Source: Commensalibacter melissae (GTDB lineage Bacteria > Pseudomonadota > Alphaproteobacteria > Acetobacterales > Acetobacteraceae). Taken from it: a DNA stretch of 64,000 nucleotides. Under the pieces are notes generated by a model. It was given only the letters and a program-made list of their open reading frames with translations, searched no databases and was not told where the DNA came from. This document shows positions 1 to 64,000 of this stretch, in pieces. Each line of letters begins with the position of its first letter. The stretch's first letter is position 1. A program made the translations under genes and the position numbers. The stretch lies in the NCBI RefSeq assembly GCF_003691365.1, contig NZ_CP033087.1:1440501-1504500 (forward strand). Reading direction: 5' to 3'.

Positions 1-149
1 CCTACGATCAGTGTTTGAAAGCAAGCCACTTATTCAACCTGCTTGATGCCCGTGGAGTCATCAGCGTGAATGAACGCGCTTCCTATATTGGTCGCATTCG
101 TAATTTGGCAAAACAATGTTGTGAAACTTGGCTGGCAGAGGAAAAATAA
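1..149 (+). CDS. glyQ: Glycyl-tRNA synthetase alpha subunit, 3' end only
   Basis: The frame starting at base 3 encodes about 48 C-terminal residues of the alpha subunit of the tetrameric (alpha2beta2) glycyl-tRNA synthetase and stops with TAA at 147-149. The segment [20 protein letters not shown] matches the conserved C-terminal end of bacterial GlyQ. The 5' part lies outside the window. The start codon of glyS follows one base after the stop, as expected for the coupled glyQS operon. The enzyme charges tRNA-Gly in the cytoplasm. Confidence 0.93.
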
Positions 150-150
150 T

Positions 151-2214
151 ATGTCGGAATTGTTTATTGAACTATTATCGGAAGAAATTCCCGCACGCAT
201 GCAAAAGCAAGCCATGGAAAATCTTAACCGTTTACTGAATAATGCGCTGATCAATCTTAATCCCACTGATGCTAAAACATTCTCCACACCAAGACGTATC
301 GCTGTTTCTATGCAGATTGACGCTACCATTCCGGCACAAGAGCTGGAGGAAAGAGGACCACGAATTACAGCCCCAGAAAAAGCGTTAGAGGGTTTTTTAC
401 GCAAACATGCGGCTCAAAAAAATGATTTGATTGAAGAGAACGGTTTTTGGGTTTTGAAAAAAATTAAGCCTGAACAATCAGCCAGCCAATTTATTCAGGA
501 AAAAATTCCGCAAATTTTATGGCAATTCCCCTGGCCTAAATCACAGCGTTGGGGAAATGGCAGCCAATTTACATGGGTTCGCCCATTGCATCGCATAACC
601 TGTATTCTGGATGGTGAGATTGTTCCTTTTACCTTGGCAAAAGAAAATGATGATGCACATGGATTATCCAGCGATCAAATCACTGAAGGCCATCGTTTTC
701 TTTCTCCTTCCCCCTTTACCATCCGCAATACAAAACAATGGCAGGAAACATTGTTTTCCCATTATGTTATTGCCGACTCTGAACAGCGTCGTAATAAAAT
801 TCTTGCAGACATATCCAAGCTTGCAGAAAATAATAAACTTCAACTCGTTTCTGATGAAGGACTTTTGAACGAAGTTACGGGACTTGTTGAATGGCCCGTC
901 GCGTATATGGGTAAAATTGATTCCATTTTCATGGAATTGCCACAAGAAGTAATGCAAGTTTCAATGCGAGTGAATCAACGTTATTTTGCACTGAAAAATC
1001 AAGATGGCTCACCAGCAGCACGTTTTATTTTTATAGCGAATATTATTAGACCAGACAATGATGGTTCCTTAATCATTGCCGGAAATGAGCGTGTTTTGCG
1101 GGCACGTTTTGCCGATGCCCGTTATTTTTGGGAACAGGACCGTAAAACACCACTTGTATCATATAACAACTCATTAAATGATGTTATTTTTCATGCCAGA
1201 CTTGGCAGCCAATACGAACGTGTGCAACGTATTGTCAAAATTGCAGGCTTTCTTGCAAACCTGCTTTGCGCCGATGTGGTTCATGCACAACGTGCTGCTT
1301 TACTTTGCAAGGCTGATCTTGCAACAGGAATGGTTGGTGAATTCCCGGAACTCCAAGGTATTATGGGGGGATATTATGCTCAACATGATAACGAAAATCC
1401 TGCCGTAGCGCTTGCAATCAAGGAACATTACAAACCTTGTGGTCCAAATGACCAGACACCCACTGAACCATGCTCTGTTATCGTTGCACTCGCGGATAAA
1501 ATCGATTTGCTAACCGCATTTTTTGCCATAGGTGAAAAACCCAAAGGATCTGGTGATCCTTTTGCATTAAGACGGGCTGCCTTGGGGATTATCAGAATCA
1601 TCCGTGAAAACAATCTTTCTCTTGATTTAGAAAAAGTATTTGAATTCTCCATTTCAACACTTCCGAAAGATTTACAACAAGCTTCAGATCTGAAATTTTT
1701 GGCAAATTTCATGAATGAACGACTTATTATTCAGTTACGAAGTGAGGGTTTACGACATGATATTTTATCAGCAGTTTCACAAAAAAATCATTTAACTGAT
1801 ATTTCCGAACTTCTTAAAAAAGTTAATGCCATAAATCAAATTCTTGAATCATCCGAAGGAAAAGATCTTCTGGCCGCTGTCAAAAGAGCAAGCAACATTC
1901 TCAGAATTGAAAACAAGAAAGACGGCCCTCATCACGGTGAACCCGATCCGTCTCTTTTCCATACTGATGAAGAAACAAATCTGTACAGTCATTTAAAGCA
2001 AGCTACACAAATGATTGAATCAGCACTTGATCATAAGAAGTTTGAATTTGCAATGAATACTATAGCTTCCTTACGCTCTGAACTGGACATCTTTTTTGAT
2101 AAAACTATTATTAATGATCCAAATGAAATCATTCGTCATAATCGACTTAAACTTCTCAATCAAATAGATAATGTGGCTAACCTTATTGCTGATTTTAGCC
2201 AAATTGAAAAATAG
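151..2214 (+). CDS. glyS: Glycyl-tRNA synthetase beta subunit
   Basis: This is a 687-residue protein, the usual size for the beta chain of the alpha2beta2 GlyRS, which recognises tRNA-Gly and is required for charging. It opens with MSELFIELLSEEIPARM, the standard GlyS N-terminus, and keeps the TPRRIAV and GDPFALRR motifs. An ATG at 70 is in frame, but position 151 lies directly after the glyQ stop and gives the family N-terminus, so 151 is preferred. The gene ends five bases from the convergent glycosyltransferase, with no obvious hairpin between them. Confidence 0.97.
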   Translation: MSELFIELLSEEIPARMQKQAMENLNRLLNNALINLNPTDAKTFSTPRRIAVSMQIDATIPAQELEERGPRITAPEKALEGFLRKHAAQKNDLIEENGFWVLKKIKPEQSASQFIQEKIPQILWQFPWPKSQRWGNGSQFTWVRPLHRITCILDGEIVPFTLAKENDDAHGLSSDQITEGHRFLSPSPFTIRNTKQWQETLFSHYVIADSEQRRNKILADISKLAENNKLQLVSDEGLLNEVTGLVEWPVAYMGKIDSIFMELPQEVMQVSMRVNQRYFALKNQDGSPAARFIFIANIIRPDNDGSLIIAGNERVLRARFADARYFWEQDRKTPLVSYNNSLNDVIFHARLGSQYERVQRIVKIAGFLANLLCADVVHAQRAALLCKADLATGMVGEFPELQGIMGGYYAQHDNENPAVALAIKEHYKPCGPNDQTPTEPCSVIVALADKIDLLTAFFAIGEKPKGSGDPFALRRAALGIIRIIRENNLSLDLEKVFEFSISTLPKDLQQASDLKFLANFMNERLIIQLRSEGLRHDILSAVSQKNHLTDISELLKKVNAINQILESSEGKDLLAAVKRASNILRIENKKDGPHHGEPDPSLFHTDEETNLYSHLKQATQMIESALDHKKFEFAMNTIASLRSELDIFFDKTIINDPNEIIRHNRLKLLNQIDNVANLIADFSQIEK

Positions 2215-2219
2215 TTATA

Positions 2220-4745
2220 TTAGATTTTAGCCGGGTCTGTTAATTCATAAAACAGCTGGGGCTTGACTTTAAAATGAGGTGAATAGGCTGAATCATTTTT
2301 ATAAACCGCCTTTTCACCCCATTTTTTTTCCATAAATTCCATTTCATATGTGAAGCGTTCTTGGTGTTCAGGTCTATCATCACTACCTCTTGAATAGCTT
2401 TCATGATGAATGGCAATCACATCCATGCACATAATAATTCGATAACCTGCCTCTCTTACTTTCAAACATAGATCGACATCGTTATATGCAATTTTTAAAT
2501 TAATTTCATCAAATCCATCTACCTCATGAAAAACTGATGCCTTTACCAACATCATGGCCGCTGTTACTGCAGTCAATTCCTGTGATAATACAGAACGTCC
2601 GACATAACCAAAATCATTCTTGATCATCCCCCTATTCATATGTTGGGCAACTTCCCCAGGACCGACAATAATGCCTCCATGTTGTATTCTTCCATTCGGA
2701 TATAACAGTTTGGCTCCCACAATTGCAATATCATCAGCAAATTCCGCCTCATTCAACATGATTTCCAGCCAATCCTCATTTTCGATAAATACATCATTAT
2801 TTAAGAATAAATAAAAATCGGATTTTATTTTTTGAGCAGCCAGGTTATTCAAACGTGAAAAATTAAATTCTTCTTGTACTGTTAAAAAATTTACAGTCTT
2901 TTTTCGTGAATAGTTTTTTATAAACTCCAGAGTTTCTGGTTTTTTTGACCCATTATCAACCAATAATATATTATAGTGGCTATAATTGGTTCGGTCCAAA
3001 ATACGGTCAACGCATTTTTTGGTAATTTCAATCTGATCTTTGAAAGGGATAATAATTGTAACAGTTGATTGCGGTATCTTATTCCATGCAACCTTATACA
3101 TCGTAGCATTCTCTATCGAGCTTACCATAGTTTCTTGACCCTTACGTTTCAAATGATCACTTACACAGGCTATACCCGCTTTTACCGCATATTGTTTATT
3201 GGCGGTTGTTTCCGCTGTTGAATTCGGAGTAATACGCCAGTGATACAAAATCTCCTGAACATGATGAATTTGCGATGATTTTAAATATTCTGTCAATCGC
3301 AAAATAAAATCATGATCCTGTGCACCATTATATTGCGATGACAGAAAACCGACTTTTCTAACATAATCAACATGAATCATGACAAAATGACAAATATAAT
3401 TACACCCTAACAAATAACGGTAATTAAAATCAGGTTTTAAATTGGGTTCGATAAGTACACCATTGTTATCAAGCTTATCCTCATCTGAATAAACAAAATA
3501 GGCATTATGACACTGCGCCTCCATTATCATCATTTCCAATGCTTGGGGAACCAGCAGGTCATCATGATCAAAAAAAGCAATCCATTGACCTTTTACCTGT
3601 TTCAATCCTTCATTGGTAGCTTCGGAAATACCCATATTACATGTCAGTGTAATTGCCTTGATCCTGTTATCAAACAAAACATATTTTTTGATTTCTCTCT
3701 GTATTGATGCTGATTTTCCTCCATCATCAATCAAAATCAATTCCCAATTTTTATAAGTTTGACATAAAACAGAATCAACAGCCTCCCTAAAATGAGATAA
3801 ATCAGGTTTGTAAACAGGACATATAATTGAAATTTTGGGAGATTTAAGTTTTATCTTTAAATCTTTCAAATTTTGTCTTTTTTTATCAAGTAATTTTGGT
3901 AAACTCGAGAAATATTTTTGTGCCCATAGATGATATTCATCAATTACATATTCCGGATAAGCGATTAAATTTTTAATTTCACTTTTTAGGGAATTAATTT
4001 CATTATATATACTATCTATATGCTGATTCATTATTAATAGTTTTTGTTCCAACAAATCATCAACAAGGCTTGTTTGATAGGGACTGTTTTTCACTTCTAT
4101 ATAATCAGGCATTACATACACGCGAAATTCCGCCTTAAAACATTTTCGAAGCACTTTGGGTACAACAACCGCAAAACCGCATCTTGGCTCACCATTATAA
4201 GCACTTGCCACATCAGGACGATATCTATTGGCCTGAACCGTTTGTAATTCAATCCCATTCATGACAACAAGAATTGAACAGTTTCCTGTATATTCTCCTG
4301 TTTTCAAATCCTTTTTCAAAACCCATCCAACAATTGAACCATTCTTCCATCCATCAATAAAAGATTCATATTCTACAGAATCGTTATTTCTTAATAATTG
4401 AAAATATACATAGGATACTTGCTTATTATTCTGTTTTGAATCAGAGACTATAAAAGGTGTTTCATCAATAAATTGAAATGACAACTTATGGTTCTTATTA
4501 TCCCTGTATCTTTCTGGTATGGAAAATTGAAAACCGATATCGCCGCGAAAGAAATTCAGCTTTTGCTGGATAGTTTTATTTTCAATATCGCATTTAATTT
4601 CAGCAATCTTTACATCATCGATAAAAGCAGAAACAATTGTAGGTTTTTCAGGTTTAACGACATTAATTGCCCATCCCACAAATACCCCCTCTTCAATTCT
4701 TTGACAGAAACCCGTACAGCGAGATTGAGCATTCATGAACCCCAT
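2220..4745 (-). CDS. Tandem family-2 glycosyltransferase with N-terminal beta modules
   Basis: This 841-residue protein has two GT2 (GT-A fold) domains. The first (about 304-500) opens with KISIICPVYKPD and carries DHDD near 393-396 and SDEDK near 420. The second (about 561-790) opens with VTIIIPFKD and carries NND near 649-651. It resembles rhamnosyl- or polysaccharide-type transferases that build surface glycans from nucleotide sugars. The first 220 residues hold two similar beta-rich stretches, each with a GWA/GWV motif, followed by a predicted coiled coil (about 230-262). No signal peptide or membrane segment is seen, so it should act at the cytoplasmic face. Specificity cannot be read from the sequence. 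A second in-frame ATG lies nine bases downstream of the chosen start. Confidence 0.85.
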   Translation of the reverse strand: MGFMNAQSRCTGFCQRIEEGVFVGWAINVVKPEKPTIVSAFIDDVKIAEIKCDIENKTIQQKLNFFRGDIGFQFSIPERYRDNKNHKLSFQFIDETPFIVSDSKQNNKQVSYVYFQLLRNNDSVEYESFIDGWKNGSIVGWVLKKDLKTGEYTGNCSILVVMNGIELQTVQANRYRPDVASAYNGEPRCGFAVVVPKVLRKCFKAEFRVYVMPDYIEVKNSPYQTSLVDDLLEQKLLIMNQHIDSIYNEINSLKSEIKNLIAYPEYVIDEYHLWAQKYFSSLPKLLDKKRQNLKDLKIKLKSPKISIICPVYKPDLSHFREAVDSVLCQTYKNWELILIDDGGKSASIQREIKKYVLFDNRIKAITLTCNMGISEATNEGLKQVKGQWIAFFDHDDLLVPQALEMMIMEAQCHNAYFVYSDEDKLDNNGVLIEPNLKPDFNYRYLLGCNYICHFVMIHVDYVRKVGFLSSQYNGAQDHDFILRLTEYLKSSQIHHVQEILYHWRITPNSTAETTANKQYAVKAGIACVSDHLKRKGQETMVSSIENATMYKVAWNKIPQSTVTIIIPFKDQIEITKKCVDRILDRTNYSHYNILLVDNGSKKPETLEFIKNYSRKKTVNFLTVQEEFNFSRLNNLAAQKIKSDFYLFLNNDVFIENEDWLEIMLNEAEFADDIAIVGAKLLYPNGRIQHGGIIVGPGEVAQHMNRGMIKNDFGYVGRSVLSQELTAVTAAMMLVKASVFHEVDGFDEINLKIAYNDVDLCLKVREAGYRIIMCMDVIAIHHESYSRGSDDRPEHQERFTYEMEFMEKKWGEKAVYKNDSAYSPHFKVKPQLFYELTDPAKI

Positions 4746-4814
4746 CCTTTTAGTTAACTTAAATTTACTATTTCTTGAATAAAATTATAATTTTTCAAAA
4801 ATAAATATCATTAT

Positions 4815-4848
4815 AAAAAAAGGTATGTAAATTTTACATACCTTTATT
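4815..4848 (-). terminator. Intrinsic terminator after infC
   Basis: A 12-bp perfect inverted repeat (AAAGGTATGTAA at 4819-4830 with its complement at 4834-4845) has a three-base loop and, read on the minus strand, is followed by a run of seven T. It lies about 28 bases beyond the infC stop, so it should end the thrS-infC transcript before the glycosyltransferase gene. Confidence 0.85.
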
Positions 4849-4873
4849 GAACTTCATTTAATATTTTATCACA

Positions 4874-5410
4874 TCAACGGGCTACTAAAACCATAATCAT
4901 TTGACGATTTTCGATCTTGGAAGTTTGTTCTGGCTTTGCAACATCTTCCATATCAACACGGAATCGATCCAACAGTTGAACACCCAGTTCTTGATGGGCC
5001 ATTTCACGTCCACGGAAACGTAACGTGATTTTGACCTTGTCACCACCAGCAATAAAACGCTTTGCCGCGTTTAGTTTTACCTGATAGTCATTTTCATCAA
5101 TATTAGGTCTTACCTTGATTTCCTTAATATCAATGACTTTTTGTTTTTTACGTGCCTCATTCTTTTTTTTCTGCTGTTCATATTTGAACTTGCCGTAATC
5201 AACAATTTTCGCAACTGGCGGATCAGCATTTGGACTGACTTCCAATAAATTCAGTCCAACAGCATAAGCCATTTTCAAAGCTTCACGTGTTGGCACAATA
5301 CCTAACATTTCACCATCAGCACCAACCAGGCGAACCTGTGCAGCACGGATCTCATCATCAACCAAAGGCCCTTCACGATTAGTCGCAGGGGTTATCGATG
5401 TTTTTACTAT
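4874..5410 (-). CDS. infC: Translation initiation factor IF-3, probable ATA start
   Basis: IF-3 binds the 30S subunit, blocks 50S joining and checks the start codon. The N-terminal domain (VDDEIRAAQVRLVGADGEML), the lysine-rich linker and the C-terminal domain with ITLRFRGREMAHQELG are complete. An in-frame TTG at 5365 would begin inside the N-domain and has no good ribosome-binding site. Fifteen codons upstream, an ATA at 5408-5410 sits seven bases after a strong AAGGAG (minus strand) and adds MVKTSITPATNREGP, giving 178 residues and the usual IF-3 N-terminus. E. coli infC uses AUU in the same way for autoregulation by start-codon discrimination. It lies about 160 bases after thrS; rpmI and rplT do not follow. 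Confidence 0.95.
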   Translation of the reverse strand: MVKTSITPATNREGPLVDDEIRAAQVRLVGADGEMLGIVPTREALKMAYAVGLNLLEVSPNADPPVAKIVDYGKFKYEQQKKKNEARKKQKVIDIKEIKVRPNIDENDYQVKLNAAKRFIAGGDKVKITLRFRGREMAHQELGVQLLDRFRVDMEDVAKPEQTSKIENRQMIMVLVAR

Positions 5411-5426
5411 GGTTAAGCTCCTTCTA
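5404..5426 (-). promoter_or_regulatory. Ribosome-binding site and ATA start of infC
   Basis: On the minus strand an AAGGAG core is followed by seven bases and then ATA-GTA-AAA. No ATG, GTG or TTG lies at a comparable distance. Rare start codons of infC are discriminated against by IF-3 itself, so this short stretch is probably the autoregulatory site. Confidence 0.7.
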
Positions 5427-5569
5427 TAAAAAAATCATTGAAAGGGGATTACTTACTTAAAAATTAGAAATTGAACTTATCAAAAAAATCAATCTTGTAA
5501 ATAACCCATTTCCTAGATTTAATAATAAACAACTTCTTAAAATACTATAATAGATTTTAAAAAAACTAT

Positions 5570-7537
5570 CTAGTCTTCACAATAAAATTTAGCCTTTCGC
5601 TGCGCAAAGGGAACACGCCCTTTATCTGGCGGTGATGCCTCTCGAGACAGTTGATCCATGGCTTCATTCAAAGCCATGATCTCTTGTGATTTTCCACCCA
5701 ATCGACGTACCGCCAAATGACGTTCTTCCGCCTCCTTGCGCCCAATAACCAAAATGACAGGAACATGTTGCAGACTATGTTCACGAATCTTTGCATTGAT
5801 CTTTTCGTTTCTATCATCCAATTCCACACGAATTCCCTGGGCTTTCAGCAGGGCAACGACTTCTCGGGCATAATTCTCCACATCATTTACAATCGTTGCC
5901 ACAACTACTTGGACAGGTGCCAGCCACAAAGGGAAATGACCTGCATATTGTTCTATCAAAATACCAATAAACCGTTCAAATGATCCTAAAATTGCCCGAT
6001 GAAGCATAACTGGGCGATGTCTTGCGCTATCTTCTCCAATATAAGCCGTCTTAAGCCGTTCTGGCAGAACATAGTCAACTTGCAACGTGCCACATTGCCA
6101 ATCCCTTCCTATCGCATCACGTAAAACAAATTCCAGTTTGGGACCATAAAAAGCGCCTTCCCCTTTATTAAGCTCAAATTCTACACCAACCTGTTTACAG
6201 GCTTCCTTCAAGCTATTTTCAGCACGATCCCAAATCGCATCATCTCCCGCTCTTTTTTCTGGACGATCAGAAAATTTGATGCGAAAACTCTCGAAACCAA
6301 GATCTTTGTATACTTCTGATAACATTTGGACAAACAAGGCTGTTTCAGAAGTAATTTGATCTTCTGTACAAAAAATATGCGCATCATCCTGAACAAATGA
6401 CCGAACACGCATAATCCCATGTAGTGCTCCTGAAGGTTCGTAACGGTGACAGGCTCCAAATTCCGCCATCCGAAGGGGAAGCTCACGATAGGAACGCAAT
6501 GTATGATTGAATATTTGGATATGACATGGACAGTTCATGGGTTTCAAAGCGTAAATGCGATCTTCATCCTCAACGGAAGCAATAAACATATTTTCCTTGA
6601 ATTTGTCCCAATGCCCTGATGCCTCCCATAATGAACGGTCAACAAGTTGGGGGGTTCGCACCTCCTCATATCCATAACGACGTTGGACACGCTGCATATA
6701 AGCCTGTAATTCGCTATAAATTTGCCATCCTTTGGGATGCCAGAATACGGAACCTACGGCTTCATCCTGCAGATGGAAAAGATCCATCTCTTTTCCAATC
6801 CGTCTGTGATCGCGTTTTGTCGCCTCTTCCAATTGCGTCAGATAGGCATCAAGCTCTTTTTGATCACGCCATGCCGTTCCATATATACGTGACAGCATGG
6901 CATTTTTTGAATCCCCACGCCAATATGCACCAGCAACCTTCATCAGTTTAAAAGCTTTACCGACATCCCCGGTCGTTCTTAAATGCGGTCCACGGCAAAG
7001 GTCAAGCCACTCCCCCTGTCTATAAACTGTGATCGTTTCTGTTTCTGGCAAATCCTGAATGAGCTGGGCTTTATAATGCTCCCCATTGGTTTCAAAATAT
7101 TCAATTGCTTTCTGCCGAGGCAGAACCTCTCTGACAAAAGGTTCATTACGCGCAATAATCTCATGCATTTTCTGTTCAATTTTACCAAGATCCTCTGGCT
7201 TGAAAGGTTCTTCACGGGCAAAATCATAATAAAAACCGTCCTCAATAGCTGGACCAATAGTAACCTGGGTTCCCGGATATAGTTCCTGTACTGCCTGGGC
7301 AAGTACATGGGCAGCATCATGACGGATTAACTCTAACGCCGCCGCATCTTTTTTTGTAATGAATTTTACTGACGAATCTTCATATATTTCAGTTAATAAA
7401 TCGACTAATTTTCCATTCAGCTCCATTGCTAAAGCTGCACGAGCCAAACCTGCCCCAATAGATTGTGCAATACTTAAACCCGTAACCGATCCTTCATATT
7501 CACGAACAGATCCATCAGGCAAGGTAATAGATGGCAT
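5570..7537 (-). CDS. thrS: Threonyl-tRNA synthetase
   Basis: This 655-residue class II synthetase attaches threonine to tRNA-Thr. It has an N-terminal TGS domain (first 60 residues), the editing domain with [12 protein letters not shown] and the matching downstream metal-site motif, and a catalytic core containing MNCPCH (zinc-binding Cys), followed by a C-terminal anticodon-binding domain. The last 20 residues extend slightly beyond the usual E. coli end. The start ATG at 7537 gives the standard [11 protein letters not shown]-terminus. It lies 42 bases after the heptosyltransferase-like gene and upstream of infC, the order thrS-infC known from many bacteria. Confidence 0.97.
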
Positions 7538-7579
7538 ACTTAAAACTCCAGAACGCTATAATAAACCTAATAATAAACT

Positions 7580-8497
7580 TTAATGAACCCAGTTCAATTC
7601 TTGTGCAACCTTTTTTACGGAAAGATTTCTTAAATCCGCCTCATACAATATTTTGACATGTTTTCCACGTGGTGCGGTCAGCGCAGGATTACTTGATGAT
7701 GAAAACAAAACAACAGAACACCCCCCCACCAATGCGGCAATATGCATTGGTCCTGTATCATTTCCGAGCGAAAATTGTGCATTTTTCATTAAGTGCCCCA
7801 ACTGAAACAAACTTGTTTTACCAATCAAGTTCATTGCCTTCGGACATAATTGCAAAATCTGTCGGGAAATCTCTTTCTCTTCTTTTCCTCCAGCAATTAT
7901 AGGGATCAACCCTTTTTCAAGACATATATTCGCAATCTCACCATAATACTGAATAGGCCATCTTTTCTCCATACGTCGTGCCGAGCAACCAGGAACTAAC
8001 ACAACATAGGGTCGATCCATGGAAAAATCAATCATTTCGGATAAAAACCAGGATAAATCAAGCTCGGGATAATCAGTTATACCAACCTTGCTTAACTGAT
8101 CTTTCTGGCGATCAAATGTATGCAAGCGATTACGCTCCTCATTGTCATGTCTATGCGATGCTGTTTTTGCAATCGCCGATCCTTGTCTCTGTCCTGTAAA
8201 CCTAAAGTAACGTGTCGATCGATGAGAAGTTTGTAAATCAAAGATATAATCATATCCCCGTAGTTTTTTCACTAGCCTAATCAATCCCGCAATATTGAAC
8301 CAGGAAGGTTTATCATCAACAATAACACGATCAAACCAAGGTGATCTTTTGGCCAGATCAACAAATGGTGCAGATGTTAACAAGGTGATCTCTGCATTGG
8401 GATAATACTGACGAATGGCCGCAAACGGGTAAAAACTTTGGATAAAATCCCCCAAAGCACCCAAACGTATAATCAAGATTCTTTTAACTGACATCAT
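7580..8497 (-). CDS. Glycosyltransferase family 9 (heptosyltransferase-like)
   Basis: The 305-residue protein starts RILIIRLGALGDFIQSFYP and has NDTGPMHIAALVG near residue 245, both hallmarks of GT9 ADP-heptose:LPS heptosyltransferases (WaaC/WaaF type, GT-B fold). It probably adds a sugar to the inner LPS core at the cytoplasmic face of the inner membrane. The gene overlaps the upstream family-4 glycosyltransferase by 14 bases, so the two are translationally coupled. The exact acceptor and sugar are not readable. ATG codons at 8497 and 8494 are both possible starts. Confidence 0.88.
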   Translation of the reverse strand: MMSVKRILIIRLGALGDFIQSFYPFAAIRQYYPNAEITLLTSAPFVDLAKRSPWFDRVIVDDKPSWFNIAGLIRLVKKLRGYDYIFDLQTSHRSTRYFRFTGQRQGSAIAKTASHRHDNEERNRLHTFDRQKDQLSKVGITDYPELDLSWFLSEMIDFSMDRPYVVLVPGCSARRMEKRWPIQYYGEIANICLEKGLIPIIAGGKEEKEISRQILQLCPKAMNLIGKTSLFQLGHLMKNAQFSLGNDTGPMHIAALVGGCSVVLFSSSSNPALTAPRGKHVKILYEADLRNLSVKKVAQELNWVH

Positions 8498-9656
8498 TGA
8501 TCTTTAATTTGTTTTCAGCAGGTAATATCTCGTTATAAACAGAAAGGGTTTTGCATTGCATCTGTTGTAAAGTATATTTTTTTTGAACCGCCTCCCGGGC
8601 AAGCCGACCGATCCAATTTAAATCTGCATCTGTTTTTTCCATCAACTGATCCAAAACAAATACCAAATTATTAACACTGCCGGGTTTAAAAAGGTAACCT
8701 GTAACATTTTCTTCAACTGTTTCTGCCGCCCCACCATGATTGGCAACAACCACAGGTTTCTCCATAGCCTGGGCCTCAATTACGACACGTCCAAAAGGTT
8801 CAGGTTTAAGGGAAGGTACTACAACGATATTTGCCAGTGCATAGACCGCAGGCATATCCTGGCTATTTCCCACAAAATAAATCGAATTTTTTATTTTTAG
8901 ATAATCGGCTAAGGCAAGCAACTCTTTTAAAAAATGATCTTTTTCTTTGGCGGGACCGACAAAAATGCAGATCCAGTTCGGATGATTGAATTTTAATTCA
9001 GCAAAAGCCTGCAATAATAATTTATGTCCCTTCCACTCCGTAATTCTTCCCGGCAATAACAGGATCTTTTGCTCTTCAGAAATTCCCCAACTCTGTGCCA
9101 ATGAACTTATTCGGTTACCTAACGGCAAACTCGGATCAAAAATAGTTAGATCAACCCCGCGTGGAATGATACATAGTTTTTGCTGGTTGACATGATATTC
9201 TTGTTGTAAATGATTAGCAATATAATGACTGATCGCTATCACCTTTTCCCCTTTGGTCATTACCTGGTTGTACCAACGTTTTCCGAACCATTTGGCCTGA
9301 AAAACTCCGTGCCAAGTTGTAACAAAACGGATATGACATTTTTTTGCTGCCAACCATGCAGACCATGCCGGCGCTCTTGAACGTGCATGAACAATATCCA
9401 CTTTATAATACTGGATAATCTTAATTAACGCATAATGATTTTTCCAGATTATCCAAGGATTTTTTGAGCTTAGCGGTAAATGAATGTAAATTGCCCCAAT
9501 TTTTTCGAGATAATGCTGCCATATTCCATCTTCACTGGCTACAATTGCAATGCCACCCGCCTGTATGATTGCCTTTGCCATATCAACAGTTCCCCGCTCT
9601 ACCCCACCTGTACCCAATGCTGGTAGAACTTGCAATATGACTGGTTTATTTTCCAT
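8484..9656 (-). CDS. Glycosyltransferase family 4
   Basis: This 390-residue GT-B protein begins with VLQVLPALGTGGVERGTVD, a donor-loop signature of GT4 enzymes, and has EPFGRVVIEAQAMEKPVV in the C-terminal Rossmann domain, containing the two glutamates of the E-x7-E nucleotide-sugar motif. It probably transfers a sugar to lipopolysaccharide core, given the coupled GT9 gene. No membrane segment is evident. The stop of the upstream gst gene is 16 bases away, so gst, GT4, GT9 and perhaps thrS form one transcription unit. Confidence 0.87.
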   Translation of the reverse strand: MENKPVILQVLPALGTGGVERGTVDMAKAIIQAGGIAIVASEDGIWQHYLEKIGAIYIHLPLSSKNPWIIWKNHYALIKIIQYYKVDIVHARSRAPAWSAWLAAKKCHIRFVTTWHGVFQAKWFGKRWYNQVMTKGEKVIAISHYIANHLQQEYHVNQQKLCIIPRGVDLTIFDPSLPLGNRISSLAQSWGISEEQKILLLPGRITEWKGHKLLLQAFAELKFNHPNWICIFVGPAKEKDHFLKELLALADYLKIKNSIYFVGNSQDMPAVYALANIVVVPSLKPEPFGRVVIEAQAMEKPVVVANHGGAAETVEENVTGYLFKPGSVNNLVFVLDQLMEKTDADLNWIGRLAREAVQKKYTLQQMQCKTLSVYNEILPAENKLKINDVS

Positions 9657-9672
9657 TCCGACTAAAATTTCA

Positions 9673-10341
9673 TTAAAAATCTAAATCGGCATAATATTTG
9701 GGAGGGACTACACCACTTACCCGATCATTTAACAAGGCACGAAAACTGGGGCGGGATTTTATCCGAACATACCAATCCTTTACCATTGGATATTTATCCC
9801 AGTTAATATCACCAATATAATCCAAGCTAGAAAGATGGGCTGCAGCAGCAAAATCAGCAATTGACAAATTATTTCCTGCCAGCCAAACCCTGTTTTCAGC
9901 TAGATAAGCAATATAATCAAGATGAAATTTTATATTCTGGTAGCCTTCTCTCAATGCTTGAGCATTGGGATTGCTATTTCCAAAAAGACGTTTGAACATT
10001 TTCTCAAACAGTAAATTTCGAGTGATTTCTCGATTGAATTTGTCATCAAACCAGGCAACCAATCGTCGCACCTCCACTCTTTCCGCTAAAGTGCGACCCA
10101 TTAATAACGTGTCAGGATAGGCTTCTTCCAAATATTCGCTGATCGCATAGGAATCACAAATAGCCAGACCCGTTTCTTCTACCAGGACAGGAACGGTACC
10201 AGCAGGATTCATCGACAGGAATTCATCCCGTTTTTTCCATACAGCTTCGGTCATCAATTCAAAAGATAATCGTTTTTCTGCCATTATCAATCGAATTTTA
10301 CGACTGAAAGGACAAAGGGGAAGATGATACAATATTCGCAT
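9673..10341 (-). CDS. Glutathione S-transferase family protein
   Basis: The 222-residue protein has a thioredoxin-fold N-terminal domain (LYHLPLCPFSRKIRLIMAEK) with the GSH-binding GTVPVLVEE and DSYAISEYLEE motifs, then the all-alpha domain with NNLSIADFAAAAHLSSLDYI. The PFSRK motif puts a serine where some relatives have a catalytic cysteine. Such proteins conjugate glutathione or act as SspA-like regulators; the substrate is unknown. It is the first gene of the minus-strand run gst-GT4-GT9-thrS-infC and faces minC across a non-coding gap that must hold both promoters. Confidence 0.88.
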   Translation of the reverse strand: MRILYHLPLCPFSRKIRLIMAEKRLSFELMTEAVWKKRDEFLSMNPAGTVPVLVEETGLAICDSYAISEYLEEAYPDTLLMGRTLAERVEVRRLVAWFDDKFNREITRNLLFEKMFKRLFGNSNPNAQALREGYQNIKFHLDYIAYLAENRVWLAGNNLSIADFAAAAHLSSLDYIGDINWDKYPMVKDWYVRIKSRPSFRALLNDRVSGVVPPKYYADLDF

Positions 10342-10601
10342 AAAGCCTTGCCATTATTCCACAAAATCTCTTTAGTGTAACATAATATGTTTTTTTACTG
10401 AAAATATTTTAAAATCAGTTTATCACTACAGTTTAATCATATAGCTTAACTTTTAATCAATTATAAAGGCTTAAATTCATCTTTTAAAAAATTACAAGAT
10501 ATTTATTTTTTCATATATTATTATTTTATTTTTCAACTTTATCAAAACGTAATAATTTAGACGTCATTAATTTATTGATCTGTCAAACAGGAAATACACT
10601 C

Positions 10602-11312
10602 GTGGTGCATCATTCTTCGCATTCACTGCCCCCCTTACGGATCCGAGGCCGTTCGTTTTTGGCACTGGTTCTTTCACCAAAAGCCCCTCTTGTAAATTGG
10701 TTACAAAGCCTGGACGAACAAATTAAACGTTCTTCACAATTTTTCTATGGCAAACCTGTTATTCTCAATCTTGAACTCTTGACAGGCGATGAAGAAGGAT
10801 TGGAAAAACTTTATCATGAACTTTTAGGCAGAAATATTCAGATTATCAGTATGGAAGGATTGCCATCCAATCCTTCTGCATTAAAGGACTGGCCTAGAAA
10901 TTTCATTCTTACAGGAGGAAAGAATATCGACAATTTAAATCCCCCGATCGATTCTCCAGCTAAAAATCAATCCGTTCCTTGCTATATTACTGATGATCCC
11001 GTTCGATCAGGACAAAGCATTTTTTTTCCGGAAGGGGATATAATTGTTGTTAATTCTGTTGCATCGGGAGCGGAAATTAGCGCCGGTGGATCCATTCATG
11101 TTTACGGCGCCCTGCGGGGACGCGCTATTGCCGGTATAAGTGGACAACCCAATGCCAGAATATTCACCAGTCATATGGCAGCAGAACTATTGGCTATTGA
11201 CGGATATTACATGACAGCAGAAGAAATTCCAGAGGCTTTTAACAATAAATCTGCACAGGTTTTTTTAAAAGAGAATGTTATTACTGTAACTAATCTAACA
11301 AAAACAAGGTAA
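10602..11312 (+). CDS. minC: Septum site-determining protein MinC
   Basis: MinC blocks FtsZ assembly away from midcell. The C-terminal beta-helix domain is clear (ISAGGSIHVYGALRGRAIAG and ARIFTSHMAAELLAIDG), preceded by a linker and the N-terminal FtsZ-inhibiting domain. A TTG at 10575 is in frame but has no ribosome-binding site. GTG codons at 10602 and 10605 follow an AGGAA by a suitable distance, so 10602 is used (236 residues). minD and minE follow on the same strand. Confidence 0.94.
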   Translation: MVHHSSHSLPPLRIRGRSFLALVLSPKAPLVNWLQSLDEQIKRSSQFFYGKPVILNLELLTGDEEGLEKLYHELLGRNIQIISMEGLPSNPSALKDWPRNFILTGGKNIDNLNPPIDSPAKNQSVPCYITDDPVRSGQSIFFPEGDIIVVNSVASGAEISAGGSIHVYGALRGRAIAGISGQPNARIFTSHMAAELLAIDGYYMTAEEIPEAFNNKSAQVFLKENVITVTNLTKTR

Positions 11313-11403
11313 ATAAAATTATATTCTGATATTTTTAGTGTTTTATTTGCCGTAAAATGATATTTTTAACATATTGAAAATGGATTATCATAAAGGAACA
11401 AGT

Positions 11404-12216
11404 ATGTCGAAGGTAATCGTTATTACCTCAGGTAAAGGCGGGGTTGGTAAAACGACAACAACCGCAGCGATTGGAGCGGCCCTCGCCCAGACAGGACAAA
11501 AGGTTGTCGTCATTGATTTTGATGTCGGTTTAAGAAATCTTGACCTTGTAATGGGATCAGAAAGACGTGTGGTGTTTGATTTTATCAATGTAATACAAGG
11601 TGAAGCCACGCTTTCTCAAGCATTGATTAAAGATAAACGTATCGAAACCCTTTTCATTCTGGCCGCTTCCCAAACACGGGACAAAGACGCCTTGACTGAA
11701 GAGGGTGTCAAAAAGGTTATTGAGGAATTAAAAGAGAAGTTTGACTGGATAATTTGTGACAGTCCGGCCGGAATTGAACGCGGTGCTAAAATGGCCATGC
11801 ATTTTGCTGATGAGGCCATTGTCATTACCAATCCCGAAGTATCCTCGGTTCGTGACAGTGATCGTATCATAGGCATCCTTGACAGTACAACTGATAAAGC
11901 CCAAAAAGGTGAAAAAATTAACAAACACCTGTTAATTACACGTTATGCAACAAACAGGGCAGCCCATGGCGACATGCTTAACACAGATGATATACTTGAT
12001 ATCCTTTCCATTCCCTTGATTGGTATCATTCCTGAAAGTGAGGAAATTCTCAAGGCTTCAAATATAGGTACTCCGATAACACTTTCTGCACCCAACTCTG
12101 CTCCTGCCCGTGCCTATGTAGATGCAGTTAAACGCTTGCAAGGAGAAAAAATAGACATTACCATTCCGACTGACAAAAAAGGGTTTTTTGACTGGTTGTT
12201 AAAGAGGAATAGATGA
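11404..12216 (+). CDS. minD: Septum site-determining ATPase MinD
   Basis: This 270-residue deviant-Walker-A ATPase ([10 protein letters not shown], residues 9-18) binds the membrane in its ATP form, recruits MinC and is released by MinE. The C-terminus [10 protein letters not shown] is the amphipathic membrane-targeting helix. An in-frame ATG upstream at 11374 adds ten residues, but the ATG at 11404 follows AAAGGA at good spacing and gives the family start [13 protein letters not shown]. It overlaps minE by four bases (ATGA). Confidence 0.97.
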
Positions 12217-12491
12217 TGAGTTTTTTATTTTCAAATTTCTTTAATAAAAAAAGTTCAGCGCCCGTTGCCAAGGATCGTTTACAGATCCTGCTGGCTCATG
12301 AACGTTCTTCTACCAGCAATCAAAATGATTCAGATTTATTGCAAAAATTACAAAAAGAAATTATGGCGGTTATCCAAAAGCATATCTCCATTGATCAAGA
12401 AAAAATTCAGGTCAAAATTGATCAAGGATCTGCCTGTTCTACATTGGCTATTGATATTGAGGTTCCCCAACAACGTCAAAAAAAATTTTGA
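12213..12491 (+). CDS. minE: Cell division topological specificity factor MinE
   Basis: At 92 residues this is a normal-length MinE. The N-terminal FSNFFNKK segment is the membrane-binding and MinD-contact part, followed by [13 protein letters not shown], the anti-MinCD helix/strand, and the dimerisation domain. MinE stimulates the MinD ATPase and drives pole-to-pole oscillation. Its start overlaps the minD stop, giving coupled translation. Two adjacent ATG codons are possible starts. Confidence 0.95.
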
Positions 12492-12529
12492 TTCAAACTT
12501 GATAATATCGATAGACTTTTTTTATGTAT

Positions 12530-12568
12530 TTGAGGAGCTTGTTATTGATCTATAATAAAACTCCTCAA
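12530..12568. terminator. Possible terminator between convergent minE and the decarboxylase gene
   Basis: An 8-bp inverted repeat, TTGAGGAG at 12530-12537 and CTCCTCAA at 12561-12568, lies between the two convergent stops. The loop is long (23 bases) and no clear T run follows on either strand, so function as a terminator is uncertain. Confidence 0.35.
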
Positions 12569-12575
12569 CATTTAT

Positions 12576-14273
12576 TTAGAAATGAACTTTTTTATCAAGC
12601 TCTTTCAAACCTCTTTTTCCATAATTGAAGGATGCAATACGGTCTGCTGAATCCTGAACTTTTTTGGGTATGTCAAAAGGATCAATCATAATTTCAACAA
12701 TACGCGGTACTAAAGTATCATTTTCCAGTTCTTCCAGGCTTGTTTCCAATTCATCCTCAGTTCTGACTTGATAGTATGAATAGGGTTTATTATCACTCAA
12801 AGCATCAAATAGTTTATGATAGTTCCATTCAGGAATATCATTAAACGAGGAATATAACCCCATAATGCTGCGTTCGATTGTATAACCTTTATTATTCACC
12901 AAAAAAATGATTGGATTAAGATCATGCGCAAAAAAAGCTGATACTTCCTGCGCTGTTAATTGGAATGACCCATCCCCGACAAATAATATTTGGCGCCGTT
13001 TAGGTGCTGCCATTAATGAACCAAACAAGGCAGGCAATGAATACCCGATTGATAACCACAAAGGCTGATTAATGATGGTAATTCCGGCAGGAAGAGCCAA
13101 TCCCCTGACACCTCTCATCGAGGTGCCTGCATCCGTAACAATGACATCATTTTCCTGAATGAAATGATCCATTTTTGTCCAAAAACGATTGAGGATTAAT
13201 GCCTTGCCCTTTTCAACTGTCCATGAATGTTTTTTATTTTTATGAATGGAAGAGAATAAATTTGACTGTCGGGACAAGTCATTTTTTATCAGGCTTTTCA
13301 AAAGGTCTACAGCACAGACATCCTCAAACACTTTTTTACCAACGATAGTGCTGAAGGGCATGATATTGATCATATTTTCTGGAATATTCTGCGTAAAATA
13401 CCCAGAATTACTGTCTGTAAATTTTACGTTAATTCCTATTAAGCAATCAGAATTTTCAATGATATCTAAAACGGATCTGACAGAAGCCCCGCCATTATAT
13501 TCACCAACCCATTGCAATAAACCCTGATCCAAAATTGCCTGTGCCGCTGATTGGGTGGCAAATGGAATATTCAATTTTTCGATAAGTTCTTGCGTAAGTT
13601 CTCTAAGTCCAAATCGATCTATGGCATTACCCAGCAGCATAGCCGGGCGTTCAGCATGTCGCAGACGTTCTTTAATGCCATGCAAAAGATTTGAAAGTTG
13701 TAAGGAATCACTCATTTGTAATGAACAGACCAGTTTGTCATCAGGGACATCAATCTCGAAAAACGTTATATCCGATGGGATTTGAATATAAACAGGTCTT
13801 TTTTCCCGTTTGCAAACTTTCAATACACGATCAATTTCCCCCACTGCATTTTGTGGCGTAAGGCGCGCCTGAGCGACAGTATAGGAGCGGTAACAATTCA
13901 TGACATCTTCATAATTACCCTCCGCTGTGGTATGATGCAAAAAGGATCTTTGATTTATACTGTGTAAAGGTGGCGCTCCAGAAAGACAAACCATTGGCAC
14001 GTATTCGGCATATGCTCCTGCAACACCATTAAGGGCACTCAGGTCACCAACACCATATGTTGTTAGTATTGCAGAAATTCCATTTAAACGTGCATAACCA
14101 TCCGCAGTATAGGCCGCGTTCAACTCATTACGATTTCCAACAAATTTTATATCTTTTCTTTTTTCTGCCTGCATCAAAAATTGAAGATTATAATCCCCAG
14201 GCACACCAAAAATTGTGTTGATCCCAATTTGAGATAATCTATCCAATAAGAAATCCCCAATTGTTTTTTTCAT
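12576..14273 (-). CDS. Thiamine-diphosphate alpha-keto acid decarboxylase (pyruvate/indolepyruvate type)
   Basis: The 565-residue enzyme carries the cofactor-activating Glu50 (NRNELNAAYTADGYAR), the catalytic pair His113-His114, the GDGS...NN thiamine-diphosphate/Mg motif and Glu467 in NNKGYTIE, all required for non-oxidative decarboxylation of 2-keto acids to aldehydes. The segment after Glu467 (ERSIMG, then FNDIPEWNYHKL) resembles indolepyruvate and branched-chain keto acid decarboxylases more than Zymomonas PDC as I recall it, so the substrate may be broader than pyruvate. AGGAG precedes the ATG. It is monocistronic, ends opposite minE and has a TATAAT element about 80 bases upstream. Confidence 0.9.
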   Translation of the reverse strand: MKKTIGDFLLDRLSQIGINTIFGVPGDYNLQFLMQAEKRKDIKFVGNRNELNAAYTADGYARLNGISAILTTYGVGDLSALNGVAGAYAEYVPMVCLSGAPPLHSINQRSFLHHTTAEGNYEDVMNCYRSYTVAQARLTPQNAVGEIDRVLKVCKREKRPVYIQIPSDITFFEIDVPDDKLVCSLQMSDSLQLSNLLHGIKERLRHAERPAMLLGNAIDRFGLRELTQELIEKLNIPFATQSAAQAILDQGLLQWVGEYNGGASVRSVLDIIENSDCLIGINVKFTDSNSGYFTQNIPENMINIMPFSTIVGKKVFEDVCAVDLLKSLIKNDLSRQSNLFSSIHKNKKHSWTVEKGKALILNRFWTKMDHFIQENDVIVTDAGTSMRGVRGLALPAGITIINQPLWLSIGYSLPALFGSLMAAPKRRQILFVGDGSFQLTAQEVSAFFAHDLNPIIFLVNNKGYTIERSIMGLYSSFNDIPEWNYHKLFDALSDNKPYSYYQVRTEDELETSLEELENDTLVPRIVEIMIDPFDIPKKVQDSADRIASFNYGKRGLKELDKKVHF

Positions 14274-14353
14274 ATATTATCTCCTAATTTTACAATGTAT
14301 TTCTTAAAATAGTCTTAAATTTAGAGACTGTTATCTCAATTGAAGAATCTCAA

Positions 14354-14359
14354 ATTATA
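14354..14359 (-). promoter_or_regulatory. Candidate -10 element for the decarboxylase gene
   Basis: A perfect TATAAT (minus strand) lies about 80 bases upstream of the start codon, in the gap after the sufE stop. The region 17 bases further upstream is T-rich without a good -35 hexamer, so this is only a likely promoter core. Confidence 0.4.
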
Positions 14360-14388
14360 CGAAATAAATATTTCAAAAAAAATTAACA

Positions 14389-14829
14389 CTATCGTGAGGC
14401 AATATGCTGTATGGCTTTAACCATCGACATAACCCCATTACTTCGATTTGCTGACAACGCCCCTGCAAGTCCCAGATCCTTAACAAATTCAGGATCGATT
14501 TTCAAAATTTCCTCTGCTGTTCTTCCAGAATAAATCCTTAGTAACAAAGCGATCAGACCTTTAACTATCACGGCATCAGACGATCCAGCAAAATAATATT
14601 TATTTCCTTCCCGGGAGTAATTTAACCAAACCTGACTTTGACAACCAACCACACGAAATTTATCATTTTGCCATTCAACAGGAAAAGCAGGCAAATTATT
14701 TCCAAGTTCAATCAAATAACGATATCGCTGCGTCCAATCATCAAAAAGATCAAACTCATCCCTAATGGCATCAATCGCCTCTACCGCGCTTTGTTCTTCG
14801 GGTAAAATAAAAGAACCTGAAATTGACAT
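14389..14829 (-). CDS. sufE: Sulfur acceptor SufE
   Basis: The 146-residue protein has FDDWTQRYRYLIELG near the N-terminus and the conserved sulfur-accepting Cys63 in VVGCQSQVW. SufE takes persulfide sulfur from the cysteine desulfurase SufS and passes it to the SufBCD scaffold for Fe-S cluster assembly. The other suf genes are not in the window. It follows hslU by 33 bases on the same strand. Confidence 0.93.
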   Translation of the reverse strand: MSISGSFILPEEQSAVEAIDAIRDEFDLFDDWTQRYRYLIELGNNLPAFPVEWQNDKFRVVGCQSQVWLNYSREGNKYYFAGSSDAVIVKGLIALLLRIYSGRTAEEILKIDPEFVKDLGLAGALSANRSNGVMSMVKAIQHIASR

Positions 14830-14862
14830 AGATAAATCTCGTACAGCCAGACAAATTACAAA

Positions 14863-16185
14863 TTAAAGAATAAAACGACTTAAATCACTTTTACTCGCCA
14901 AGGAAGCAACTTTTTCCGTTACATCCTTTGCCGTTATCTGAATCTCCTCACCTGAACGTTCAGAAGCTGTAAAAGAAACTTCTTCGAGAAGCTTTTCCAT
15001 AACGGTTGCCAGACGACGCGCACCGATATTCTCAACTCTTTCATTAATATCCGTTGCCAATTGGGCAATTGAATCAATTGCATCATCCGTAAACTGTAAC
15101 TTGACTTTTTCCGTTTCCATCAAAGCGATATACTGTTTTAAAAGTGACTGTTCGGGTTCTGTTAAAATCCGACGCATATCTTCACAGGTTAAAGCCGATA
15201 ATTCAACACGAATCGGTAGACGCCCCTGTAGTTCCGGCAATAAGTCAGAAGGTTTAGCCAAATGAAAAGCACCAGAGGCAATAAAAAGTATATGATCGGT
15301 TTTAACCAGACCATATTTTGTTGAGACAGTCGTTCCCTCTATTAATGGCAGTAAGTCACGCTGTACCCCTTCACGGGAAATATCGGCACCACCACGCCCA
15401 CCACTTCCTTCATAAGAACGGGCACAAACCTTGTCAATTTCATCCAGAAAGACAATTCCATGATTTTGTGCACGCTGTATAGCTTCTTGCACAAGCGCAT
15501 CATTATCCAGAAGCTTATCAGATTCTTCACGAATTAATGCCTCCCGGGCTTTTGCAACCGTCATACGGCGTGATTTTTCAGAACGGTTCATGAACCCTTT
15601 CATCATATCGGTAAAATTGATAATCTGGGCCGATGGCATCCCCGGTATATCCATTTGATTAACAGGAGAGGATATATCCGCCACTTTGATATCTATTTCC
15701 TTGTCCTCTAAATCTCCATTAACCAGCATCTGCAGGAATTTATTACGTGTTTCTGCTGTCGCTCCATCTCCCACCAACGCCGTTACTATTCTTTGATTTG
15801 CGGCATCTTTTGCCTTTTCAACGACATTGCGACGTTTTACATCACGCAACATGACCAAAGATGCTTCAACCAAATCGCGAATAATGCTTTCCACATCACG
15901 ACCGACATAACCGACTTCGGTAAACTTAGTTGCCTCAACTTTTAAAAATGGAGCTTGTGACAAACGGGCTAATCGACGAGCAATTTCCGTCTTACCACAA
16001 CCCGTTGGTCCAATCATCAAAATATTCTTAGGAACGATTTCTTCCCGCATCCGGTCAGGTAACTGAGCTCTTCTCCATCGATTGCGCAAAGCGATAGATA
16101 CAGCCTTTTTTGCTTCATGTTGACCAACAATATAACGATCAAGTTCTGCAACAATTTTTTTCGGAGTATAGGTCGGGATTTGCAT
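14863..16185 (-). CDS. hslU: ATP-dependent protease ATPase subunit HslU
   Basis: This 440-residue AAA+ unfoldase starts with [17 protein letters not shown] and has Walker [10 protein letters not shown], Walker B IVFLDEID and the sensor/arginine region with [17 protein letters not shown]. The insertion (I) domain between the Walker motifs is present, and the C-terminal SRFIL tail that docks in HslV is intact. HslU unfolds substrates for the HslV peptidase. It follows hslV by three bases. Confidence 0.97.
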
Positions 16186-16188
16186 ATA

Positions 16189-16770
16189 TTATTTACTTTC
16201 TGAGTTCAAGGTCTCTACAACAAGGGAGTGATTGGTATAAATACAAATATCCCCAGCAATTTTCATGGCTCGACGTGCGATTTCTTCCGATGTTAGTCCA
16301 TCAACAGTCAAAAGCGCCCTTGCGGCCGCCAGAGCATAATTACCACCGGAACCAATGGCTACCACCCCGTCTTCTGGTTCCAGTACATCACCATTACCTG
16401 TTAACGTGTATGAATGAACATGATCAGCCACAAGCAGCATTGCCTCAAGTCTTCTTAAGTAACGATCCGTTCGCCAATCCTGAGCCAACTCGACACAAGC
16501 CCTTTCCAACTGATTGGGATAACGCTCCAATTTCTTTTCCAAACGTTCCAGCAAGGTAAAAGCATCCGCTGTCGCCCCTGCAAAACCAGCCAATATAGAA
16601 CCGTTTTGTCCTATTCTCCTGACTTTCCTCGCATTACCTTTTACAACTGTATTACCCAGTGTTACCTGGCCATCACCTGCTATTGTCACCTGCTTTCCGT
16701 AACGGACACATAAAATAGTCGTACCATGCCACTGAATAGGATCATACGTAGATAAAGTGTTATTTTGCAT
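16189..16770 (-). CDS. hslV: ATP-dependent protease peptidase subunit HslV
   Basis: The 193-residue proteasome-like peptidase has [20 protein letters not shown], with the catalytic N-terminal threonine at residue 17 after HG, then GNARKVRRI and [11 protein letters not shown]. The 16 residues before Thr17 must be removed to expose the nucleophile; similar pro-segments are known in alphaproteobacterial HslV, unlike E. coli where only Met precedes the threonine. It partners with HslU directly downstream. Confidence 0.96.
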
Positions 16771-16821
16771 ATCTAGGGTTAACCTTACATAAAATTATAT
16801 GATAATAATTATCCGAACTGG

Positions 16822-17217
16822 TTAAGAAATCAATTCTTCTATACGCTTTGTCAATACCCCAAGGGAAAAAGGTTTGGTTAACAATTGTATTTTATTGTCA
16901 AGAGTCATGGTATTGATACCATGTGCATAACCAGTAATAAATAATATCGATAAATTCGGCCAGATCTTACGCGCAAATTCAGCAAGTTTGTTTCCATTTA
17001 CTCCTGGCAACCCGATGTCGGTTAATAGTAAATCGACATGCATATGATTACAATCCAAATCTTGTAATAATGCCATTGCCTTTGTGCCATCTTCAGCGGC
17101 AATTACCTCAAACTGCATTTCATCCAGCAATTCCACCAATAATGGGCGTAAAATGGAGTCATCCTCAGCAACCAAAATTATTTTTTTTGTTTTTTGTTTT
17201 TGTGCTTCAATCAACAT
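16822..17217 (-). CDS. Single-domain response regulator
   Basis: This 131-residue CheY-like receiver carries the acidic pair Asp19/Asp20, phospho-acceptor Asp67 (LLLTDIGLPG), a conserved Thr/Ser position in LFITGYA and Lys115 (LLTKPF). It has no output domain. The histidine kinase gene lies 255 bases upstream on the same strand, so it is the likely partner. The domain resembles the C-terminal receivers of hybrid kinases, suggesting a detached phosphorelay module. Downstream lies hslVU. Confidence 0.85.
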   Translation of the reverse strand: MLIEAQKQKTKKIILVAEDDSILRPLLVELLDEMQFEVIAAEDGTKAMALLQDLDCNHMHVDLLLTDIGLPGVNGNKLAEFARKIWPNLSILFITGYAHGINTMTLDNKIQLLTKPFSLGVLTKRIEELIS

Positions 17218-17472
17218 TTCCTTATGCCTTTACGTCAAAAGGAAAAATATAGTGTTCAGACTCTATAATCATTTTAAAACTATATATTCACTTCGTTATC
17301 TATATTATCATTTAAAAAAAATATTAAAAAGCAATTAAAGAATAAAAATATGCATCTACGTTTTATATAAAAATCATATTAGATTGGTGACATAATATAA
17401 TATTAATTTTTGATTTCTATTTAATTAATTTATATTAATATTCAAATATGTTGATGGAAATTTATTAAATAT

Positions 17473-19050
17473 CTATCTTTCCATTTCACTATATATGGGT
17501 AAATATATACTTATATTTGTTCCTGCTCCCAATTGACTTTGCACATTAACCTGTCCCCCCGACTGTTGTGCAAATCCATAAACCATTGCCATTCCCAGTC
17601 CTGTTCCCAACCCCATTTTTTTTGTTGTGAAAAAAGGTTCAAAAATATGAGCAATGGTTTCGGCACTCATTCCCTCGCCTTCATCCTGAATGATGGTGAC
17701 TGCATAAGAACCCGGATTTAAATGAAGCCGTTTGCCTTCATCCGGACTAATATCTTTCTTATCCAAAATGATAGTTATTACACCTCCATTTTTCATGGCA
17801 TCTACTGAATTGATACACAAATTCATGACAGCCAATTCAAATTGTGATGGATCTGTCTTAACCGTCAAAATACCCGATATATTATTTTTAAATTCAAGAT
17901 GAATTCTATTTGATTGGTTGGCTTCAATCTGTTCTTTGAACCTTCTTTCATAACGCATCTGAAGAGTTTGGGACAATAGATCAAAATTTTTATGAATAAT
18001 CTTGGTGAGATCCACTTCCTGCAAAGATAATTTCTTTCTTCTGCTGAAACTCAAGAGTCGCTCTGTCAATGTGCTACCCTTTTTTGCCGCCTCCAAGGCA
18101 TTGTTCTGTAACTGCTTAATTGTATCCATGATTTCAGAATTACCCGAAACCTCCAACAGCTCTTCGGATAACTCCAACGAGCCGATCATTGTTGTCAACA
18201 GGTTGTTGAAATCATGAGCAATTCCCCCAGCCATTGTACCAAGGGCCTTCAATTTTTCCGACTGCCGCAACTGCATTTCCAATTCTTTTTGTTTAGTGAT
18301 ATCCAGCTCCATCAGTACAGAAGGATGCGTAATTTCACCCTTTGCTCTATCCAGCAATAAACGGGTAATCATAAACCATTGTGACGATTGTTTGGAATTA
18401 TTCGAGGGAACCTCCAATATCTCCACAAAGCGCTCCTCCTTTTTCAAACGCTGGTTAAATCTTGACAATTCTTGCGACGTAAAGGACGGTTCAGTTTCCT
18501 CTTCGGTTTTTCCAAGGCATTGGGCAATGGTCAATCCACGTCGATTGGCCGCCAACTGGTTTATACGAGTGAAACGACCCTCTTCATCTTTGAAAGCAAG
18601 GCCATAGGGCAGATTATCCAACAACCCTTTTAACAATAAACGTTCATGCATTAGTTTTCTTTGAAATTCTGATCTTTTAACGGCCCGTTTTACAATTTCC
18701 TTTACCATGAAAGGATCCAGCGGTTTTGGAATAAAAAACGATATTCCCCCTTCATTCAACGCCTTGATCAGAATATCCGTTCGGCTTTTTGGTCCCAAAA
18801 GAATACGTGTAGCAACAATAAGATTACGAACACGGGCAAAAAAAATATTTCCGAACATGCAGGGCATGAAATTATTATAGATAATGGTGGAAAAATGAGC
18901 CCCCTTTTTAATCATATCCAAGGCATGATAGGAAGATTCTGTAAGATATAAAGAGTAATCCTGACCCAGAATTTGTTTGAATTCCTTTAAAATCCTGGAA
19001 TCATTATCAATGATTAATATCGAAGGCTGCGTATTGTTACCCATACCCAA
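17473..19050 (-). CDS. Cytosolic PAS histidine kinase with degenerate N-terminal receiver
   Basis: The 525-residue protein has a receiver-like domain (about 10-125), a PAS domain (about 138-255), a phospho-acceptor helix with AGGIAHDFNNLL (His279) and a C-terminal HATPase domain with LCINSVDAM (N box), DEGEGM (G1) and GLGTGLGMAM (G2). No membrane segment is seen, so it senses a cytoplasmic signal. In the receiver the position of the phospho-accepting aspartate is Asn59 (IIYNNFMP), although Asp15/Asp17 and the lysine (IPKP) remain, so it probably cannot be phosphorylated. It is paired with the downstream response regulator. Confidence 0.87.
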   Translation of the reverse strand: MGMGNNTQPSILIIDNDSRILKEFKQILGQDYSLYLTESSYHALDMIKKGAHFSTIIYNNFMPCMFGNIFFARVRNLIVATRILLGPKSRTDILIKALNEGGISFFIPKPLDPFMVKEIVKRAVKRSEFQRKLMHERLLLKGLLDNLPYGLAFKDEEGRFTRINQLAANRRGLTIAQCLGKTEEETEPSFTSQELSRFNQRLKKEERFVEILEVPSNNSKQSSQWFMITRLLLDRAKGEITHPSVLMELDITKQKELEMQLRQSEKLKALGTMAGGIAHDFNNLLTTMIGSLELSEELLEVSGNSEIMDTIKQLQNNALEAAKKGSTLTERLLSFSRRKKLSLQEVDLTKIIHKNFDLLSQTLQMRYERRFKEQIEANQSNRIHLEFKNNISGILTVKTDPSQFELAVMNLCINSVDAMKNGGVITIILDKKDISPDEGKRLHLNPGSYAVTIIQDEGEGMSAETIAHIFEPFFTTKKMGLGTGLGMAMVYGFAQQSGGQVNVQSQLGAGTNISIYLPIYSEMER

Positions 19051-19303
19051 TTCTCTAAAAAGTATTTATTGATATATATGGTTTGCCTAGATCAATAATT
19101 AAACAGAATCTACAAAAATACCATTCCACTTATTTTTCTCAGAATATCTGATATGGCAAGTAAATTCACTGAAAATTAATATGTTTCGGTTCATTAATTA
19201 TTTTAATTCAAAAAATTAAAGATTTATATAAAGAGTTTTATTATAAGATTTATATCAATATGCTACAGTGTATCTTCTTTTTATTCAGTTTAAGGATAGT
19301 TTC

Positions 19304-19729
19304 GTGAATAAATTTTTCTCTAATAATACACGATCAGAAGAACGGCTAGGCCACATCAGCCAAGAATATACCGATTCAAGAAATTCATCCAAAGTATCCA
19401 ATCCATTTTTAAATATTCTCTGGTTCGCTTGTCATTTCTGCTTTTACTTGATCCAGCAAGTCACCGAAATTTTCGCCCCGTTATTCTTGGTTATTGGTAT
19501 CATATGGAAATTATTGCCTGCCATCACTTCTTCATTAATAGCAGTTATCTCCTCATCAGATCCTCAAACAGGTGAGCTTGTGAAACATGGAGGCAACCTG
19601 ATTCCCCATTCAATTATGATTGCAGGACATAGTTTAACTGCAGGAAAATTAATTTTCGATGGCGTTTTACTTATTATGTTAACCGCATTATGTGCAACCG
19701 TAACTGTTTATTTGGGACGTAAATTATAA
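19304..19729 (+). CDS. Small membrane protein of unknown function upstream of ftsE
   Basis: I do not recognise this 141-residue protein. It has a polar N-terminus (about 33 residues), a long hydrophobic stretch (about 36-80, likely two membrane passes) and a third hydrophobic segment near the C-terminus (about 113-136). A GTG at 19268 is in frame, but the GTG at 19304 follows AAGGA by seven bases and is preferred. It lies 34 bases before ftsE. In many alphaproteobacteria a zinc-ribbon (MJ0042-type) protein occupies this place; no CxxC motif is visible here. Confidence 0.65.
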   Translation: MNKFFSNNTRSEERLGHISQEYTDSRNSSKVSNPFLNILWFACHFCFYLIQQVTEIFAPLFLVIGIIWKLLPAITSSLIAVISSSDPQTGELVKHGGNLIPHSIMIAGHSLTAGKLIFDGVLLIMLTALCATVTVYLGRKL

Positions 19730-19763
19730 TCCATTTCCTTATCTGCCATGAAACCTTTCTGCA

Positions 19764-20435
19764 ATGATTCAACTTGACAAGGTAAGCCTTTATTACAGAC
19801 AAGACTGTCCGATTTTATCAAATGTCACACTCCATATTCCCCAAGGCAGTTTTTGCTGGTTAACAGGACCATCAGGAATTGGAAAATCAACCTTGCTCCA
19901 GATGTTCCATCTTGAAATAATGCCTAATGCTGGGCAATTACAAATTTTGGAAACAAACATACATAAAAACCGTCGTTCAACTATTTGCCACTTAAAACAA
20001 AGAATAGGCATCATTTATCAAGATTTTAAACTTATTCCCAATTTAAGCATTTATAATAACATCGCTCTACCCCTTCGACTGCAGAATACGGATGAATCCA
20101 TAGTAAGTCGTTGGACAAATCGAATTCTTCAATGGATGAATTTGCAAAATAAGGCTGAACTATACCCTCGAACCCTCTCTGGAGGGGAGCAACAACGCGT
20201 TGCAATTGCCCGAGCTGTCATTCACAGACCTGATATTTTGTTGGCTGATGAACCCACCAATGCGCTGGATGAGGAACAGGTATTACGTTTAATGGATCTT
20301 TTTTTTGATCTTAATGATTTGGGGTGCACAATCATTATCGCCACCCATAATGATAATCTCATCCATCAATTCCCTGCCCCTAGACTAAAATTAAATAATG
20401 GACAAATACGAATTGATGATGCTGTTAAAACATAA
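19764..20435 (+). CDS. ftsE: Cell division ATP-binding protein FtsE
   Basis: The 223-residue ABC ATPase has Walker A GPSGIGKST, the Q-loop (IGIIYQDFKLIPNLSI), the signature LSGGEQQRVAIARA and Walker B ILLADEPTNALD followed by the H-loop THN. The sequence DFKLI...NI is typical of FtsE. With FtsX it forms the complex that activates periplasmic murein hydrolases during division. It overlaps ftsX by 38 bases in another frame. Confidence 0.93.
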   Translation: MIQLDKVSLYYRQDCPILSNVTLHIPQGSFCWLTGPSGIGKSTLLQMFHLEIMPNAGQLQILETNIHKNRRSTICHLKQRIGIIYQDFKLIPNLSIYNNIALPLRLQNTDESIVSRWTNRILQWMNLQNKAELYPRTLSGGEQQRVAIARAVIHRPDILLADEPTNALDEEQVLRLMDLFFDLNDLGCTIIIATHNDNLIHQFPAPRLKLNNGQIRIDDAVKT

Positions 20436-21366
20436 AACCACTGATGGATTGAAAGTCAATCTGGCTTTACCCGGGCAATTTTTAATTCCCCTTGTTGCTG
20501 CAATGACCTTTTTGGCCACCCTGATGATTGCGGGAACCTATGCTGGTCAAAATCTTGCAAATCGTTGGAATACAGGGGCAGCGTCCACAATAATTCTACA
20601 AATTCCCCAAAATAACCTCCAGATTTCGTCTCAAAATACAAAACAAGAGAACTCCGACAATAATGCATCAATCCAGCAAATTATCACCCTTCTCTCGACC
20701 TCCAGGGAACTTGTCTCTTTTCACAAACTTGATGATAATGAAATAAATGAATTATTAGCTCCTTGGCTGCATGAAGATTTTGACAATCTTGCCCTTGCCA
20801 TTCCCGCAATCATCGAATTACATTTAAAAAATAATACAAAAATTTCAGGCCAGCTTGAAACTTCCTTACGCAAAATCGAACCCAATATCGTTATTGAACA
20901 AAGTAACTTCTGGAGTCAACGCTTAAATGTTCTTGCAAATAGTTTGCAAACCTGTGCATTCCTTGCTTTTCTTACCGTGATTTTTGTCGCAGCCATTGTA
21001 ATAGCCATCGCCACCCGAACTGGTTTGATACAATGTAAACAAACAATCGAAATACTTCATAATCTAGGCGCGTCAGACCACTATATATCCATACGTTTTG
21101 CACGAAGAAATGCATTTCTTTCCCTTATCGGAGGTGGCATCGGCTTAATTTTCTCAATTCCCTTATTGTTTTTTTTAACCTATCTGAGTCTGCCCTTCAG
21201 CAGTAATCCAAACTGGGAAACAGTTTATCAGGGGTGGTTTAGCATTTTAACCTTGTTACCATTCAATCTATTGATTTTAATTATCATTTTACCTTTATGC
21301 AATTATTTTATAGGCTGGATTTCAACAACACTCATTGTTTATTATTGGTTAAGACATTTGACATAA
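20398..21366 (+). CDS. ftsX: Cell division permease-like protein FtsX
   Basis: This 322-residue protein has an N-terminal membrane segment (about 27-47), a periplasmic domain (about 48-178) and three further membrane segments, the FtsX topology. The membrane-proximal motif with IEILHNLGASDHYI is the conserved coupling segment that contacts FtsE. ATG codons at 20416 and 20419 are also possible starts and would shorten the overlap with ftsE. FtsX transmits the ATPase cycle to cell-wall hydrolases. Confidence 0.92.
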   Translation: MDKYELMMLLKHKTTDGLKVNLALPGQFLIPLVAAMTFLATLMIAGTYAGQNLANRWNTGAASTIILQIPQNNLQISSQNTKQENSDNNASIQQIITLLSTSRELVSFHKLDDNEINELLAPWLHEDFDNLALAIPAIIELHLKNNTKISGQLETSLRKIEPNIVIEQSNFWSQRLNVLANSLQTCAFLAFLTVIFVAAIVIAIATRTGLIQCKQTIEILHNLGASDHYISIRFARRNAFLSLIGGGIGLIFSIPLLFFLTYLSLPFSSNPNWETVYQGWFSILTLLPFNLLILIIILPLCNYFIGWISTTLIVYYWLRHLT

Positions 21367-21367
21367 A

Positions 21368-21982
21368 ATGAAAAAAAAAATCTCTCAGAATTTTTTGATC
21401 AAGATTATTGGAATCATCATTTTTTTATGGTTAAGTGGTTTTGTTGTTTTTATATATGATTTGTTAAATTTCTCATCTATCCCCCCTTTAACGGACGGTA
21501 TCGTCGTATTGACCGGTGGAACCGGAAGAATCCATACAGCCATTAGATTTCTTGAAAAAGATTGTTCTCAATATCTGCTTATATCTGGAGTTGGCGCAAC
21601 AACAACCCTGCAAGATTTAAAGAATTCAATTACGAATTTTCCTGCAATTTCATGTCAAGACCATATTTTACTGGGACATAATGCAACGTCCACCATGGGT
21701 AATGCCATTGAAACAGCGGCATGGGTTCATTATTACCATTTGCAATCCCTGACGGTAATAACTTCAAATTATCATATGCGTCGAGCCATTCTTGAACTTA
21801 GAAACCTTCTATACGATATTCCTCTTTATCCCTTCTCGATCAACACCATCAATAAGGACAATGTTTTAAAAATATCTTCTATTCGATTATTATTTATTGA
21901 ATACAATAAACTACTTATGGCCTATATAGGATTAATTCACACGACAAAACCAAAGCATGATTTAATCAATATTAAACATTAG
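21368..21982 (+). CDS. YdcF/DUF218 family protein
   Basis: The 204-residue protein has one N-terminal membrane anchor (about 10-32), then a DUF218 domain beginning DGIVVLTGGTGRIHTAI with the NTx3NA-like motif (ATSTMGNAIETA) and the SNYHMRRA motif. Members of this family (YdcF, SanA, ElyC) are linked to envelope integrity, but no reaction is established. It begins one base after the ftsX stop and is followed by plsC; ftsE-ftsX-ydcF-plsC is a recurring alphaproteobacterial order. Confidence 0.85.
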   Translation: MKKKISQNFLIKIIGIIIFLWLSGFVVFIYDLLNFSSIPPLTDGIVVLTGGTGRIHTAIRFLEKDCSQYLLISGVGATTTLQDLKNSITNFPAISCQDHILLGHNATSTMGNAIETAAWVHYYHLQSLTVITSNYHMRRAILELRNLLYDIPLYPFSINTINKDNVLKISSIRLLFIEYNKLLMAYIGLIHTTKPKHDLINIKH

Positions 21983-21990
21983 CGGATTTC

Positions 21991-22695
21991 ATGACCTTTA
22001 TGACTTTTATTCGATCACTACTTTTCTCAATATATTTTTTTACCCTAACCCTGTTCATGGGTCTTTTTGCTTTTTATATCCGTTATTTTGCAAAAAAACA
22101 TGCCTTGGCCTATGCACAATTATGGACTGAGCTTTCAATCAAGGGTCTTACAAAAATCTGTAAAATAGAGATTGATATAAAAGGCAATGAATTCTTACCC
22201 AATGACTCATCTTTTATAATAGCGTCTCAGCATCAATCCGCCTTTGATACCCTGATATGGATGAATCTTTTACCGCGTCCTGCCTATATAATGAAAAAAG
22301 AGTTGATACATCTTCCACTTGTCGGGCCAATGCTTCTCTTATCCGGAATGATTCCCCTTGACCGTCAAGGAGGTGCAAGGGCTTTGAAAAATCTTGTCAT
22401 GAATTGTAAAAACGCTATAAAAGATCAACGACAAATTATTATCTTTCCTGAGGGTACACGTTCACAATATGGAAAAAAAGTTAAACTGCAAACCGGTGTT
22501 GCAGCTATTGCAAGTCAACTTGACCTTAAAATTGTTCCAGTTAGCACTAATTCAGGGTTACATTGGGGGCGCCACTCTTTCTTAAAAAAACCTGGAACAA
22601 TTTATATTAATTTGCATCCAGTCATTACAGACCTGTCAAATCGCAAGAAAGTGTTATTTGCCATAGAAAAAAGCTGGGATGATAATATCATGTAA
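21991..22695 (+). CDS. plsC: 1-acyl-sn-glycerol-3-phosphate acyltransferase
   Basis: This 234-residue membrane-bound enzyme makes phosphatidic acid from lysophosphatidic acid. It has an N-terminal membrane segment (about 8-30), the catalytic H-x4-D motif (His81...Asp86 in QHQSAFD), the glycerol-3-phosphate-binding FPEGTRS and a downstream VPVSTNSG segment. The gene lies nine bases after the ydcF-like gene. The next gene on this strand, the methyltransferase, begins about 1.1 kb later, beyond gloB. Confidence 0.93.
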   Translation: MTFMTFIRSLLFSIYFFTLTLFMGLFAFYIRYFAKKHALAYAQLWTELSIKGLTKICKIEIDIKGNEFLPNDSSFIIASQHQSAFDTLIWMNLLPRPAYIMKKELIHLPLVGPMLLLSGMIPLDRQGGARALKNLVMNCKNAIKDQRQIIIFPEGTRSQYGKKVKLQTGVAAIASQLDLKIVPVSTNSGLHWGRHSFLKKPGTIYINLHPVITDLSNRKKVLFAIEKSWDDNIM

Positions 22696-23019
22696 CATTT
22701 TTTATGAATTGTGGATAAGTTAGTGGATCTATTTATTGAAAATAAAATAACTTAAAAAAAAAGAACACAACGAAAAGATAATAATTTGCGCCTACAAGCC
22801 ATTCTTTACGATTCCTTTTCAATTTAACACATGCTTTGACAAAATGTGGATAATTTACCGATAATTAATAATTCTCCATAATTATTATCGCAAAATTAAA
22901 TCTTGTTAAATCATGCTTGCTTACTTAATATCCACACATTAAAAATTGAAATCATTAATTCATAAATTATCCATCATTAATTTTAGCTAAATTGATGAAA
23001 TCATTCCTTTTTAAACCTA
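22696..23019. other. Non-coding region with DnaA-box-like repeats
   Basis: This 324-base AT-rich gap between the convergent plsC and gloB has no ORF. It contains two exact copies of the DnaA-box 9-mer (as TGTGGATAA at 22710-22718 and 22845-22853), one copy with a single mismatch on the opposite strand (ATATCCACA at 22928-22936) and a weaker one (TTATCCATC at 22967-22975). By rough base-composition reasoning two exact copies in such a short stretch are not expected by chance. It may bind DnaA as a titration or regulatory site; evidence for a replication origin is weak. Confidence 0.5.
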
Positions 23020-23745
23020 TCAAAATTGATCTTTTGCCTTACGTAAGCGTGCAAACTCCTCAACGGTCAAGGCCATCAAAAAAGGATTGGTTCTCTTTTC
23101 AATTGCCAGCATGACGGGCAAGGATGGTTTATTTTCCGAACGCAATTGCTGCACTTGCTTCAAACGATTTAACAAATCTTCATTGTTTGAATCCACTGTC
23201 AGGGCAAAACGACCATTATCTTCTGTATATTCATGAGCGGCATAGACCATAATTTCATCAGGCAGGGACTTTATCCGTTTGAAACTTTGAAACATCTGTT
23301 CTGGACTACCTTCGAATAAACGACCACAACCAAGGCTAAATAGAGTATCTCCTGTAAAAATTATACCTAAATCATATGAATAATAACAAACAGATCCCAG
23401 AGTATGACCTGGCGTATTTATAACTTCAAAAAAACCGAAACCCAGGTCGATCTGTTCATGATCCTGTACATAATCCGTAGCATCCACAATACTGTTTCTT
23501 TCTTTAACAGGCGCATATATCTGACAATTAAATTTGTCTTTCAATTGGCGAATGCCCCCTGTATGATCTGAATGATGATGCGTGACAAGTACCGATTGCA
23601 AATTCAGTTTTTTATCTTTTATAGTATTAAAAACGGGAGTAAAATTACCAGGATCGACAATAGCTGCATTTCTGGTTTTTTTATCATATAATAGCCACGC
23701 ATAATTGGTTTCATAAAAAGGAATAGGCTTAATAAGAACAGACAT
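23020..23745 (-). CDS. gloB: Hydroxyacylglutathione hydrolase (glyoxalase II)
   Basis: The 241-residue metallo-beta-lactamase-fold enzyme has the HxHxDH metal motif (THHHSDHTGG, His56-His61), later metal ligands in NTPGHTLGS and FTGDTLFSLGCGRLFEG, and the AAHEYT motif. It hydrolyses S-lactoylglutathione to lactate and glutathione, completing methylglyoxal detoxification. It is divergent from the methyltransferase gene 62 bases away, a pairing also seen in other alphaproteobacteria. Confidence 0.94.
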   Translation of the reverse strand: MSVLIKPIPFYETNYAWLLYDKKTRNAAIVDPGNFTPVFNTIKDKKLNLQSVLVTHHHSDHTGGIRQLKDKFNCQIYAPVKERNSIVDATDYVQDHEQIDLGFGFFEVINTPGHTLGSVCYYSYDLGIIFTGDTLFSLGCGRLFEGSPEQMFQSFKRIKSLPDEIMVYAAHEYTEDNGRFALTVDSNNEDLLNRLKQVQQLRSENKPSLPVMLAIEKRTNPFLMALTVEEFARLRKAKDQF

Positions 23746-23807
23746 TCTCTTTCTTTATTTCAATATTTTATTCTTGTATAACAAAATGATTCTTCTGGAA
23801 ATCAATA

Positions 23808-24557
23808 ATGAATCCTAAGGCTAATTCTAGTATTATACCAAATAATACTCAACCAGGATCAGTAATCTATCTTACTGATAAGTTTCTGCACCTGTGGCCA
23901 GATCTACGAGGGCTTTCTTTACTCACCCTTGGTACTATTCCTCAAGATTTCATTCTACAATCTTCACCCCATAATCATATTCAGGGTAATCTTGCAGAGA
24001 ACCTAAATGAATTATCCAATTTAGAAAATTTTCCATCAGTAAAAACATGTTATTTTACATACAATCGTTTTCCTTTCGCAAAATGCAGTTTTGACCGAAT
24101 CATTTTTTATCCATTCTTTCCGATCGGCATCTATAACATTCATAAAACTTTAAGGTCTTGTTGGGAAATTTTAAAAGATGATGGCAAAATTTTGCTTTTA
24201 CTTCCTAATAAATTAAAATGGTGGGGAGTATTTAATTTATCTAATTTTTTTGAGTATCAAAAAAAAAGCTTTTACATTTATCAATTAAGAAAAATATTAA
24301 AAGAACATATGTTTCAACTTGTTTATTATGAAAAAATTATTTATTTTCCATCTAAAATAATGAATTCCTTTTCCCTATATGGAAATAAGCTGTTAGAATT
24401 TTTAGGTCATTTTTTCATTCCCTTTGGAGGAGAATACCATCTAATTGAAATCCGAAAAAATCTCTATGCCCCGATTACAATCTTTTCCGCTTCAAAAAAA
24501 AGAATTTTAAATCAAAAATTACCGAAACCCAACTGGAATCGCAAAAGAAAATTGTAA
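23808..24557 (+). CDS. SAM-dependent methyltransferase-like protein
   Basis: The 249-residue protein has the late motifs of class I methyltransferases (FPFAKCSFDRIIFY, then CWEILKDDGKILLLLPN), and resembles the methyltransferase-like protein commonly placed next to gloB in alphaproteobacteria. The glycine-rich SAM loop is poorly conserved (LLTLGTIPQ), so catalytic activity is doubtful. The C-terminus is strongly basic (KKRILNQKLPKPNWNRKRK). Substrate unknown. Confidence 0.65.
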   Translation: MNPKANSSIIPNNTQPGSVIYLTDKFLHLWPDLRGLSLLTLGTIPQDFILQSSPHNHIQGNLAENLNELSNLENFPSVKTCYFTYNRFPFAKCSFDRIIFYPFFPIGIYNIHKTLRSCWEILKDDGKILLLLPNKLKWWGVFNLSNFFEYQKKSFYIYQLRKILKEHMFQLVYYEKIIYFPSKIMNSFSLYGNKLLEFLGHFFIPFGGEYHLIEIRKNLYAPITIFSASKKRILNQKLPKPNWNRKRKL

Positions 24558-24592
24558 AAATAACAAACGACCATCCCCTAAGGAATTCCCTG

Positions 24593-25270
24593 ATGTCTAT
24601 TTTACATTCAATCCGAACAAATATTAGTAAACCGCACAAAGCTGGATATCCTTTTCTCTGCATCTCTGCTTTGATAAGTTTTATTGGCTATCGCATTCAT
24701 GCTCGGATCGGACATTTAATTGGTCTTATAGGAAGCTTATTTTTTGGGTTTTGCTGGTATTTTTTTCGTAATCCCAAGCGAATTGTCCCCCATAAAAATG
24801 ATATTCTTGTTTCCCCAGCAGATGGAACCGTTTCAGCCATAAACTATATTCCCCCTCCTGTTGATTTAGGTTTGGATGACAAACCGGTCTGGCGCATTTC
24901 TATTTTTCTTTCCATTTTCAACGTCCACTTACAACGCATCCCTGTCGCTGGAAAAATTACCGCACGATCATATATCAAGGGAAAATTTTTTAACGCTTCA
25001 CTGGATAAAGCATCAGAACATAATGAACGCAACGCAATTTGCATAACTTTACTAGATGGAAAAAAGGTGGTTGTTGTTCAGATTGCCGGATTGATTGCCA
25101 GAAGAATTGTATGTAATGCCGATATAAATCAACAATTTAATATGGGTGATATTTATGGGTTGATCCGATTTGGCTCCAGAGTGGATCTTTACCTGCCCGA
25201 TGGGTGTCAACCCTGTGTTGAGGTTGGGCAAACCATGATCGGCGGCGAAACGATTGTTGCAAAATTATAA
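24593..25270 (+). CDS. psd: Phosphatidylserine decarboxylase
   Basis: This 225-residue protein is a short-type Psd proenzyme. It has an N-terminal hydrophobic segment (about 19-58), LVSPADGTV, NVHLQRIPVAG and the autocleavage motif FGSRVD (Gly194-Ser195), where cleavage generates the pyruvoyl prosthetic group on the alpha chain. It converts phosphatidylserine to phosphatidylethanolamine at the inner membrane. The next gene, pssA, makes its substrate and overlaps or abuts the stop. Confidence 0.95.
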   Translation: MSILHSIRTNISKPHKAGYPFLCISALISFIGYRIHARIGHLIGLIGSLFFGFCWYFFRNPKRIVPHKNDILVSPADGTVSAINYIPPPVDLGLDDKPVWRISIFLSIFNVHLQRIPVAGKITARSYIKGKFFNASLDKASEHNERNAICITLLDGKKVVVVQIAGLIARRIVCNADINQQFNMGDIYGLIRFGSRVDLYLPDGCQPCVEVGQTMIGGETIVAKL

Positions 25271-26123
25271 ACGCTCTTTTAACCCAGAACATAAATTAAT
25301 GTTACGACAAAAAATTCGTCCCCGTGTCAAGGGAATTTCCTTTAATCGAATTATTCCAAACTTATTGACAATTCTTGGATTGTGTGCCGGTCTGATCAGT
25401 ATTCGCAGTGCAATTCATGGAAGGTTCAATGAGGCTGTTATCGCCATATTAATTGCTGCCTGTTTTGACGGGTTGGATGGGCGAATTGCCCGTTTATTAC
25501 GTGGTACAAGTCGATTTGGTGCAGAATTGGACAGCCTTGTCGATTTTTTGTCCTTCGGGGTTGCTCCAAGTCTTGTCTTATACTTATGGTCCCTTAAAAA
25601 TGGAGGGGATTATTCTTTTATTCCCTGTGCAATATTTACGGTATGCATGGCTTTACGTCTGGCACGGTTTAATGCCGCACTTGATGATAACAAACCTCAA
25701 TATGCCAGCAATTTTTTTACGGGTGTCCCTGCCCCGGCAGGTGCTGGAATAGTTTTATTTCCTGTTTTTCTTGGCTTGGAAAGCAAGCATTATCAAATTG
25801 ATTTTCTTAATTCCATCGCCCATTCCGAAATCCTGACAATTACAATTTTAGTCATAACATCTTTTTTGCTGATTTCTACCTTACCGATCTGGTCATTCAA
25901 AAATTTTAAAATTCCCACACCTTACGTCATGCCTATATTTTTAAGCACCTGCATCTTCGCAACTATTCTGGTAGCAGATCCTTGGGGAACCTTGGCTTTA
26001 AGCGGGATTTTATATCTGAGTCTAATTCCATTGAGTTATCGCAGTTACCATCGTCTAAAAGCTGATGCCCAGACAATTCTTGTGAAGACGAAAAAGGGGG
26101 AGGACTTTTTGAATAAAAATTAG
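25254..26123 (+). CDS. pssA: CDP-diacylglycerol-serine O-phosphatidyltransferase
   Basis: The complete CDP-alcohol phosphotransferase motif is present: Asp72, Asp75-Gly76, Ala79-Arg80, Gly89, Asp93 and Asp97 in 289 residues, with about eight hydrophobic segments. It makes phosphatidylserine from CDP-diacylglycerol and serine. The TTG at 25254 overlaps psd; an ATG at 25299 would give a protein 15 residues shorter, and neither has a strong ribosome-binding site. Its 3' end overlaps the last 161 bases of the convergent Fe-S subunit gene. Confidence 0.92.
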   Translation: MLQNYKRSFNPEHKLMLRQKIRPRVKGISFNRIIPNLLTILGLCAGLISIRSAIHGRFNEAVIAILIAACFDGLDGRIARLLRGTSRFGAELDSLVDFLSFGVAPSLVLYLWSLKNGGDYSFIPCAIFTVCMALRLARFNAALDDNKPQYASNFFTGVPAPAGAGIVLFPVFLGLESKHYQIDFLNSIAHSEILTITILVITSFLLISTLPIWSFKNFKIPTPYVMPIFLSTCIFATILVADPWGTLALSGILYLSLIPLSYRSYHRLKADAQTILVKTKKGEDFLNKN

Positions 26124-26589
26124 AAGACGTATTCCGTTTCAATTTCATTAAACAATCCATAATTGTGGAAGGTAAAGGCGGACATCCTTCAATTTGCAAA
26201 ATACATTCCTCGTCACCAACATTTTCACCCAAGATCGCATAATTACTTGCAAAAATATGTCGGTTAATTGCACATGATCCAATTGTTACAATCGCTTTTG
26301 ATTTAGAAATCAATTTCCAGCTTTTTTCAATATAAGGAAGCATAGCACGAGTAATCAGCCCTGATATTAACAACAAGTCTGCATCAGCAGGATGTCCAAC
26401 AAATTTTATCCCCGTATCTTTTATATCATATGCGGTCCCGTTTAAGGCCTGCAGTTCAAACGTGCATCCATTACAGTCTCCGCATCCAATATGAAATACA
26501 TGTATATCCTGTTTTTTTTGACCGGCAAATTTTTGAACAGGTTTTATTTTTCCAGTTAATGAATCGATTAACGATTTAATAAAAACCAC
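25963..26589 (-). CDS. Fe-S (NuoB/HyfI-like) subunit of a hydrogenase-4-related complex
   Basis: This 208-residue protein matches the small electron-transfer subunit of complex I and group 4 hydrogenases. Cys39 and Cys42 (GDCNGCTFELQALNG), Cys106 (TIGSCA) and Cys136 (EGCPPLP) can ligate one [4Fe-4S] cluster. The first 150 residues cover the family domain; a polar tail of about 50 residues follows, encoded largely antisense to the pssA 3' end. The GTG start at 26589 follows AAGGA by six bases. It is the last gene of the six-gene membrane complex cluster and should dock on the large subunit in the cytoplasm. Confidence 0.85.
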   Translation of the reverse strand: MVFIKSLIDSLTGKIKPVQKFAGQKKQDIHVFHIGCGDCNGCTFELQALNGTAYDIKDTGIKFVGHPADADLLLISGLITRAMLPYIEKSWKLISKSKAIVTIGSCAINRHIFASNYAILGENVGDEECILQIEGCPPLPSTIMDCLMKLKRNTSSNFYSKSPPPFSSSQELSGHQLLDDGNCDNSMELDSDIKSRLKPRFPKDLLPE

Positions 26590-26600
26590 TAGTTTTCCTT

Positions 26601-28133
26601 TTATAGATCTACGCCTGTTACCAAATGACCAAATGACGCCTTTATCAATACATGATTATCAAAATGTTCATTTTTTAATACATCTTGCAAGACATAGGCC
26701 TGATTGGCACCAGGATCACGTATAAATACGTCTTTTATAACCCCCGCTTCTAGTCTCACATAATACCATAAATCCCCTTGTACCCCTTCACAAACACCAA
26801 CCCCTTCCCCATTTAATTTTTCAATAATAATTTCTTGAGAGGATTTGAACGCTTCCTCATTATTTTCTTCCCTTAGAAGTATATCAATTATATTTAACGA
26901 TGTTTTTATCTCAACAAACCATGCCTGCATACGTGCATCAACATCCCCTTTTGTAAAATTCGGAGGTGGCAGCCATTCCAATCGGTATTCAGACATATAC
27001 CGACGCAAATCCACATCCCGTCCGGAAGCCCGCCCAACAATTCCACCTATATTGAAATCAATCGCTTTTTTTAGAGATAAAATTCCCATATTTTGAAGAT
27101 AGTCACCCAGGCCAGGCAAGGTTATAGCCAAATTAAATGCCTGATCAATCAAATATTTAATTTTTTTAGGAAAATGTCTTTTTTTATCATTTTCTTGCCC
27201 TAAAAAAACAGCACCAGGAAAAACACAATCCATTAACCAGCGATGCCCAAAATAATGTATATTCCAACGCATAAGGAGTTCACGCGCCAGATCACACCGG
27301 CTGGCAACCAACTCTACTTCTAACACGCGAAATAAACGTGTTAAATAAAGCAGATAGGCTGCAATTCTGGATAATTCAGAATATAAGATACGTTTTCTCA
27401 AAACAGGCAAGGAAGGGACAAAATTTGCAATATCTTCAATCGCATGAGAAAAGGCAATCTGATGCGCAACGGAATCAAGTGCGTTAATACGGCTTATTAA
27501 AGGTAATATTTCCAAACTATTTCTATTATACAGATTGGATAGAATTCCTCTATGCGTATATCCGTACACTGATTCAGCTCGGATAATCCGCTCACCCATA
27601 TTAAGAAAACGCCACAGCACAGGCAATTTTTCTGTCGCATTGGAGGGATCAATAACCGTTATCTCCCCTCCATTATTCAGTAAATGAGAGACAGATGGAT
27701 TTTCTTGTCTTTCTGGAGGCCATAAGACAGGCCCTGGTTTTTCTGACAATGGCCAGCAATTATTCCATAAACCCCGATCCAACCACGGGCGTAAATCAAC
27801 AGCATTCATTGCTTCCTTACCCCATAACTCCCAGATCATTCTTTCATATATAATGGCAGCGGGTCTTACAGAAGACAAGGCCAGATAACGGTTCATTGAT
27901 GCGGAAATACGAACGCCAATGGGCTTGTATCCATTCTCAAGAAATAAGACAAAAACAGTATCCTCCTTACACCACATTGTTAGGAACATAAGCCGATCAG
28001 TTTTTAATGCCGCAAGCATCTCCGCCCATTCTTGTTCATCAAGAGAAACGAAAAACCTACTATCTGTTTGATGGCTTTTAAGACAATCTATTAATTTTAG
28101 GGAACGCTGAACAAATGTTTTTTTTTCAACCAT
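26601..28133 (-). CDS. Large subunit (NuoC-NuoD/HyfG-like) without nickel ligands
   Basis: The 510-residue protein fuses a NuoC-like N-terminal domain (about 1-120) to a NuoD/hydrogenase large-subunit domain, the HycE/HyfG architecture. In group 4 hydrogenases two CxxC pairs hold the NiFe centre. Here the first pair reads RINALDSVAH, with Asn217 and Asp220 instead of cysteines, and the C-terminal DPCxxC reads DPGANQ, with Gly475 and Gln478. It therefore cannot hold a canonical NiFe site. No C-terminal protease-cleavage pattern is seen. It most resembles the 'Ehr' (energy-converting-hydrogenase-related) complexes described for bacteria and archaea. Function is unknown; electron transfer coupled to ion movement is the family theme. 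Confidence 0.83.
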   Translation of the reverse strand: MVEKKTFVQRSLKLIDCLKSHQTDSRFFVSLDEQEWAEMLAALKTDRLMFLTMWCKEDTVFVLFLENGYKPIGVRISASMNRYLALSSVRPAAIIYERMIWELWGKEAMNAVDLRPWLDRGLWNNCWPLSEKPGPVLWPPERQENPSVSHLLNNGGEITVIDPSNATEKLPVLWRFLNMGERIIRAESVYGYTHRGILSNLYNRNSLEILPLISRINALDSVAHQIAFSHAIEDIANFVPSLPVLRKRILYSELSRIAAYLLYLTRLFRVLEVELVASRCDLARELLMRWNIHYFGHRWLMDCVFPGAVFLGQENDKKRHFPKKIKYLIDQAFNLAITLPGLGDYLQNMGILSLKKAIDFNIGGIVGRASGRDVDLRRYMSEYRLEWLPPPNFTKGDVDARMQAWFVEIKTSLNIIDILLREENNEEAFKSSQEIIIEKLNGEGVGVCEGVQGDLWYYVRLEAGVIKDVFIRDPGANQAYVLQDVLKNEHFDNHVLIKASFGHLVTGVDL

Positions 28134-28146
28134 TTTTCAGAAACAA

Positions 28147-29460
28147 TCACTTTTGTATAAACTGCATTGCAATTTGAAATAGCCAATATTTGGCAATGAT
28201 AGGAATAACCAAAGAGGGTAAAAAAATCAGGCTCAATAAACATCCACCCTCTTTTGTAAAAATATTTCGAGAAAATAATTGAATATTATTTTTTTTAAAC
28301 AGAAAAAAGCCTCTTACAAAAAACAATAAAAACAAGCATGATCCCAACCAGGGAAACTGTGCAAACAAACTCGCAATCAAAATGGCACATGCAAAAAATA
28401 TGCCAAATGGCGGAAATGCAGATATGGCAATGATAAACCAACCTCTAGAATCCACAGCAAAAGGACTTTTTCGAAGAATATACCCTAACGGTGCATAAAT
28501 AACCAGAACAGTTATGAAAAGGCAAAAACCATATAAACCCTGAAATCCATTGGAAAAAACACCAGCCAATGCTGCCAAAATAGTGATCAAAAACGGGGAA
28601 TACAAAAAAGGATCATCATTTTCTTTTATAAGAATAATAATGAAACTGATCAACCCTAATATCATGAGAAATGATTGAGGGTTTTGATAAGATGAGATTT
28701 GAAATAATCTTATGAATAAGGAGAGAAAAGCAACTGGGATGATAAAAAAGACAATACTGCCAATTAAAGTGGGCAAATGATTGACAAAACGTAGAAAAGT
28801 AATGAATACGGGAAACAACCCGATCATTTGAACAATACTAAACGCCAGGATAAAACTGCCAAAACGGGGTAACAAGGGATAGGTTTGTCCAACAGATAAC
28901 TCAAGAATGAAAACACCCATCAAAGCCATTATCATAAAAAAAAGCATATAGCGGAAGTATTCCCAGGCCGCCTGTATCTGTTCTCCCCCACCATGAATAA
29001 AACAAGCCAAAAAAGACAGGAAAATCATGCTATGCAAACAAATCTGCGCTATAAAAAAATTATTAATAGCTACAGCCATCATGGCGGTACAGATAATTAA
29101 TTGATAGAGGCCGAGACTATAGGATAATTTTTTTTGCTTTCCAGATGAACTTAATTGGCCAGGAACCATGAATTTCAAAACTATTGATGCAATAATGCTA
29201 CCTATAGCGATCATAACCCTTAAAAAACTTGTTAACTCGTCATGTTTCCAAATAACGGAAAGATAAAAATCATCATGAATAAATGCCGATGCAACCGTAA
29301 TAAAAAAAAGGATTATTGTTACAATAAAATGACATCGGATTTTTGCACGCTGATGATGACAGGCATAAATTCCTATGATTCCTGCCACGGGCCAGAGAAC
29401 ACAACTCCAATACAAAATTTTTGCTAAATCACCATTTCCGAACACAGTCAACCTGTCCAA
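28147..29460 (-). CDS. NuoN/HyfF-like membrane subunit
   Basis: This 437-residue protein is almost wholly hydrophobic, with about 13-14 likely membrane segments, and lies where HyfF (an antiporter-type subunit related to NuoL/M/N) sits in hyf operons. Family resemblance is weak: the usual motif around transmembrane helices 7-8 with PSPVSALL is replaced by HLPTLIGSIVFF. The TTG at 29460 overlaps the preceding gene by 32 bases; a GTG at 29445 is another possible start. It probably anchors the complex in the inner membrane; a working ion channel is not assured. Confidence 0.7.
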   Translation of the reverse strand: MDRLTVFGNGDLAKILYWSCVLWPVAGIIGIYACHHQRAKIRCHFIVTIILFFITVASAFIHDDFYLSVIWKHDELTSFLRVMIAIGSIIASIVLKFMVPGQLSSSGKQKKLSYSLGLYQLIICTAMMAVAINNFFIAQICLHSMIFLSFLACFIHGGGEQIQAAWEYFRYMLFFMIMALMGVFILELSVGQTYPLLPRFGSFILAFSIVQMIGLFPVFITFLRFVNHLPTLIGSIVFFIIPVAFLSLFIRLFQISSYQNPQSFLMILGLISFIIILIKENDDPFLYSPFLITILAALAGVFSNGFQGLYGFCLFITVLVIYAPLGYILRKSPFAVDSRGWFIIAISAFPPFGIFFACAILIASLFAQFPWLGSCLFLLFFVRGFFLFKKNNIQLFSRNIFTKEGGCLLSLIFLPSLVIPIIAKYWLFQIAMQFIQK

Positions 29461-29980
29461 AACGTTGCATGATAAAAATAGAAGCTAGCAAAAACACAAC
29501 ATAAAAAGCAAAAAGAGTAAAAAATGCATAGAATTGACTATTCAATCCCACGACAAGGGTTAAAGCATTCAATACACATAGCATACCAGCAATTTGTCCT
29601 CCGATTGCTTGACTGCTCATGCTATAAAATACCCCAACCAAAATTATAGATAAAACTATTCCATATTCCAAGCGGAACAATGAAGGCGGCAATACATGGA
29701 CAACAAGGGAAACAGCAAGAATGGTCAAGAATAATCCTGTAAATAAGGTTTTCAAAGTATGCTGGAAATATTGTCCTTTCAAAATGACCGTAAAAAAAAT
29801 TGTCGCAGTGAAAAGCATAAAAAAACTCAATAACGTAATTTTACTGTTAAGTGCATTCTGCCAACCAGATAAAAGACAGCATCCCGTCAGTATAGAATGA
29901 ATAACTGCCTGTAACGAAGACGAGGAAATACCGCTTATCGTAATCAGTAATAGCAGACTCATAAAAAAGGCAAATACCAT
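29429..29980 (-). CDS. HyfE/NuoK-like membrane subunit
   Basis: The protein (183 residues from the ATG at 29980) has about six membrane segments. The segment GIVLSIILVGVFYSMSSQ followed by GGQIAGMLCVLNALTL aligns by eye with the NuoK-like half of HyfE, where the family usually has ENG; the glutamate is replaced (LNA). The ATG begins one base after the hyfC-like stop, preceded by GGCGGA; an upstream in-frame ATG at 30025 is possible. It belongs to the six-gene complex cluster. Confidence 0.72.
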   Translation of the reverse strand: MVFAFFMSLLLLITISGISSSSLQAVIHSILTGCCLLSGWQNALNSKITLLSFFMLFTATIFFTVILKGQYFQHTLKTLFTGLFLTILAVSLVVHVLPPSLFRLEYGIVLSIILVGVFYSMSSQAIGGQIAGMLCVLNALTLVVGLNSQFYAFFTLFAFYVVFLLASIFIMQRFGQVDCVRKW

Positions 29981-29981
29981 T

Positions 29982-30932
29982 CTATATTCCGCCCAAACCC
30001 GCAAAATAAATGACAACGGCCACAAAATTCAATACTGTTGCAATACCAATTTTGTAATAATCCTTGGACAAAAATAAAAAATTTCTCATTATAGAAATTA
30101 CAAGACATTCTATGACAATTTTACCACTCCATGCCAATAATCCAAAAAAAGCGGTTAACAACCAATATATCAAGGATTTTGTCTGTAAATCAAAGATGGC
30201 AATACTCTGAGGCCATATTAAAAACGCAATCAGGGATAACCAGATCAGAAACTGGAGACTAGAAATATAAAACAAGATTGCCTTCTCGTCTCCATCAAAC
30301 CCATCTTTCTCAATAAAATTCACAAAGTCCGGTATATCTAGAACAAGAAAAAATAGAGAACATGCACATATAAAAAGAGGACATAGAGCCAAATTTATCA
30401 AACTTGTGGAATTATGAAAAAAAAGGACAATATGCGAAAGCTCTGTACTTTTTGTATTTAAATGGCAAACCATAGCGATCAGTAAAATTGCAGGAATATA
30501 CATGAAGGTTTGGAACATAATCCGCTGCGATTTTTTGAAACATAACAGTGAGCAATCTTGAAAAACAAGAAAAAATATCAAAAAAGGCACAAATATTAAC
30601 AATATCGTAACAAAGATAAAATCGGAATTATTGTTAACCAGGATATTTGTTGAAAATATCGGAATAGATATTGCCACAGTTACTAATAATCCAATAATTA
30701 TTAAATAAATCAGGGTATTGACAGACAATATTTTTTTAAAAAGAAAATTTAAAATTCGTGAATATATAATTTTGATGTTTTGTAATACATATTGGAATGA
30801 TTCCAAAGGTTTTCCCTGAATTTTTCCATTCAACCTTTCCATAAACACCATAATTAAAGGTGCCATACCTAAAATCAATAATACATGAAATAGGATCATT
30901 AATAGGGACATCAACCAATACAGAAATATCAT
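29982..30932 (-). CDS. NuoH/HyfC-like membrane subunit
   Basis: This 316-residue membrane protein has about eight hydrophobic segments. Two features match the NuoH/HycD/HyfC family that connects the soluble arm to the membrane arm: an early basic loop after the first helix (MERLNGKIQGKPLESFQYVL) and an acidic loop with EKDGFDGDEKAILFY, which corresponds to the E-x-SG-x-x-A segment. Overall conservation is low. The ATG overlaps the stop of the preceding gene (ATGA), so the two are translationally coupled. Confidence 0.74.
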   Translation of the reverse strand: MIFLYWLMSLLMILFHVLLILGMAPLIMVFMERLNGKIQGKPLESFQYVLQNIKIIYSRILNFLFKKILSVNTLIYLIIIGLLVTVAISIPIFSTNILVNNNSDFIFVTILLIFVPFLIFFLVFQDCSLLCFKKSQRIMFQTFMYIPAILLIAMVCHLNTKSTELSHIVLFFHNSTSLINLALCPLFICACSLFFLVLDIPDFVNFIEKDGFDGDEKAILFYISSLQFLIWLSLIAFLIWPQSIAIFDLQTKSLIYWLLTAFFGLLAWSGKIVIECLVISIMRNFLFLSKDYYKIGIATVLNFVAVVIYFAGLGGI

Positions 30933-32815
30933 CTAGCAAAAAATCCTATTAATAACAAAGAGATAATAATTATAGATATAAAGACTTTCTGCTCATTTTC
31001 CCAAATCAATAAATTAAAATAATTTCTATAATTAGAAAAGCAACGATAAAATTTTACACTTTCTACATATCCTTTACGTTTTATAACCAAATATTTTTTA
31101 AAAAGTAAAATATCAGCCAATGTATAGATGAATGTTTTTTCACCAAAACCAAAACTGGTTTTATCAACATGACCCTCATAGACACCCTGTTCTAAAACAA
31201 CATATTTTTTTGTTTGATTTATCAACGCTTTAAATTTAATTTTCTCTTTCACAAGATAAAATAAACCCGCCAAGATTAATAAATATATCATTGGAAAAAC
31301 AGGGACAAACGAAAATTGCAATTCATCATTTTTGAATGCAAACCAGTATAATTTTTCCGTGTGAATTAGATTTTTTTTTATTGGATAGATTAGAAACGAT
31401 ATTATTCCCGGGCAAAAGGACAAAAGAAATAGACCGGATAAATAAATCCTGATCCCTTTTCCGTTTTTTTGTAAAAAATTAAATGATAATTTTGACGATA
31501 GATTAAATTGATGCCGATTTTTTTTATAAAGATTTATAAGTAAATTAATCCAACCCAGAACCAAAAAAATAAAAATAACAGAATTACATCCTATAAAAAA
31601 TAATGCAAATATCATATTAAATAAATAATGACTGAATATGACATTCATGCCTAGTTGCAAATTCCCCCATAACAGCGTAAATCCGGGAAATGGAGGAAAA
31701 CCAGATAACAACAGTGCGAGGCAAAAAAAGGTACAAATTGAAAGTGCCGTATTGATTTGTCTTTTCAAAAAAGATGTTAATAGAAAAGCCAGTGCAAATC
31801 CTAAATTCTGAATTAGTAATCCAAAGAAAAGAAAATCATACGTCAAAGACAGTATGGCTAATTTTTGAAAATGAATTGAAAATAAAAGGATGCAAACAAG
31901 CTCAAGCCATAATGCATTGTTCAAAGAATATAAATATCGTAACCGATCGTATACAGTTACACTTTTTAAACTGGACCAACCCAAACGCAATGCGGATGTT
32001 AAGCCTAGAAATCCAGTAAATAAAATCAAGATAAGGGAAAATTTGTAATCATTAACACTGATGATAAATCTTAATAATGCATAAAATCCAATCATGCTTT
32101 TTAAACAAATCAAATAGAAAGAAATATCACCAATTCTATTAAGTTTCTCATCAGATTTTTCGTTATGAAAAAAATCAAATAATCCAAGCAGAAAACATAT
32201 AGGCAAAAGTGATAAAAAAAACAGACAATCTATATTATTGGATTGCATAATCCTAGAAAAATCAATATCTCTTGGACTAAACTGGTTATCACTCATAACA
32301 GGTAAAAAACTCATGACCCCCAACAAACATGCAAAAGCAATCCAATAAACCAAATTTTTCTTCTGATCTGCCTGATAAATAATCAATAAAACCAATGATA
32401 AAAGAAAAATCAGAAAAAAGAAATTTCCTGCAACAAAAAAGGATATGGCGATAATATTTAAAAAGAGAAAATAACAATTTTTAGACAACAACGGTTGATA
32501 ATATAAGAATAAAAAGGCAGTCGTAAACAACAACAAAAGGAAAAAACAAGATAGCCCATCTAAATAGAAACTGATTTTATATACGTCACTTAGAATAAAA
32601 GGATAAAATGATAATGGATCAGAATGAAATACCAGTGCAAGAAAGGCAAGAAAAGCCCCAGTGATAGATCCATAAAGTGGAAAACTAAAAAATAACTTAG
32701 GAAAGTAATATCTTTCAGATTTTATAAACCCAACGTTAACAAGATAGAGCATACTTGTTTGATAAAACAATAAAACGATTCCTAATATGATCAAACACAA
32801 AATTAATGTTGACAG
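30929..32815 (-). CDS. HyfB/NuoL-like antiporter-type membrane subunit, uncertain start
   Basis: About 628 residues with roughly 15 membrane segments, in the position of HyfB, the antiporter-like subunit. A lysine remains in CLKSMIGFYALLR (helix 7 region) and in LGWSSLKSV, but the usual WE of helix 5 is missing (FFLIFLLSLVLLIIYQ) and the AHPxAPSPVSALM segment is lost. A TTG at 32800 has no nearby ribosome-binding site; a CTG at 32815 lies seven bases after AGGGG, so translation may begin there. It is the first gene of the complex cluster, about 80 bases after holC, and is especially AT-rich. Confidence 0.68.
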   Translation of the reverse strand: MSTLILCLIILGIVLLFYQTSMLYLVNVGFIKSERYYFPKLFFSFPLYGSITGAFLAFLALVFHSDPLSFYPFILSDVYKISFYLDGLSCFFLLLLFTTAFLFLYYQPLLSKNCYFLFLNIIAISFFVAGNFFFLIFLLSLVLLIIYQADQKKNLVYWIAFACLLGVMSFLPVMSDNQFSPRDIDFSRIMQSNNIDCLFFLSLLPICFLLGLFDFFHNEKSDEKLNRIGDISFYLICLKSMIGFYALLRFIISVNDYKFSLILILFTGFLGLTSALRLGWSSLKSVTVYDRLRYLYSLNNALWLELVCILLFSIHFQKLAILSLTYDFLFFGLLIQNLGFALAFLLTSFLKRQINTALSICTFFCLALLLSGFPPFPGFTLLWGNLQLGMNVIFSHYLFNMIFALFFIGCNSVIFIFLVLGWINLLINLYKKNRHQFNLSSKLSFNFLQKNGKGIRIYLSGLFLLSFCPGIISFLIYPIKKNLIHTEKLYWFAFKNDELQFSFVPVFPMIYLLILAGLFYLVKEKIKFKALINQTKKYVVLEQGVYEGHVDKTSFGFGEKTFIYTLADILLFKKYLVIKRKGYVESVKFYRCFSNYRNYFNLLIWENEQKVFISIIIISLLLIGFFAR

Positions 32816-32896
32816 AATTTTACCCCTAAAAACTCATAGTAATTTCAAATAATATGATTTTACGAATAATATTTCATAATCGCTTGATCAACTGTA

Positions 32897-33352
32897 TCAA
32901 CCTTTTTCCCACCCTTTTTCTGTTTGTTTCCAATAAGTCAAATCATGCCCAGCCTTTTTCAGTTTACGCCACCGTTCACGAGCCGCCAATACAAACTGTT
33001 CCTCTTTTCCATCAAATAAATCGAACACCCGTTCAAATTGACTGATATCATTGACTGATTGACCATGAACAACAAACAGATAGGCTGCCAGGTTTGGATT
33101 TTCCTCAAAAGTCGTCAACCAAATTGGTTGCCATTCAGGATATTCATCCCGATATTCTTTTGCATGACAACCATGTGGTAACCAAATAGGGTCTATAATA
33201 TTCCATAAAATCTCTGTCAGTTTTTTCAACTGTTCATCATCCTTGCATAGAACAATCCCTTTTTGTTTTTGTTGTCTTGTGCGTATCAGCAAAGAGGGAA
33301 GCGCCTGCTCCATACTTGTTCGGGTCAAATGATAAAAACCAACAGAGGTCAT
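32897..33352 (-). CDS. holC: DNA polymerase III chi subunit
   Basis: The 151-residue protein starts VGFYHLTRTSMEQALPSLL and keeps PIWLTTFEENPN and the acidic/aromatic segment FERVFDLFDG of HolC. Chi links the clamp loader to single-stranded DNA-binding protein in the replisome. It follows pepA by nine bases, the pepA-holC order known from E. coli and other proteobacteria. The hyf-like cluster continues on the same strand. Confidence 0.93.
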   Translation of the reverse strand: MTSVGFYHLTRTSMEQALPSLLIRTRQQKQKGIVLCKDDEQLKKLTEILWNIIDPIWLPHGCHAKEYRDEYPEWQPIWLTTFEENPNLAAYLFVVHGQSVNDISQFERVFDLFDGKEEQFVLAARERWRKLKKAGHDLTYWKQTEKGWEKG

Positions 33353-33361
33353 CGAATTCCC

Positions 33362-34840
33362 TTATTTTTCGTAATAAGTTTCAACAAAATGGTTTAACAG
33401 ATTTACACCGAAAGCTGTCGCCCCTTTTGGACCGCAATAATTGGGTTTTGCCGTGTAGGCTGTTCCGGCGATATCCAAATGAGCCCATGGAGTATCATTA
33501 ACGAATCGTTTTAAAAATTGTGCGGCGGTAATGGATCCTCCATCACGCCCACCAATATTTTTCATATCCGCAAAGTCAGAATTGATCGCTTTATCATAAG
33601 CATCGCCCATTGGCATACGCCATAATTTTTCTCCGGAATCATGACCGGTTGTCGACAATTTACCTGCCAGTTCATCATCATTTGAAAAAAGACCGGCATA
33701 TTCATATCCAAGTGCAACAACCATGGCTCCGGTTAATGTTGCAAGATTGACCATGAAACGCGGTTTGAAACGATCCTGCGTATACCAAAGTAAATCTGCC
33801 AGTACCAATCGTCCCTCTGCATCCGTGTTCAAAACCTCGATTGTCTGTCCAGAGGCACTGCGAACTATATCTCCGGGGCGTTGCGCATGACCAGATACCA
33901 TGTTTTCAACCAAACCTACAACACCAATGACATTCACCTTGGCTTTACGCTTGGCCAGAACAGACATCAATCCTGTTACAGTCGCGGCGCCAGCCATATC
34001 CATTTTCATGTCTTCCATGCCATTCGCTGGTTTTAAGGAAATCCCTCCGGAATCGAAAGTGACACCCTTTCCAAGAAAGGCGAGAGGCGGATCTTTATCA
34101 TCAGGATTTCCATTCCATTGCATTACAACCGTATAAGGTTCGTTATTACTACCTTGAGCCACACCCAGAAGGGCACCAAAACCTAATTCTTGCATTTTCT
34201 CTTTATTGATAACTTCAACCATAAGGCCCAATGATTCAAGCTTTTTGATACGATTTACAAATTCGGCAGGGTTTAACTGATTAGCGGGTTCATTAACAAG
34301 ATCCCTGGTCAAATAGACCCCGTCAGCCACCGCAGACAAGTCAGTCCATTGTTTTTGCGCCCCTTCATAGTCAGAAGCCATAATTTTTATCGCTTTTAAT
34401 TGCCTGAATTCATCTTTTTTACTTTTATCAAGGCAATATTTTTTAAATTCATAATTTTTCAAAACGGCGCCTAGAACAAGATACCCCGCATATTCCGTGA
34501 AATCCCAATCCGCCATAATATGAAAAGATTCCACTTTCCTTTGCAAGGCCTGAAGCGCAATTCCACCTGCTTCTTTGGCTTTACTGACGGAAAACTTATC
34601 CTTCATTCCCAGACCAACGACCAAGATATAATCATGATTTTCATCAGGAGAAACAAGTTTGCAAACCTGTCCAAACTTACCCGTGTAATTATCTGCCTTC
34701 ATCGCCCGATCCAGGGCATTATGAATAATCTTATTAATAACCTTTACAGAATCACCACCCTCATCATTCTCAAACGAGAATAACACAATATTACCTTTTT
34801 CTGGTTTATGCAGGTTCGTAAACTGAATATCGAGTGTCAC
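33362..34840 (-). CDS. pepA: Leucyl aminopeptidase (M17)
   Basis: The 492-residue protein has an N-terminal macro-like domain and a C-terminal catalytic domain with FLGKGVTFDSGGISLKP and NTDAEGRLVLAD, which supply the two-metal site and the catalytic lysine and arginine. It removes N-terminal residues from peptides in the cytoplasm. The start is a GTG at 34840 preceded by AGGGGAG. It is divergent from cysQ and heads the unit pepA-holC, perhaps continuing into the membrane complex genes. Confidence 0.96.
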   Translation of the reverse strand: MTLDIQFTNLHKPEKGNIVLFSFENDEGGDSVKVINKIIHNALDRAMKADNYTGKFGQVCKLVSPDENHDYILVVGLGMKDKFSVSKAKEAGGIALQALQRKVESFHIMADWDFTEYAGYLVLGAVLKNYEFKKYCLDKSKKDEFRQLKAIKIMASDYEGAQKQWTDLSAVADGVYLTRDLVNEPANQLNPAEFVNRIKKLESLGLMVEVINKEKMQELGFGALLGVAQGSNNEPYTVVMQWNGNPDDKDPPLAFLGKGVTFDSGGISLKPANGMEDMKMDMAGAATVTGLMSVLAKRKAKVNVIGVVGLVENMVSGHAQRPGDIVRSASGQTIEVLNTDAEGRLVLADLLWYTQDRFKPRFMVNLATLTGAMVVALGYEYAGLFSNDDELAGKLSTTGHDSGEKLWRMPMGDAYDKAINSDFADMKNIGGRDGGSITAAQFLKRFVNDTPWAHLDIAGTAYTAKPNYCGPKGATAFGVNLLNHFVETYYEK

Positions 34841-35036
34841 GAAATTATCTCCCCTAAAATAAAGTTACTATATTCTATTCAAATTTATCATTGATCGTAG
34901 TATTTATGACTATAAATTACGTCCATTTTTTGAAAAAAAGATACCGAAAATCAATCTGTCACTGATTTTAAAGTATTTTTCTCAGCTTTCTGCCTATCTT
35001 ATCAGATCAATTGACCCTAGTGTTGGATTTTATTTA

Positions 35037-35840
35037 ATGACCCATTTTTCTGATACAGAACTTGTATCGAGAGTTATCTCCATTGCTCAACAGGCTGCTG
35101 ACGAGATCAATTCTATTCGTAAAACGAATTTTGACATAAAAATCAAAGACGATTCAAGCCCTGTTACCGAGGCTGATAAAGCTTCAGAAGTAATAATTAT
35201 TCAGGGGCTGAAAAAATATACTCCCTCTATTCCCGTTATCGCTGAAGAGGAAATAGCTTCAGGGATACAAATTCCGGTAAAATCCGAATTCTGGTTGGTT
35301 GATCCCCTGGATGGAACAAAAGGCTTCATTCAACATAGTGACAATTTCACGATTAATATCGGTCTGATAAGGGATCATAAACCTGTTCTGGGTGTTGTGG
35401 CCTGTCCCGCTTATCACGAATATTTTTTTGGTGTTGTGAATAAAGGGGCTTGGAAAATTGATAAAACTGGCCGAATTATACCCATTCATGTTCTTTCCCC
35501 ACCCAATCAACAGTTTCGTGTTCTTTTTTCACCTCGATGCATAAAAAATCCATCCTTTGAAAAATTTTTGAAATTATTTAACACTTCATCTGTTAAACGT
35601 TTTGGTTCAACCTTAAAAATCCTGCGCATTGCAGAGGGAAAGGCAGATTTACACCCTCGTTTCAGTCCAACCATGGAATGGGACACCGCTGCACCTCAGG
35701 CAATTCTCGAGGCTGCAGGTGGAATTATTTACGATTTCAATAATCAGCCATTGCAATATGGTAAAAAAAATTGGAGAAATCATAATTTCTACTGTTCAAG
35801 CATACCGATTGATTCTTATTTAAAAAATACAGACTTTTAA
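35037..35840 (+). CDS. cysQ: 3'(2'),5'-bisphosphate nucleotidase CysQ
   Basis: This 267-residue inositol-monophosphatase-fold enzyme has SPVTEADKASE, AEEE and WLVDPLDGTKGF, then FGSTLKILRIAEGKAD and WDTAAPQAILEAAGG. The DPLDGTKGF form, with Lys in place of the usual Thr/Ser, is typical of CysQ rather than SuhB. It hydrolyses 3'-phosphoadenosine 5'-phosphate from sulfate assimilation. It begins the plus-strand run cysQ-tsaC-hypothetical-FAD dehydrogenase. Confidence 0.9.
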   Translation: MTHFSDTELVSRVISIAQQAADEINSIRKTNFDIKIKDDSSPVTEADKASEVIIIQGLKKYTPSIPVIAEEEIASGIQIPVKSEFWLVDPLDGTKGFIQHSDNFTINIGLIRDHKPVLGVVACPAYHEYFFGVVNKGAWKIDKTGRIIPIHVLSPPNQQFRVLFSPRCIKNPSFEKFLKLFNTSSVKRFGSTLKILRIAEGKADLHPRFSPTMEWDTAAPQAILEAAGGIIYDFNNQPLQYGKKNWRNHNFYCSSIPIDSYLKNTDF

Positions 35841-35845
35841 TTTCA

Positions 35846-36811
35846 ATGACACTTTTACTTACCAACACGCCATTCAATATCCACAAAGCCGCCTCGATTT
35901 TACATAATGGCGGATTGGTTTCCTTTGGAACCGAAACAGTTTACGGATTGGGCGCCGATGCCACCAATAACCACGCTATCGCAAAAATTTATCAAGCAAA
36001 AGGACGTCCAAATTTTAATCCGCTTATTATCCATTTTGCACAACTTGAGCATGTTTTCCAATTTGTTGAAAAGAATGATCTGGCATATGAATTGGGTCTT
36101 AAATTTTGGCCTGGTCCATTAACTCTTATTTTAAACAAACAAAAAAACACACAAATCAGCCAAGCTGCAACAGCTCATCTGTCAACAATGGCCGTCCGTA
36201 TTCCAAATTCGTTAACAGCCCGTCAGCTTATTGAATACAGTCAAAAGCCGATTGCCGCACCTTCCGCCAATGTTTCGGGCCACGTCAGTCCTACAACAGC
36301 TCAACATGTCTATCAGGAACTTAATGGAAAAATCGATGCTGTTTTTGATTCTGGTCCGTGTCAAATTGGTGTCGAAAGTACAATTTTGGATGTAAGCGAT
36401 GATTATCCCAAATTACTTCGACCTGGCGGAATTTCTGCTGAATCTCTGAGTTCCATTTGCGGACCGCTATCTTTTAAAGATTCTGTAGAAACAAAAATCA
36501 CCGCACCCGGGCAATTAAGTTCGCATTATGCACCTTCTTTAACGGTTCGTCTGAATTGCACACATGTTTTGGCAAATGAAGCATTGCTTGCCTTCGGTAA
36601 AACCACCTTACAGGCCCCTCTTTCGGTTAACCTAAGTCCGACTTCAAATCTTGAAGAAGCTGCGAGGAATTTATTTGCAAATTTGAGATTTCTTGATACA
36701 GAAGGGAAAAAACTCGGATTGCAAAAAATTGCCGTTATGCCTATTCCCGATTATGGCATCGGTCGGGCTATTTGTGATAGACTTCAACGTGCTGCCGCAC
36801 CTAGACCATAG
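35846..36811 (+). CDS. L-threonylcarbamoyladenylate synthase (Sua5/YwlC type)
   Basis: The 321-residue protein has a YrdC/TsaC domain (about 12-195) with SFGTETVYGLGADA, KIYQAKGRP and AVRIPNSLTA plus APSANVSGHVSPTTA, followed by a C-terminal Sua5 domain that starts with APGQLSSHYAP. It makes threonylcarbamoyl-AMP for the t6A37 modification of ANN-reading tRNAs, with TsaB, TsaD and TsaE encoded elsewhere. Five bases separate it from cysQ. Confidence 0.93.
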   Translation: MTLLLTNTPFNIHKAASILHNGGLVSFGTETVYGLGADATNNHAIAKIYQAKGRPNFNPLIIHFAQLEHVFQFVEKNDLAYELGLKFWPGPLTLILNKQKNTQISQAATAHLSTMAVRIPNSLTARQLIEYSQKPIAAPSANVSGHVSPTTAQHVYQELNGKIDAVFDSGPCQIGVESTILDVSDDYPKLLRPGGISAESLSSICGPLSFKDSVETKITAPGQLSSHYAPSLTVRLNCTHVLANEALLAFGKTTLQAPLSVNLSPTSNLEEAARNLFANLRFLDTEGKKLGLQKIAVMPIPDYGIGRAICDRLQRAAAPRP

Positions 36812-36819
36812 TTGGAATC

Positions 36820-37356
36820 ATGACCGAAAACATTGATAAAAAAGAGCTGAAAATACTGGCCGATATCCTGGCTTTGGTTCTTGAAAATGAACCAGGTCAA
36901 TCAGCAAATGCCCTTGAAACCCTGAAAAAAAGGGCAAAAAAGAATATGGTTACTGGTGGAGCAATAAAAAACATTTTTTATTCCATTGCGGAAAATCCAC
37001 CAAAACCTGAAACAAAACCATCATCCCGCAGTCGTAAAAGCACTACTAACAATGCTGATCTTATCAAAGCACGATCACAGATTACCAGCCTTACTCAAGA
37101 TATTAATCGATTGGATACTGTCATTCGCAGCTTACGGGTTCAAAACGAATCATTACGTTCCGAATTATTGTTGACGCAACAATCACGGGCAGAAATCCAA
37201 TCAGTACTTTATAGTAATCAGGCCAAAGAACCCTTTAAAAAAATTCTTGGCATCATTTTTTTCATTTGTGGTTTATTAATTGGCATTGCCACTACCGCTA
37301 TTTATCACTCTGTTTCTTCAACACCCCCTCCAAATAATTCAATTTATTTAAATTAA
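36820..37356 (+). CDS. Unknown protein with coiled coil and C-terminal membrane anchor
   Basis: I do not recognise this 178-residue protein. Residues 1-55 look helical and charged, 60-80 are a Pro/Ser/Lys-rich linker, 82-135 form a likely coiled coil, and 142-163 are one membrane segment followed by a short polar tail. It has no signal peptide, so the coiled coil should face the cytoplasm. Eight bases separate it from the preceding gene and eleven from the next, so it is part of that operon. A bacterial scaffold-like role is possible but unsupported. Confidence 0.7.
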   Translation: MTENIDKKELKILADILALVLENEPGQSANALETLKKRAKKNMVTGGAIKNIFYSIAENPPKPETKPSSRSRKSTTNNADLIKARSQITSLTQDINRLDTVIRSLRVQNESLRSELLLTQQSRAEIQSVLYSNQAKEPFKKILGIIFFICGLLIGIATTAIYHSVSSTPPPNNSIYLN

Positions 37357-37367
37357 TGTGAGTTTTT

Positions 37368-38789
37368 ATGGATAATTCTGATTTTATCAATAACCTGACC
37401 TCTATTCTTGACACACAAGGAATAATTACAGATCCTAAGGAAAAAATTTCCTATGATACGGATTGGCGCGAAATTTTTCACGCTAACAGTCTTGCCGTTG
37501 TCCGTCCAAAAACAACAGAGCAGGTTGCTGAAATTGTAAAATTATGCAATGACTACCAAATTGCAATTGTACCTCAGGGCGGAAATACAAGTCTGGTGGG
37601 AGGGGCCTCCCCCACTCCAGATAAAAAACAAATCGTGCTTAGCCTCAATCATATGAATAAAATCAGGGATATCAATACAATTGACTACACTATGACCGTC
37701 GAAGCGGGTCTTGTTCTTGAAGAGGCGCAAAATATTGCTCTCAAATCTGATTTATATCTCCCAATCATGATATCATCACAAGGATCAGCCCAAATAGGCG
37801 GAATTATCGCCACCAATGCAGGTGGTAACAACACCTTACGTTACGGTAATACACGTGAATTCATTCTAGGATTGGAAGTTGTTACAGCAAAAGGTAAAAT
37901 TTTAAATATTTTGCGGCATTTGAGAAAAGACAATACGGGTTATGATCTTAAACAATTATTTATAGGATCAGAGGGAACTCTTGGCATTATAACGGCGGCA
38001 GTTATCCAGCTGCATGCGAAACCAAAATCAACTGAAGTTGCGTTATGCGCCCTTACAGACATCCATCAAGCCTTGAAACTTTTAAGACTTTTTCACAATT
38101 ATAATCCTGCTGCACTACAAGCTTTTGAATATATTTCATCAACAGGAATGCAATTAGTTCGTTCTAATATCGAGGACATCTATTTTCCCCTTGAAACAGA
38201 AACATCAACTTATATTTTGGTTGAACTGGCTCTGCCTGAAAAAGGAGATAAATTAAAAGCATTACTGGAAACCGTTCTTGAAGAGGCTTTTGAAAAGGGA
38301 ATTGTATTGGATGCAGTTCTGGCCGAAAGTGAAACTCAACGGCAAAACCTATGGAAATTGAGAGAGGAACAAGCCGAATCCCAAAAAAGGGCTGGTGCAA
38401 ATATCAAAAATGACGTTTCCGTTCCAATTTCAGCCATTCCTGAATTTATTGTTCGTGCCACCCAAGCTTGCCAGGAAACGTATCCAGGTATCCGTGTCGC
38501 ACCATTTGGTCATTTGGGAGATGGAAATATCCATTTTAACCTTGTTCAGCCTGAACATGAAGATCCTGATGAATTTATACAAAAAAGTCACAATTTAATG
38601 AATATTGTATCCAAAATCGTGTTTGATCTACACGGTTCTTTTTCAGCAGAACACGGTGTGGGACAACTTAAAAATTATATGATGTCCGAATGGAAAAGCG
38701 AAACTGAACTTGATTTGATGCAAAAAATCAAAAAGGCACTTGACCCCGATAATCTTTTAAATCCTGGAAAAATATTCCCCAAATCTTAA
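37368..38789 (+). CDS. FAD-linked D-2-hydroxyacid dehydrogenase (glycolate/lactate/hydroxyglutarate type)
   Basis: This 473-residue protein has the FAD-binding PCMH domain (PQGGNTSLVGGASP and IGGIIATNAGGNNTLRYGNT) and the C-terminal FAD-oxidase domain with APFGHLGDGNIHFN (metal/substrate His) and SAEHGVGQLK. Relatives oxidise D-lactate, glycolate or D-2-hydroxyglutarate; the substrate cannot be assigned from motifs. It probably delivers electrons to the respiratory chain. An inverted repeat follows the gene. Confidence 0.9.
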   Translation: MDNSDFINNLTSILDTQGIITDPKEKISYDTDWREIFHANSLAVVRPKTTEQVAEIVKLCNDYQIAIVPQGGNTSLVGGASPTPDKKQIVLSLNHMNKIRDINTIDYTMTVEAGLVLEEAQNIALKSDLYLPIMISSQGSAQIGGIIATNAGGNNTLRYGNTREFILGLEVVTAKGKILNILRHLRKDNTGYDLKQLFIGSEGTLGIITAAVIQLHAKPKSTEVALCALTDIHQALKLLRLFHNYNPAALQAFEYISSTGMQLVRSNIEDIYFPLETETSTYILVELALPEKGDKLKALLETVLEEAFEKGIVLDAVLAESETQRQNLWKLREEQAESQKRAGANIKNDVSVPISAIPEFIVRATQACQETYPGIRVAPFGHLGDGNIHFNLVQPEHEDPDEFIQKSHNLMNIVSKIVFDLHGSFSAEHGVGQLKNYMMSEWKSETELDLMQKIKKALDPDNLLNPGKIFPKS

Positions 38790-38839
38790 AGATCACGAAT
38801 AAAATCATCTGCAACTTATTCAGAAAAAAATAAATTAGT

Positions 38840-38879
38840 AATATTTTATTCTTGCAATATCTGCCTAGAATAAAATATT
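38840..38879. repeat. 13-bp inverted repeat between the FAD dehydrogenase gene and lptF
   Basis: AATATTTTATTCT at 38840-38852 is matched by its exact reverse complement at 38867-38879 across a 14-base spacer. It lies about 50 bases after the dehydrogenase stop and about 85 before lptF. It may be a weak terminator (no GC in the stem base, no T run) or a protein-binding dyad in the lptF promoter region. Confidence 0.5.
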
Positions 38880-38964
38880 GCTATTATCATTCGTTATTAT
38901 AATTAATTTTACTTTTGTATTTAATTAGAGAAAGCCTTTTAGGTATAAAGCAGGATATTAACTA

Positions 38965-40125
38965 ATGCAATTTTTTACATTCTTGCGTCTACCTATGATT
39001 GACCGTTATATTTTACGGCAATTACTAATTGCCCTGATTGCCACCACGGGTGGATTGGCGGCTCTAATCTGGCTAACCCAGTCTTTACGTTTTGTCTCTT
39101 TGGTTGTTGAAAGAGGACTGTCTCTTAAAGTTTTCCTGCAATTAACCGGCTTGTTAATCCCATCTTTTGTCGCCGTTATTCTACCGATAACAACATTTGT
39201 CGTTGTCCAATTTATTTATCAGCGACTGGATGGTGATCGTGAAATCATTGTTATGCGCGCGGCTGGCATATCCTCTTTTTCCCTGGCGAGACCAGGTTTG
39301 ATATGCTCAATTATTTCAATGATTTTCTGTTATTTATTAAATGTTTGGATTGTTCCAACCTCCTATCACACTTTCCGGAAATTTGAATACAAAATTCGCA
39401 ATAAAATGGCGGCATTCATGCTGGAGGAAGGAGTATTCACCAACGCTTCTGATAATTTAACCGTTTATATTAAATCCAAAGACAGTAACGGCAATCTACA
39501 AGGAATACTAATTGAAGATGATCGCCAACCCAATAATAAGGCAACCATTCTGGCAGAAAGAGGAAATCTGGTCATTCTAAATGATCAACCTCAAGTTGTG
39601 TTATTTAACGGATCCAGAGAGGTCATTGATCACAAAACCGGCCGTTTGAATATTCTAAATTTCGAACGTAATACCATTGATTTGTCCTCTAATCGTAACG
39701 ATGCCGCACGATCCCGTGATGCAACAGAAATGTCAATTTACGAGTTATTACATCCCGATCCAGAAGAGGTTGCCAATAAAGATTACGGGAAACTTGCCGT
39801 AGAGGCTCACCGACGATTAACCTCACCTCTGACAATTATATCTTTTACACTCATTGCTCTTGTCAGTGTTTTAAAAGGAAGTTTTGCTCGGTTTGGCAAT
39901 ATTCTAAGACCTCTGGCAGCAATTTTTACGATTGTGGGTTTGCTCGCCGCCTCACTGATTATGCAAAATTTGGCCAGTCGCAATACCAACCTGATTTTTT
40001 TAATGTGGATTATTGCCATACTTCCAGGAATAATCGCTGGTGTAACTTTATTCGGATCTGAAATGATGGCTAAATTACATCATAATGCATCATTCCATCC
40101 TTCCTCATACGGCCGAAAGTTATAG
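38965..40125 (+). CDS. lptF: LPS export permease LptF
   Basis: The 386-residue protein belongs to the LptF/LptG family: three membrane segments in the N-terminal third (DRYILRQLLIALIATTGGLA, then VILPITTFVVVQFIYQRL, then near 115), a large periplasmic beta-jellyroll domain and three C-terminal membrane segments starting at RRLTSPLTIISFTLIALV. With LptG and the ATPase LptB it extracts lipopolysaccharide from the inner membrane. ATG 38965 follows AGGA at nine bases. lptG follows after three bases. Confidence 0.94.
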   Translation: MQFFTFLRLPMIDRYILRQLLIALIATTGGLAALIWLTQSLRFVSLVVERGLSLKVFLQLTGLLIPSFVAVILPITTFVVVQFIYQRLDGDREIIVMRAAGISSFSLARPGLICSIISMIFCYLLNVWIVPTSYHTFRKFEYKIRNKMAAFMLEEGVFTNASDNLTVYIKSKDSNGNLQGILIEDDRQPNNKATILAERGNLVILNDQPQVVLFNGSREVIDHKTGRLNILNFERNTIDLSSNRNDAARSRDATEMSIYELLHPDPEEVANKDYGKLAVEAHRRLTSPLTIISFTLIALVSVLKGSFARFGNILRPLAAIFTIVGLLAASLIMQNLASRNTNLIFLMWIIAILPGIIAGVTLFGSEMMAKLHHNASFHPSSYGRKL

Positions 40126-40128
40126 ATT

Positions 40129-41247
40129 ATGCTCACCGCTTATACAATCTCGATCTATATCGCTCGACAATTTTTTTCGGCTTCCATTTCCATGATTCTG
40201 GCCTTGACAGGATTGGTATCATTATTCGACTTTATTGACCTGTTACGTCGCATTGCCACAAGACCAGGAGTTTCAACAAGTATTGTTGCGTATATTGCCC
40301 TGGATCATATTCCCAACTTCTGCATGCAGATCCTTCCTTTTGGAATTCTTTTGGGGGGAATAATCTGTTTTTGGAAGCTTACACGATCTTCTGAACTTAT
40401 TGTTACTAGGGCAGCAGGAATTTCCGTATGGCAGTTCCTAATGGCACCTACTGCCTGTGCCTTTATAATTGGATTATTTTCCACACTAATCATATCCCCC
40501 GTTTCTTCCACCCTTTACAGACAGGCAGAAATTCTAGATCAAACCTATTTAACAACCGGTGGTGGAAAACTCACGAATATGTCAGGTGGCTCTTTATGGA
40601 TAAGACAATCTGATAAAGAATTAACCTCTCGAGGTGTGGCAATTTTGCATGCCCAACAAGTACATGTTATCAACCGCAATTTACATTTAAGCGATGTTAG
40701 TGTTCTAAGATTAGATGATGCGAATCATTTACTGGATCGTATTGAATCGCCATCAGGGTATTTGCAACATAATCTTTACTGGGTATTATACAATGCTTAT
40801 TCTATAAAACCGAATAAGTTCCCGATTAAATTAGGAACTATTAAAATACCAACTAATTTAACTTTACATAATATCGAAGATAGTTTTTCATCTCCAGAGA
40901 CCTTATCATTTTGGGCCTTACCAGGATTTATTAAATTGCTAGACAAATCAGGTTTTTCATCCATTAGTCACAGGCTTCATTTTCAAGCGCTTTTAGCCCA
41001 ACCTTTACTTGCAAGTACAATGGCATTGGTTGCGGCGGGATTTGCCACTCGATCAACTCGACGCGGAGGTGTTGCAAGAATGATAGGCTCTGGTATTGCA
41101 GCGGGATTTGCCTTATTCACTATTTCCAAAATAGCTGAACGTTTTGGAGAATCAGGTGCCTTGCCAACTTTTATCGCGGCATGGGCTCCGACCGTAGCCG
41201 GCTTGTGTCTCGCAATATCCCTACTTATTCATCTGGAAGACGGCTAA
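40129..41247 (+). CDS. lptG: LPS export permease LptG
   Basis: This 372-residue partner of LptF has the same six-helix plus jellyroll layout, beginning YTISIYIARQFFSASISMIL, with IDLLRR and the coupling-loop segment RSSELIVTRAAGISVWQFL that contacts LptB. The C-terminal helices include AQPLLASTMALVAAGFATR. It moves LPS onto the periplasmic bridge (LptC-LptA). Its TAA overlaps the lptD start (TAATG), coupling the two. Confidence 0.94.
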   Translation: MLTAYTISIYIARQFFSASISMILALTGLVSLFDFIDLLRRIATRPGVSTSIVAYIALDHIPNFCMQILPFGILLGGIICFWKLTRSSELIVTRAAGISVWQFLMAPTACAFIIGLFSTLIISPVSSTLYRQAEILDQTYLTTGGGKLTNMSGGSLWIRQSDKELTSRGVAILHAQQVHVINRNLHLSDVSVLRLDDANHLLDRIESPSGYLQHNLYWVLYNAYSIKPNKFPIKLGTIKIPTNLTLHNIEDSFSSPETLSFWALPGFIKLLDKSGFSSISHRLHFQALLAQPLLASTMALVAAGFATRSTRRGGVARMIGSGIAAGFALFTISKIAERFGESGALPTFIAAWAPTVAGLCLAISLLIHLEDG

Positions 41248-43625
41248 TGTCTAGATCCATATCCTCCTTACTTATTCAAAAAATCATGAAAGCAAGAATC
41301 CTTCAAAATCAATATTACTCTTTTCTTGCATTCAGTATTTTAAGCAGTTCTTTTATCGCTAATTTATGGATTTTTTGTTCTGTCACCAATGCCCAACAAC
41401 AAATGCAAATGGCTCATAGTAATATTGGAAAAACCAATGCAGCACCTTTCAGTGGAAAAGACCCCATCACATTTCAGGCTGACAAAGTTTCCTATGATTC
41501 CAAGGCTGGTGAGGTTGTTTGGGAAGGTGACGTACATATTTGGCAAAATGATCACACCTTGAGGGCTGATAAAGTTACTTTTAACAAAACAACAAACATC
41601 GCTACTGCATCAGGTAATGTCGCCATGGTCGAACCCGATGGTGAAATCTTGTTTACCCAGCATACGCAACTGGGAAATAACATGCAGGAGGGAATTATGG
41701 ATCAGGTCTATGCCCTGCTTGCTGATGGAGGTAAACTTGCCGCCAACGGGGCACGTCGGACAGGAGGTAAAGTCCATGATTTTAGTCGATCAGTTTATAC
41801 CGCCTGCCCCATTTGCGCGAAAAACCCCAAAAAATCACCTTTTTGGCAGTTTCGATCCTATCAGGCTATCCGTGATATGGAAAATCAACGCATTGATTTC
41901 TCAGATACTTTCATTGATTTCTGGGGAATTCCGGTATTTTACATGCCTTTCTTTTCAATTACGGATCCATCTGTAAAACGGCGTAGTGGTTTCCTGATTC
42001 CCAGTATCAATTGGAGCAGTAAATACATCGGGGCCTACACAACCATTCCCTATTATTGGGCTATAAATAAATGGTCTGACCTAACCTTTATTCCTCTTTT
42101 TGCGACCAAAACAGGGCCACAGCTTTCCACAGTCTATCGCGCCCGTTTCAACAAGGGAATGTTAAGAGTGGAAGGTGGCATTGCCGATGATACCGTTGGT
42201 CAACATGCCTGGTACAATTCCTATGCCGACCGATCTGTAGATAAATTTAAAAAAGGTGCACAAGGCTATTTATTCCTAAAAACAGAATGGGCATTGAATG
42301 ATCACTGGCGTTATGGTGGAAATATCAATGTCGCAAGTTCTGCAAATTACATGCGTGATTACCGTATTAACGGTTATGGACAAGATACTTTAGAATCTGA
42401 TTTGTATCTTGAAGGGTTTGGTGAAGGATCCTATTCAAAAGTTAGCGTACAAGCCTTTCAAGGATTAAATCGCGGAGTTATAAACAATTCCGATCTTCCT
42501 TTTTCTTTACCTCGATATACTTATAGCTATTTTGGACAACCTGATGCACTAGGAGGAAGATTTTCATTAAACACCACTGATTTTGTTCTTTATCGTCCAC
42601 GTGGTGTTAATGACCAACGTGGTGAAGTTGCCTTGAATTGGGATAGACCTTTTGATGATAGTGCAGGTAGAAAATGGCTTATTACACTACATGTTGATTC
42701 AAATATATATCGAGGAACACATCTCAATGAACAGCCCGGGTTTTACAGAACCAGAAAAAGCCAATTTACAGGACAAGCACTTCCTACATTTGCCGTTAAA
42801 ATGAATTGGCCCTTCCTGAGAGAGTTTCACATAGGTGACTCAACAGGAACTCAAATCATAGAACCTATTGTTCAATTAATTGCCGCTCCTCATTCAAAAG
42901 GTGGCCGCAATTTCTATATGCCCAATGAAGACAGCTGGAATTATGAATTCACAGATACAACCCTTTTTGCCTTAAACCGTTTTCAAGGCACTGATCGTTT
43001 GGATGGCGGCGCCCGTGCCAATGTTGGTGTACATGGGAATTGGACCTGGAATGGCCATCAAGTCGATTTTCTTGTCGGGCAAAGCTATCAGGAACATATT
43101 CAAGGACACATGCCAGCACGTTCAGGTCTCGACCATCATATGTCTGACGTAGTCTCTCGCCTGCGTATATCCCCTGTCCAATGGTTAACCGCAACAGGAA
43201 GAACTCGTGTTGACCCTTATGACGGTAAAGTCAATTTTGCAGACGCTTTATTCAATTTTGGATTCTCTCATTTTGGCATTAATGGTGGATATATATATGA
43301 ACCTGTAACCCCTTATTATTACTTCTATAGAAATCCATATGATCATGAGGGCGCCTCCAAATTATATTGGCAGAAAACAAACGAATTGACATTGGGTGTT
43401 TCAACCGATTGGGATCATTGGCATGCCTCCGCCTTTGGAAGAAGAAGCATTTCACGAAAGGAAACAGTTGCCTATGGAGGTACTGTTGGTTATCGAAATG
43501 ACTGTTTTAGTGCCGATGTAATTTATTTCAAACAAAAAACAATGATTAACGGTGAAGAAAATAGTGACATGGTCCTATTTATGCTAAACTTCAAGACAAT
43601 TGGCGTATTTGGAATTAACGGATGA
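41247..43625 (+). CDS. lptD: LPS-assembly protein LptD
   Basis: The 792-residue outer-membrane protein has an N-terminal signal region ending near VTNAQ, an OstA/LptA-like jellyroll (FQADKVSYDSKAGEVVWEGD and LRADKVTFNKTT) and a beta-barrel made of many amphipathic strands. The cysteine pair in YTACPICAKNP matches alphaproteobacterial LptD; one more cysteine sits in the last strands (NDCFSAD). It inserts LPS in the outer leaflet with LptE. An in-frame upstream ATG (41181) lies inside lptG; ATG 41247 overlaps the lptG stop and is preferred. Confidence 0.93.
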   Translation: MSRSISSLLIQKIMKARILQNQYYSFLAFSILSSSFIANLWIFCSVTNAQQQMQMAHSNIGKTNAAPFSGKDPITFQADKVSYDSKAGEVVWEGDVHIWQNDHTLRADKVTFNKTTNIATASGNVAMVEPDGEILFTQHTQLGNNMQEGIMDQVYALLADGGKLAANGARRTGGKVHDFSRSVYTACPICAKNPKKSPFWQFRSYQAIRDMENQRIDFSDTFIDFWGIPVFYMPFFSITDPSVKRRSGFLIPSINWSSKYIGAYTTIPYYWAINKWSDLTFIPLFATKTGPQLSTVYRARFNKGMLRVEGGIADDTVGQHAWYNSYADRSVDKFKKGAQGYLFLKTEWALNDHWRYGGNINVASSANYMRDYRINGYGQDTLESDLYLEGFGEGSYSKVSVQAFQGLNRGVINNSDLPFSLPRYTYSYFGQPDALGGRFSLNTTDFVLYRPRGVNDQRGEVALNWDRPFDDSAGRKWLITLHVDSNIYRGTHLNEQPGFYRTRKSQFTGQALPTFAVKMNWPFLREFHIGDSTGTQIIEPIVQLIAAPHSKGGRNFYMPNEDSWNYEFTDTTLFALNRFQGTDRLDGGARANVGVHGNWTWNGHQVDFLVGQSYQEHIQGHMPARSGLDHHMSDVVSRLRISPVQWLTATGRTRVDPYDGKVNFADALFNFGFSHFGINGGYIYEPVTPYYYFYRNPYDHEGASKLYWQKTNELTLGVSTDWDHWHASAFGRRSISRKETVAYGGTVGYRNDCFSADVIYFKQKTMINGEENSDMVLFMLNFKTIGVFGING

Positions 43626-45103
43626 TGACAATTATTATGTTTATGCTTTCAGAAACTGTATTAAAATATAAAAAATATATCATATCATTCCTATTGGCTG
43701 GTTACGTTTTTACAGGTCACGGTATTGCACATACCATGGCAAATATAAAACATCACGCCATTTCCAATTCCCCAATACCTCCAACAACTTTGCATGATGG
43801 TGAAGATCTCTCATCTACAGCAACCTCATCTGATGATGAAAACAAAATTATCGCCATTATTAATGGTCAACTATTGACACAGCGCGATATAGCAAACCGT
43901 GAGAAACTCTTTGAATTAACAGCCGGAATTCATTTAAATCCTGAAGTGATGCAACATATGCGTCCACAACTGATTAAACAGATGATTACCGAGCGCCTGC
44001 ATATTCAAGAAATGCTAAGACGCAGCGTCAACATTTCCCCTGAACAGATTGCCAAGGCAATTTCAGGAATTGAAAAACAAAATAATATGCCTGAACACGC
44101 CTTAAGGGATAAATTAGCTGAGGATGGAGTTTCTTTAACCACTTTAATTGATCAAATCAGATTGCAAATTGGTTGGGGAAAAGTGGTGCAACAAGAATTG
44201 GGCACCCAATCGCGAATTACTGCGAAAGAAGTTGAACAACGTGAAAAAGCCCTTAAACAAGAAGTGGGACAACCTGAATATCTTATCAACGAAATCTTCG
44301 TACCGGTTGAAAATGCTCGTCACCCTGAACAAGAATTGCAATTTACTGAAACCATTATTCAGCAATTACGTAATGGTGCTGCTTTTCCGATTGTAGCGGC
44401 CCAATTTTCACAATCCCAGAGTGCATTACAAGGTGGTGCATTGGGATGGGTTCAAGAAGACAATCTGGATCCAGAAGTGGTAGCTATTGCAAAAAAAATG
44501 CCTATTGGTGCAATCTCAAATCCTATTAAGGTAGCAGGCGGCTATATTATCGCAATGCTTAGCGGACGCAGAACCATTGGTAATGAGATGGGAACCCTGA
44601 TGAAAATACGACAGGTTTTTTTACCTTTTAGTTCCAAACTGAACCCTCAACAACCAACCCCGCAACAGGTTGCCACATTAAACCAAACAACAAAATATAA
44701 AAACACTTTACATTCATGCCAACAAATGGAAGATGCCAATAAAAAGGCTGGAAACATAAGACCTTCCGATCCTGGAGAACTTCAACTTGAACGCTTAAAT
44801 CCTGAAATGGCTAACATACTTAAAGATTTGCAACCGGGTCAAATCAGTAAACCTTTAGTTTCCCTTGACGGTATCTCATTGCTTATGGTCTGTTCAAAGG
44901 AACGCAAAAATCTTTCCGACATTTCTGCAAGTGAAATTGCCAATCAGTTATTGAATCAACGTGTTGAACAAGTCTCTCAACAATTAGATCGCGATTTACA
45001 TAGACAAGCTATTATCGAATATCACACCCCTGTACAAAATAATGACCCCGACAAAAAACAATCAAAACAACATTCTTCCCCCTCTAAAGGAAACAATTCA
45101 TAA
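43622..45103 (+). CDS. surA: Periplasmic peptidyl-prolyl isomerase SurA
   Basis: This 493-residue chaperone has a signal-anchor-like N-terminus (about 15-36), a SurA N-domain starting IIAIINGQLLTQRDIANREK, a parvulin domain (about 220-320, with YLINEIFVPVEN and ALQGGALGWVQEDNLDPEV) and a second, more degenerate parvulin-like domain (about 330-430). It assists folding of outer-membrane proteins such as LptD, whose gene overlaps its start by four bases. The C-terminus overlaps rsmA in another frame by 62 bases. Confidence 0.9.
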   Translation: MMTIIMFMLSETVLKYKKYIISFLLAGYVFTGHGIAHTMANIKHHAISNSPIPPTTLHDGEDLSSTATSSDDENKIIAIINGQLLTQRDIANREKLFELTAGIHLNPEVMQHMRPQLIKQMITERLHIQEMLRRSVNISPEQIAKAISGIEKQNNMPEHALRDKLAEDGVSLTTLIDQIRLQIGWGKVVQQELGTQSRITAKEVEQREKALKQEVGQPEYLINEIFVPVENARHPEQELQFTETIIQQLRNGAAFPIVAAQFSQSQSALQGGALGWVQEDNLDPEVVAIAKKMPIGAISNPIKVAGGYIIAMLSGRRTIGNEMGTLMKIRQVFLPFSSKLNPQQPTPQQVATLNQTTKYKNTLHSCQQMEDANKKAGNIRPSDPGELQLERLNPEMANILKDLQPGQISKPLVSLDGISLLMVCSKERKNLSDISASEIANQLLNQRVEQVSQQLDRDLHRQAIIEYHTPVQNNDPDKKQSKQHSSPSKGNNS

Positions 45104-45893
45104 ACATAATCTCTTGGCTAAAAAATCACTGGGACAACATTTTCTGCTTGATCCAAAAATCAACGAACAGATTATTGATCTTGCTGGAGATCTTGAAAAT
45201 AAGAACATTATCGAGGTTGGCCCAGGCCCAGGGGGACTCACACGTGCTATTTTATCAAGTAATGCCGAAACGGTCACAGGTGTAGAAATTGATAATCGTG
45301 CCGTTATCCTATTACAAGAATTAAAAAAATATTACCCGCAACGATTTAAAATTGTTGAACGAAATGCTTTGGAGTTTGATTTAAGCACTTTATGTCAAGC
45401 ACCAAGACAAATTATCTCAAATTTACCTTATAATGTTGGAACCGCTCTTTTACTAAATTGGTTAAAACAGGCAAATCACTGGGAACGCTTTACCTTGATG
45501 TTTCAGCAAGAGGTTGCCTATCGAATTTGTGCGGCACCGAATACTGAATTTTATGGTCGGTTATCCGTTATTTCTCAATGGATTGCGTCCTGTACCATTC
45601 TTAAGCAAATTCCACCGGGTGCTTTTTTTCCCCCACCAAAAGTTTATTCATCCGTGATACAAATTATTCCATATAAAAAACAACCTTCCCTTGCCTTATT
45701 TAAAGCGATGGAGACCATTACTGCCGCCGCCTTTGGCCAACGTCGAAAGATGTTGCGAAGTTCTCTTAAATCAATTAACGGAAAAACCCTACTTGCAAAA
45801 GCCAGTATTGATGAAACAAGAAGAGCGGAAACTTTGAGTATTAATGAATTCGACCTGCTAGCTCGTCTTTATCTTGATAAGCAACATTCATAA
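45042..45893 (+). CDS. rsmA: 16S rRNA (adenine1518/1519-N6)-dimethyltransferase
   Basis: The 283-residue KsgA homologue has KKSLGQHFLLDPKINEQI, the SAM loop EVGPGPGGLTRAIL, the acidic GVEID and the catalytic SNLPYNVGTALL, then FFPPPKVYSSVI. It dimethylates two adjacent adenines near the 3' end of 16S rRNA. The ATG lies inside surA; pdxA, which often separates surA and rsmA, is absent. Other starts (a TTG at 45114) would cut the conserved N-terminus. Confidence 0.95.
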   Translation: MTPTKNNQNNILPPLKETIHKHNLLAKKSLGQHFLLDPKINEQIIDLAGDLENKNIIEVGPGPGGLTRAILSSNAETVTGVEIDNRAVILLQELKKYYPQRFKIVERNALEFDLSTLCQAPRQIISNLPYNVGTALLLNWLKQANHWERFTLMFQQEVAYRICAAPNTEFYGRLSVISQWIASCTILKQIPPGAFFPPPKVYSSVIQIIPYKKQPSLALFKAMETITAAAFGQRRKMLRSSLKSINGKTLLAKASIDETRRAETLSINEFDLLARLYLDKQHS

Positions 45894-45909
45894 AATTCAA
45901 CTTGGACAC

Positions 45910-47130
45910 TTATTTTTCAAACATATAATTTCGTGTCAAAGGTACGGCGGTTAAGGAAGGGGAAATTTGCAACTGAAAATTCATATGATTATGGTAATAA
46001 AAAGACAATTCTGCCGCTGATAAATAAAATTCAAACATTCTATAGAATTTTTCATCATACATAGCAATTATATCCTGTTGATGGTTTTTAAAATTCCCTA
46101 ACCAAAAATGAATGGTTTTTGCATAATGTAAACGCAGAATTTCACAATCAGTTACCCATAAGCCGTTTTTTTCAATAGCAGCAAATGTCTCACTTAACGA
46201 AGGAGAATAACCGCCAGGAAATATATATTTATTAATCCATGCATTTGTCGAGCCTGGACCATCTGATCGACCTATGGAATGAAGAAGCATAACTCCGTCA
46301 GGCATCAATATATTTTTAATTTCCTTAAAAAAATCCGTATAGTAATGTATACCCACATGTTCAAACATGCCAATTGATACAATTCGATCGAAAGATCCCT
46401 TAACTAGCCGATAATCCGTTAAATAAAATTGAACTTTATCTTGTAACTTTTCCTCTTTGGCTCGATTCCTAGCAACTTGCAATTGTTCCTGGGAAAGTGT
46501 TATCCCTGTTACTTCCACATCATATTCTCTAGCAAGGAATAAAGCCATGCCGCCCCAACCACAACCGATATCCAAAATTTTTAGATTGGGTTTATTTAAC
46601 AAAAGCTTATTGGCAATATGTATTTTCTTTGCTTTCTGAGCCTCCGCCAGATTTTCATTTCCATTTTTAAAATAAGCACATGAATACTGCAAATCTTGAT
46701 CCAGAAAAAGCTCATATAAATTTTTTCTTAAATCGTAATGATGTGCAACGTTTTTCTGGGATTGCTGAATACGATTTAGTTGTGACCAGAACCGTTTGCT
46801 ATATCGCCATATGGAAGCAATTTTTTCACCGATATGATCATGAGATAAATCATTACTCATTAAAATATTCAAAACATCGTAAATTGAACAATTGACAGGA
46901 CGGATTTCACCACTCATATAACCCTCACCAAAAGCCAACCCAGGATTTATGAGTAATCGTTTACATATTTCAAGTGTTAGCAATTCAACACAGGCATGAT
47001 GCTTACTTTGTGCATGTCCATAAAATTTACTATGCTTATCAGGATAAATAACCTCCAAATATCCTTTTTTTATCAAATGCTTAAAAATTGAATCCATTAA
47101 TTTCATCATATCTTGCTTATTTCTTTTCAT
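45910..47130 (-). CDS. cfa: Cyclopropane-fatty-acyl-phospholipid synthase
   Basis: This 406-residue enzyme transfers a methylene from SAM to cis double bonds of phospholipid acyl chains. It has an N-terminal lipid-contacting domain (FGEGYMSGEI), VAHHYDLRKNLYELFLD, the SAM motif LDIGCGWGGMALFLAREY, SIGMFEHVG and WIDKY-like NKYIFPGGYSPSL. It acts at the inner-membrane surface and is linked to acid and ethanol stress in relatives. It is monocistronic and convergent with rsmA. Confidence 0.94.
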   Translation of the reverse strand: MKRNKQDMMKLMDSIFKHLIKKGYLEVIYPDKHSKFYGHAQSKHHACVELLTLEICKRLLINPGLAFGEGYMSGEIRPVNCSIYDVLNILMSNDLSHDHIGEKIASIWRYSKRFWSQLNRIQQSQKNVAHHYDLRKNLYELFLDQDLQYSCAYFKNGNENLAEAQKAKKIHIANKLLLNKPNLKILDIGCGWGGMALFLAREYDVEVTGITLSQEQLQVARNRAKEEKLQDKVQFYLTDYRLVKGSFDRIVSIGMFEHVGIHYYTDFFKEIKNILMPDGVMLLHSIGRSDGPGSTNAWINKYIFPGGYSPSLSETFAAIEKNGLWVTDCEILRLHYAKTIHFWLGNFKNHQQDIIAMYDEKFYRMFEFYLSAAELSFYYHNHMNFQLQISPSLTAVPLTRNYMFEK

Positions 47131-47214
47131 TTTGAAAAAATAGAATAATCATATGAAAAAAATTATTTCCATTTGTAAATCAATGATATCGCAAAAAATT
47201 ATTCATTAACAGAT

Positions 47215-47246
47215 AAAAAAAACGAGAGGATAAACCTCTCGTTTTA
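47215..47246 (-). terminator. Intrinsic terminator after rplI
   Basis: AACGAGAGG at 47221-47229 pairs with CCTCTCGTT at 47235-47243 around a five-base loop. On the minus strand the stem is followed by a run of T, fitting the end of the rpsF-rpsR-rplI transcript; the short T run on the other strand could make it bidirectional. Confidence 0.88.
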
Positions 47247-47283
47247 TCAAAATTCCATGAAAACAGAATATATTCAAAATATT

Positions 47284-47850
47284 TTATTCAGAAACAGCTT
47301 TTTCCTCTGAAACCGCTTCAGTTGGGTCATCCTGTGGTGTATTTTCAAAAACTTCCACAGCCGTTGCTTCACCTTGTGCCTGACGTTCAGCCTCTTCGAC
47401 GGAACGGGCAACATTAACTTTAACATCCAAATGGATCTCAGGATGAAGTTGAACTCTCACCTGATATAATCCCAACATTTTAATTGGATGGTGAATTTCA
47501 ACCTGTTGACGGGAAATCGTTAACCCTTCCTTGGAAACACCTTCACTAATATCCCGTGCGGAAACAGATCCATAAAGGTTTCCGCTTTCGCCTGCCTGAC
47601 GAATAATCGTTACAGAAAGTCCCTCCAAACGTTCCAAGAGGCGTTCAGCTTCTTCACGATGTTTAATGTTTTGTGCTTCAAGCTGGCTACGTTCCCTCTC
47701 AAAACGTTCACGATTTATCGCTGTTGCACGAATGGCCTTACCTTGAGGAAGCAAATAGTTACGGGCATAACCAGGCTTAACTTTAACAACGTCCCCCATT
47801 TGCCCCAATTTTGCTATTCTTTGAAGTAGGATAATTTCAGTTGCAGACAT
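47284..47850 (-). CDS. rplI: 50S ribosomal protein bL9
   Basis: The protein (188 residues from the ATG at 47850) starts [18 protein letters not shown] and keeps [16 protein letters not shown], the rRNA-binding N-domain of bL9, then the long helix and the C-domain with [19 protein letters not shown]. The C-terminal 40 residues are an acidic, Ala/Glu-rich extension. An in-frame TTG at 47868 was rejected because GAGGAGGA sits correctly before the ATG. It ends the operon rpsF-rpsR-rplI. Confidence 0.94.
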
Positions 47851-47864
47851 ATTAATATTCCTCC

Positions 47865-48140
47865 TCAATCCTGAACAAATGGCAATAAAGCGAGGAAACG
47901 GGCACGTTTAATTGCCTGTGCCAATTCACGCTGTTTTTTTGCGGATACGGCTGTAATACGGCTTGGAACGATTTTACCGCTTTCTGATAGAAAACGAGAT
48001 AACAAACGAATATCCTTATAGTCGATCTTTGGTGCATTTGCTGATGAAAAAGGACATGTTTTGCGTCTGCGATGAAAAGGACGACGAGCACCAACAGCAA
48101 TACGACGTGCAGCTATATTTACCTGAATTTCTTCTGACAT
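47865..48140 (-). CDS. rpsR: 30S ribosomal protein bS18
   Basis: At 91 residues this is a normal bS18, with [20 protein letters not shown] and [20 protein letters not shown] in order. It binds 16S rRNA together with bS6, encoded just upstream. The four-base spacing to rpsF and the 14 bases to rplI show a single transcript. Confidence 0.97.
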
Positions 48141-48143
48141 GAA

Positions 48144-48626
48144 TTAAGCCTCCCTATCCTCTTCAACTTCGATTGAAGAAACAACCACTTCTTCGTCAAC
48201 CAGATCGGAAGCATCTTCATCTTCTGAAGCATGTTTACGACCGCTGTCAAAGCGACCGGATGCTTTTGATACAGAACGATTTGAAGTACGTTCCTTTTCA
48301 TCCCCTTTACGTGAAAGTGTTGGAGAAGGTGTATCATCAATTTCTTCCACCCTTAGGGTCAGAAAACGTAAAACATCTTCATTCAGATTAAATTGACGTT
48401 CAATTTCCTTGATGGTTTCTGGTTTAGCATCAATGCCCAAGAGCATATAGTGACCTTTACGGTTTTTCTTGACTCTATAAGCAAGGTTGCGTAATCCCCA
48501 ATATTCACGTTTTTTAACGGAACCTTCTTCATTTTCAATCAAAGAAGCAATTCCATTAGCAATGTCTTCAACTTGTTGTTGAGTCACATCATTACGTGCA
48601 ATAAACACGCATTCATATAATGGCAT
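48144..48626 (-). CDS. rpsF: 30S ribosomal protein bS6 with acidic C-terminal extension
   Basis: The first 100 residues form a standard bS6 (MPLYECVFIARNDVTQQQVE, KREYWGLRNLAYRVKKN, GHYMLLGIDA). A tail of about 55 residues follows, first basic and serine-rich, then strongly acidic and ending VEEDREA. Acidic or poly-glutamate tails on bS6 are known, but the function of this one is unknown. It heads the operon rpsF-rpsR-rplI. Confidence 0.95.
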   Translation of the reverse strand: MPLYECVFIARNDVTQQQVEDIANGIASLIENEEGSVKKREYWGLRNLAYRVKKNRKGHYMLLGIDAKPETIKEIERQFNLNEDVLRFLTLRVEEIDDTPSPTLSRKGDEKERTSNRSVSKASGRFDSGRKHASEDEDASDLVDEEVVVSSIEVEEDREA

Positions 48627-48701
48627 AATATCTCCCTTCGGCTGACTTCAACCCAATTACCAAAAAATTATTGGCATATATTCTTTCATCTAGCGGGTAT
48701 A

Positions 48702-48728
48702 GCCAAGGCATAGCCGTTAAACCTTGGC
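48702..48728 (-). promoter_or_regulatory. Hairpin in the rpsF 5' leader region
   Basis: About 75 bases upstream of the rpsF start, a perfect 7-bp stem (GCCAAGG with CCTTGGC) closes a 13-base loop. In many bacteria a leader hairpin of rpsF binds the bS6-bS18 complex for autoregulation through a CCG element; an ACCCG lies just 3' of this stem on the transcript, but I cannot show the consensus fold. A terminator role is unlikely, as no T run follows. Confidence 0.35.
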
Positions 48729-48890
48729 AGGAAAGAAGATTTCTAGAAACCATAAAAAATAAAAAAATGCAAGTCCTATAAACTATAATCTTCCATAAAT
48801 AATTAGTTTCCTTATTGTTTATTAGAAAATATCTATATAGAAGACTACAATTTTAAGAGTTATATCAAATTGAAAAAATCTTATTGGATC

Positions 48891-50846
48891 TTAGTTGTCA
48901 TCCAAAAATGACCGTAATTTGCGACTACGACTTGGATGTTTTAATTTACGCAAGGCTTTTGCCTCAATCTGGCGAATACGTTCACGTGTGACATTAAACT
49001 GCTGTCCAACCTCCTCCAGCGTATGATCTGTATTCATCCCAATACCAAAACGCATTCTCAAAACGCGTTCTTCCCTTGGGGTCAAGGAAGCCAGAACACG
49101 TGTCGTTGCTTCTCGCAAATTTGTCTGGATTGCCGCATCCAATGGAATAACAGCACTTTTATCCTCAATGAAGTCCCCTAAATGGCTATCCTCTTCATCA
49201 CCCACTGGAATTTCCAGTGAAATAGGTTCCTTAGCAATTTTTAATACTTTTCTTACCTTTTCCAAGGGCATCCCGAGTTTTTCCGCCAACTCTTCCGGCA
49301 TTGGTTCCCTGCCAATTTCATGCAGCATCTGTCGTGAAGTCCGTACTAATTTATTTATTGTTTCAATCATATGAACAGGAATACGGATTGTTCGAGCCTG
49401 ATCGGCAATTGAACGGGTAATTGCCTGACGAATCCACCAAGTTGCATAGGTTGAAAATTTATATCCCCGACGATATTCAAATTTATCAACCGCTTTCATT
49501 AAACCAATATTGCCTTCTTGAATCAAATCCAAAAATTGCAATCCACAATTCGTATATTTCTTTGCAATTGAAATGACCAACCGCAAATTCGCTTCGATCA
49601 TTTCTTTCTTGGCACGAGACGCATCGCGCTCACCATACGAAACAGTAGAAAAAACCCGTCTAAATTCTGTTACCGGCAATCCCACCTTTTGAGAAAGCTC
49701 GGCAATTTGATCACGATATTGACCAATTTCTTTACCGTATTTTTCAATGTAAAGTTTCCAGTATTTGCTAGGTAAATTTCCAACCGCTTCAAGCCAGTCA
49801 GGATTCAATTCATGACCATGATATTTTGATAAAAAGTCATCACGGGAAATTTTGCATTTTTCAGCTGCACGCAACATACTTCCCTCTAGACTGGCAAGCT
49901 TTTTGGAAACCGTTTTCAACTGTTCCACAAGAAATTCGATTTTATTACTTTGCAAATGAATTTGCTGAACCTCTTCAATAAGCTTATCCCTTAAAGCCTC
50001 ATATTTTGTCTCAAATTTACTGGTAAGTTTTTCACCGGCCTGAATCGTTTCCAAGCGCTGAGCCTGTAACTCATATAACTTGGGATAGTTCTTTTCAATT
50101 TCATTGAAATGTTTGAGGATCTCGTCCTTGTGCTTTTCCTCTAGAGCAGCAAGAGAAAGATTATTTTCTTCATCCGCGCCACTCTCCGTTTCCTCACCAT
50201 CCTCATTTTCCTCCTCACTGTCGTCAGAAGTATCGTGATCAAGCGAAGCGGACAAAGAACCATCCATATTTGACAACTCAACCTGGTCATATTCATTCTC
50301 AGTTGCCTCCAGATCAACAATATCCCTTAACAGCATCTCTTCGGTTTTTAACTGTTCATACCACCCAATGATTGCCCTAAAAGTCAGGGGGCTTTCACAT
50401 AAGCCCCCAATCATCTGGTTCCGTCCAGCCTCAATCCGCTTGGCAATGGCAATTTCCCCCTCACGCGAAAGAAGCTCTACCGCCCCCATTTCACGCAAAT
50501 ACATCCTAACGGGATCATCGGTTCGACCTGTATTCGTTTCAGTTGCAACTGTTTCTTCCGAATCATCTTTATCTGACTCATTTTCGGATTCTTCACCATC
50601 CGCATCCTCTTCTTCATTCTCTATAATCTGGATGTTCATTTCTGAAAAAATAGCCATAACATCTTCAATCTGTTCAGAAGACATTTTATCTTGGGGCAAG
50701 ATAGCATTCAATTCATCTAAAGTTACGTAACCGCGCTCTTTCCCTTTACTTATCAAACGTTTTACAACAGCGGATTGTGTATCCAAAACATTTGTATCGT
50801 TATCACTTGAATTTTCTTCAATTTTAGATGGTGTTGTGACTGCCAT
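48891..50846 (-). CDS. rpoD: RNA polymerase sigma-70 factor RpoD
   Basis: The 651-residue primary sigma factor has region 1.1 (about 25-80), region 1.2 with [12 protein letters not shown], a long non-conserved insert, regions 2.1-2.4 ([20 protein letters not shown], then [17 protein letters not shown]), region 3 ([15 protein letters not shown]) and region 4 with [20 protein letters not shown]. Two strongly acidic stretches (about 75-100 and 205-230) flank region 1.2. GAGG precedes the ATG. It follows dnaG after a 254-base gap that may hold its own promoter. Confidence 0.97.
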
Positions 50847-51100
50847 TTTTGCCTCAAAAAAGCTTCCTAATTCTACCTAAACCTTAACTTCAAACTTACC
50901 TTTAAGGTATGCTTTAAATTATTTATAAAATTTATATGCTTGCTAATATTAACATTGGCTCACAAAACTGACTTTCGCACGATGAATACTATAAAGAATT
51001 ACTAAACAACATTTACAGCCAAATCTAAAGCAACATATATTAGACATGATATCTACGGAAAGATAAATCAAGTCTTTATCATATCCCTAGCTAACAATTA

Positions 51101-52927
51101 TTATAAGAAATCATCCTCCTGTTCATTGTTTGAACCTGTCCTGGCAATTTCAAGGGCTTTTACACGTGCGACAAAAATATTCTGATGCTGTTCATCTGGA
51201 GATTCAACCCATGCTTTGCGAGCCAGCTCAACCTGGTTTTCAAGTTCCTGAATATTCAATAACCCATAGAAATGCCACCATTGTTTTTCAATTAAATGTA
51301 AATCAAATTTTTGCGATAATTGATCTGAAGAAGAAATAGAAAATTCATCATTAATTGCATTAATTAAATCAGAAAAACCCTCTTTTTCAAGGAAATTTAT
51401 TCTATCATCTAAGGTCGTTCCTTCAAAAGGAATTCCAACAAAAAATTCTCTTAACTTAATAAATTTTGCAGGCAAGTCTAGCTGACAAAAAGCGGACTCC
51501 ACAGAAAAAAGAAGTTCTGGATAATGCAGCAAGATAGCGAATAAAATGCAAATCCTTTTATAATCAATCTGTTCCTTATCAATTTTTTGAATCCGATTTG
51601 ACAAATTTACATCAGTTTTTTTTGCAAATGTTCCATATCGGTCGGCTTTTGGATAGAATTGCTGATAAAAGCGATCCAATAAAATACGGCGATATTCCTT
51701 TGACAGAATCTTGTCATCAATATGCTGAGCAATTGAAATTAGCCGCGTTTTCAACGCAGCCCGTTGTTCAGGGGATTTTATATCCACATGAGCCGATACA
51801 ATCCCGTATATGGCATCACATAAGGATTGTTTTTTAGGAATAAGCCTTAAAAATGCCTCTCCACCCTGATTCTTAACAAAACTGTCAGGATCCTCACCTT
51901 CGGGAAGTGTCAAAAAATTCAATGTATGTTCAGAAGTTAAAATCGGTAAAGATTCCTCAGCTGCATGCAACATGGCCTTGTGCCCAGCCCTATCCCCATC
52001 AAAACAGAGAACGGGTTCAGAAGTTACACGCCATAACAAACCCATCTGATCTTTTGTCAAAGCCGTACCCAATGGTGCAACCGCTCCATGAAATCCTGCC
52101 TGATATAACGCAATGACATCCATGTACCCTTCAACAACGAGAACTGTATTATATAATGGATCCACCTCCTTTCTCACAAAAAGTGATGATAAATGATTTA
52201 GCCCAAATAAGGTGCGACGCTTTGAAAATAAAGGGGTTTCCGGACTATTCAAATATTTCGGCTGTCCATCGCCAATAATTCTTCCGCCAAAAGCGATAGG
52301 TCGACCCTTACGATCATGAATGGGATAAATTACTCGATTAAAAAATAGCTCCCCACCCCATTCAGTCTCAGATTTTTTTCGTAGAAGTCCAGCCTCTCCA
52401 ATAAGTTCAAGATCATATCCTTTTTCCTTTAAGAAATGGATAAGACCTCCACGACCATCTCCAGACCATCCCAGTTTAAACGTTTCAAAAGTTTCTTTCA
52501 GAATTCCGCGTTCAAGTAGATATTGCTTACCTGCCTTAGCCAAAGGTGTATCTAGTGCCAAACGATAATAATCCTGTGCGGCAAGCATAACATCGTATAA
52601 ACTATGCTGCTTTTCAATCCTTTGCCTGTCCTGATATGTCTGTTCAGGAATATCCAATCCCGCCAGCGCGGCAAGCTCTTTAATTGCCTCACCAAAGGTT
52701 CTTCCCTCACTTTGCATAACAAAGGAAATAACATCACCATGGACACCACATCCATAACAATGAAAATGATCCTCATAAATATAAAATGAAGGTGTTTTCT
52801 CCCCATGAAAAGGACAACACGCTTTCCAGAAACGCCCTGAACGAGTAAGTTTTACTTTCCGTCCGATAACGGTATGAATCGGGATACGTTGCCGCAATTC
52901 TTCCAGAAATCTTTGATCAAACGCCAC
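51101..52927 (-). CDS. dnaG: DNA primase
   Basis: The 608-residue primase has the CHC2 zinc finger (Cys38, His41, Cys57, Cys60), the N-terminal catalytic segment with GGRIIGDGQPKYLNSPETP, a TOPRIM domain (VVEGYMDVIALYQAG, then CFDGDRAG) and a C-terminal DnaB-interaction region. It makes RNA primers at the fork. The start is a GTG at 52927 after AGGG. It lies 17 bases after yqeY, forming the macromolecular-synthesis unit yqeY-dnaG-rpoD. Confidence 0.96.
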   Translation of the reverse strand: MAFDQRFLEELRQRIPIHTVIGRKVKLTRSGRFWKACCPFHGEKTPSFYIYEDHFHCYGCGVHGDVISFVMQSEGRTFGEAIKELAALAGLDIPEQTYQDRQRIEKQHSLYDVMLAAQDYYRLALDTPLAKAGKQYLLERGILKETFETFKLGWSGDGRGGLIHFLKEKGYDLELIGEAGLLRKKSETEWGGELFFNRVIYPIHDRKGRPIAFGGRIIGDGQPKYLNSPETPLFSKRRTLFGLNHLSSLFVRKEVDPLYNTVLVVEGYMDVIALYQAGFHGAVAPLGTALTKDQMGLLWRVTSEPVLCFDGDRAGHKAMLHAAEESLPILTSEHTLNFLTLPEGEDPDSFVKNQGGEAFLRLIPKKQSLCDAIYGIVSAHVDIKSPEQRAALKTRLISIAQHIDDKILSKEYRRILLDRFYQQFYPKADRYGTFAKKTDVNLSNRIQKIDKEQIDYKRICILFAILLHYPELLFSVESAFCQLDLPAKFIKLREFFVGIPFEGTTLDDRINFLEKEGFSDLINAINDEFSISSSDQLSQKFDLHLIEKQWWHFYGLLNIQELENQVELARKAWVESPDEQHQNIFVARVKALEIARTGSNNEQEDDFL

Positions 52928-52944
52928 AAATCACCCTAAATAAA

Positions 52945-53400
52945 TTAAGAGAGTTTAGCCTTTACCAATCCGTTTACCTTAGAAAAATCAAGAACAGAAC
53001 CATAATTTTCCTTTAGGTAACCCATAACCTTGCCCATTTCCTTAATAGACGAGGCTCCTGTCTTTTCCACTGCCTCATCTACAACGTCCCGCATTTGATC
53101 TTCATTTAGTTGCGCAGGCAAAAACGTTTCAATAATCGTGATTTCCCCCTGTTCCTTTTCAACCAAATCCTGACGATTTGCCTTTTGGTACATTTCCACA
53201 GATTCACGACGGGACTTTACCATACTTTTAAGCATTGTGATAATTTCATCTTCGCCAACCTGATCAATGCCCTTTGGACGAGCATTAATATCCAGATCCT
53301 TCAATTTGGCCCCAATCATCCGTAACGTGGCGACTTTGCCTGCCTCTTTAGCCTTCATGGCGGTTTTCAATTCTTCTTTAAAACGTTCACGCAAACTCAT
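52945..53400 (-). CDS. GatB/YqeY domain protein
   Basis: The protein (151 residues from ATG 53400) matches YqeY, the stand-alone homologue of the C-terminal tRNA-binding domain of GatB: SLRERFKEELKTAMKAKEAG, RESVEMYQKANRQDLVEKE and a C-terminal GxVMGYLKENYGS-like end. The exact role is unclear. A GGAG precedes ATG 53400; an in-frame start at 53457 would add 19 unusual residues and is rejected. It sits upstream of dnaG and is divergent from carA. Confidence 0.9.
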   Translation of the reverse strand: MSLRERFKEELKTAMKAKEAGKVATLRMIGAKLKDLDINARPKGIDQVGEDEIITMLKSMVKSRRESVEMYQKANRQDLVEKEQGEITIIETFLPAQLNEDQMRDVVDEAVEKTGASSIKEMGKVMGYLKENYGSVLDFSKVNGLVKAKLS

Positions 53401-53476
53401 TTTTTTCTCCATTCTTAAAGTATAGCATTTTTTGATAAGGAAAAAAATTCCCATCATATTTATTTACATTCAGTGC

Positions 53477-53493
53477 TGGGATTTTTTTTCCCA
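53477..53493. promoter_or_regulatory. Dyad TGGGA-N7-TCCCA in the yqeY-carA intergenic region
   Basis: A 17-base element with 5-bp inverted arms (53477-53481 and 53489-53493) around a T tract lies 54 bases before carA, in the shared divergent promoter region. It could be an operator; a natural candidate binder is the HTH domain fused to CarA, but this is only a suggestion. Confidence 0.3.
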
Positions 53494-53546
53494 ATCCTAT
53501 ATACATATATTAATAATTATATTCGTCCAACATAAGGTCTAGGGAC

Positions 53547-54938
53547 ATGACAGATATTGACACAGTTATTTCCAAGCTCGGCGGTATTGAAAAGGCGGCC
53601 AAGATTGCCAGAGTCTCTACCGAAGCAATTCGCAAATGGAAGCAGGCTCATGCCATTCCTTCTAAACACTGGGCTACAATAATACAAGCAACAGGATTAA
53701 CTTTAAAAGATTTGCAACCTGAAAAAAATAATTATGACGATAATTCTATCAGCTTAAAGACCCAACGCCCATCAAAAGCAAATGCCATCCTTTTACTGGA
53801 GGATGGAACCGTCTTGTGGGGAATGGGATTTGGTGCCCATTCTTCAAAAAACAACCTTGCCCTTGGAGAAATCTGCTTTTCTACCGGAATGACGGGATAT
53901 CAAGAAACCCTCACAGATCCATCTTTTGCTGGCCAGCTTATTACCTTTACCTTTCCACACATTGGAAATGTAGGTACTAACGACGATGATAACGAGGCAG
54001 ATACAATTGTTGCAAAAGGACTGATCATCAAAGAAAAAATTACTGAACCTTCCAACTGGAGATCGACCAGTCATTTAAACAGCTGGCTTAAAAAGCAAAA
54101 TGTGACAGGAATTTATGGAATTGACACTCGTGCCCTTACCCTCCTTATCCGTGAAAAAGGCCCACAGAATGCTTTGATCTTCTGGCCTGAAGACGGAAAT
54201 TTTGATCTGGAATTTTTACGGAAAGAAATTAAAAGATGGCCTGGATTAAAGGGAATGGATCTCGCAAAAGAGGTTACTTGTCCAAAATCCCATTCCTGGA
54301 AAAAAGATGTCTGGTGCTGGAAAAGCGATAAAAAAAATCAAAACAAGCCTGCCTATAAAGTCGTGGCCATTGATTACGGTGCAAAATATAATATTTTTCG
54401 TAATCTTGTCAATGTCGGATGTGACCTTGTCGTTGTTCCCGCTACAGTATCAACTGAGGAAATATTGAGCTATAGCCCTGATGGTGTTTTCCTTTCGAAT
54501 GGGCCTGCAGACCCAGCGGCAACAGCTCATTATACAGTTCCAGTTTTAAGGGAGTTGCTAAAAAGAAATATTCCAATTTTCGGAATTTGTCTTGGCCATC
54601 AGCTTTTGGCTCATGCCTTGGGCGGTAAAACTTACAAACTGGATCAGGGACATCGCGGGGCAAATCAACCTGTTAAAGATTTAAAGACGGGCAAGGTTGA
54701 AATTACCAGCCAAAATCACGGTTTTGCTGTTGATCCCAAAAGCTTACCCGATACCGTACACGAAACGCATATCAATTTGTTCGACCATTCCAACGAAGGG
54801 ATTGCCTCAAAGATTTATCCGGCCTTTTCCGTACAATATCATCCAGAAGCAAGCCCCGGCCCAACCGATAGCCATTATCTTTTCAAACGCTTTGTTGAAT
54901 TGATGGATCAGCATTCCTCTTCCCATAAAAGATCATAG
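53547..54938 (+). CDS. carA: Carbamoyl-phosphate synthase small subunit with N-terminal HTH domain
   Basis: Residues 78-463 are a full CarA: the CPSase N-domain ([25 protein letters not shown]) and the glutaminase with [16 protein letters not shown] (Cys348) and His432/Glu434 in YHPEA. It supplies ammonia to CarB for pyrimidine and arginine synthesis. The first 60 residues form an extra helix-turn-helix: [18 protein letters not shown], then [16 protein letters not shown], like the 'carph-isopro' HTH of alphaproteobacteria. No start codon lies between this domain and the CarA core, so the fusion is real. A GGGAC precedes the ATG. It is followed by carB after ten bases. Confidence 0.94.
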
Positions 54939-54948
54939 AGTAACCAAT

Positions 54949-57900
54949 ATGCCTAAAAGAACTGATATATCTTCAATCATGATTATTGGTGCTGGTCCAA
55001 TTGTTATTGGCCAGGCCTGCGAATTCGACTATTCGGGTGCCCAAGCCTGTAAGGCCCTGAAGGAAGAAGGGTATCGCGTAATTTTATTGAATTCGAATCC
55101 CGCGACAATCATGACAGATCCTGATATGGCTGATGCAACCTATATCGAGCCAATTACTCCTGAAACGGTAGAACGCATTATTCTGAAAGAAAAACCCGAT
55201 GCCATTTTACCAACCATGGGGGGACAGACAGCTTTAAATACCGCCATTTCCCTTGCAAAATCAGGTTTTCTAGAAAAAAATAATGTTGAGCTGATTGGCG
55301 CAAAAGCCGATGTTATCGACCGGGCGGAAGATCGTTTGAAATTTCGTGAGACCATGGATGCCATTGGTATTGAAAGCCCTCGCAGCGCCATTGCTCATTC
55401 TATGGAAGAGGCAAGAGAATCCTTAAAGAAAATTGGATTACCTGTGGTCATCCGCCCCTCTTTTACTCTGGGTGGTTCTGGGGGCGGTATTGCATACAAC
55501 ACGGATGAATTTGAAAATATTATCAGTGCAGGTTTGGATGCCTCTCCAACAACAGAAGTCCTGATTGAGGAAAGTATTGTTGGATGGAAAGAATATGAAA
55601 TGGAGGTGGTCCGTGATAAGGCGGATAACTGTATCATCATCTGTTCCATCGAAAATATTGACCCCATGGGAATTCATACCGGGGATTCAATCACCGTCGC
55701 ACCGGCACTGACTCTCACCGATAAAGAATATCAACGCATGCGGGATGCCTCGATTGCATGCCTGAGAGCGATTGGGGTTGATACAGGTGGATCAAATGTT
55801 CAGTTCGGTCTGAATCCAAAAAATGGACGTATGGTCATTATTGAAATGAATCCCCGGGTTTCGCGTTCATCCGCTCTGGCTTCAAAAGCCACCGGTTTTC
55901 CCATCGCCAAAATTGCGGCCAAATTGGCGGTAGGTTACACCCTTGACGAACTCAAAAACGATATTACCAAAACAACACCTGCTTCTTTTGAGCCAACCAT
56001 TGATTATATTGTAGTTAAGATTCCCCGCTTTACCTTTGAAAAATTTCCTGGTACCCCTGCCCTGCTCAATACAAGCATGAAATCTGTTGGTGAGGCGATG
56101 GCTATCGGACGTAGCTTCCCGGAAGCACTTCAAAAAGGTCTGCGTTCTATGGAAATCGGCTTGACGGGACTTAATCCGGTAACCATTCCGGGAGATGGTG
56201 ACGAAGATTCTTTCCGTGCAGCTCTTTCCCAACCAAGACCCAATCGAATTCTAGTGGCCGCTCAAGCCATCCGTGCGGGAATCTCACTGGAAAATATCCA
56301 TGAAGCCTGCCATTTTGATCCATGGTTTTTACAACAACTTCAACAGATTATTCTTGTTGAAAATAAGATCGAGAAAAACGGATTGCCCTCTGACCCATTT
56401 GAACTAAGAAATATCAAGGCTATGGGATTTTCTGACAAACAGCTTGCAGAATTGACACAAAAGTCAGAAAAGGAAATCGCGCAATATCGTCAAAAACTCA
56501 ACGTTAATCCAATTTACAGACGAATTGACACCTGCGCGGGTGAATTTGCCTCTTCCACTTCTTATATGTACTCAACCTATGAGGGTGGTTTTAATACACC
56601 AATTTGCGAGAGCCATCCAACTGATCGTGAAAAAATCGTCATTTTGGGGGGTGGCCCCAACCGTATTGGACAGGGCATTGAGTTTGATTATTGCTGTGTT
56701 CATGCTTCATATGCTTTAAGGGAAGCGGGATATGAAACCATTATGGTCAATTGCAACCCTGAAACTGTCTCAACCGATTATGACACGTCTGACCGTCTTT
56801 ATTTTGAACCTCTAACGGCAGAAGATGTCATTGCGCTTATTCGTCGCGAACAGGAAAAAGGGGTCTTAAAGGGATGTATCGTGCAATATGGTGGACAAAC
56901 GCCACTTAAACTTTCCAAAGCACTGGAAGAAGCTAACATCCCCCTATTGGGTACTCCAGCGGATGCTATTGATCTTGCAGAAGATCGGGAACGTTTTCAG
57001 GCCCTGTTACAAAAACTTGGTTTACGGCAACCGTCAAATGGAATTGCTCATAATGCCGAAGATGCCGAAATAATTGCGGAAAAAATCGGTTATCCAGTGG
57101 TTATTCGCCCCTCATATGTGCTGGGCGGACGAGCCATGGAAATTGTCCATGATAGAAATAGTCTGCATCGTTATCTGAATGAGGTTCTTTCCTCTGCTGG
57201 TGTCGATGTATCTTCCGGCCCATTATTGATTGACCAATATCTTAATGATGCCATTGAAACCGATGTAGACTGTCTGGCCGATGGAGAGGATGTCTACGTC
57301 GCCGGTGTAATGGAACATATCGAGCAAGCCGGCATTCATTCTGGTGACAGTGCCTGCTCTATTCCACCTTACACCCTTTCACCCGCCCTGGTAACAGAAT
57401 TGCAGGCACAAACCACAACCCTGGCAAAAGCTTTGGGGATTGTTGGATTGATGAATGTACAATATGCAATCAAGAATAATGAAATATTCATATTGGAAGT
57501 CAATCCACGCGCCTCAAGAACTGTTCCATTTGTTGCAAAGGCAACCGGGGTACCCATTGCCAAGATTGGGGCAAGAATCATGGCCGGGGAAAAATTGAGA
57601 TCCTTTTCGTTAAAACAGCGTTCTGTTAGAGGTCATGTCGCCGTTAAAGAAGCGGTGTTCCCCTTTGCGCGGTTTCCCAATGTAGATATCATTCTCGGCC
57701 CTGAAATGCGATCTACAGGTGAAGTCATGGGTATTGACACGTCATTTGAACGTGCCTTTGCAAAATCTCAATTGGGTGCCGGCGTAACCTTACCCTTAAC
57801 AGGTAATGTTTTCCTTTCGGTACGTCATAGTGATCGACCCTCTCTATTGCCTCTGGGCAGAAAACTGACAGAAATGGGATTTAAAATTCTGGCCACACGT

Positions 57901-58197
57901 GGAACAGCCGAAACCTTAAAAAATGCTGGTATTGAAGCCAAGGTGGTTAATAAAGTATTGGAGGGTCGTCCACACTGTGTCGACGCGATCCTTTCCGGAG
58001 AAGTCCAGCTAATTATCAATACTGTTCAGGGTGCACAGGCAACCGCCGATAGTTTCGACATACGCCATTCCGCGCTGACCCATAATATACCCCACTATAC
58101 AACTATGGCAGGTGCCGCCGCCGCCGTCCATGCCATTGCAGCTTTGCATGAAGGCAAACTGGACGTGGCCCCGCTGCAATCTTATTTTAATCATTAA
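54949..58197 (+). CDS. carB: Carbamoyl-phosphate synthase large subunit
   Basis: At 1082 residues this is a full-length CarB, with two homologous ATP-grasp halves. The first opens [20 protein letters not shown] and has [12 protein letters not shown]; the second opens [19 protein letters not shown] and has [14 protein letters not shown]. The last about 140 residues are the MGS-like allosteric domain ([18 protein letters not shown]). It makes carbamoyl phosphate from bicarbonate, ammonia and two ATP. An intrinsic terminator follows 25 bases downstream. Confidence 0.97.
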
Positions 58198-58219
58198 AAT
58201 TCTAAGGTTATTTTCTTAA

Positions 58220-58786
58220 CTAAAGCAGGTGATTATTATAAACCTGCTTTTTTTTATTAACTATATGTTTCCATAAATCCGGTAAAAATACTTCTTGCAC
58301 AAGTACTGATTGACTGGAACAAATGAATACCGATCTTCTTGCCCATAAATCAACATGGCGATAATCTATTGGCAAGAATTCTCTAGGATATTTTGTTATT
58401 TCAATTTTTGATCTTTCAAAAAGATCTTTTTGAAATAATATAGATCCGAGCGGTTTATTGCCAATTGCCTGAAAAAGGTTTTCCCTGCAATCCTCCCCTT
58501 TGGACAGGATAATGCTACGGGCATATACCCAGGCTTGACCTTGTCCCTCCAAAACAACCTGCCTGACCTGTTTCAGACTTGGATAACCAACCTCTAATAT
58601 CCCGCATTCATCTTCCCTGATTTTTTGTTTTTGTTCAGACAGACGCTTTAATGAAAATTGATTTTGACTTAAACGAATTAACCGTTTTGTCAAAGATTCC
58701 GAATTAAACAGCCATTCATCTTCATGTTTTGAAAGACGGGATTTCCATCGGGAGTGATCTGCCCAGCATAACTTTTTATGATACAT
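58220..58786 (-). CDS. ubiC: Chorismate lyase UbiC (chorismate-pyruvate lyase)
   Basis: The 188-residue protein matches UbiC: an EWLFNSESLTKRL start region, QVRQVVLEGQGQAWVYARSI (conserved arginine), GNKPLGSILF and LWARRSVF...LVQEVFLP (conserved glutamate). It releases pyruvate from chorismate to give 4-hydroxybenzoate, the head-group precursor of ubiquinone. It is convergent with carB, and its final codons carry the carAB terminator hairpin, so the tail is constrained by two functions. Confidence 0.83.
   Translation of the reverse strand: MYHKKLCWADHSRWKSRLSKHEDEWLFNSESLTKRLIRLSQNQFSLKRLSEQKQKIREDECGILEVGYPSLKQVRQVVLEGQGQAWVYARSIILSKGEDCRENLFQAIGNKPLGSILFQKDLFERSKIEITKYPREFLPIDYRHVDLWARRSVFICSSQSVLVQEVFLPDLWKHIVNKKKQVYNNHLL
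58222..58256 (+). terminator. Intrinsic terminator of carAB
   Basis: AAAGCAGGT at 58222-58230 pairs with ACCTGCTTT at 58242-58250 and is followed by a T run. It lies inside the last codons of the convergent ubiC gene. Confidence 0.85.
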
Positions 58787-58930
58787 GAAATCAAATATAG
58801 AGATTGAGAATTGATTTAGAAATAAAATAATGTAATATGCTACAAAAATTTTCTTTATAGAAAAATATGTTTATAATAACAATTGTATTTATATAATATT
58901 CTTAATTTGTTTCTTAAAGGACATTCAACT

Positions 58931-59404
58931 TTGCAAAAATTTCCAATGACGGCTCAAGGGCTACGACGTCTGGAAGAAGAGCTACGCAGACTTAAAGATA
59001 AAGAAAGGCCAGAAATTATACGTGCGATCGCTGAGGCACGCAGTCATGGCGACCTTTCTGAAAATGCAGAATATGAAGCGGCGCGTGAACGCCAGTCTTT
59101 TACTGAAGGACGCATACTGGAACTTGAACAGATAATTTCATCGGCTCAGGTTATCGATCCATCAAGCCTATCAGGAAACACTGTTAAATTTGGCGCAAAA
59201 GTTGTTTTGATTGATGAAGAAACAGAAAAAGAGTCCACCTTTCAAATTGTTGGACTTCATGAAGCCGATATCAAATTAGGTCTATTGTCAATTTCATCCC
59301 CTTTGGCCAAGGCTCTGATCGGTAAGGAAAAAGGAGCAACGATCTCTGTCCCTGCACCTGGGGGAGATCGATCTTATGAAATCCTTGATGTTATCTACGC
59401 TTAA
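58931..59404 (+). CDS. greA: Transcription elongation factor GreA
   Basis: The 157-residue protein has the N-terminal coiled coil with [18 protein letters not shown] at the tip region (acidic residues that enter the polymerase secondary channel) and the C-terminal FKBP-like domain. It stimulates transcript cleavage in backtracked RNA polymerase. The TTG at 58931 follows AAAGGA at eight bases and gives the family start [10 protein letters not shown]; a TTG at 58883 has no such site. ilvA follows after 18 bases. Confidence 0.94.
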
Positions 59405-59422
59405 CCCCTGATTTATACTATT

Positions 59423-60625
59423 ATGATTTCAATTAACGACGTCCATGATGCGGCGCAACGGATAAATAAAAATATTATCCGCACTCCTACCCTGTTTTGT
59501 CAGTCCCTGTCAAAAAGAGTAAATGCAGATATCACCTTGAAACTTGAAAATCTTCAAGCCGTTGGCTCTTTCAAGGAACGTGGCGCTGCCAACCGACTTG
59601 CCCTGCTGACTGAAGAGGAAAAAAAACGGGGGGTTATCACCGTTTCAGCCGGCAACCATGCCCAAGGCGTTGCACGCCATGCACAATTATTAGGCATTGA
59701 TGCGATTATTGTCATGCCGAAATTCACACCTGTGACAAAAATCAACCGAACTGCGGCCTGGGGTGCCAAGATTGTTTTGGAAGGTGAAGATTTTACCGAG
59801 GCCACCCAATATGCCAATCAACTCGCCAAGGAAGATGGACGTGTTTTCATTCATCCTTATGATGATCCCGCAGTCATGGCTGGACAGGGAACATTGGCAT
59901 TGGAAATTTTCGAGGATACAAAATCAGATCTTGATTACCTGATTGTTCCCGTTGGCGGGGGTGGACTGATTTCAGGATGTGCTGTTGTAGCTGCCGCTTT
60001 AAGACCCTACACAAAAATAATTGGTGTTCAAAGCGATCGTTATTTTTCATATTCCTTTGCCACCCATAAAGCGTTAAAACCGCCTGGCGGTGCAACCATT
60101 GCGGAAGGTATAGCCGTTCGCAAACTAGGTTTTTATCCTTTTGAAGTCATAGAAAAATATGTGGAAGATATCGTTTCCGTCCCAGAGGAGGCCATTGAGG
60201 ATTCTATAACCCTTGTAGCGGAACATGCCAAGCAAATTACCGAAGGAGCGGGGGCAAGTGGTCTGGCTGCCATTCTAACTTATCCAGAACGGTTCAAGGG
60301 TAAAAATATTGCCTTTCCCATCAGCGGGGGAAATATTGATACACGTATATTGGCCAACACCCTACTTCGAACCCTCCTACGGGAAGGAAGACTATTACGT
60401 CTAAGATTCTCAATTCCTGATCGTCCAGGTGTATTGGCTGACATTTCCCACATTATTGGAACTGAAAAGGGTGGAAATATCATAGAGGTATCACATCAAC
60501 GGTTATTCTCGACCTCAAGCGTTCAATCGGCCATTCTCGAAATTATGGCGGAAGCACGCAGTGCAGAACATGCAGAGGAAATTATACAAAGTCTTCGAGA
60601 AAAATATACTGTCGAAAGAATTTAG
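59423..60625 (+). CDS. ilvA: Threonine ammonia-lyase with C-terminal ACT domain
   Basis: This 400-residue fold type II PLP enzyme has VGSFKERGAANRL with the Schiff-base Lys51, the PLP-phosphate loop VPVGGGGLISG and SGGNID near the end of the catalytic domain, followed by an ACT domain (about 328-400, RLRFSIPDRPGVLADIS). It deaminates threonine to 2-oxobutanoate for isoleucine synthesis; the single ACT domain differs from the double one of E. coli IlvA. A hairpin follows the stop. Confidence 0.93.
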   Translation: MISINDVHDAAQRINKNIIRTPTLFCQSLSKRVNADITLKLENLQAVGSFKERGAANRLALLTEEEKKRGVITVSAGNHAQGVARHAQLLGIDAIIVMPKFTPVTKINRTAAWGAKIVLEGEDFTEATQYANQLAKEDGRVFIHPYDDPAVMAGQGTLALEIFEDTKSDLDYLIVPVGGGGLISGCAVVAAALRPYTKIIGVQSDRYFSYSFATHKALKPPGGATIAEGIAVRKLGFYPFEVIEKYVEDIVSVPEEAIEDSITLVAEHAKQITEGAGASGLAAILTYPERFKGKNIAFPISGGNIDTRILANTLLRTLLREGRLLRLRFSIPDRPGVLADISHIIGTEKGGNIIEVSHQRLFSTSSVQSAILEIMAEARSAEHAEEIIQSLREKYTVERI

Positions 60626-60632
60626 TCTGAAT

Positions 60633-60674
60633 TGATTGAATACGGATATATTTCAACCAATTCGTATTCAATCA
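60633..60674 (+). terminator. Possible terminator hairpin after ilvA
   Basis: TGATTGAATACG at 60633-60644 is matched by its exact reverse complement at 60663-60674 across an 18-base loop, starting seven bases after the ilvA stop. The stem is AT-rich and no T run follows, so termination is probable but not certain. Confidence 0.5.
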
Positions 60675-60985
60675 CCTTAATTAATTCAATGATTTTAAAT
60701 CCTGTATAAACATTTATTTTAAAATTTATTTAAAGCTGTTGAATTAAACATTCAAAAATATTTTTTGATAAATTCATAGTCATATTTAAACTTTTATATA
60801 AAAAATTAATACTATTAATTATAACACTTTTAAATTACTTTTATTATTCATCAAATTATTTATAAAATATTGAGTATTCACCAAATAAAGTAATTTTAAA
60901 CTTAATTATTTCTTTTAAGCTGCTTTTTAAAGAAAATAAATCATATATAATCAATTCTTCATAACAATGACAATTTCAAGATTTT
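60675..60985. other. AT-rich intergenic stretch upstream of the MFS gene
   Basis: No ORF or RNA gene is evident. A TATAAT lies at 60946-60951, 34 bases before the MFS start, and could be its -10 element, without a convincing -35. Confidence 0.4.
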
Positions 60986-62161
60986 ATGCCACTTTATTTT
61001 CTTAATCTGTTTAATTTTCTTGTAGCCGATGTTCGGGACGGTTTAGGACCTTTCCTAGGTGTGTTTCTGCAGCAAAATCATTGGCAAGTTAATAAAATCG
61101 GTTTTGTCATGACATTGGCTGGGTTAACCAGCATAATCATCACCACACCCGTAAGTATGCTGATTGATCATATTCGTTACAAAAAAAATATAGGTATTAT
61201 TGCCACAATCAGTATCATTATCGGCTGCTATTTTATCTATCATTATCCCAATTTGCCAATGACAATCATTTCTCAAATGTTAATTGCCATTGCCGGAGCA
61301 ACCCTTATTTCAGCAACAGTCAGCATAACAATGGGATTGGTGGGACCCGATCTCTTTGATAAACAAATTGGGTATAATGAATCATTTAACCATGCAGGAA
61401 ATGCTTGTGCAGCCCTTATAGCCGGAATAGCAAGTTATTATTTTGGATTAAAGGCTATTTTTATTTTAATGAGCTGTTCAGCATTCCTGGCTATTACAGC
61501 CCTTGCATTAATCCCATCCAGACAAATTGACAATAAAATTGCACGGGGATTAAATGTCAACCAAACCAGTCCCCAACCCTTTTTCAAACTCTTAAAAAAT
61601 AAAAAACTTTTTATTCTTGCTGTTACGATCGGTTTGTTCCATCTTGCCAATGCAGCGATGCTTCCACTTTTAAGTCAATCAATGGTTGCAAAAAATATTA
61701 TCAATAAACCAGGATCCTATACCGCCATGACGATCATAATTGCTCAGACAACAATGATCCCAATGGCCATTTTTGCCGCGTTTTTTGCAAAACGGCATGA
61801 ATATAGAATTCTGCTTGTTTTAGCCCTTGTTGCACTACCTGCAAGAGGATTACTGATTGGAACAATTCAACATCCCCTTGTTTTGCTTCCTGCCGAAATT
61901 CTTGACGGTGTTGGTGCTGGTCTGATCGGTGTTGCCATCCCTGGAATCGTTGCCAAGATAATGCAAGGATCAGGACGATTTAATACGGGACTAGGCATTA
62001 TCTTCACATGTCAGGGATTATGCGCATCATGCAGTCATTATCTTGCAGGAACAATAGCAAAATACCATGGTTATGATCAGGCTTTTCTCACGCTTTCACT
62101 GATTGCCCTTTGTGCCCTGGTTTTCTGGTTGGTTTTTACTAAAGACGTATCTTTTGGCTAA
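60986..62161 (+). CDS. MFS transporter
   Basis: The 391-residue protein has about twelve hydrophobic segments in two halves separated by a polar loop around residues 175-205. It begins with LYFLNLFNFLVADVRDGLGPFLGVFL, and the acidic ADVRDG pattern is seen in a family of uncharacterised major facilitator proteins. The loop after helix 2 contains MLIDHIRYKK, the counterpart of the MFS motif A. Substrate unknown. It is monocistronic and convergent with msrB. Confidence 0.85.
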   Translation: MPLYFLNLFNFLVADVRDGLGPFLGVFLQQNHWQVNKIGFVMTLAGLTSIIITTPVSMLIDHIRYKKNIGIIATISIIIGCYFIYHYPNLPMTIISQMLIAIAGATLISATVSITMGLVGPDLFDKQIGYNESFNHAGNACAALIAGIASYYFGLKAIFILMSCSAFLAITALALIPSRQIDNKIARGLNVNQTSPQPFFKLLKNKKLFILAVTIGLFHLANAAMLPLLSQSMVAKNIINKPGSYTAMTIIIAQTTMIPMAIFAAFFAKRHEYRILLVLALVALPARGLLIGTIQHPLVLLPAEILDGVGAGLIGVAIPGIVAKIMQGSGRFNTGLGIIFTCQGLCASCSHYLAGTIAKYHGYDQAFLTLSLIALCALVFWLVFTKDVSFG

Positions 62162-62166
62162 ATGAA

Positions 62167-62550
62167 CTATTTTATTTGTCTTTCAAAATTGAGTGCAATC
62201 CCGTTGATACAATACCTTTCCCCATTTGGCGCAGGTCCATCCTGAAACAAATGACCCAAATGTGCCTTACATCTGGCACAATGAACCTCAATCCTTTTCA
62301 TATGATGACTTGTATCTACTTCCGTTTCGATCGCACCATTTATTACAGAAAAAAAAGATGGCCAGCCACAACCACTTTCAAATTTCATATTTGCCTTGAA
62401 CAGGGGTGCATGACAGGCAATACATTGATACACCCCTTCTCTCCATTCATAATTCAAAGGACTGCTGCCGGGTGCTTCAGTACCATGATCTCTGATAACG
62501 TGTAATTGCTCTGGAGTTAGATTCATCATCCATGAATTCTCTTTTTTCAT
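62167..62550 (-). CDS. msrB: Peptide methionine-(R)-S-oxide reductase MsrB
   Basis: At 127 residues it is a single-domain MsrB. Cys43, Cys46, Cys91 and Cys94 bind structural zinc, and Cys114 in RYCINGIAL is the catalytic residue, with GCGWPSFF supplying active-site residues. It reduces the R form of oxidised methionine with thioredoxin. ATG 62550 follows AAAGG by eight bases. It overlaps nothing and is convergent with the MFS gene. Confidence 0.95.
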   Translation of the reverse strand: MKKENSWMMNLTPEQLHVIRDHGTEAPGSSPLNYEWREGVYQCIACHAPLFKANMKFESGCGWPSFFSVINGAIETEVDTSHHMKRIEVHCARCKAHLGHLFQDGPAPNGERYCINGIALNFERQIK

Positions 62551-62915
62551 TTTTAAAACCTTTATATTTTTAATTTTTATAAAAAAATCTATTATTTACA
62601 AATTATTTCAATAATAATAAATAATTTTAATTTATTTAAACAATTATACTTATATTTATTAATTATTTTTATATAATTTCGTTAAAATTACTGATATTAT
62701 TTCAAGCATTAAATAAATATCCCCATGAAATCAGATTATGAATCATAATATTATGATTTTCCAAAATATGGTTAGTTTATAAGATCATAGTCAATCATTG
62801 ATAAAATTTAAATTCTGGTTGCATTCATTTATCTACTTAACTAACTTTTAATTATATAACGTTCATCAAAAACAAAAATTAAAACGATCCATGAACAAAT
62901 AAACAGGACATAAAA
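62551..62915. other. AT-rich divergent intergenic region (msrB/gpmI)
   Basis: This 365-base stretch has no ORF. It contains an 18-bp perfect palindrome (62741-62758) and must hold promoters for both neighbours; no clear -35/-10 pair could be fixed by eye. Confidence 0.4.
62741..62758. repeat. 18-bp perfect palindrome
   Basis: AATCATAATATTATGATT is its own reverse complement, without spacer, about 160 bases before gpmI and 190 before msrB. Such elements often bind homodimeric regulators; none can be named. Confidence 0.55.
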
Positions 62916-64000
62916 ATGACTCAAAAAAAATATCGCCCCGTTATGCTGACAATCCTTGACGGATTTGGGTATAACCCAAATAAAAAAGATAATGCTATTG
63001 CCAATGCCAGCATTCCCAATATTGATGCACTTTTTAAAAATTCTCCACATGCTCTTCTTGATGCAAGTAATGAAGATGTTGGATTGCCTCATGGACAAAT
63101 GGGAAATTCTGAAGTCGGACATATGAATATCGGCGCTGGCCGTGTCATTATGCAAGAACTTCCAAAAATTACCCATGCCATTAAAACTGGAGACATTCTG
63201 AAAAAACCATTGTTTAAGGATTTTGTTGAAACCCTGAAGAAAAATGGCAAGACTTGCCATTTACTCGGACTTTTCTCACCAGGAGGCGTGCACGCCCATC
63301 AGGAACATGCCATTGGTCTGGCCAAGGCCTTACACGATTATGGCATTAAAGTTGCACTACATGTCTTTACTGATGGACGTGACACTCCTCCTGAATCTGC
63401 GAGGGGCTATATTGAGACGGCTTTAAATGAACTACCAAAGGATGTAAAGATTGCCACTGTTTCAGGACGTTATTATGCAATGGATCGTGATAAACGTTGG
63501 GATCGTGTTGAAAAAGCCTATGATGTTATTGTAGAGGGCAAGGGTCCTCACAAAACGGATGCGTTTGCTGCAATCTCTGAATCATATAATCAAAAAGTTA
63601 CCGATGAATTCATCGTGCCAACAGTTATTGGTGATTATAAGGGAATGGAGGATCAAGATGCCGTTTTATCCTTTAATTTCAGAGCTGATCGTATCCGTCA
63701 GTTAATGGATGCGTTATTGGAACCTGATTTTACAGGTTTTAAACGTACCAAAACCGTCCAATTTTCTAAAGTGTTGGGGATGACACAATATAGCGATACA
63801 TTAATCAAGAAAATGGGCGTGTTATTCCCACCAGAAACATTAACCAATGTTCTGGGTGAAATCGTTTCCAACGCTGGATTGAAACAGCTCAGGGCTGCGG
63901 AAACGGAAAAATATCCTCATGTCACTTATTTCTTGAATGGTGGTCGTGAAGACCCCTTCCCTGGCGAAGATCGTATTCTGGTCAACTCTCCAAAAGTTGC
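62916..64000 (+). CDS. gpmI: 2,3-bisphosphoglycerate-independent phosphoglycerate mutase, 5' part
   Basis: The ATG at 62916 follows AGGACATAAAA and opens a frame of 361 codons that runs off the right edge. The protein starts KYRPVMLTILDGFGYN (metal-binding Asp15), has the phosphorylated Ser65 in PHGQMGNSEVGHMNIGAGR, LHVFTDGRDTPP and SGRYYAMDRDKRWDR, all typical of the Mn-dependent GpmI. It interconverts 3- and 2-phosphoglycerate in glycolysis. The normal length is about 510 residues, so roughly 150 are missing here. Confidence 0.96.
   Translation, partial: MTQKKYRPVMLTILDGFGYNPNKKDNAIANASIPNIDALFKNSPHALLDASNEDVGLPHGQMGNSEVGHMNIGAGRVIMQELPKITHAIKTGDILKKPLFKDFVETLKKNGKTCHLLGLFSPGGVHAHQEHAIGLAKALHDYGIKVALHVFTDGRDTPPESARGYIETALNELPKDVKIATVSGRYYAMDRDKRWDRVEKAYDVIVEGKGPHKTDAFAAISESYNQKVTDEFIVPTVIGDYKGMEDQDAVLSFNFRADRIRQLMDALLEPDFTGFKRTKTVQFSKVLGMTQYSDTLIKKMGVLFPPETLTNVLGEIVSNAGLKQLRAAETEKYPHVTYFLNGGREDPFPGEDRILVNSPKV

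Follow-up and report, generated by a model that had tools for sequence, protein, structure and literature searches.

Six closely packed genes on the minus strand of the Commensalibacter melissae genome specify the subunits of a predicted membrane complex related to hydrogenase-4 and respiratory complex I. Commensalibacter is a bee- and insect-gut bacterium, and the genome concerned, from the family Acetobacteraceae, is 2.02 Mb in size. The window, by which we mean the whole 64,000-nucleotide stretch of DNA that was analyzed (contig NZ_CP033087.1, positions 1,440,501 to 1,504,500), carries the operon at 25963-32815. From upstream to downstream, all on the minus strand, the genes encode a HyfB-like antiporter-type membrane subunit (30929-32800 or to 32815, 623-628 amino acids), a HyfC/NuoH-like membrane subunit (29982-30932, 316 amino acids), a HyfE-like membrane subunit (29429-29980, 183 amino acids), a second antiporter-type membrane subunit that is HyfF-like (28147-29460, 437 amino acids), a large subunit of the HyfG/HycE/EhrL type in which the 30-kDa and 49-kDa parts are fused (26601-28133, 510 amino acids), and a NuoB/HyfI-like small subunit of the EhrS type (25963-26589, 208 amino acids, with a GTG start). 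An earlier note on this DNA had described a tightly packed HyfB/C/E/F/G/I-like operon in this order, and our re-reading of the frames, all six of which are open, confirms it. The HyfB-like gene starts at a TTG at 32800 or at an in-frame CTG at 32815 and joins the HyfC-like gene through an ATGA junction; the start of the HyfE-like gene is best placed at the ATG at 29980, one base past the HyfC stop, a start shared with the conspecific genome (locus L036).

Upstream of the operon lie holC (32897-33352, minus strand) and pepA (33362-34840, minus strand), a flank common to most of the residue-less lineage defined below. The context on the other side consists of gloB (23020-23745, minus strand), psd (24593-25270, plus strand) and pssA (25254-26123, plus strand). 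The last of these and the small-subunit gene overlap tail to tail, at the 3' end of the latter, so that the C-terminal tail of the small subunit is encoded antisense to pssA. The overlap amounts to about 160 bases in the window (25963-26123), about 140 in loci L003-L005, and far less in other genera. The HyfB/HyfC part of the operon (window positions 30001-32000) is unusually AT-rich, with 28.9% GC as compared to about 35-38% around it.

Pfam recognizes the small and large subunits alone (Oxidored_q6, 1.3e-19, and Complex1_49kDa, 1.6e-11, respectively) and has no family for the four membrane proteins. Direct family searches of Pfam and NCBIfam gave no match for the window's HyfB-, HyfC- and HyfE-like proteins, and the HyfF-like protein matched NCBIfam hydrogenase 4 subunit F weakly (3.7e-5). 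The membrane genes are identified by gene position and by iterative profiles, which tie them to family members that match hydrogenase-4 subunits B (4e-171) and F (3e-169). Profile searches of the PDB with the Commensalibacter HyfB-like protein gave no match, and with the HyfC-like protein a weak one to subunit 4 of formate hydrogenlyase (7z0s_D, E 0.38). AlphaFold2 models of these two proteins, made from four-row alignments, had pLDDT values of 36 and 45, and the membrane folds are taken from profiles and hydropathy.

The large subunit carries no ligands for a NiFe site. Where hydrogenases have RxCGxCxxxH it reads RINALDSVAH, and where they have DPCxxC it reads DPGANQ; typical family members have ARLSGDSTVAH at the first site, and the RxCGxC cysteines occur in 0 of 82 family large subunits. 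The small subunit keeps four cluster ligands, in GDCNGC (the CxxC pair), GSCA and EGCPP, and the full set of four is present in 71 of the 74 operon-linked small subunits of the family. A family profile (A2) of the large subunit finds its nearest solved relative in HycE of Escherichia coli (7z0s_E, 1.2e-76), and alignment with the genome's own NuoD places Ala at the position of the quinone-site Tyr. No HypD was found in the window's genome or in 11 related genomes. The complex thus lacks the NiFe ligands, ferredoxin subunits and HypD of a hydrogenase-4 or formate hydrogenlyase system; it also departs from complex I, in that the cluster has no NuoEFG or NuoI, the quinone-site Tyr is replaced and the channel residues are gone. 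What is found in one cluster is a NiFe-less large subunit, a four-Cys NuoB-like small subunit, and NuoL-, NuoH- and HyfE-like membrane subunits, and, judged by these sequence features, the window complex is of the energy-converting-hydrogenase-related (Ehr) type. Ion movement by the antiporter-type subunits, a suspected function of Ehr in the literature and no formal criterion for it, would rely on channel residues that are absent in the window. The earlier note had likewise read the complex as Ehr-like, without NiFe ligands and without a hydrogenase maturation gene, and both observations hold.

Ehr complexes themselves are known and functionally uncharacterized. That of Sulfobacillus comprises six syntenic genes without a NiFe motif and is of unknown function (PMC4378227), and others have been described in Geobacter (GSU0739-45; PMC7894505) and comammox Nitrospira (PMC10284858); all share with the window NiFe-less large and small subunits and NuoL-, NuoH- and HyfE-like membrane subunits. 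In the literature, Ehr is regarded as a complex that probably translocates charge and has Mrp-like subunits (PMC6349859), whereas the residues required for this are gone from the lineage of the window. Closer at hand are the intact alphaproteobacterial Ehr loci (L044, L046, L164-L179), in which the six genes recur in unchanged order, likewise without a ferredoxin and with the small-subunit cysteines, but which keep all proton-path residues along with four motifs of the large subunit, GPVHAGxxEPGHFRF, RxSGDSTVAH, DPSWxQWP and KSFNCSYSGxDL. The formate hydrogenlyase/hydrogenase-4 system of E. coli (HycBCDEFG; 7z0s) supplies the large-subunit relative named above, and its HycC is closely related to intact HyfB-like proteins (1e-45); in contrast, the window has no NiFe ligands, HyfA/HycB or HyfH/HycF ferredoxin subunits, or maturation genes. 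Respiratory complex I, encoded elsewhere in the same genome, shares the NuoB-, NuoCD-, NuoH- and NuoL/M/N-like modules, whereas NuoEFG, NuoI, the quinone-site Tyr and the conserved antiporter Lys/Glu residues are all absent from the window's complex. Literature searches found no account of an Ehr lineage without these residues.

The earlier note had called the complex an unusual version on two grounds, a missing ferredoxin arm and eroded membrane subunits. That no ferredoxin gene is present was borne out, as no frame with a CxxCxxCxxxC pattern lies near the operon in L003-L005 and L036-L054, but its absence is no oddity. The same six genes, in the order B-C-E-F-large-small and with no ferredoxin, make up 16 of 16 loci in 15 genomes from other alphaproteobacterial families, and this order without a ferredoxin gene is also kept across the Acetobacteraceae, where the note had proposed to look for co-occurrence. 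We therefore rejected the missing arm as a mark of erosion; it is the normal layout for this Ehr type. An apparent absence of the small subunit in seven loci was rejected as well, the gene being found elsewhere in those genomes: it lies apart from the other five in G149, G008, G085, G192, G037, G001 and G059 (L133-L137, L131, L126). In L052 (G170) and L117 (G118), the large- and small-subunit genes are set apart by several kilobases that hold other frames.

The second ground, the erosion of the membrane subunits, proved to be a loss of conserved proton-path residues that affects all four membrane proteins and a whole lineage. Alignments covered about 80 family operons and the 16 outside loci. 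The key residues of intact HyfB-like proteins, EKHHKHKE, read SLHKMGFL in the window, and those of intact HyfF-like proteins, HEKKHEHKE, read LHEMFHLAC; a few intact members deviate at one to four key positions. Scores for these residues are bimodal, with 38 family loci at 0.8-1.0, 38, including the window, at 0.3 or below, and four intermediate. When an intact member is aligned to solved structures, the positions correspond to the TM5 Glu, TM7 Lys, TM8 Lys, TM11 His/Lys and TM12 Glu of antiporter-type subunits. In the window's HyfB-like protein, the TM5 Glu is replaced by Ser, the TM7 Lys by Leu, the TM8 Lys by Met (codon 32095-32093), the TM11 Lys by Phe and the TM12 Glu by Leu; in its HyfF-like protein, the TM7 Lys is replaced by Met (28827-28825), the TM11 Lys by Ala and the TM12 Glu by Cys. 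Intact HyfC- and HyfE-like proteins carry conserved acidic or charged residues of their own. The window's HyfC-like protein has lost conserved Glu, Asp and Arg and retains D102 and K269 (alignment numbering), and its HyfE-like protein has lost the conserved Glu positions. An alignment-free check agrees: all 38 intact loci have the TM7 motif KxGxxPxHxW, and none of the 38 residue-less loci does.

The loss was also counted over all columns that hold a charged residue or His in at least 90% of intact members and that are clearly kept or lost in the residue-less set. By this measure every conserved column is gone from the membrane subunits (all 17 in B, all 23 in C, all 11 in E and all 14 in F, 65 in total), whereas the large subunit has kept 19 and lost 12. 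The lineage concerned comprises about 37 complexes, the window included, and retains the Fe-S cysteines. The large-subunit motifs GPVHAG, EPGHFRF and KSFNCSYSG of intact Ehr are also gone in it. Because all 16 outside loci are intact, the loss is derived. A literal reading of the membrane arm as charge-stripped was rejected: the number of charged residues in hydrophobic segments, by a crude count, falls slightly (from 6.4 to 5.4 in B and from 3.7 to 3.3 in F), and it is the conserved positions that are lost. The predicted number of TM segments is nearly unchanged.

In a rooted tree of the large subunit, the residue-less rows and the partly eroded L081 and L064 group in a single clade (SH-aLRT 96), which lies inside the intact Ehr of the Acetobacteraceae. 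Another small group, made up of L113, L089, L104 and L096, falls elsewhere in the tree with a support of 99. Two origins of residue loss are favored over one by this topology; a single origin was not formally rejected when topologies were compared on a subset of 45 rows (p-AU 0.08). In six genomes (G062, G076, G083, G099, G127 and G151), an intact copy occurs together with one that is partly or fully residue-less. This distribution suggests that the second of two copies was freed, and that it later became the only one retained by acetic acid bacteria. Most of the core lineage lies between pepA-holC and pssA-psd-gloB, a position held by none of the 38 intact family loci, as judged from those flanks that were fetched. 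Outside the family, a 0.9-Mb alphaproteobacterial genome carries an Ehr locus (L177, G340:C21:11400-17400) whose proton-path residues are largely intact up to the contig edge, and in the same genome no NuoD-type subunit was matched.

The earlier note had judged the genes probably functional and had named dN/dS and disrupting mutations in relatives as checks. The frames are open in all loci sampled, and no such mutation was seen among them. For the six genes, dN/dS was 0.03-0.13 in the pairs L005/L037 and L005/L004 and 0.04-0.10 in L052/L111 and L102/L112; between the window and L003 it was 0.08-0.31, as compared to 0.05-0.12 for housekeeping neighbors, and neighbor genes overall mostly fell at 0.02-0.12. 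Most values lie between 0.04 and 0.3, and the highest over all genes and pairs tested, 0.40, occurred at low divergence. These ratios indicate that selection on the complex is purifying and that the erosion is not simple decay. Evolution is faster in the membrane subunits than in the large one, and fastest in the HyfB-like protein, whose dN/dS is relaxed (0.3 for window/L003 and 0.24 for L049/L054). That relaxation, the long branches, and membrane subunits no longer recognized by family models are what one would expect of a functionless remnant in slow decay. Such a remnant is nonetheless very improbable, as dN/dS is mostly well below 1 and often near that of housekeeping neighbors, and as the six genes, all open, are retained in reduced 2-Mb genomes of many genera, including those that have lost complex I. 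A redox pump dependent on a NuoI/HyfH ferredoxin subunit encoded at another locus of the genome is hardly credible. The window's genome does hold an ordinary NuoI (G000:C1:924806), the kind of partner for which the earlier note had proposed to search, but it is not nearby; it belongs to a complete nuo operon at a distance of about 540 kb. Of 200 family genomes sampled, 15 have no NuoF, and 14 of these still match the Ehr large subunit; among the 12 of the 15 that were checked, none has NuoI and 11 retain Ehr. At least 11 relatives without complex I and NuoI thus retain the complex, and all eight that were looked at in detail, out of these 11, have the residue-less form. We therefore rejected NuoI as a hidden partner.

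Because the proton-path residues are lost and yet selection preserves the complex across the family, a job other than pumping is probable. The explanation that we consider rather more probable than its rivals taken together is a six-subunit Ehr, of a lineage special to the Acetobacteraceae, that would have lost proton conduction and taken another, non-pumping role. As read from the sequence, it has no NiFe site, no ferredoxin arm and no conserved proton path; it retains the core of the large subunit, the topology of the membrane arm and four cysteines for one probable [4Fe-4S] cluster. Its reaction would no longer be coupled to proton pumping, and the membrane arm would act as an anchor. The remaining work would fall to the large and small subunits on the cytoplasmic side, most likely with the single cluster, and for it one-electron transfer, redox sensing and partner-protein docking are candidates. 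Charges that persist at unconserved places in the hydrophobic segments speak against this explanation, and lineage-specific, private proton paths may exist. Together with the nearly unchanged TM number, and with charged positions conserved in single subclades (HyfB E417 and H386 within a 12-row residue-less subclade, for example), these charges would suit an ordinary energy-coupling Ehr in which a cytoplasmic redox reaction drives ion transport through residues relocated in each lineage. We regard this as unlikely: HyfB, HyfC, HyfE and HyfF were hit together; the 36 residue-less HyfB-like proteins share a single conserved charged column, which is basic, and no acidic or His column, as against 34 columns, charged or His, in the large subunit; and in complex I modules single substitutions of the equivalent kind block proton conduction, which is abolished by K235M, E377Q or K385I in Thermus Nqo13/Nqo12 (PMC11496545). 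The main rival is a purely structural role, a non-redox membrane platform for another protein with a structural or dispensable Fe-S cluster, which seems unlikely. It draws on the loss of the large-subunit active-site motifs of intact Ehr and on cluster cysteines lost from complexes whose genes are open, three of four in G100/G157 and one each in G001 and G056; in these three lineages, a redox role is weakened because the cysteines are gone. All four ligands in 71 of 74 small subunits are, however, not what an unused cluster would predict. In the single genus of G100 and G157 (L049, 10074-10701, and L054), the small subunit reads GGGSAC, GDGA and GSPP, and this is probably a complex I-like assembly without any Fe-S cluster; the single losses read GGSGGC in G001 (L131) and GSPP in G056 (L106/L138).

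For the lineage as a whole, acetic acid bacteria and their relatives, the non-pumping reading leads to a broader and more tentative one, to which we give slightly less than even weight: a complex I-type proton pump may have become an ion-inert, conserved membrane complex, its architecture reused for redox sensing or as a protein scaffold, possibly twice. Work on the complex I superfamily has treated its members as pumps, and for Ehr complexes no function is known. By shedding the proton-path residues and keeping all six genes, this natural lineage offers a clean comparison with the intact form, in which features common to both (the cluster, the large-subunit core and assembly) would mark the needs of the second job and features exclusive to the intact form would mark the pumping machinery. 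Tractable acetic acid bacteria make the complex testable, and in some that have no complex I, Ehr is the last complex I relative.
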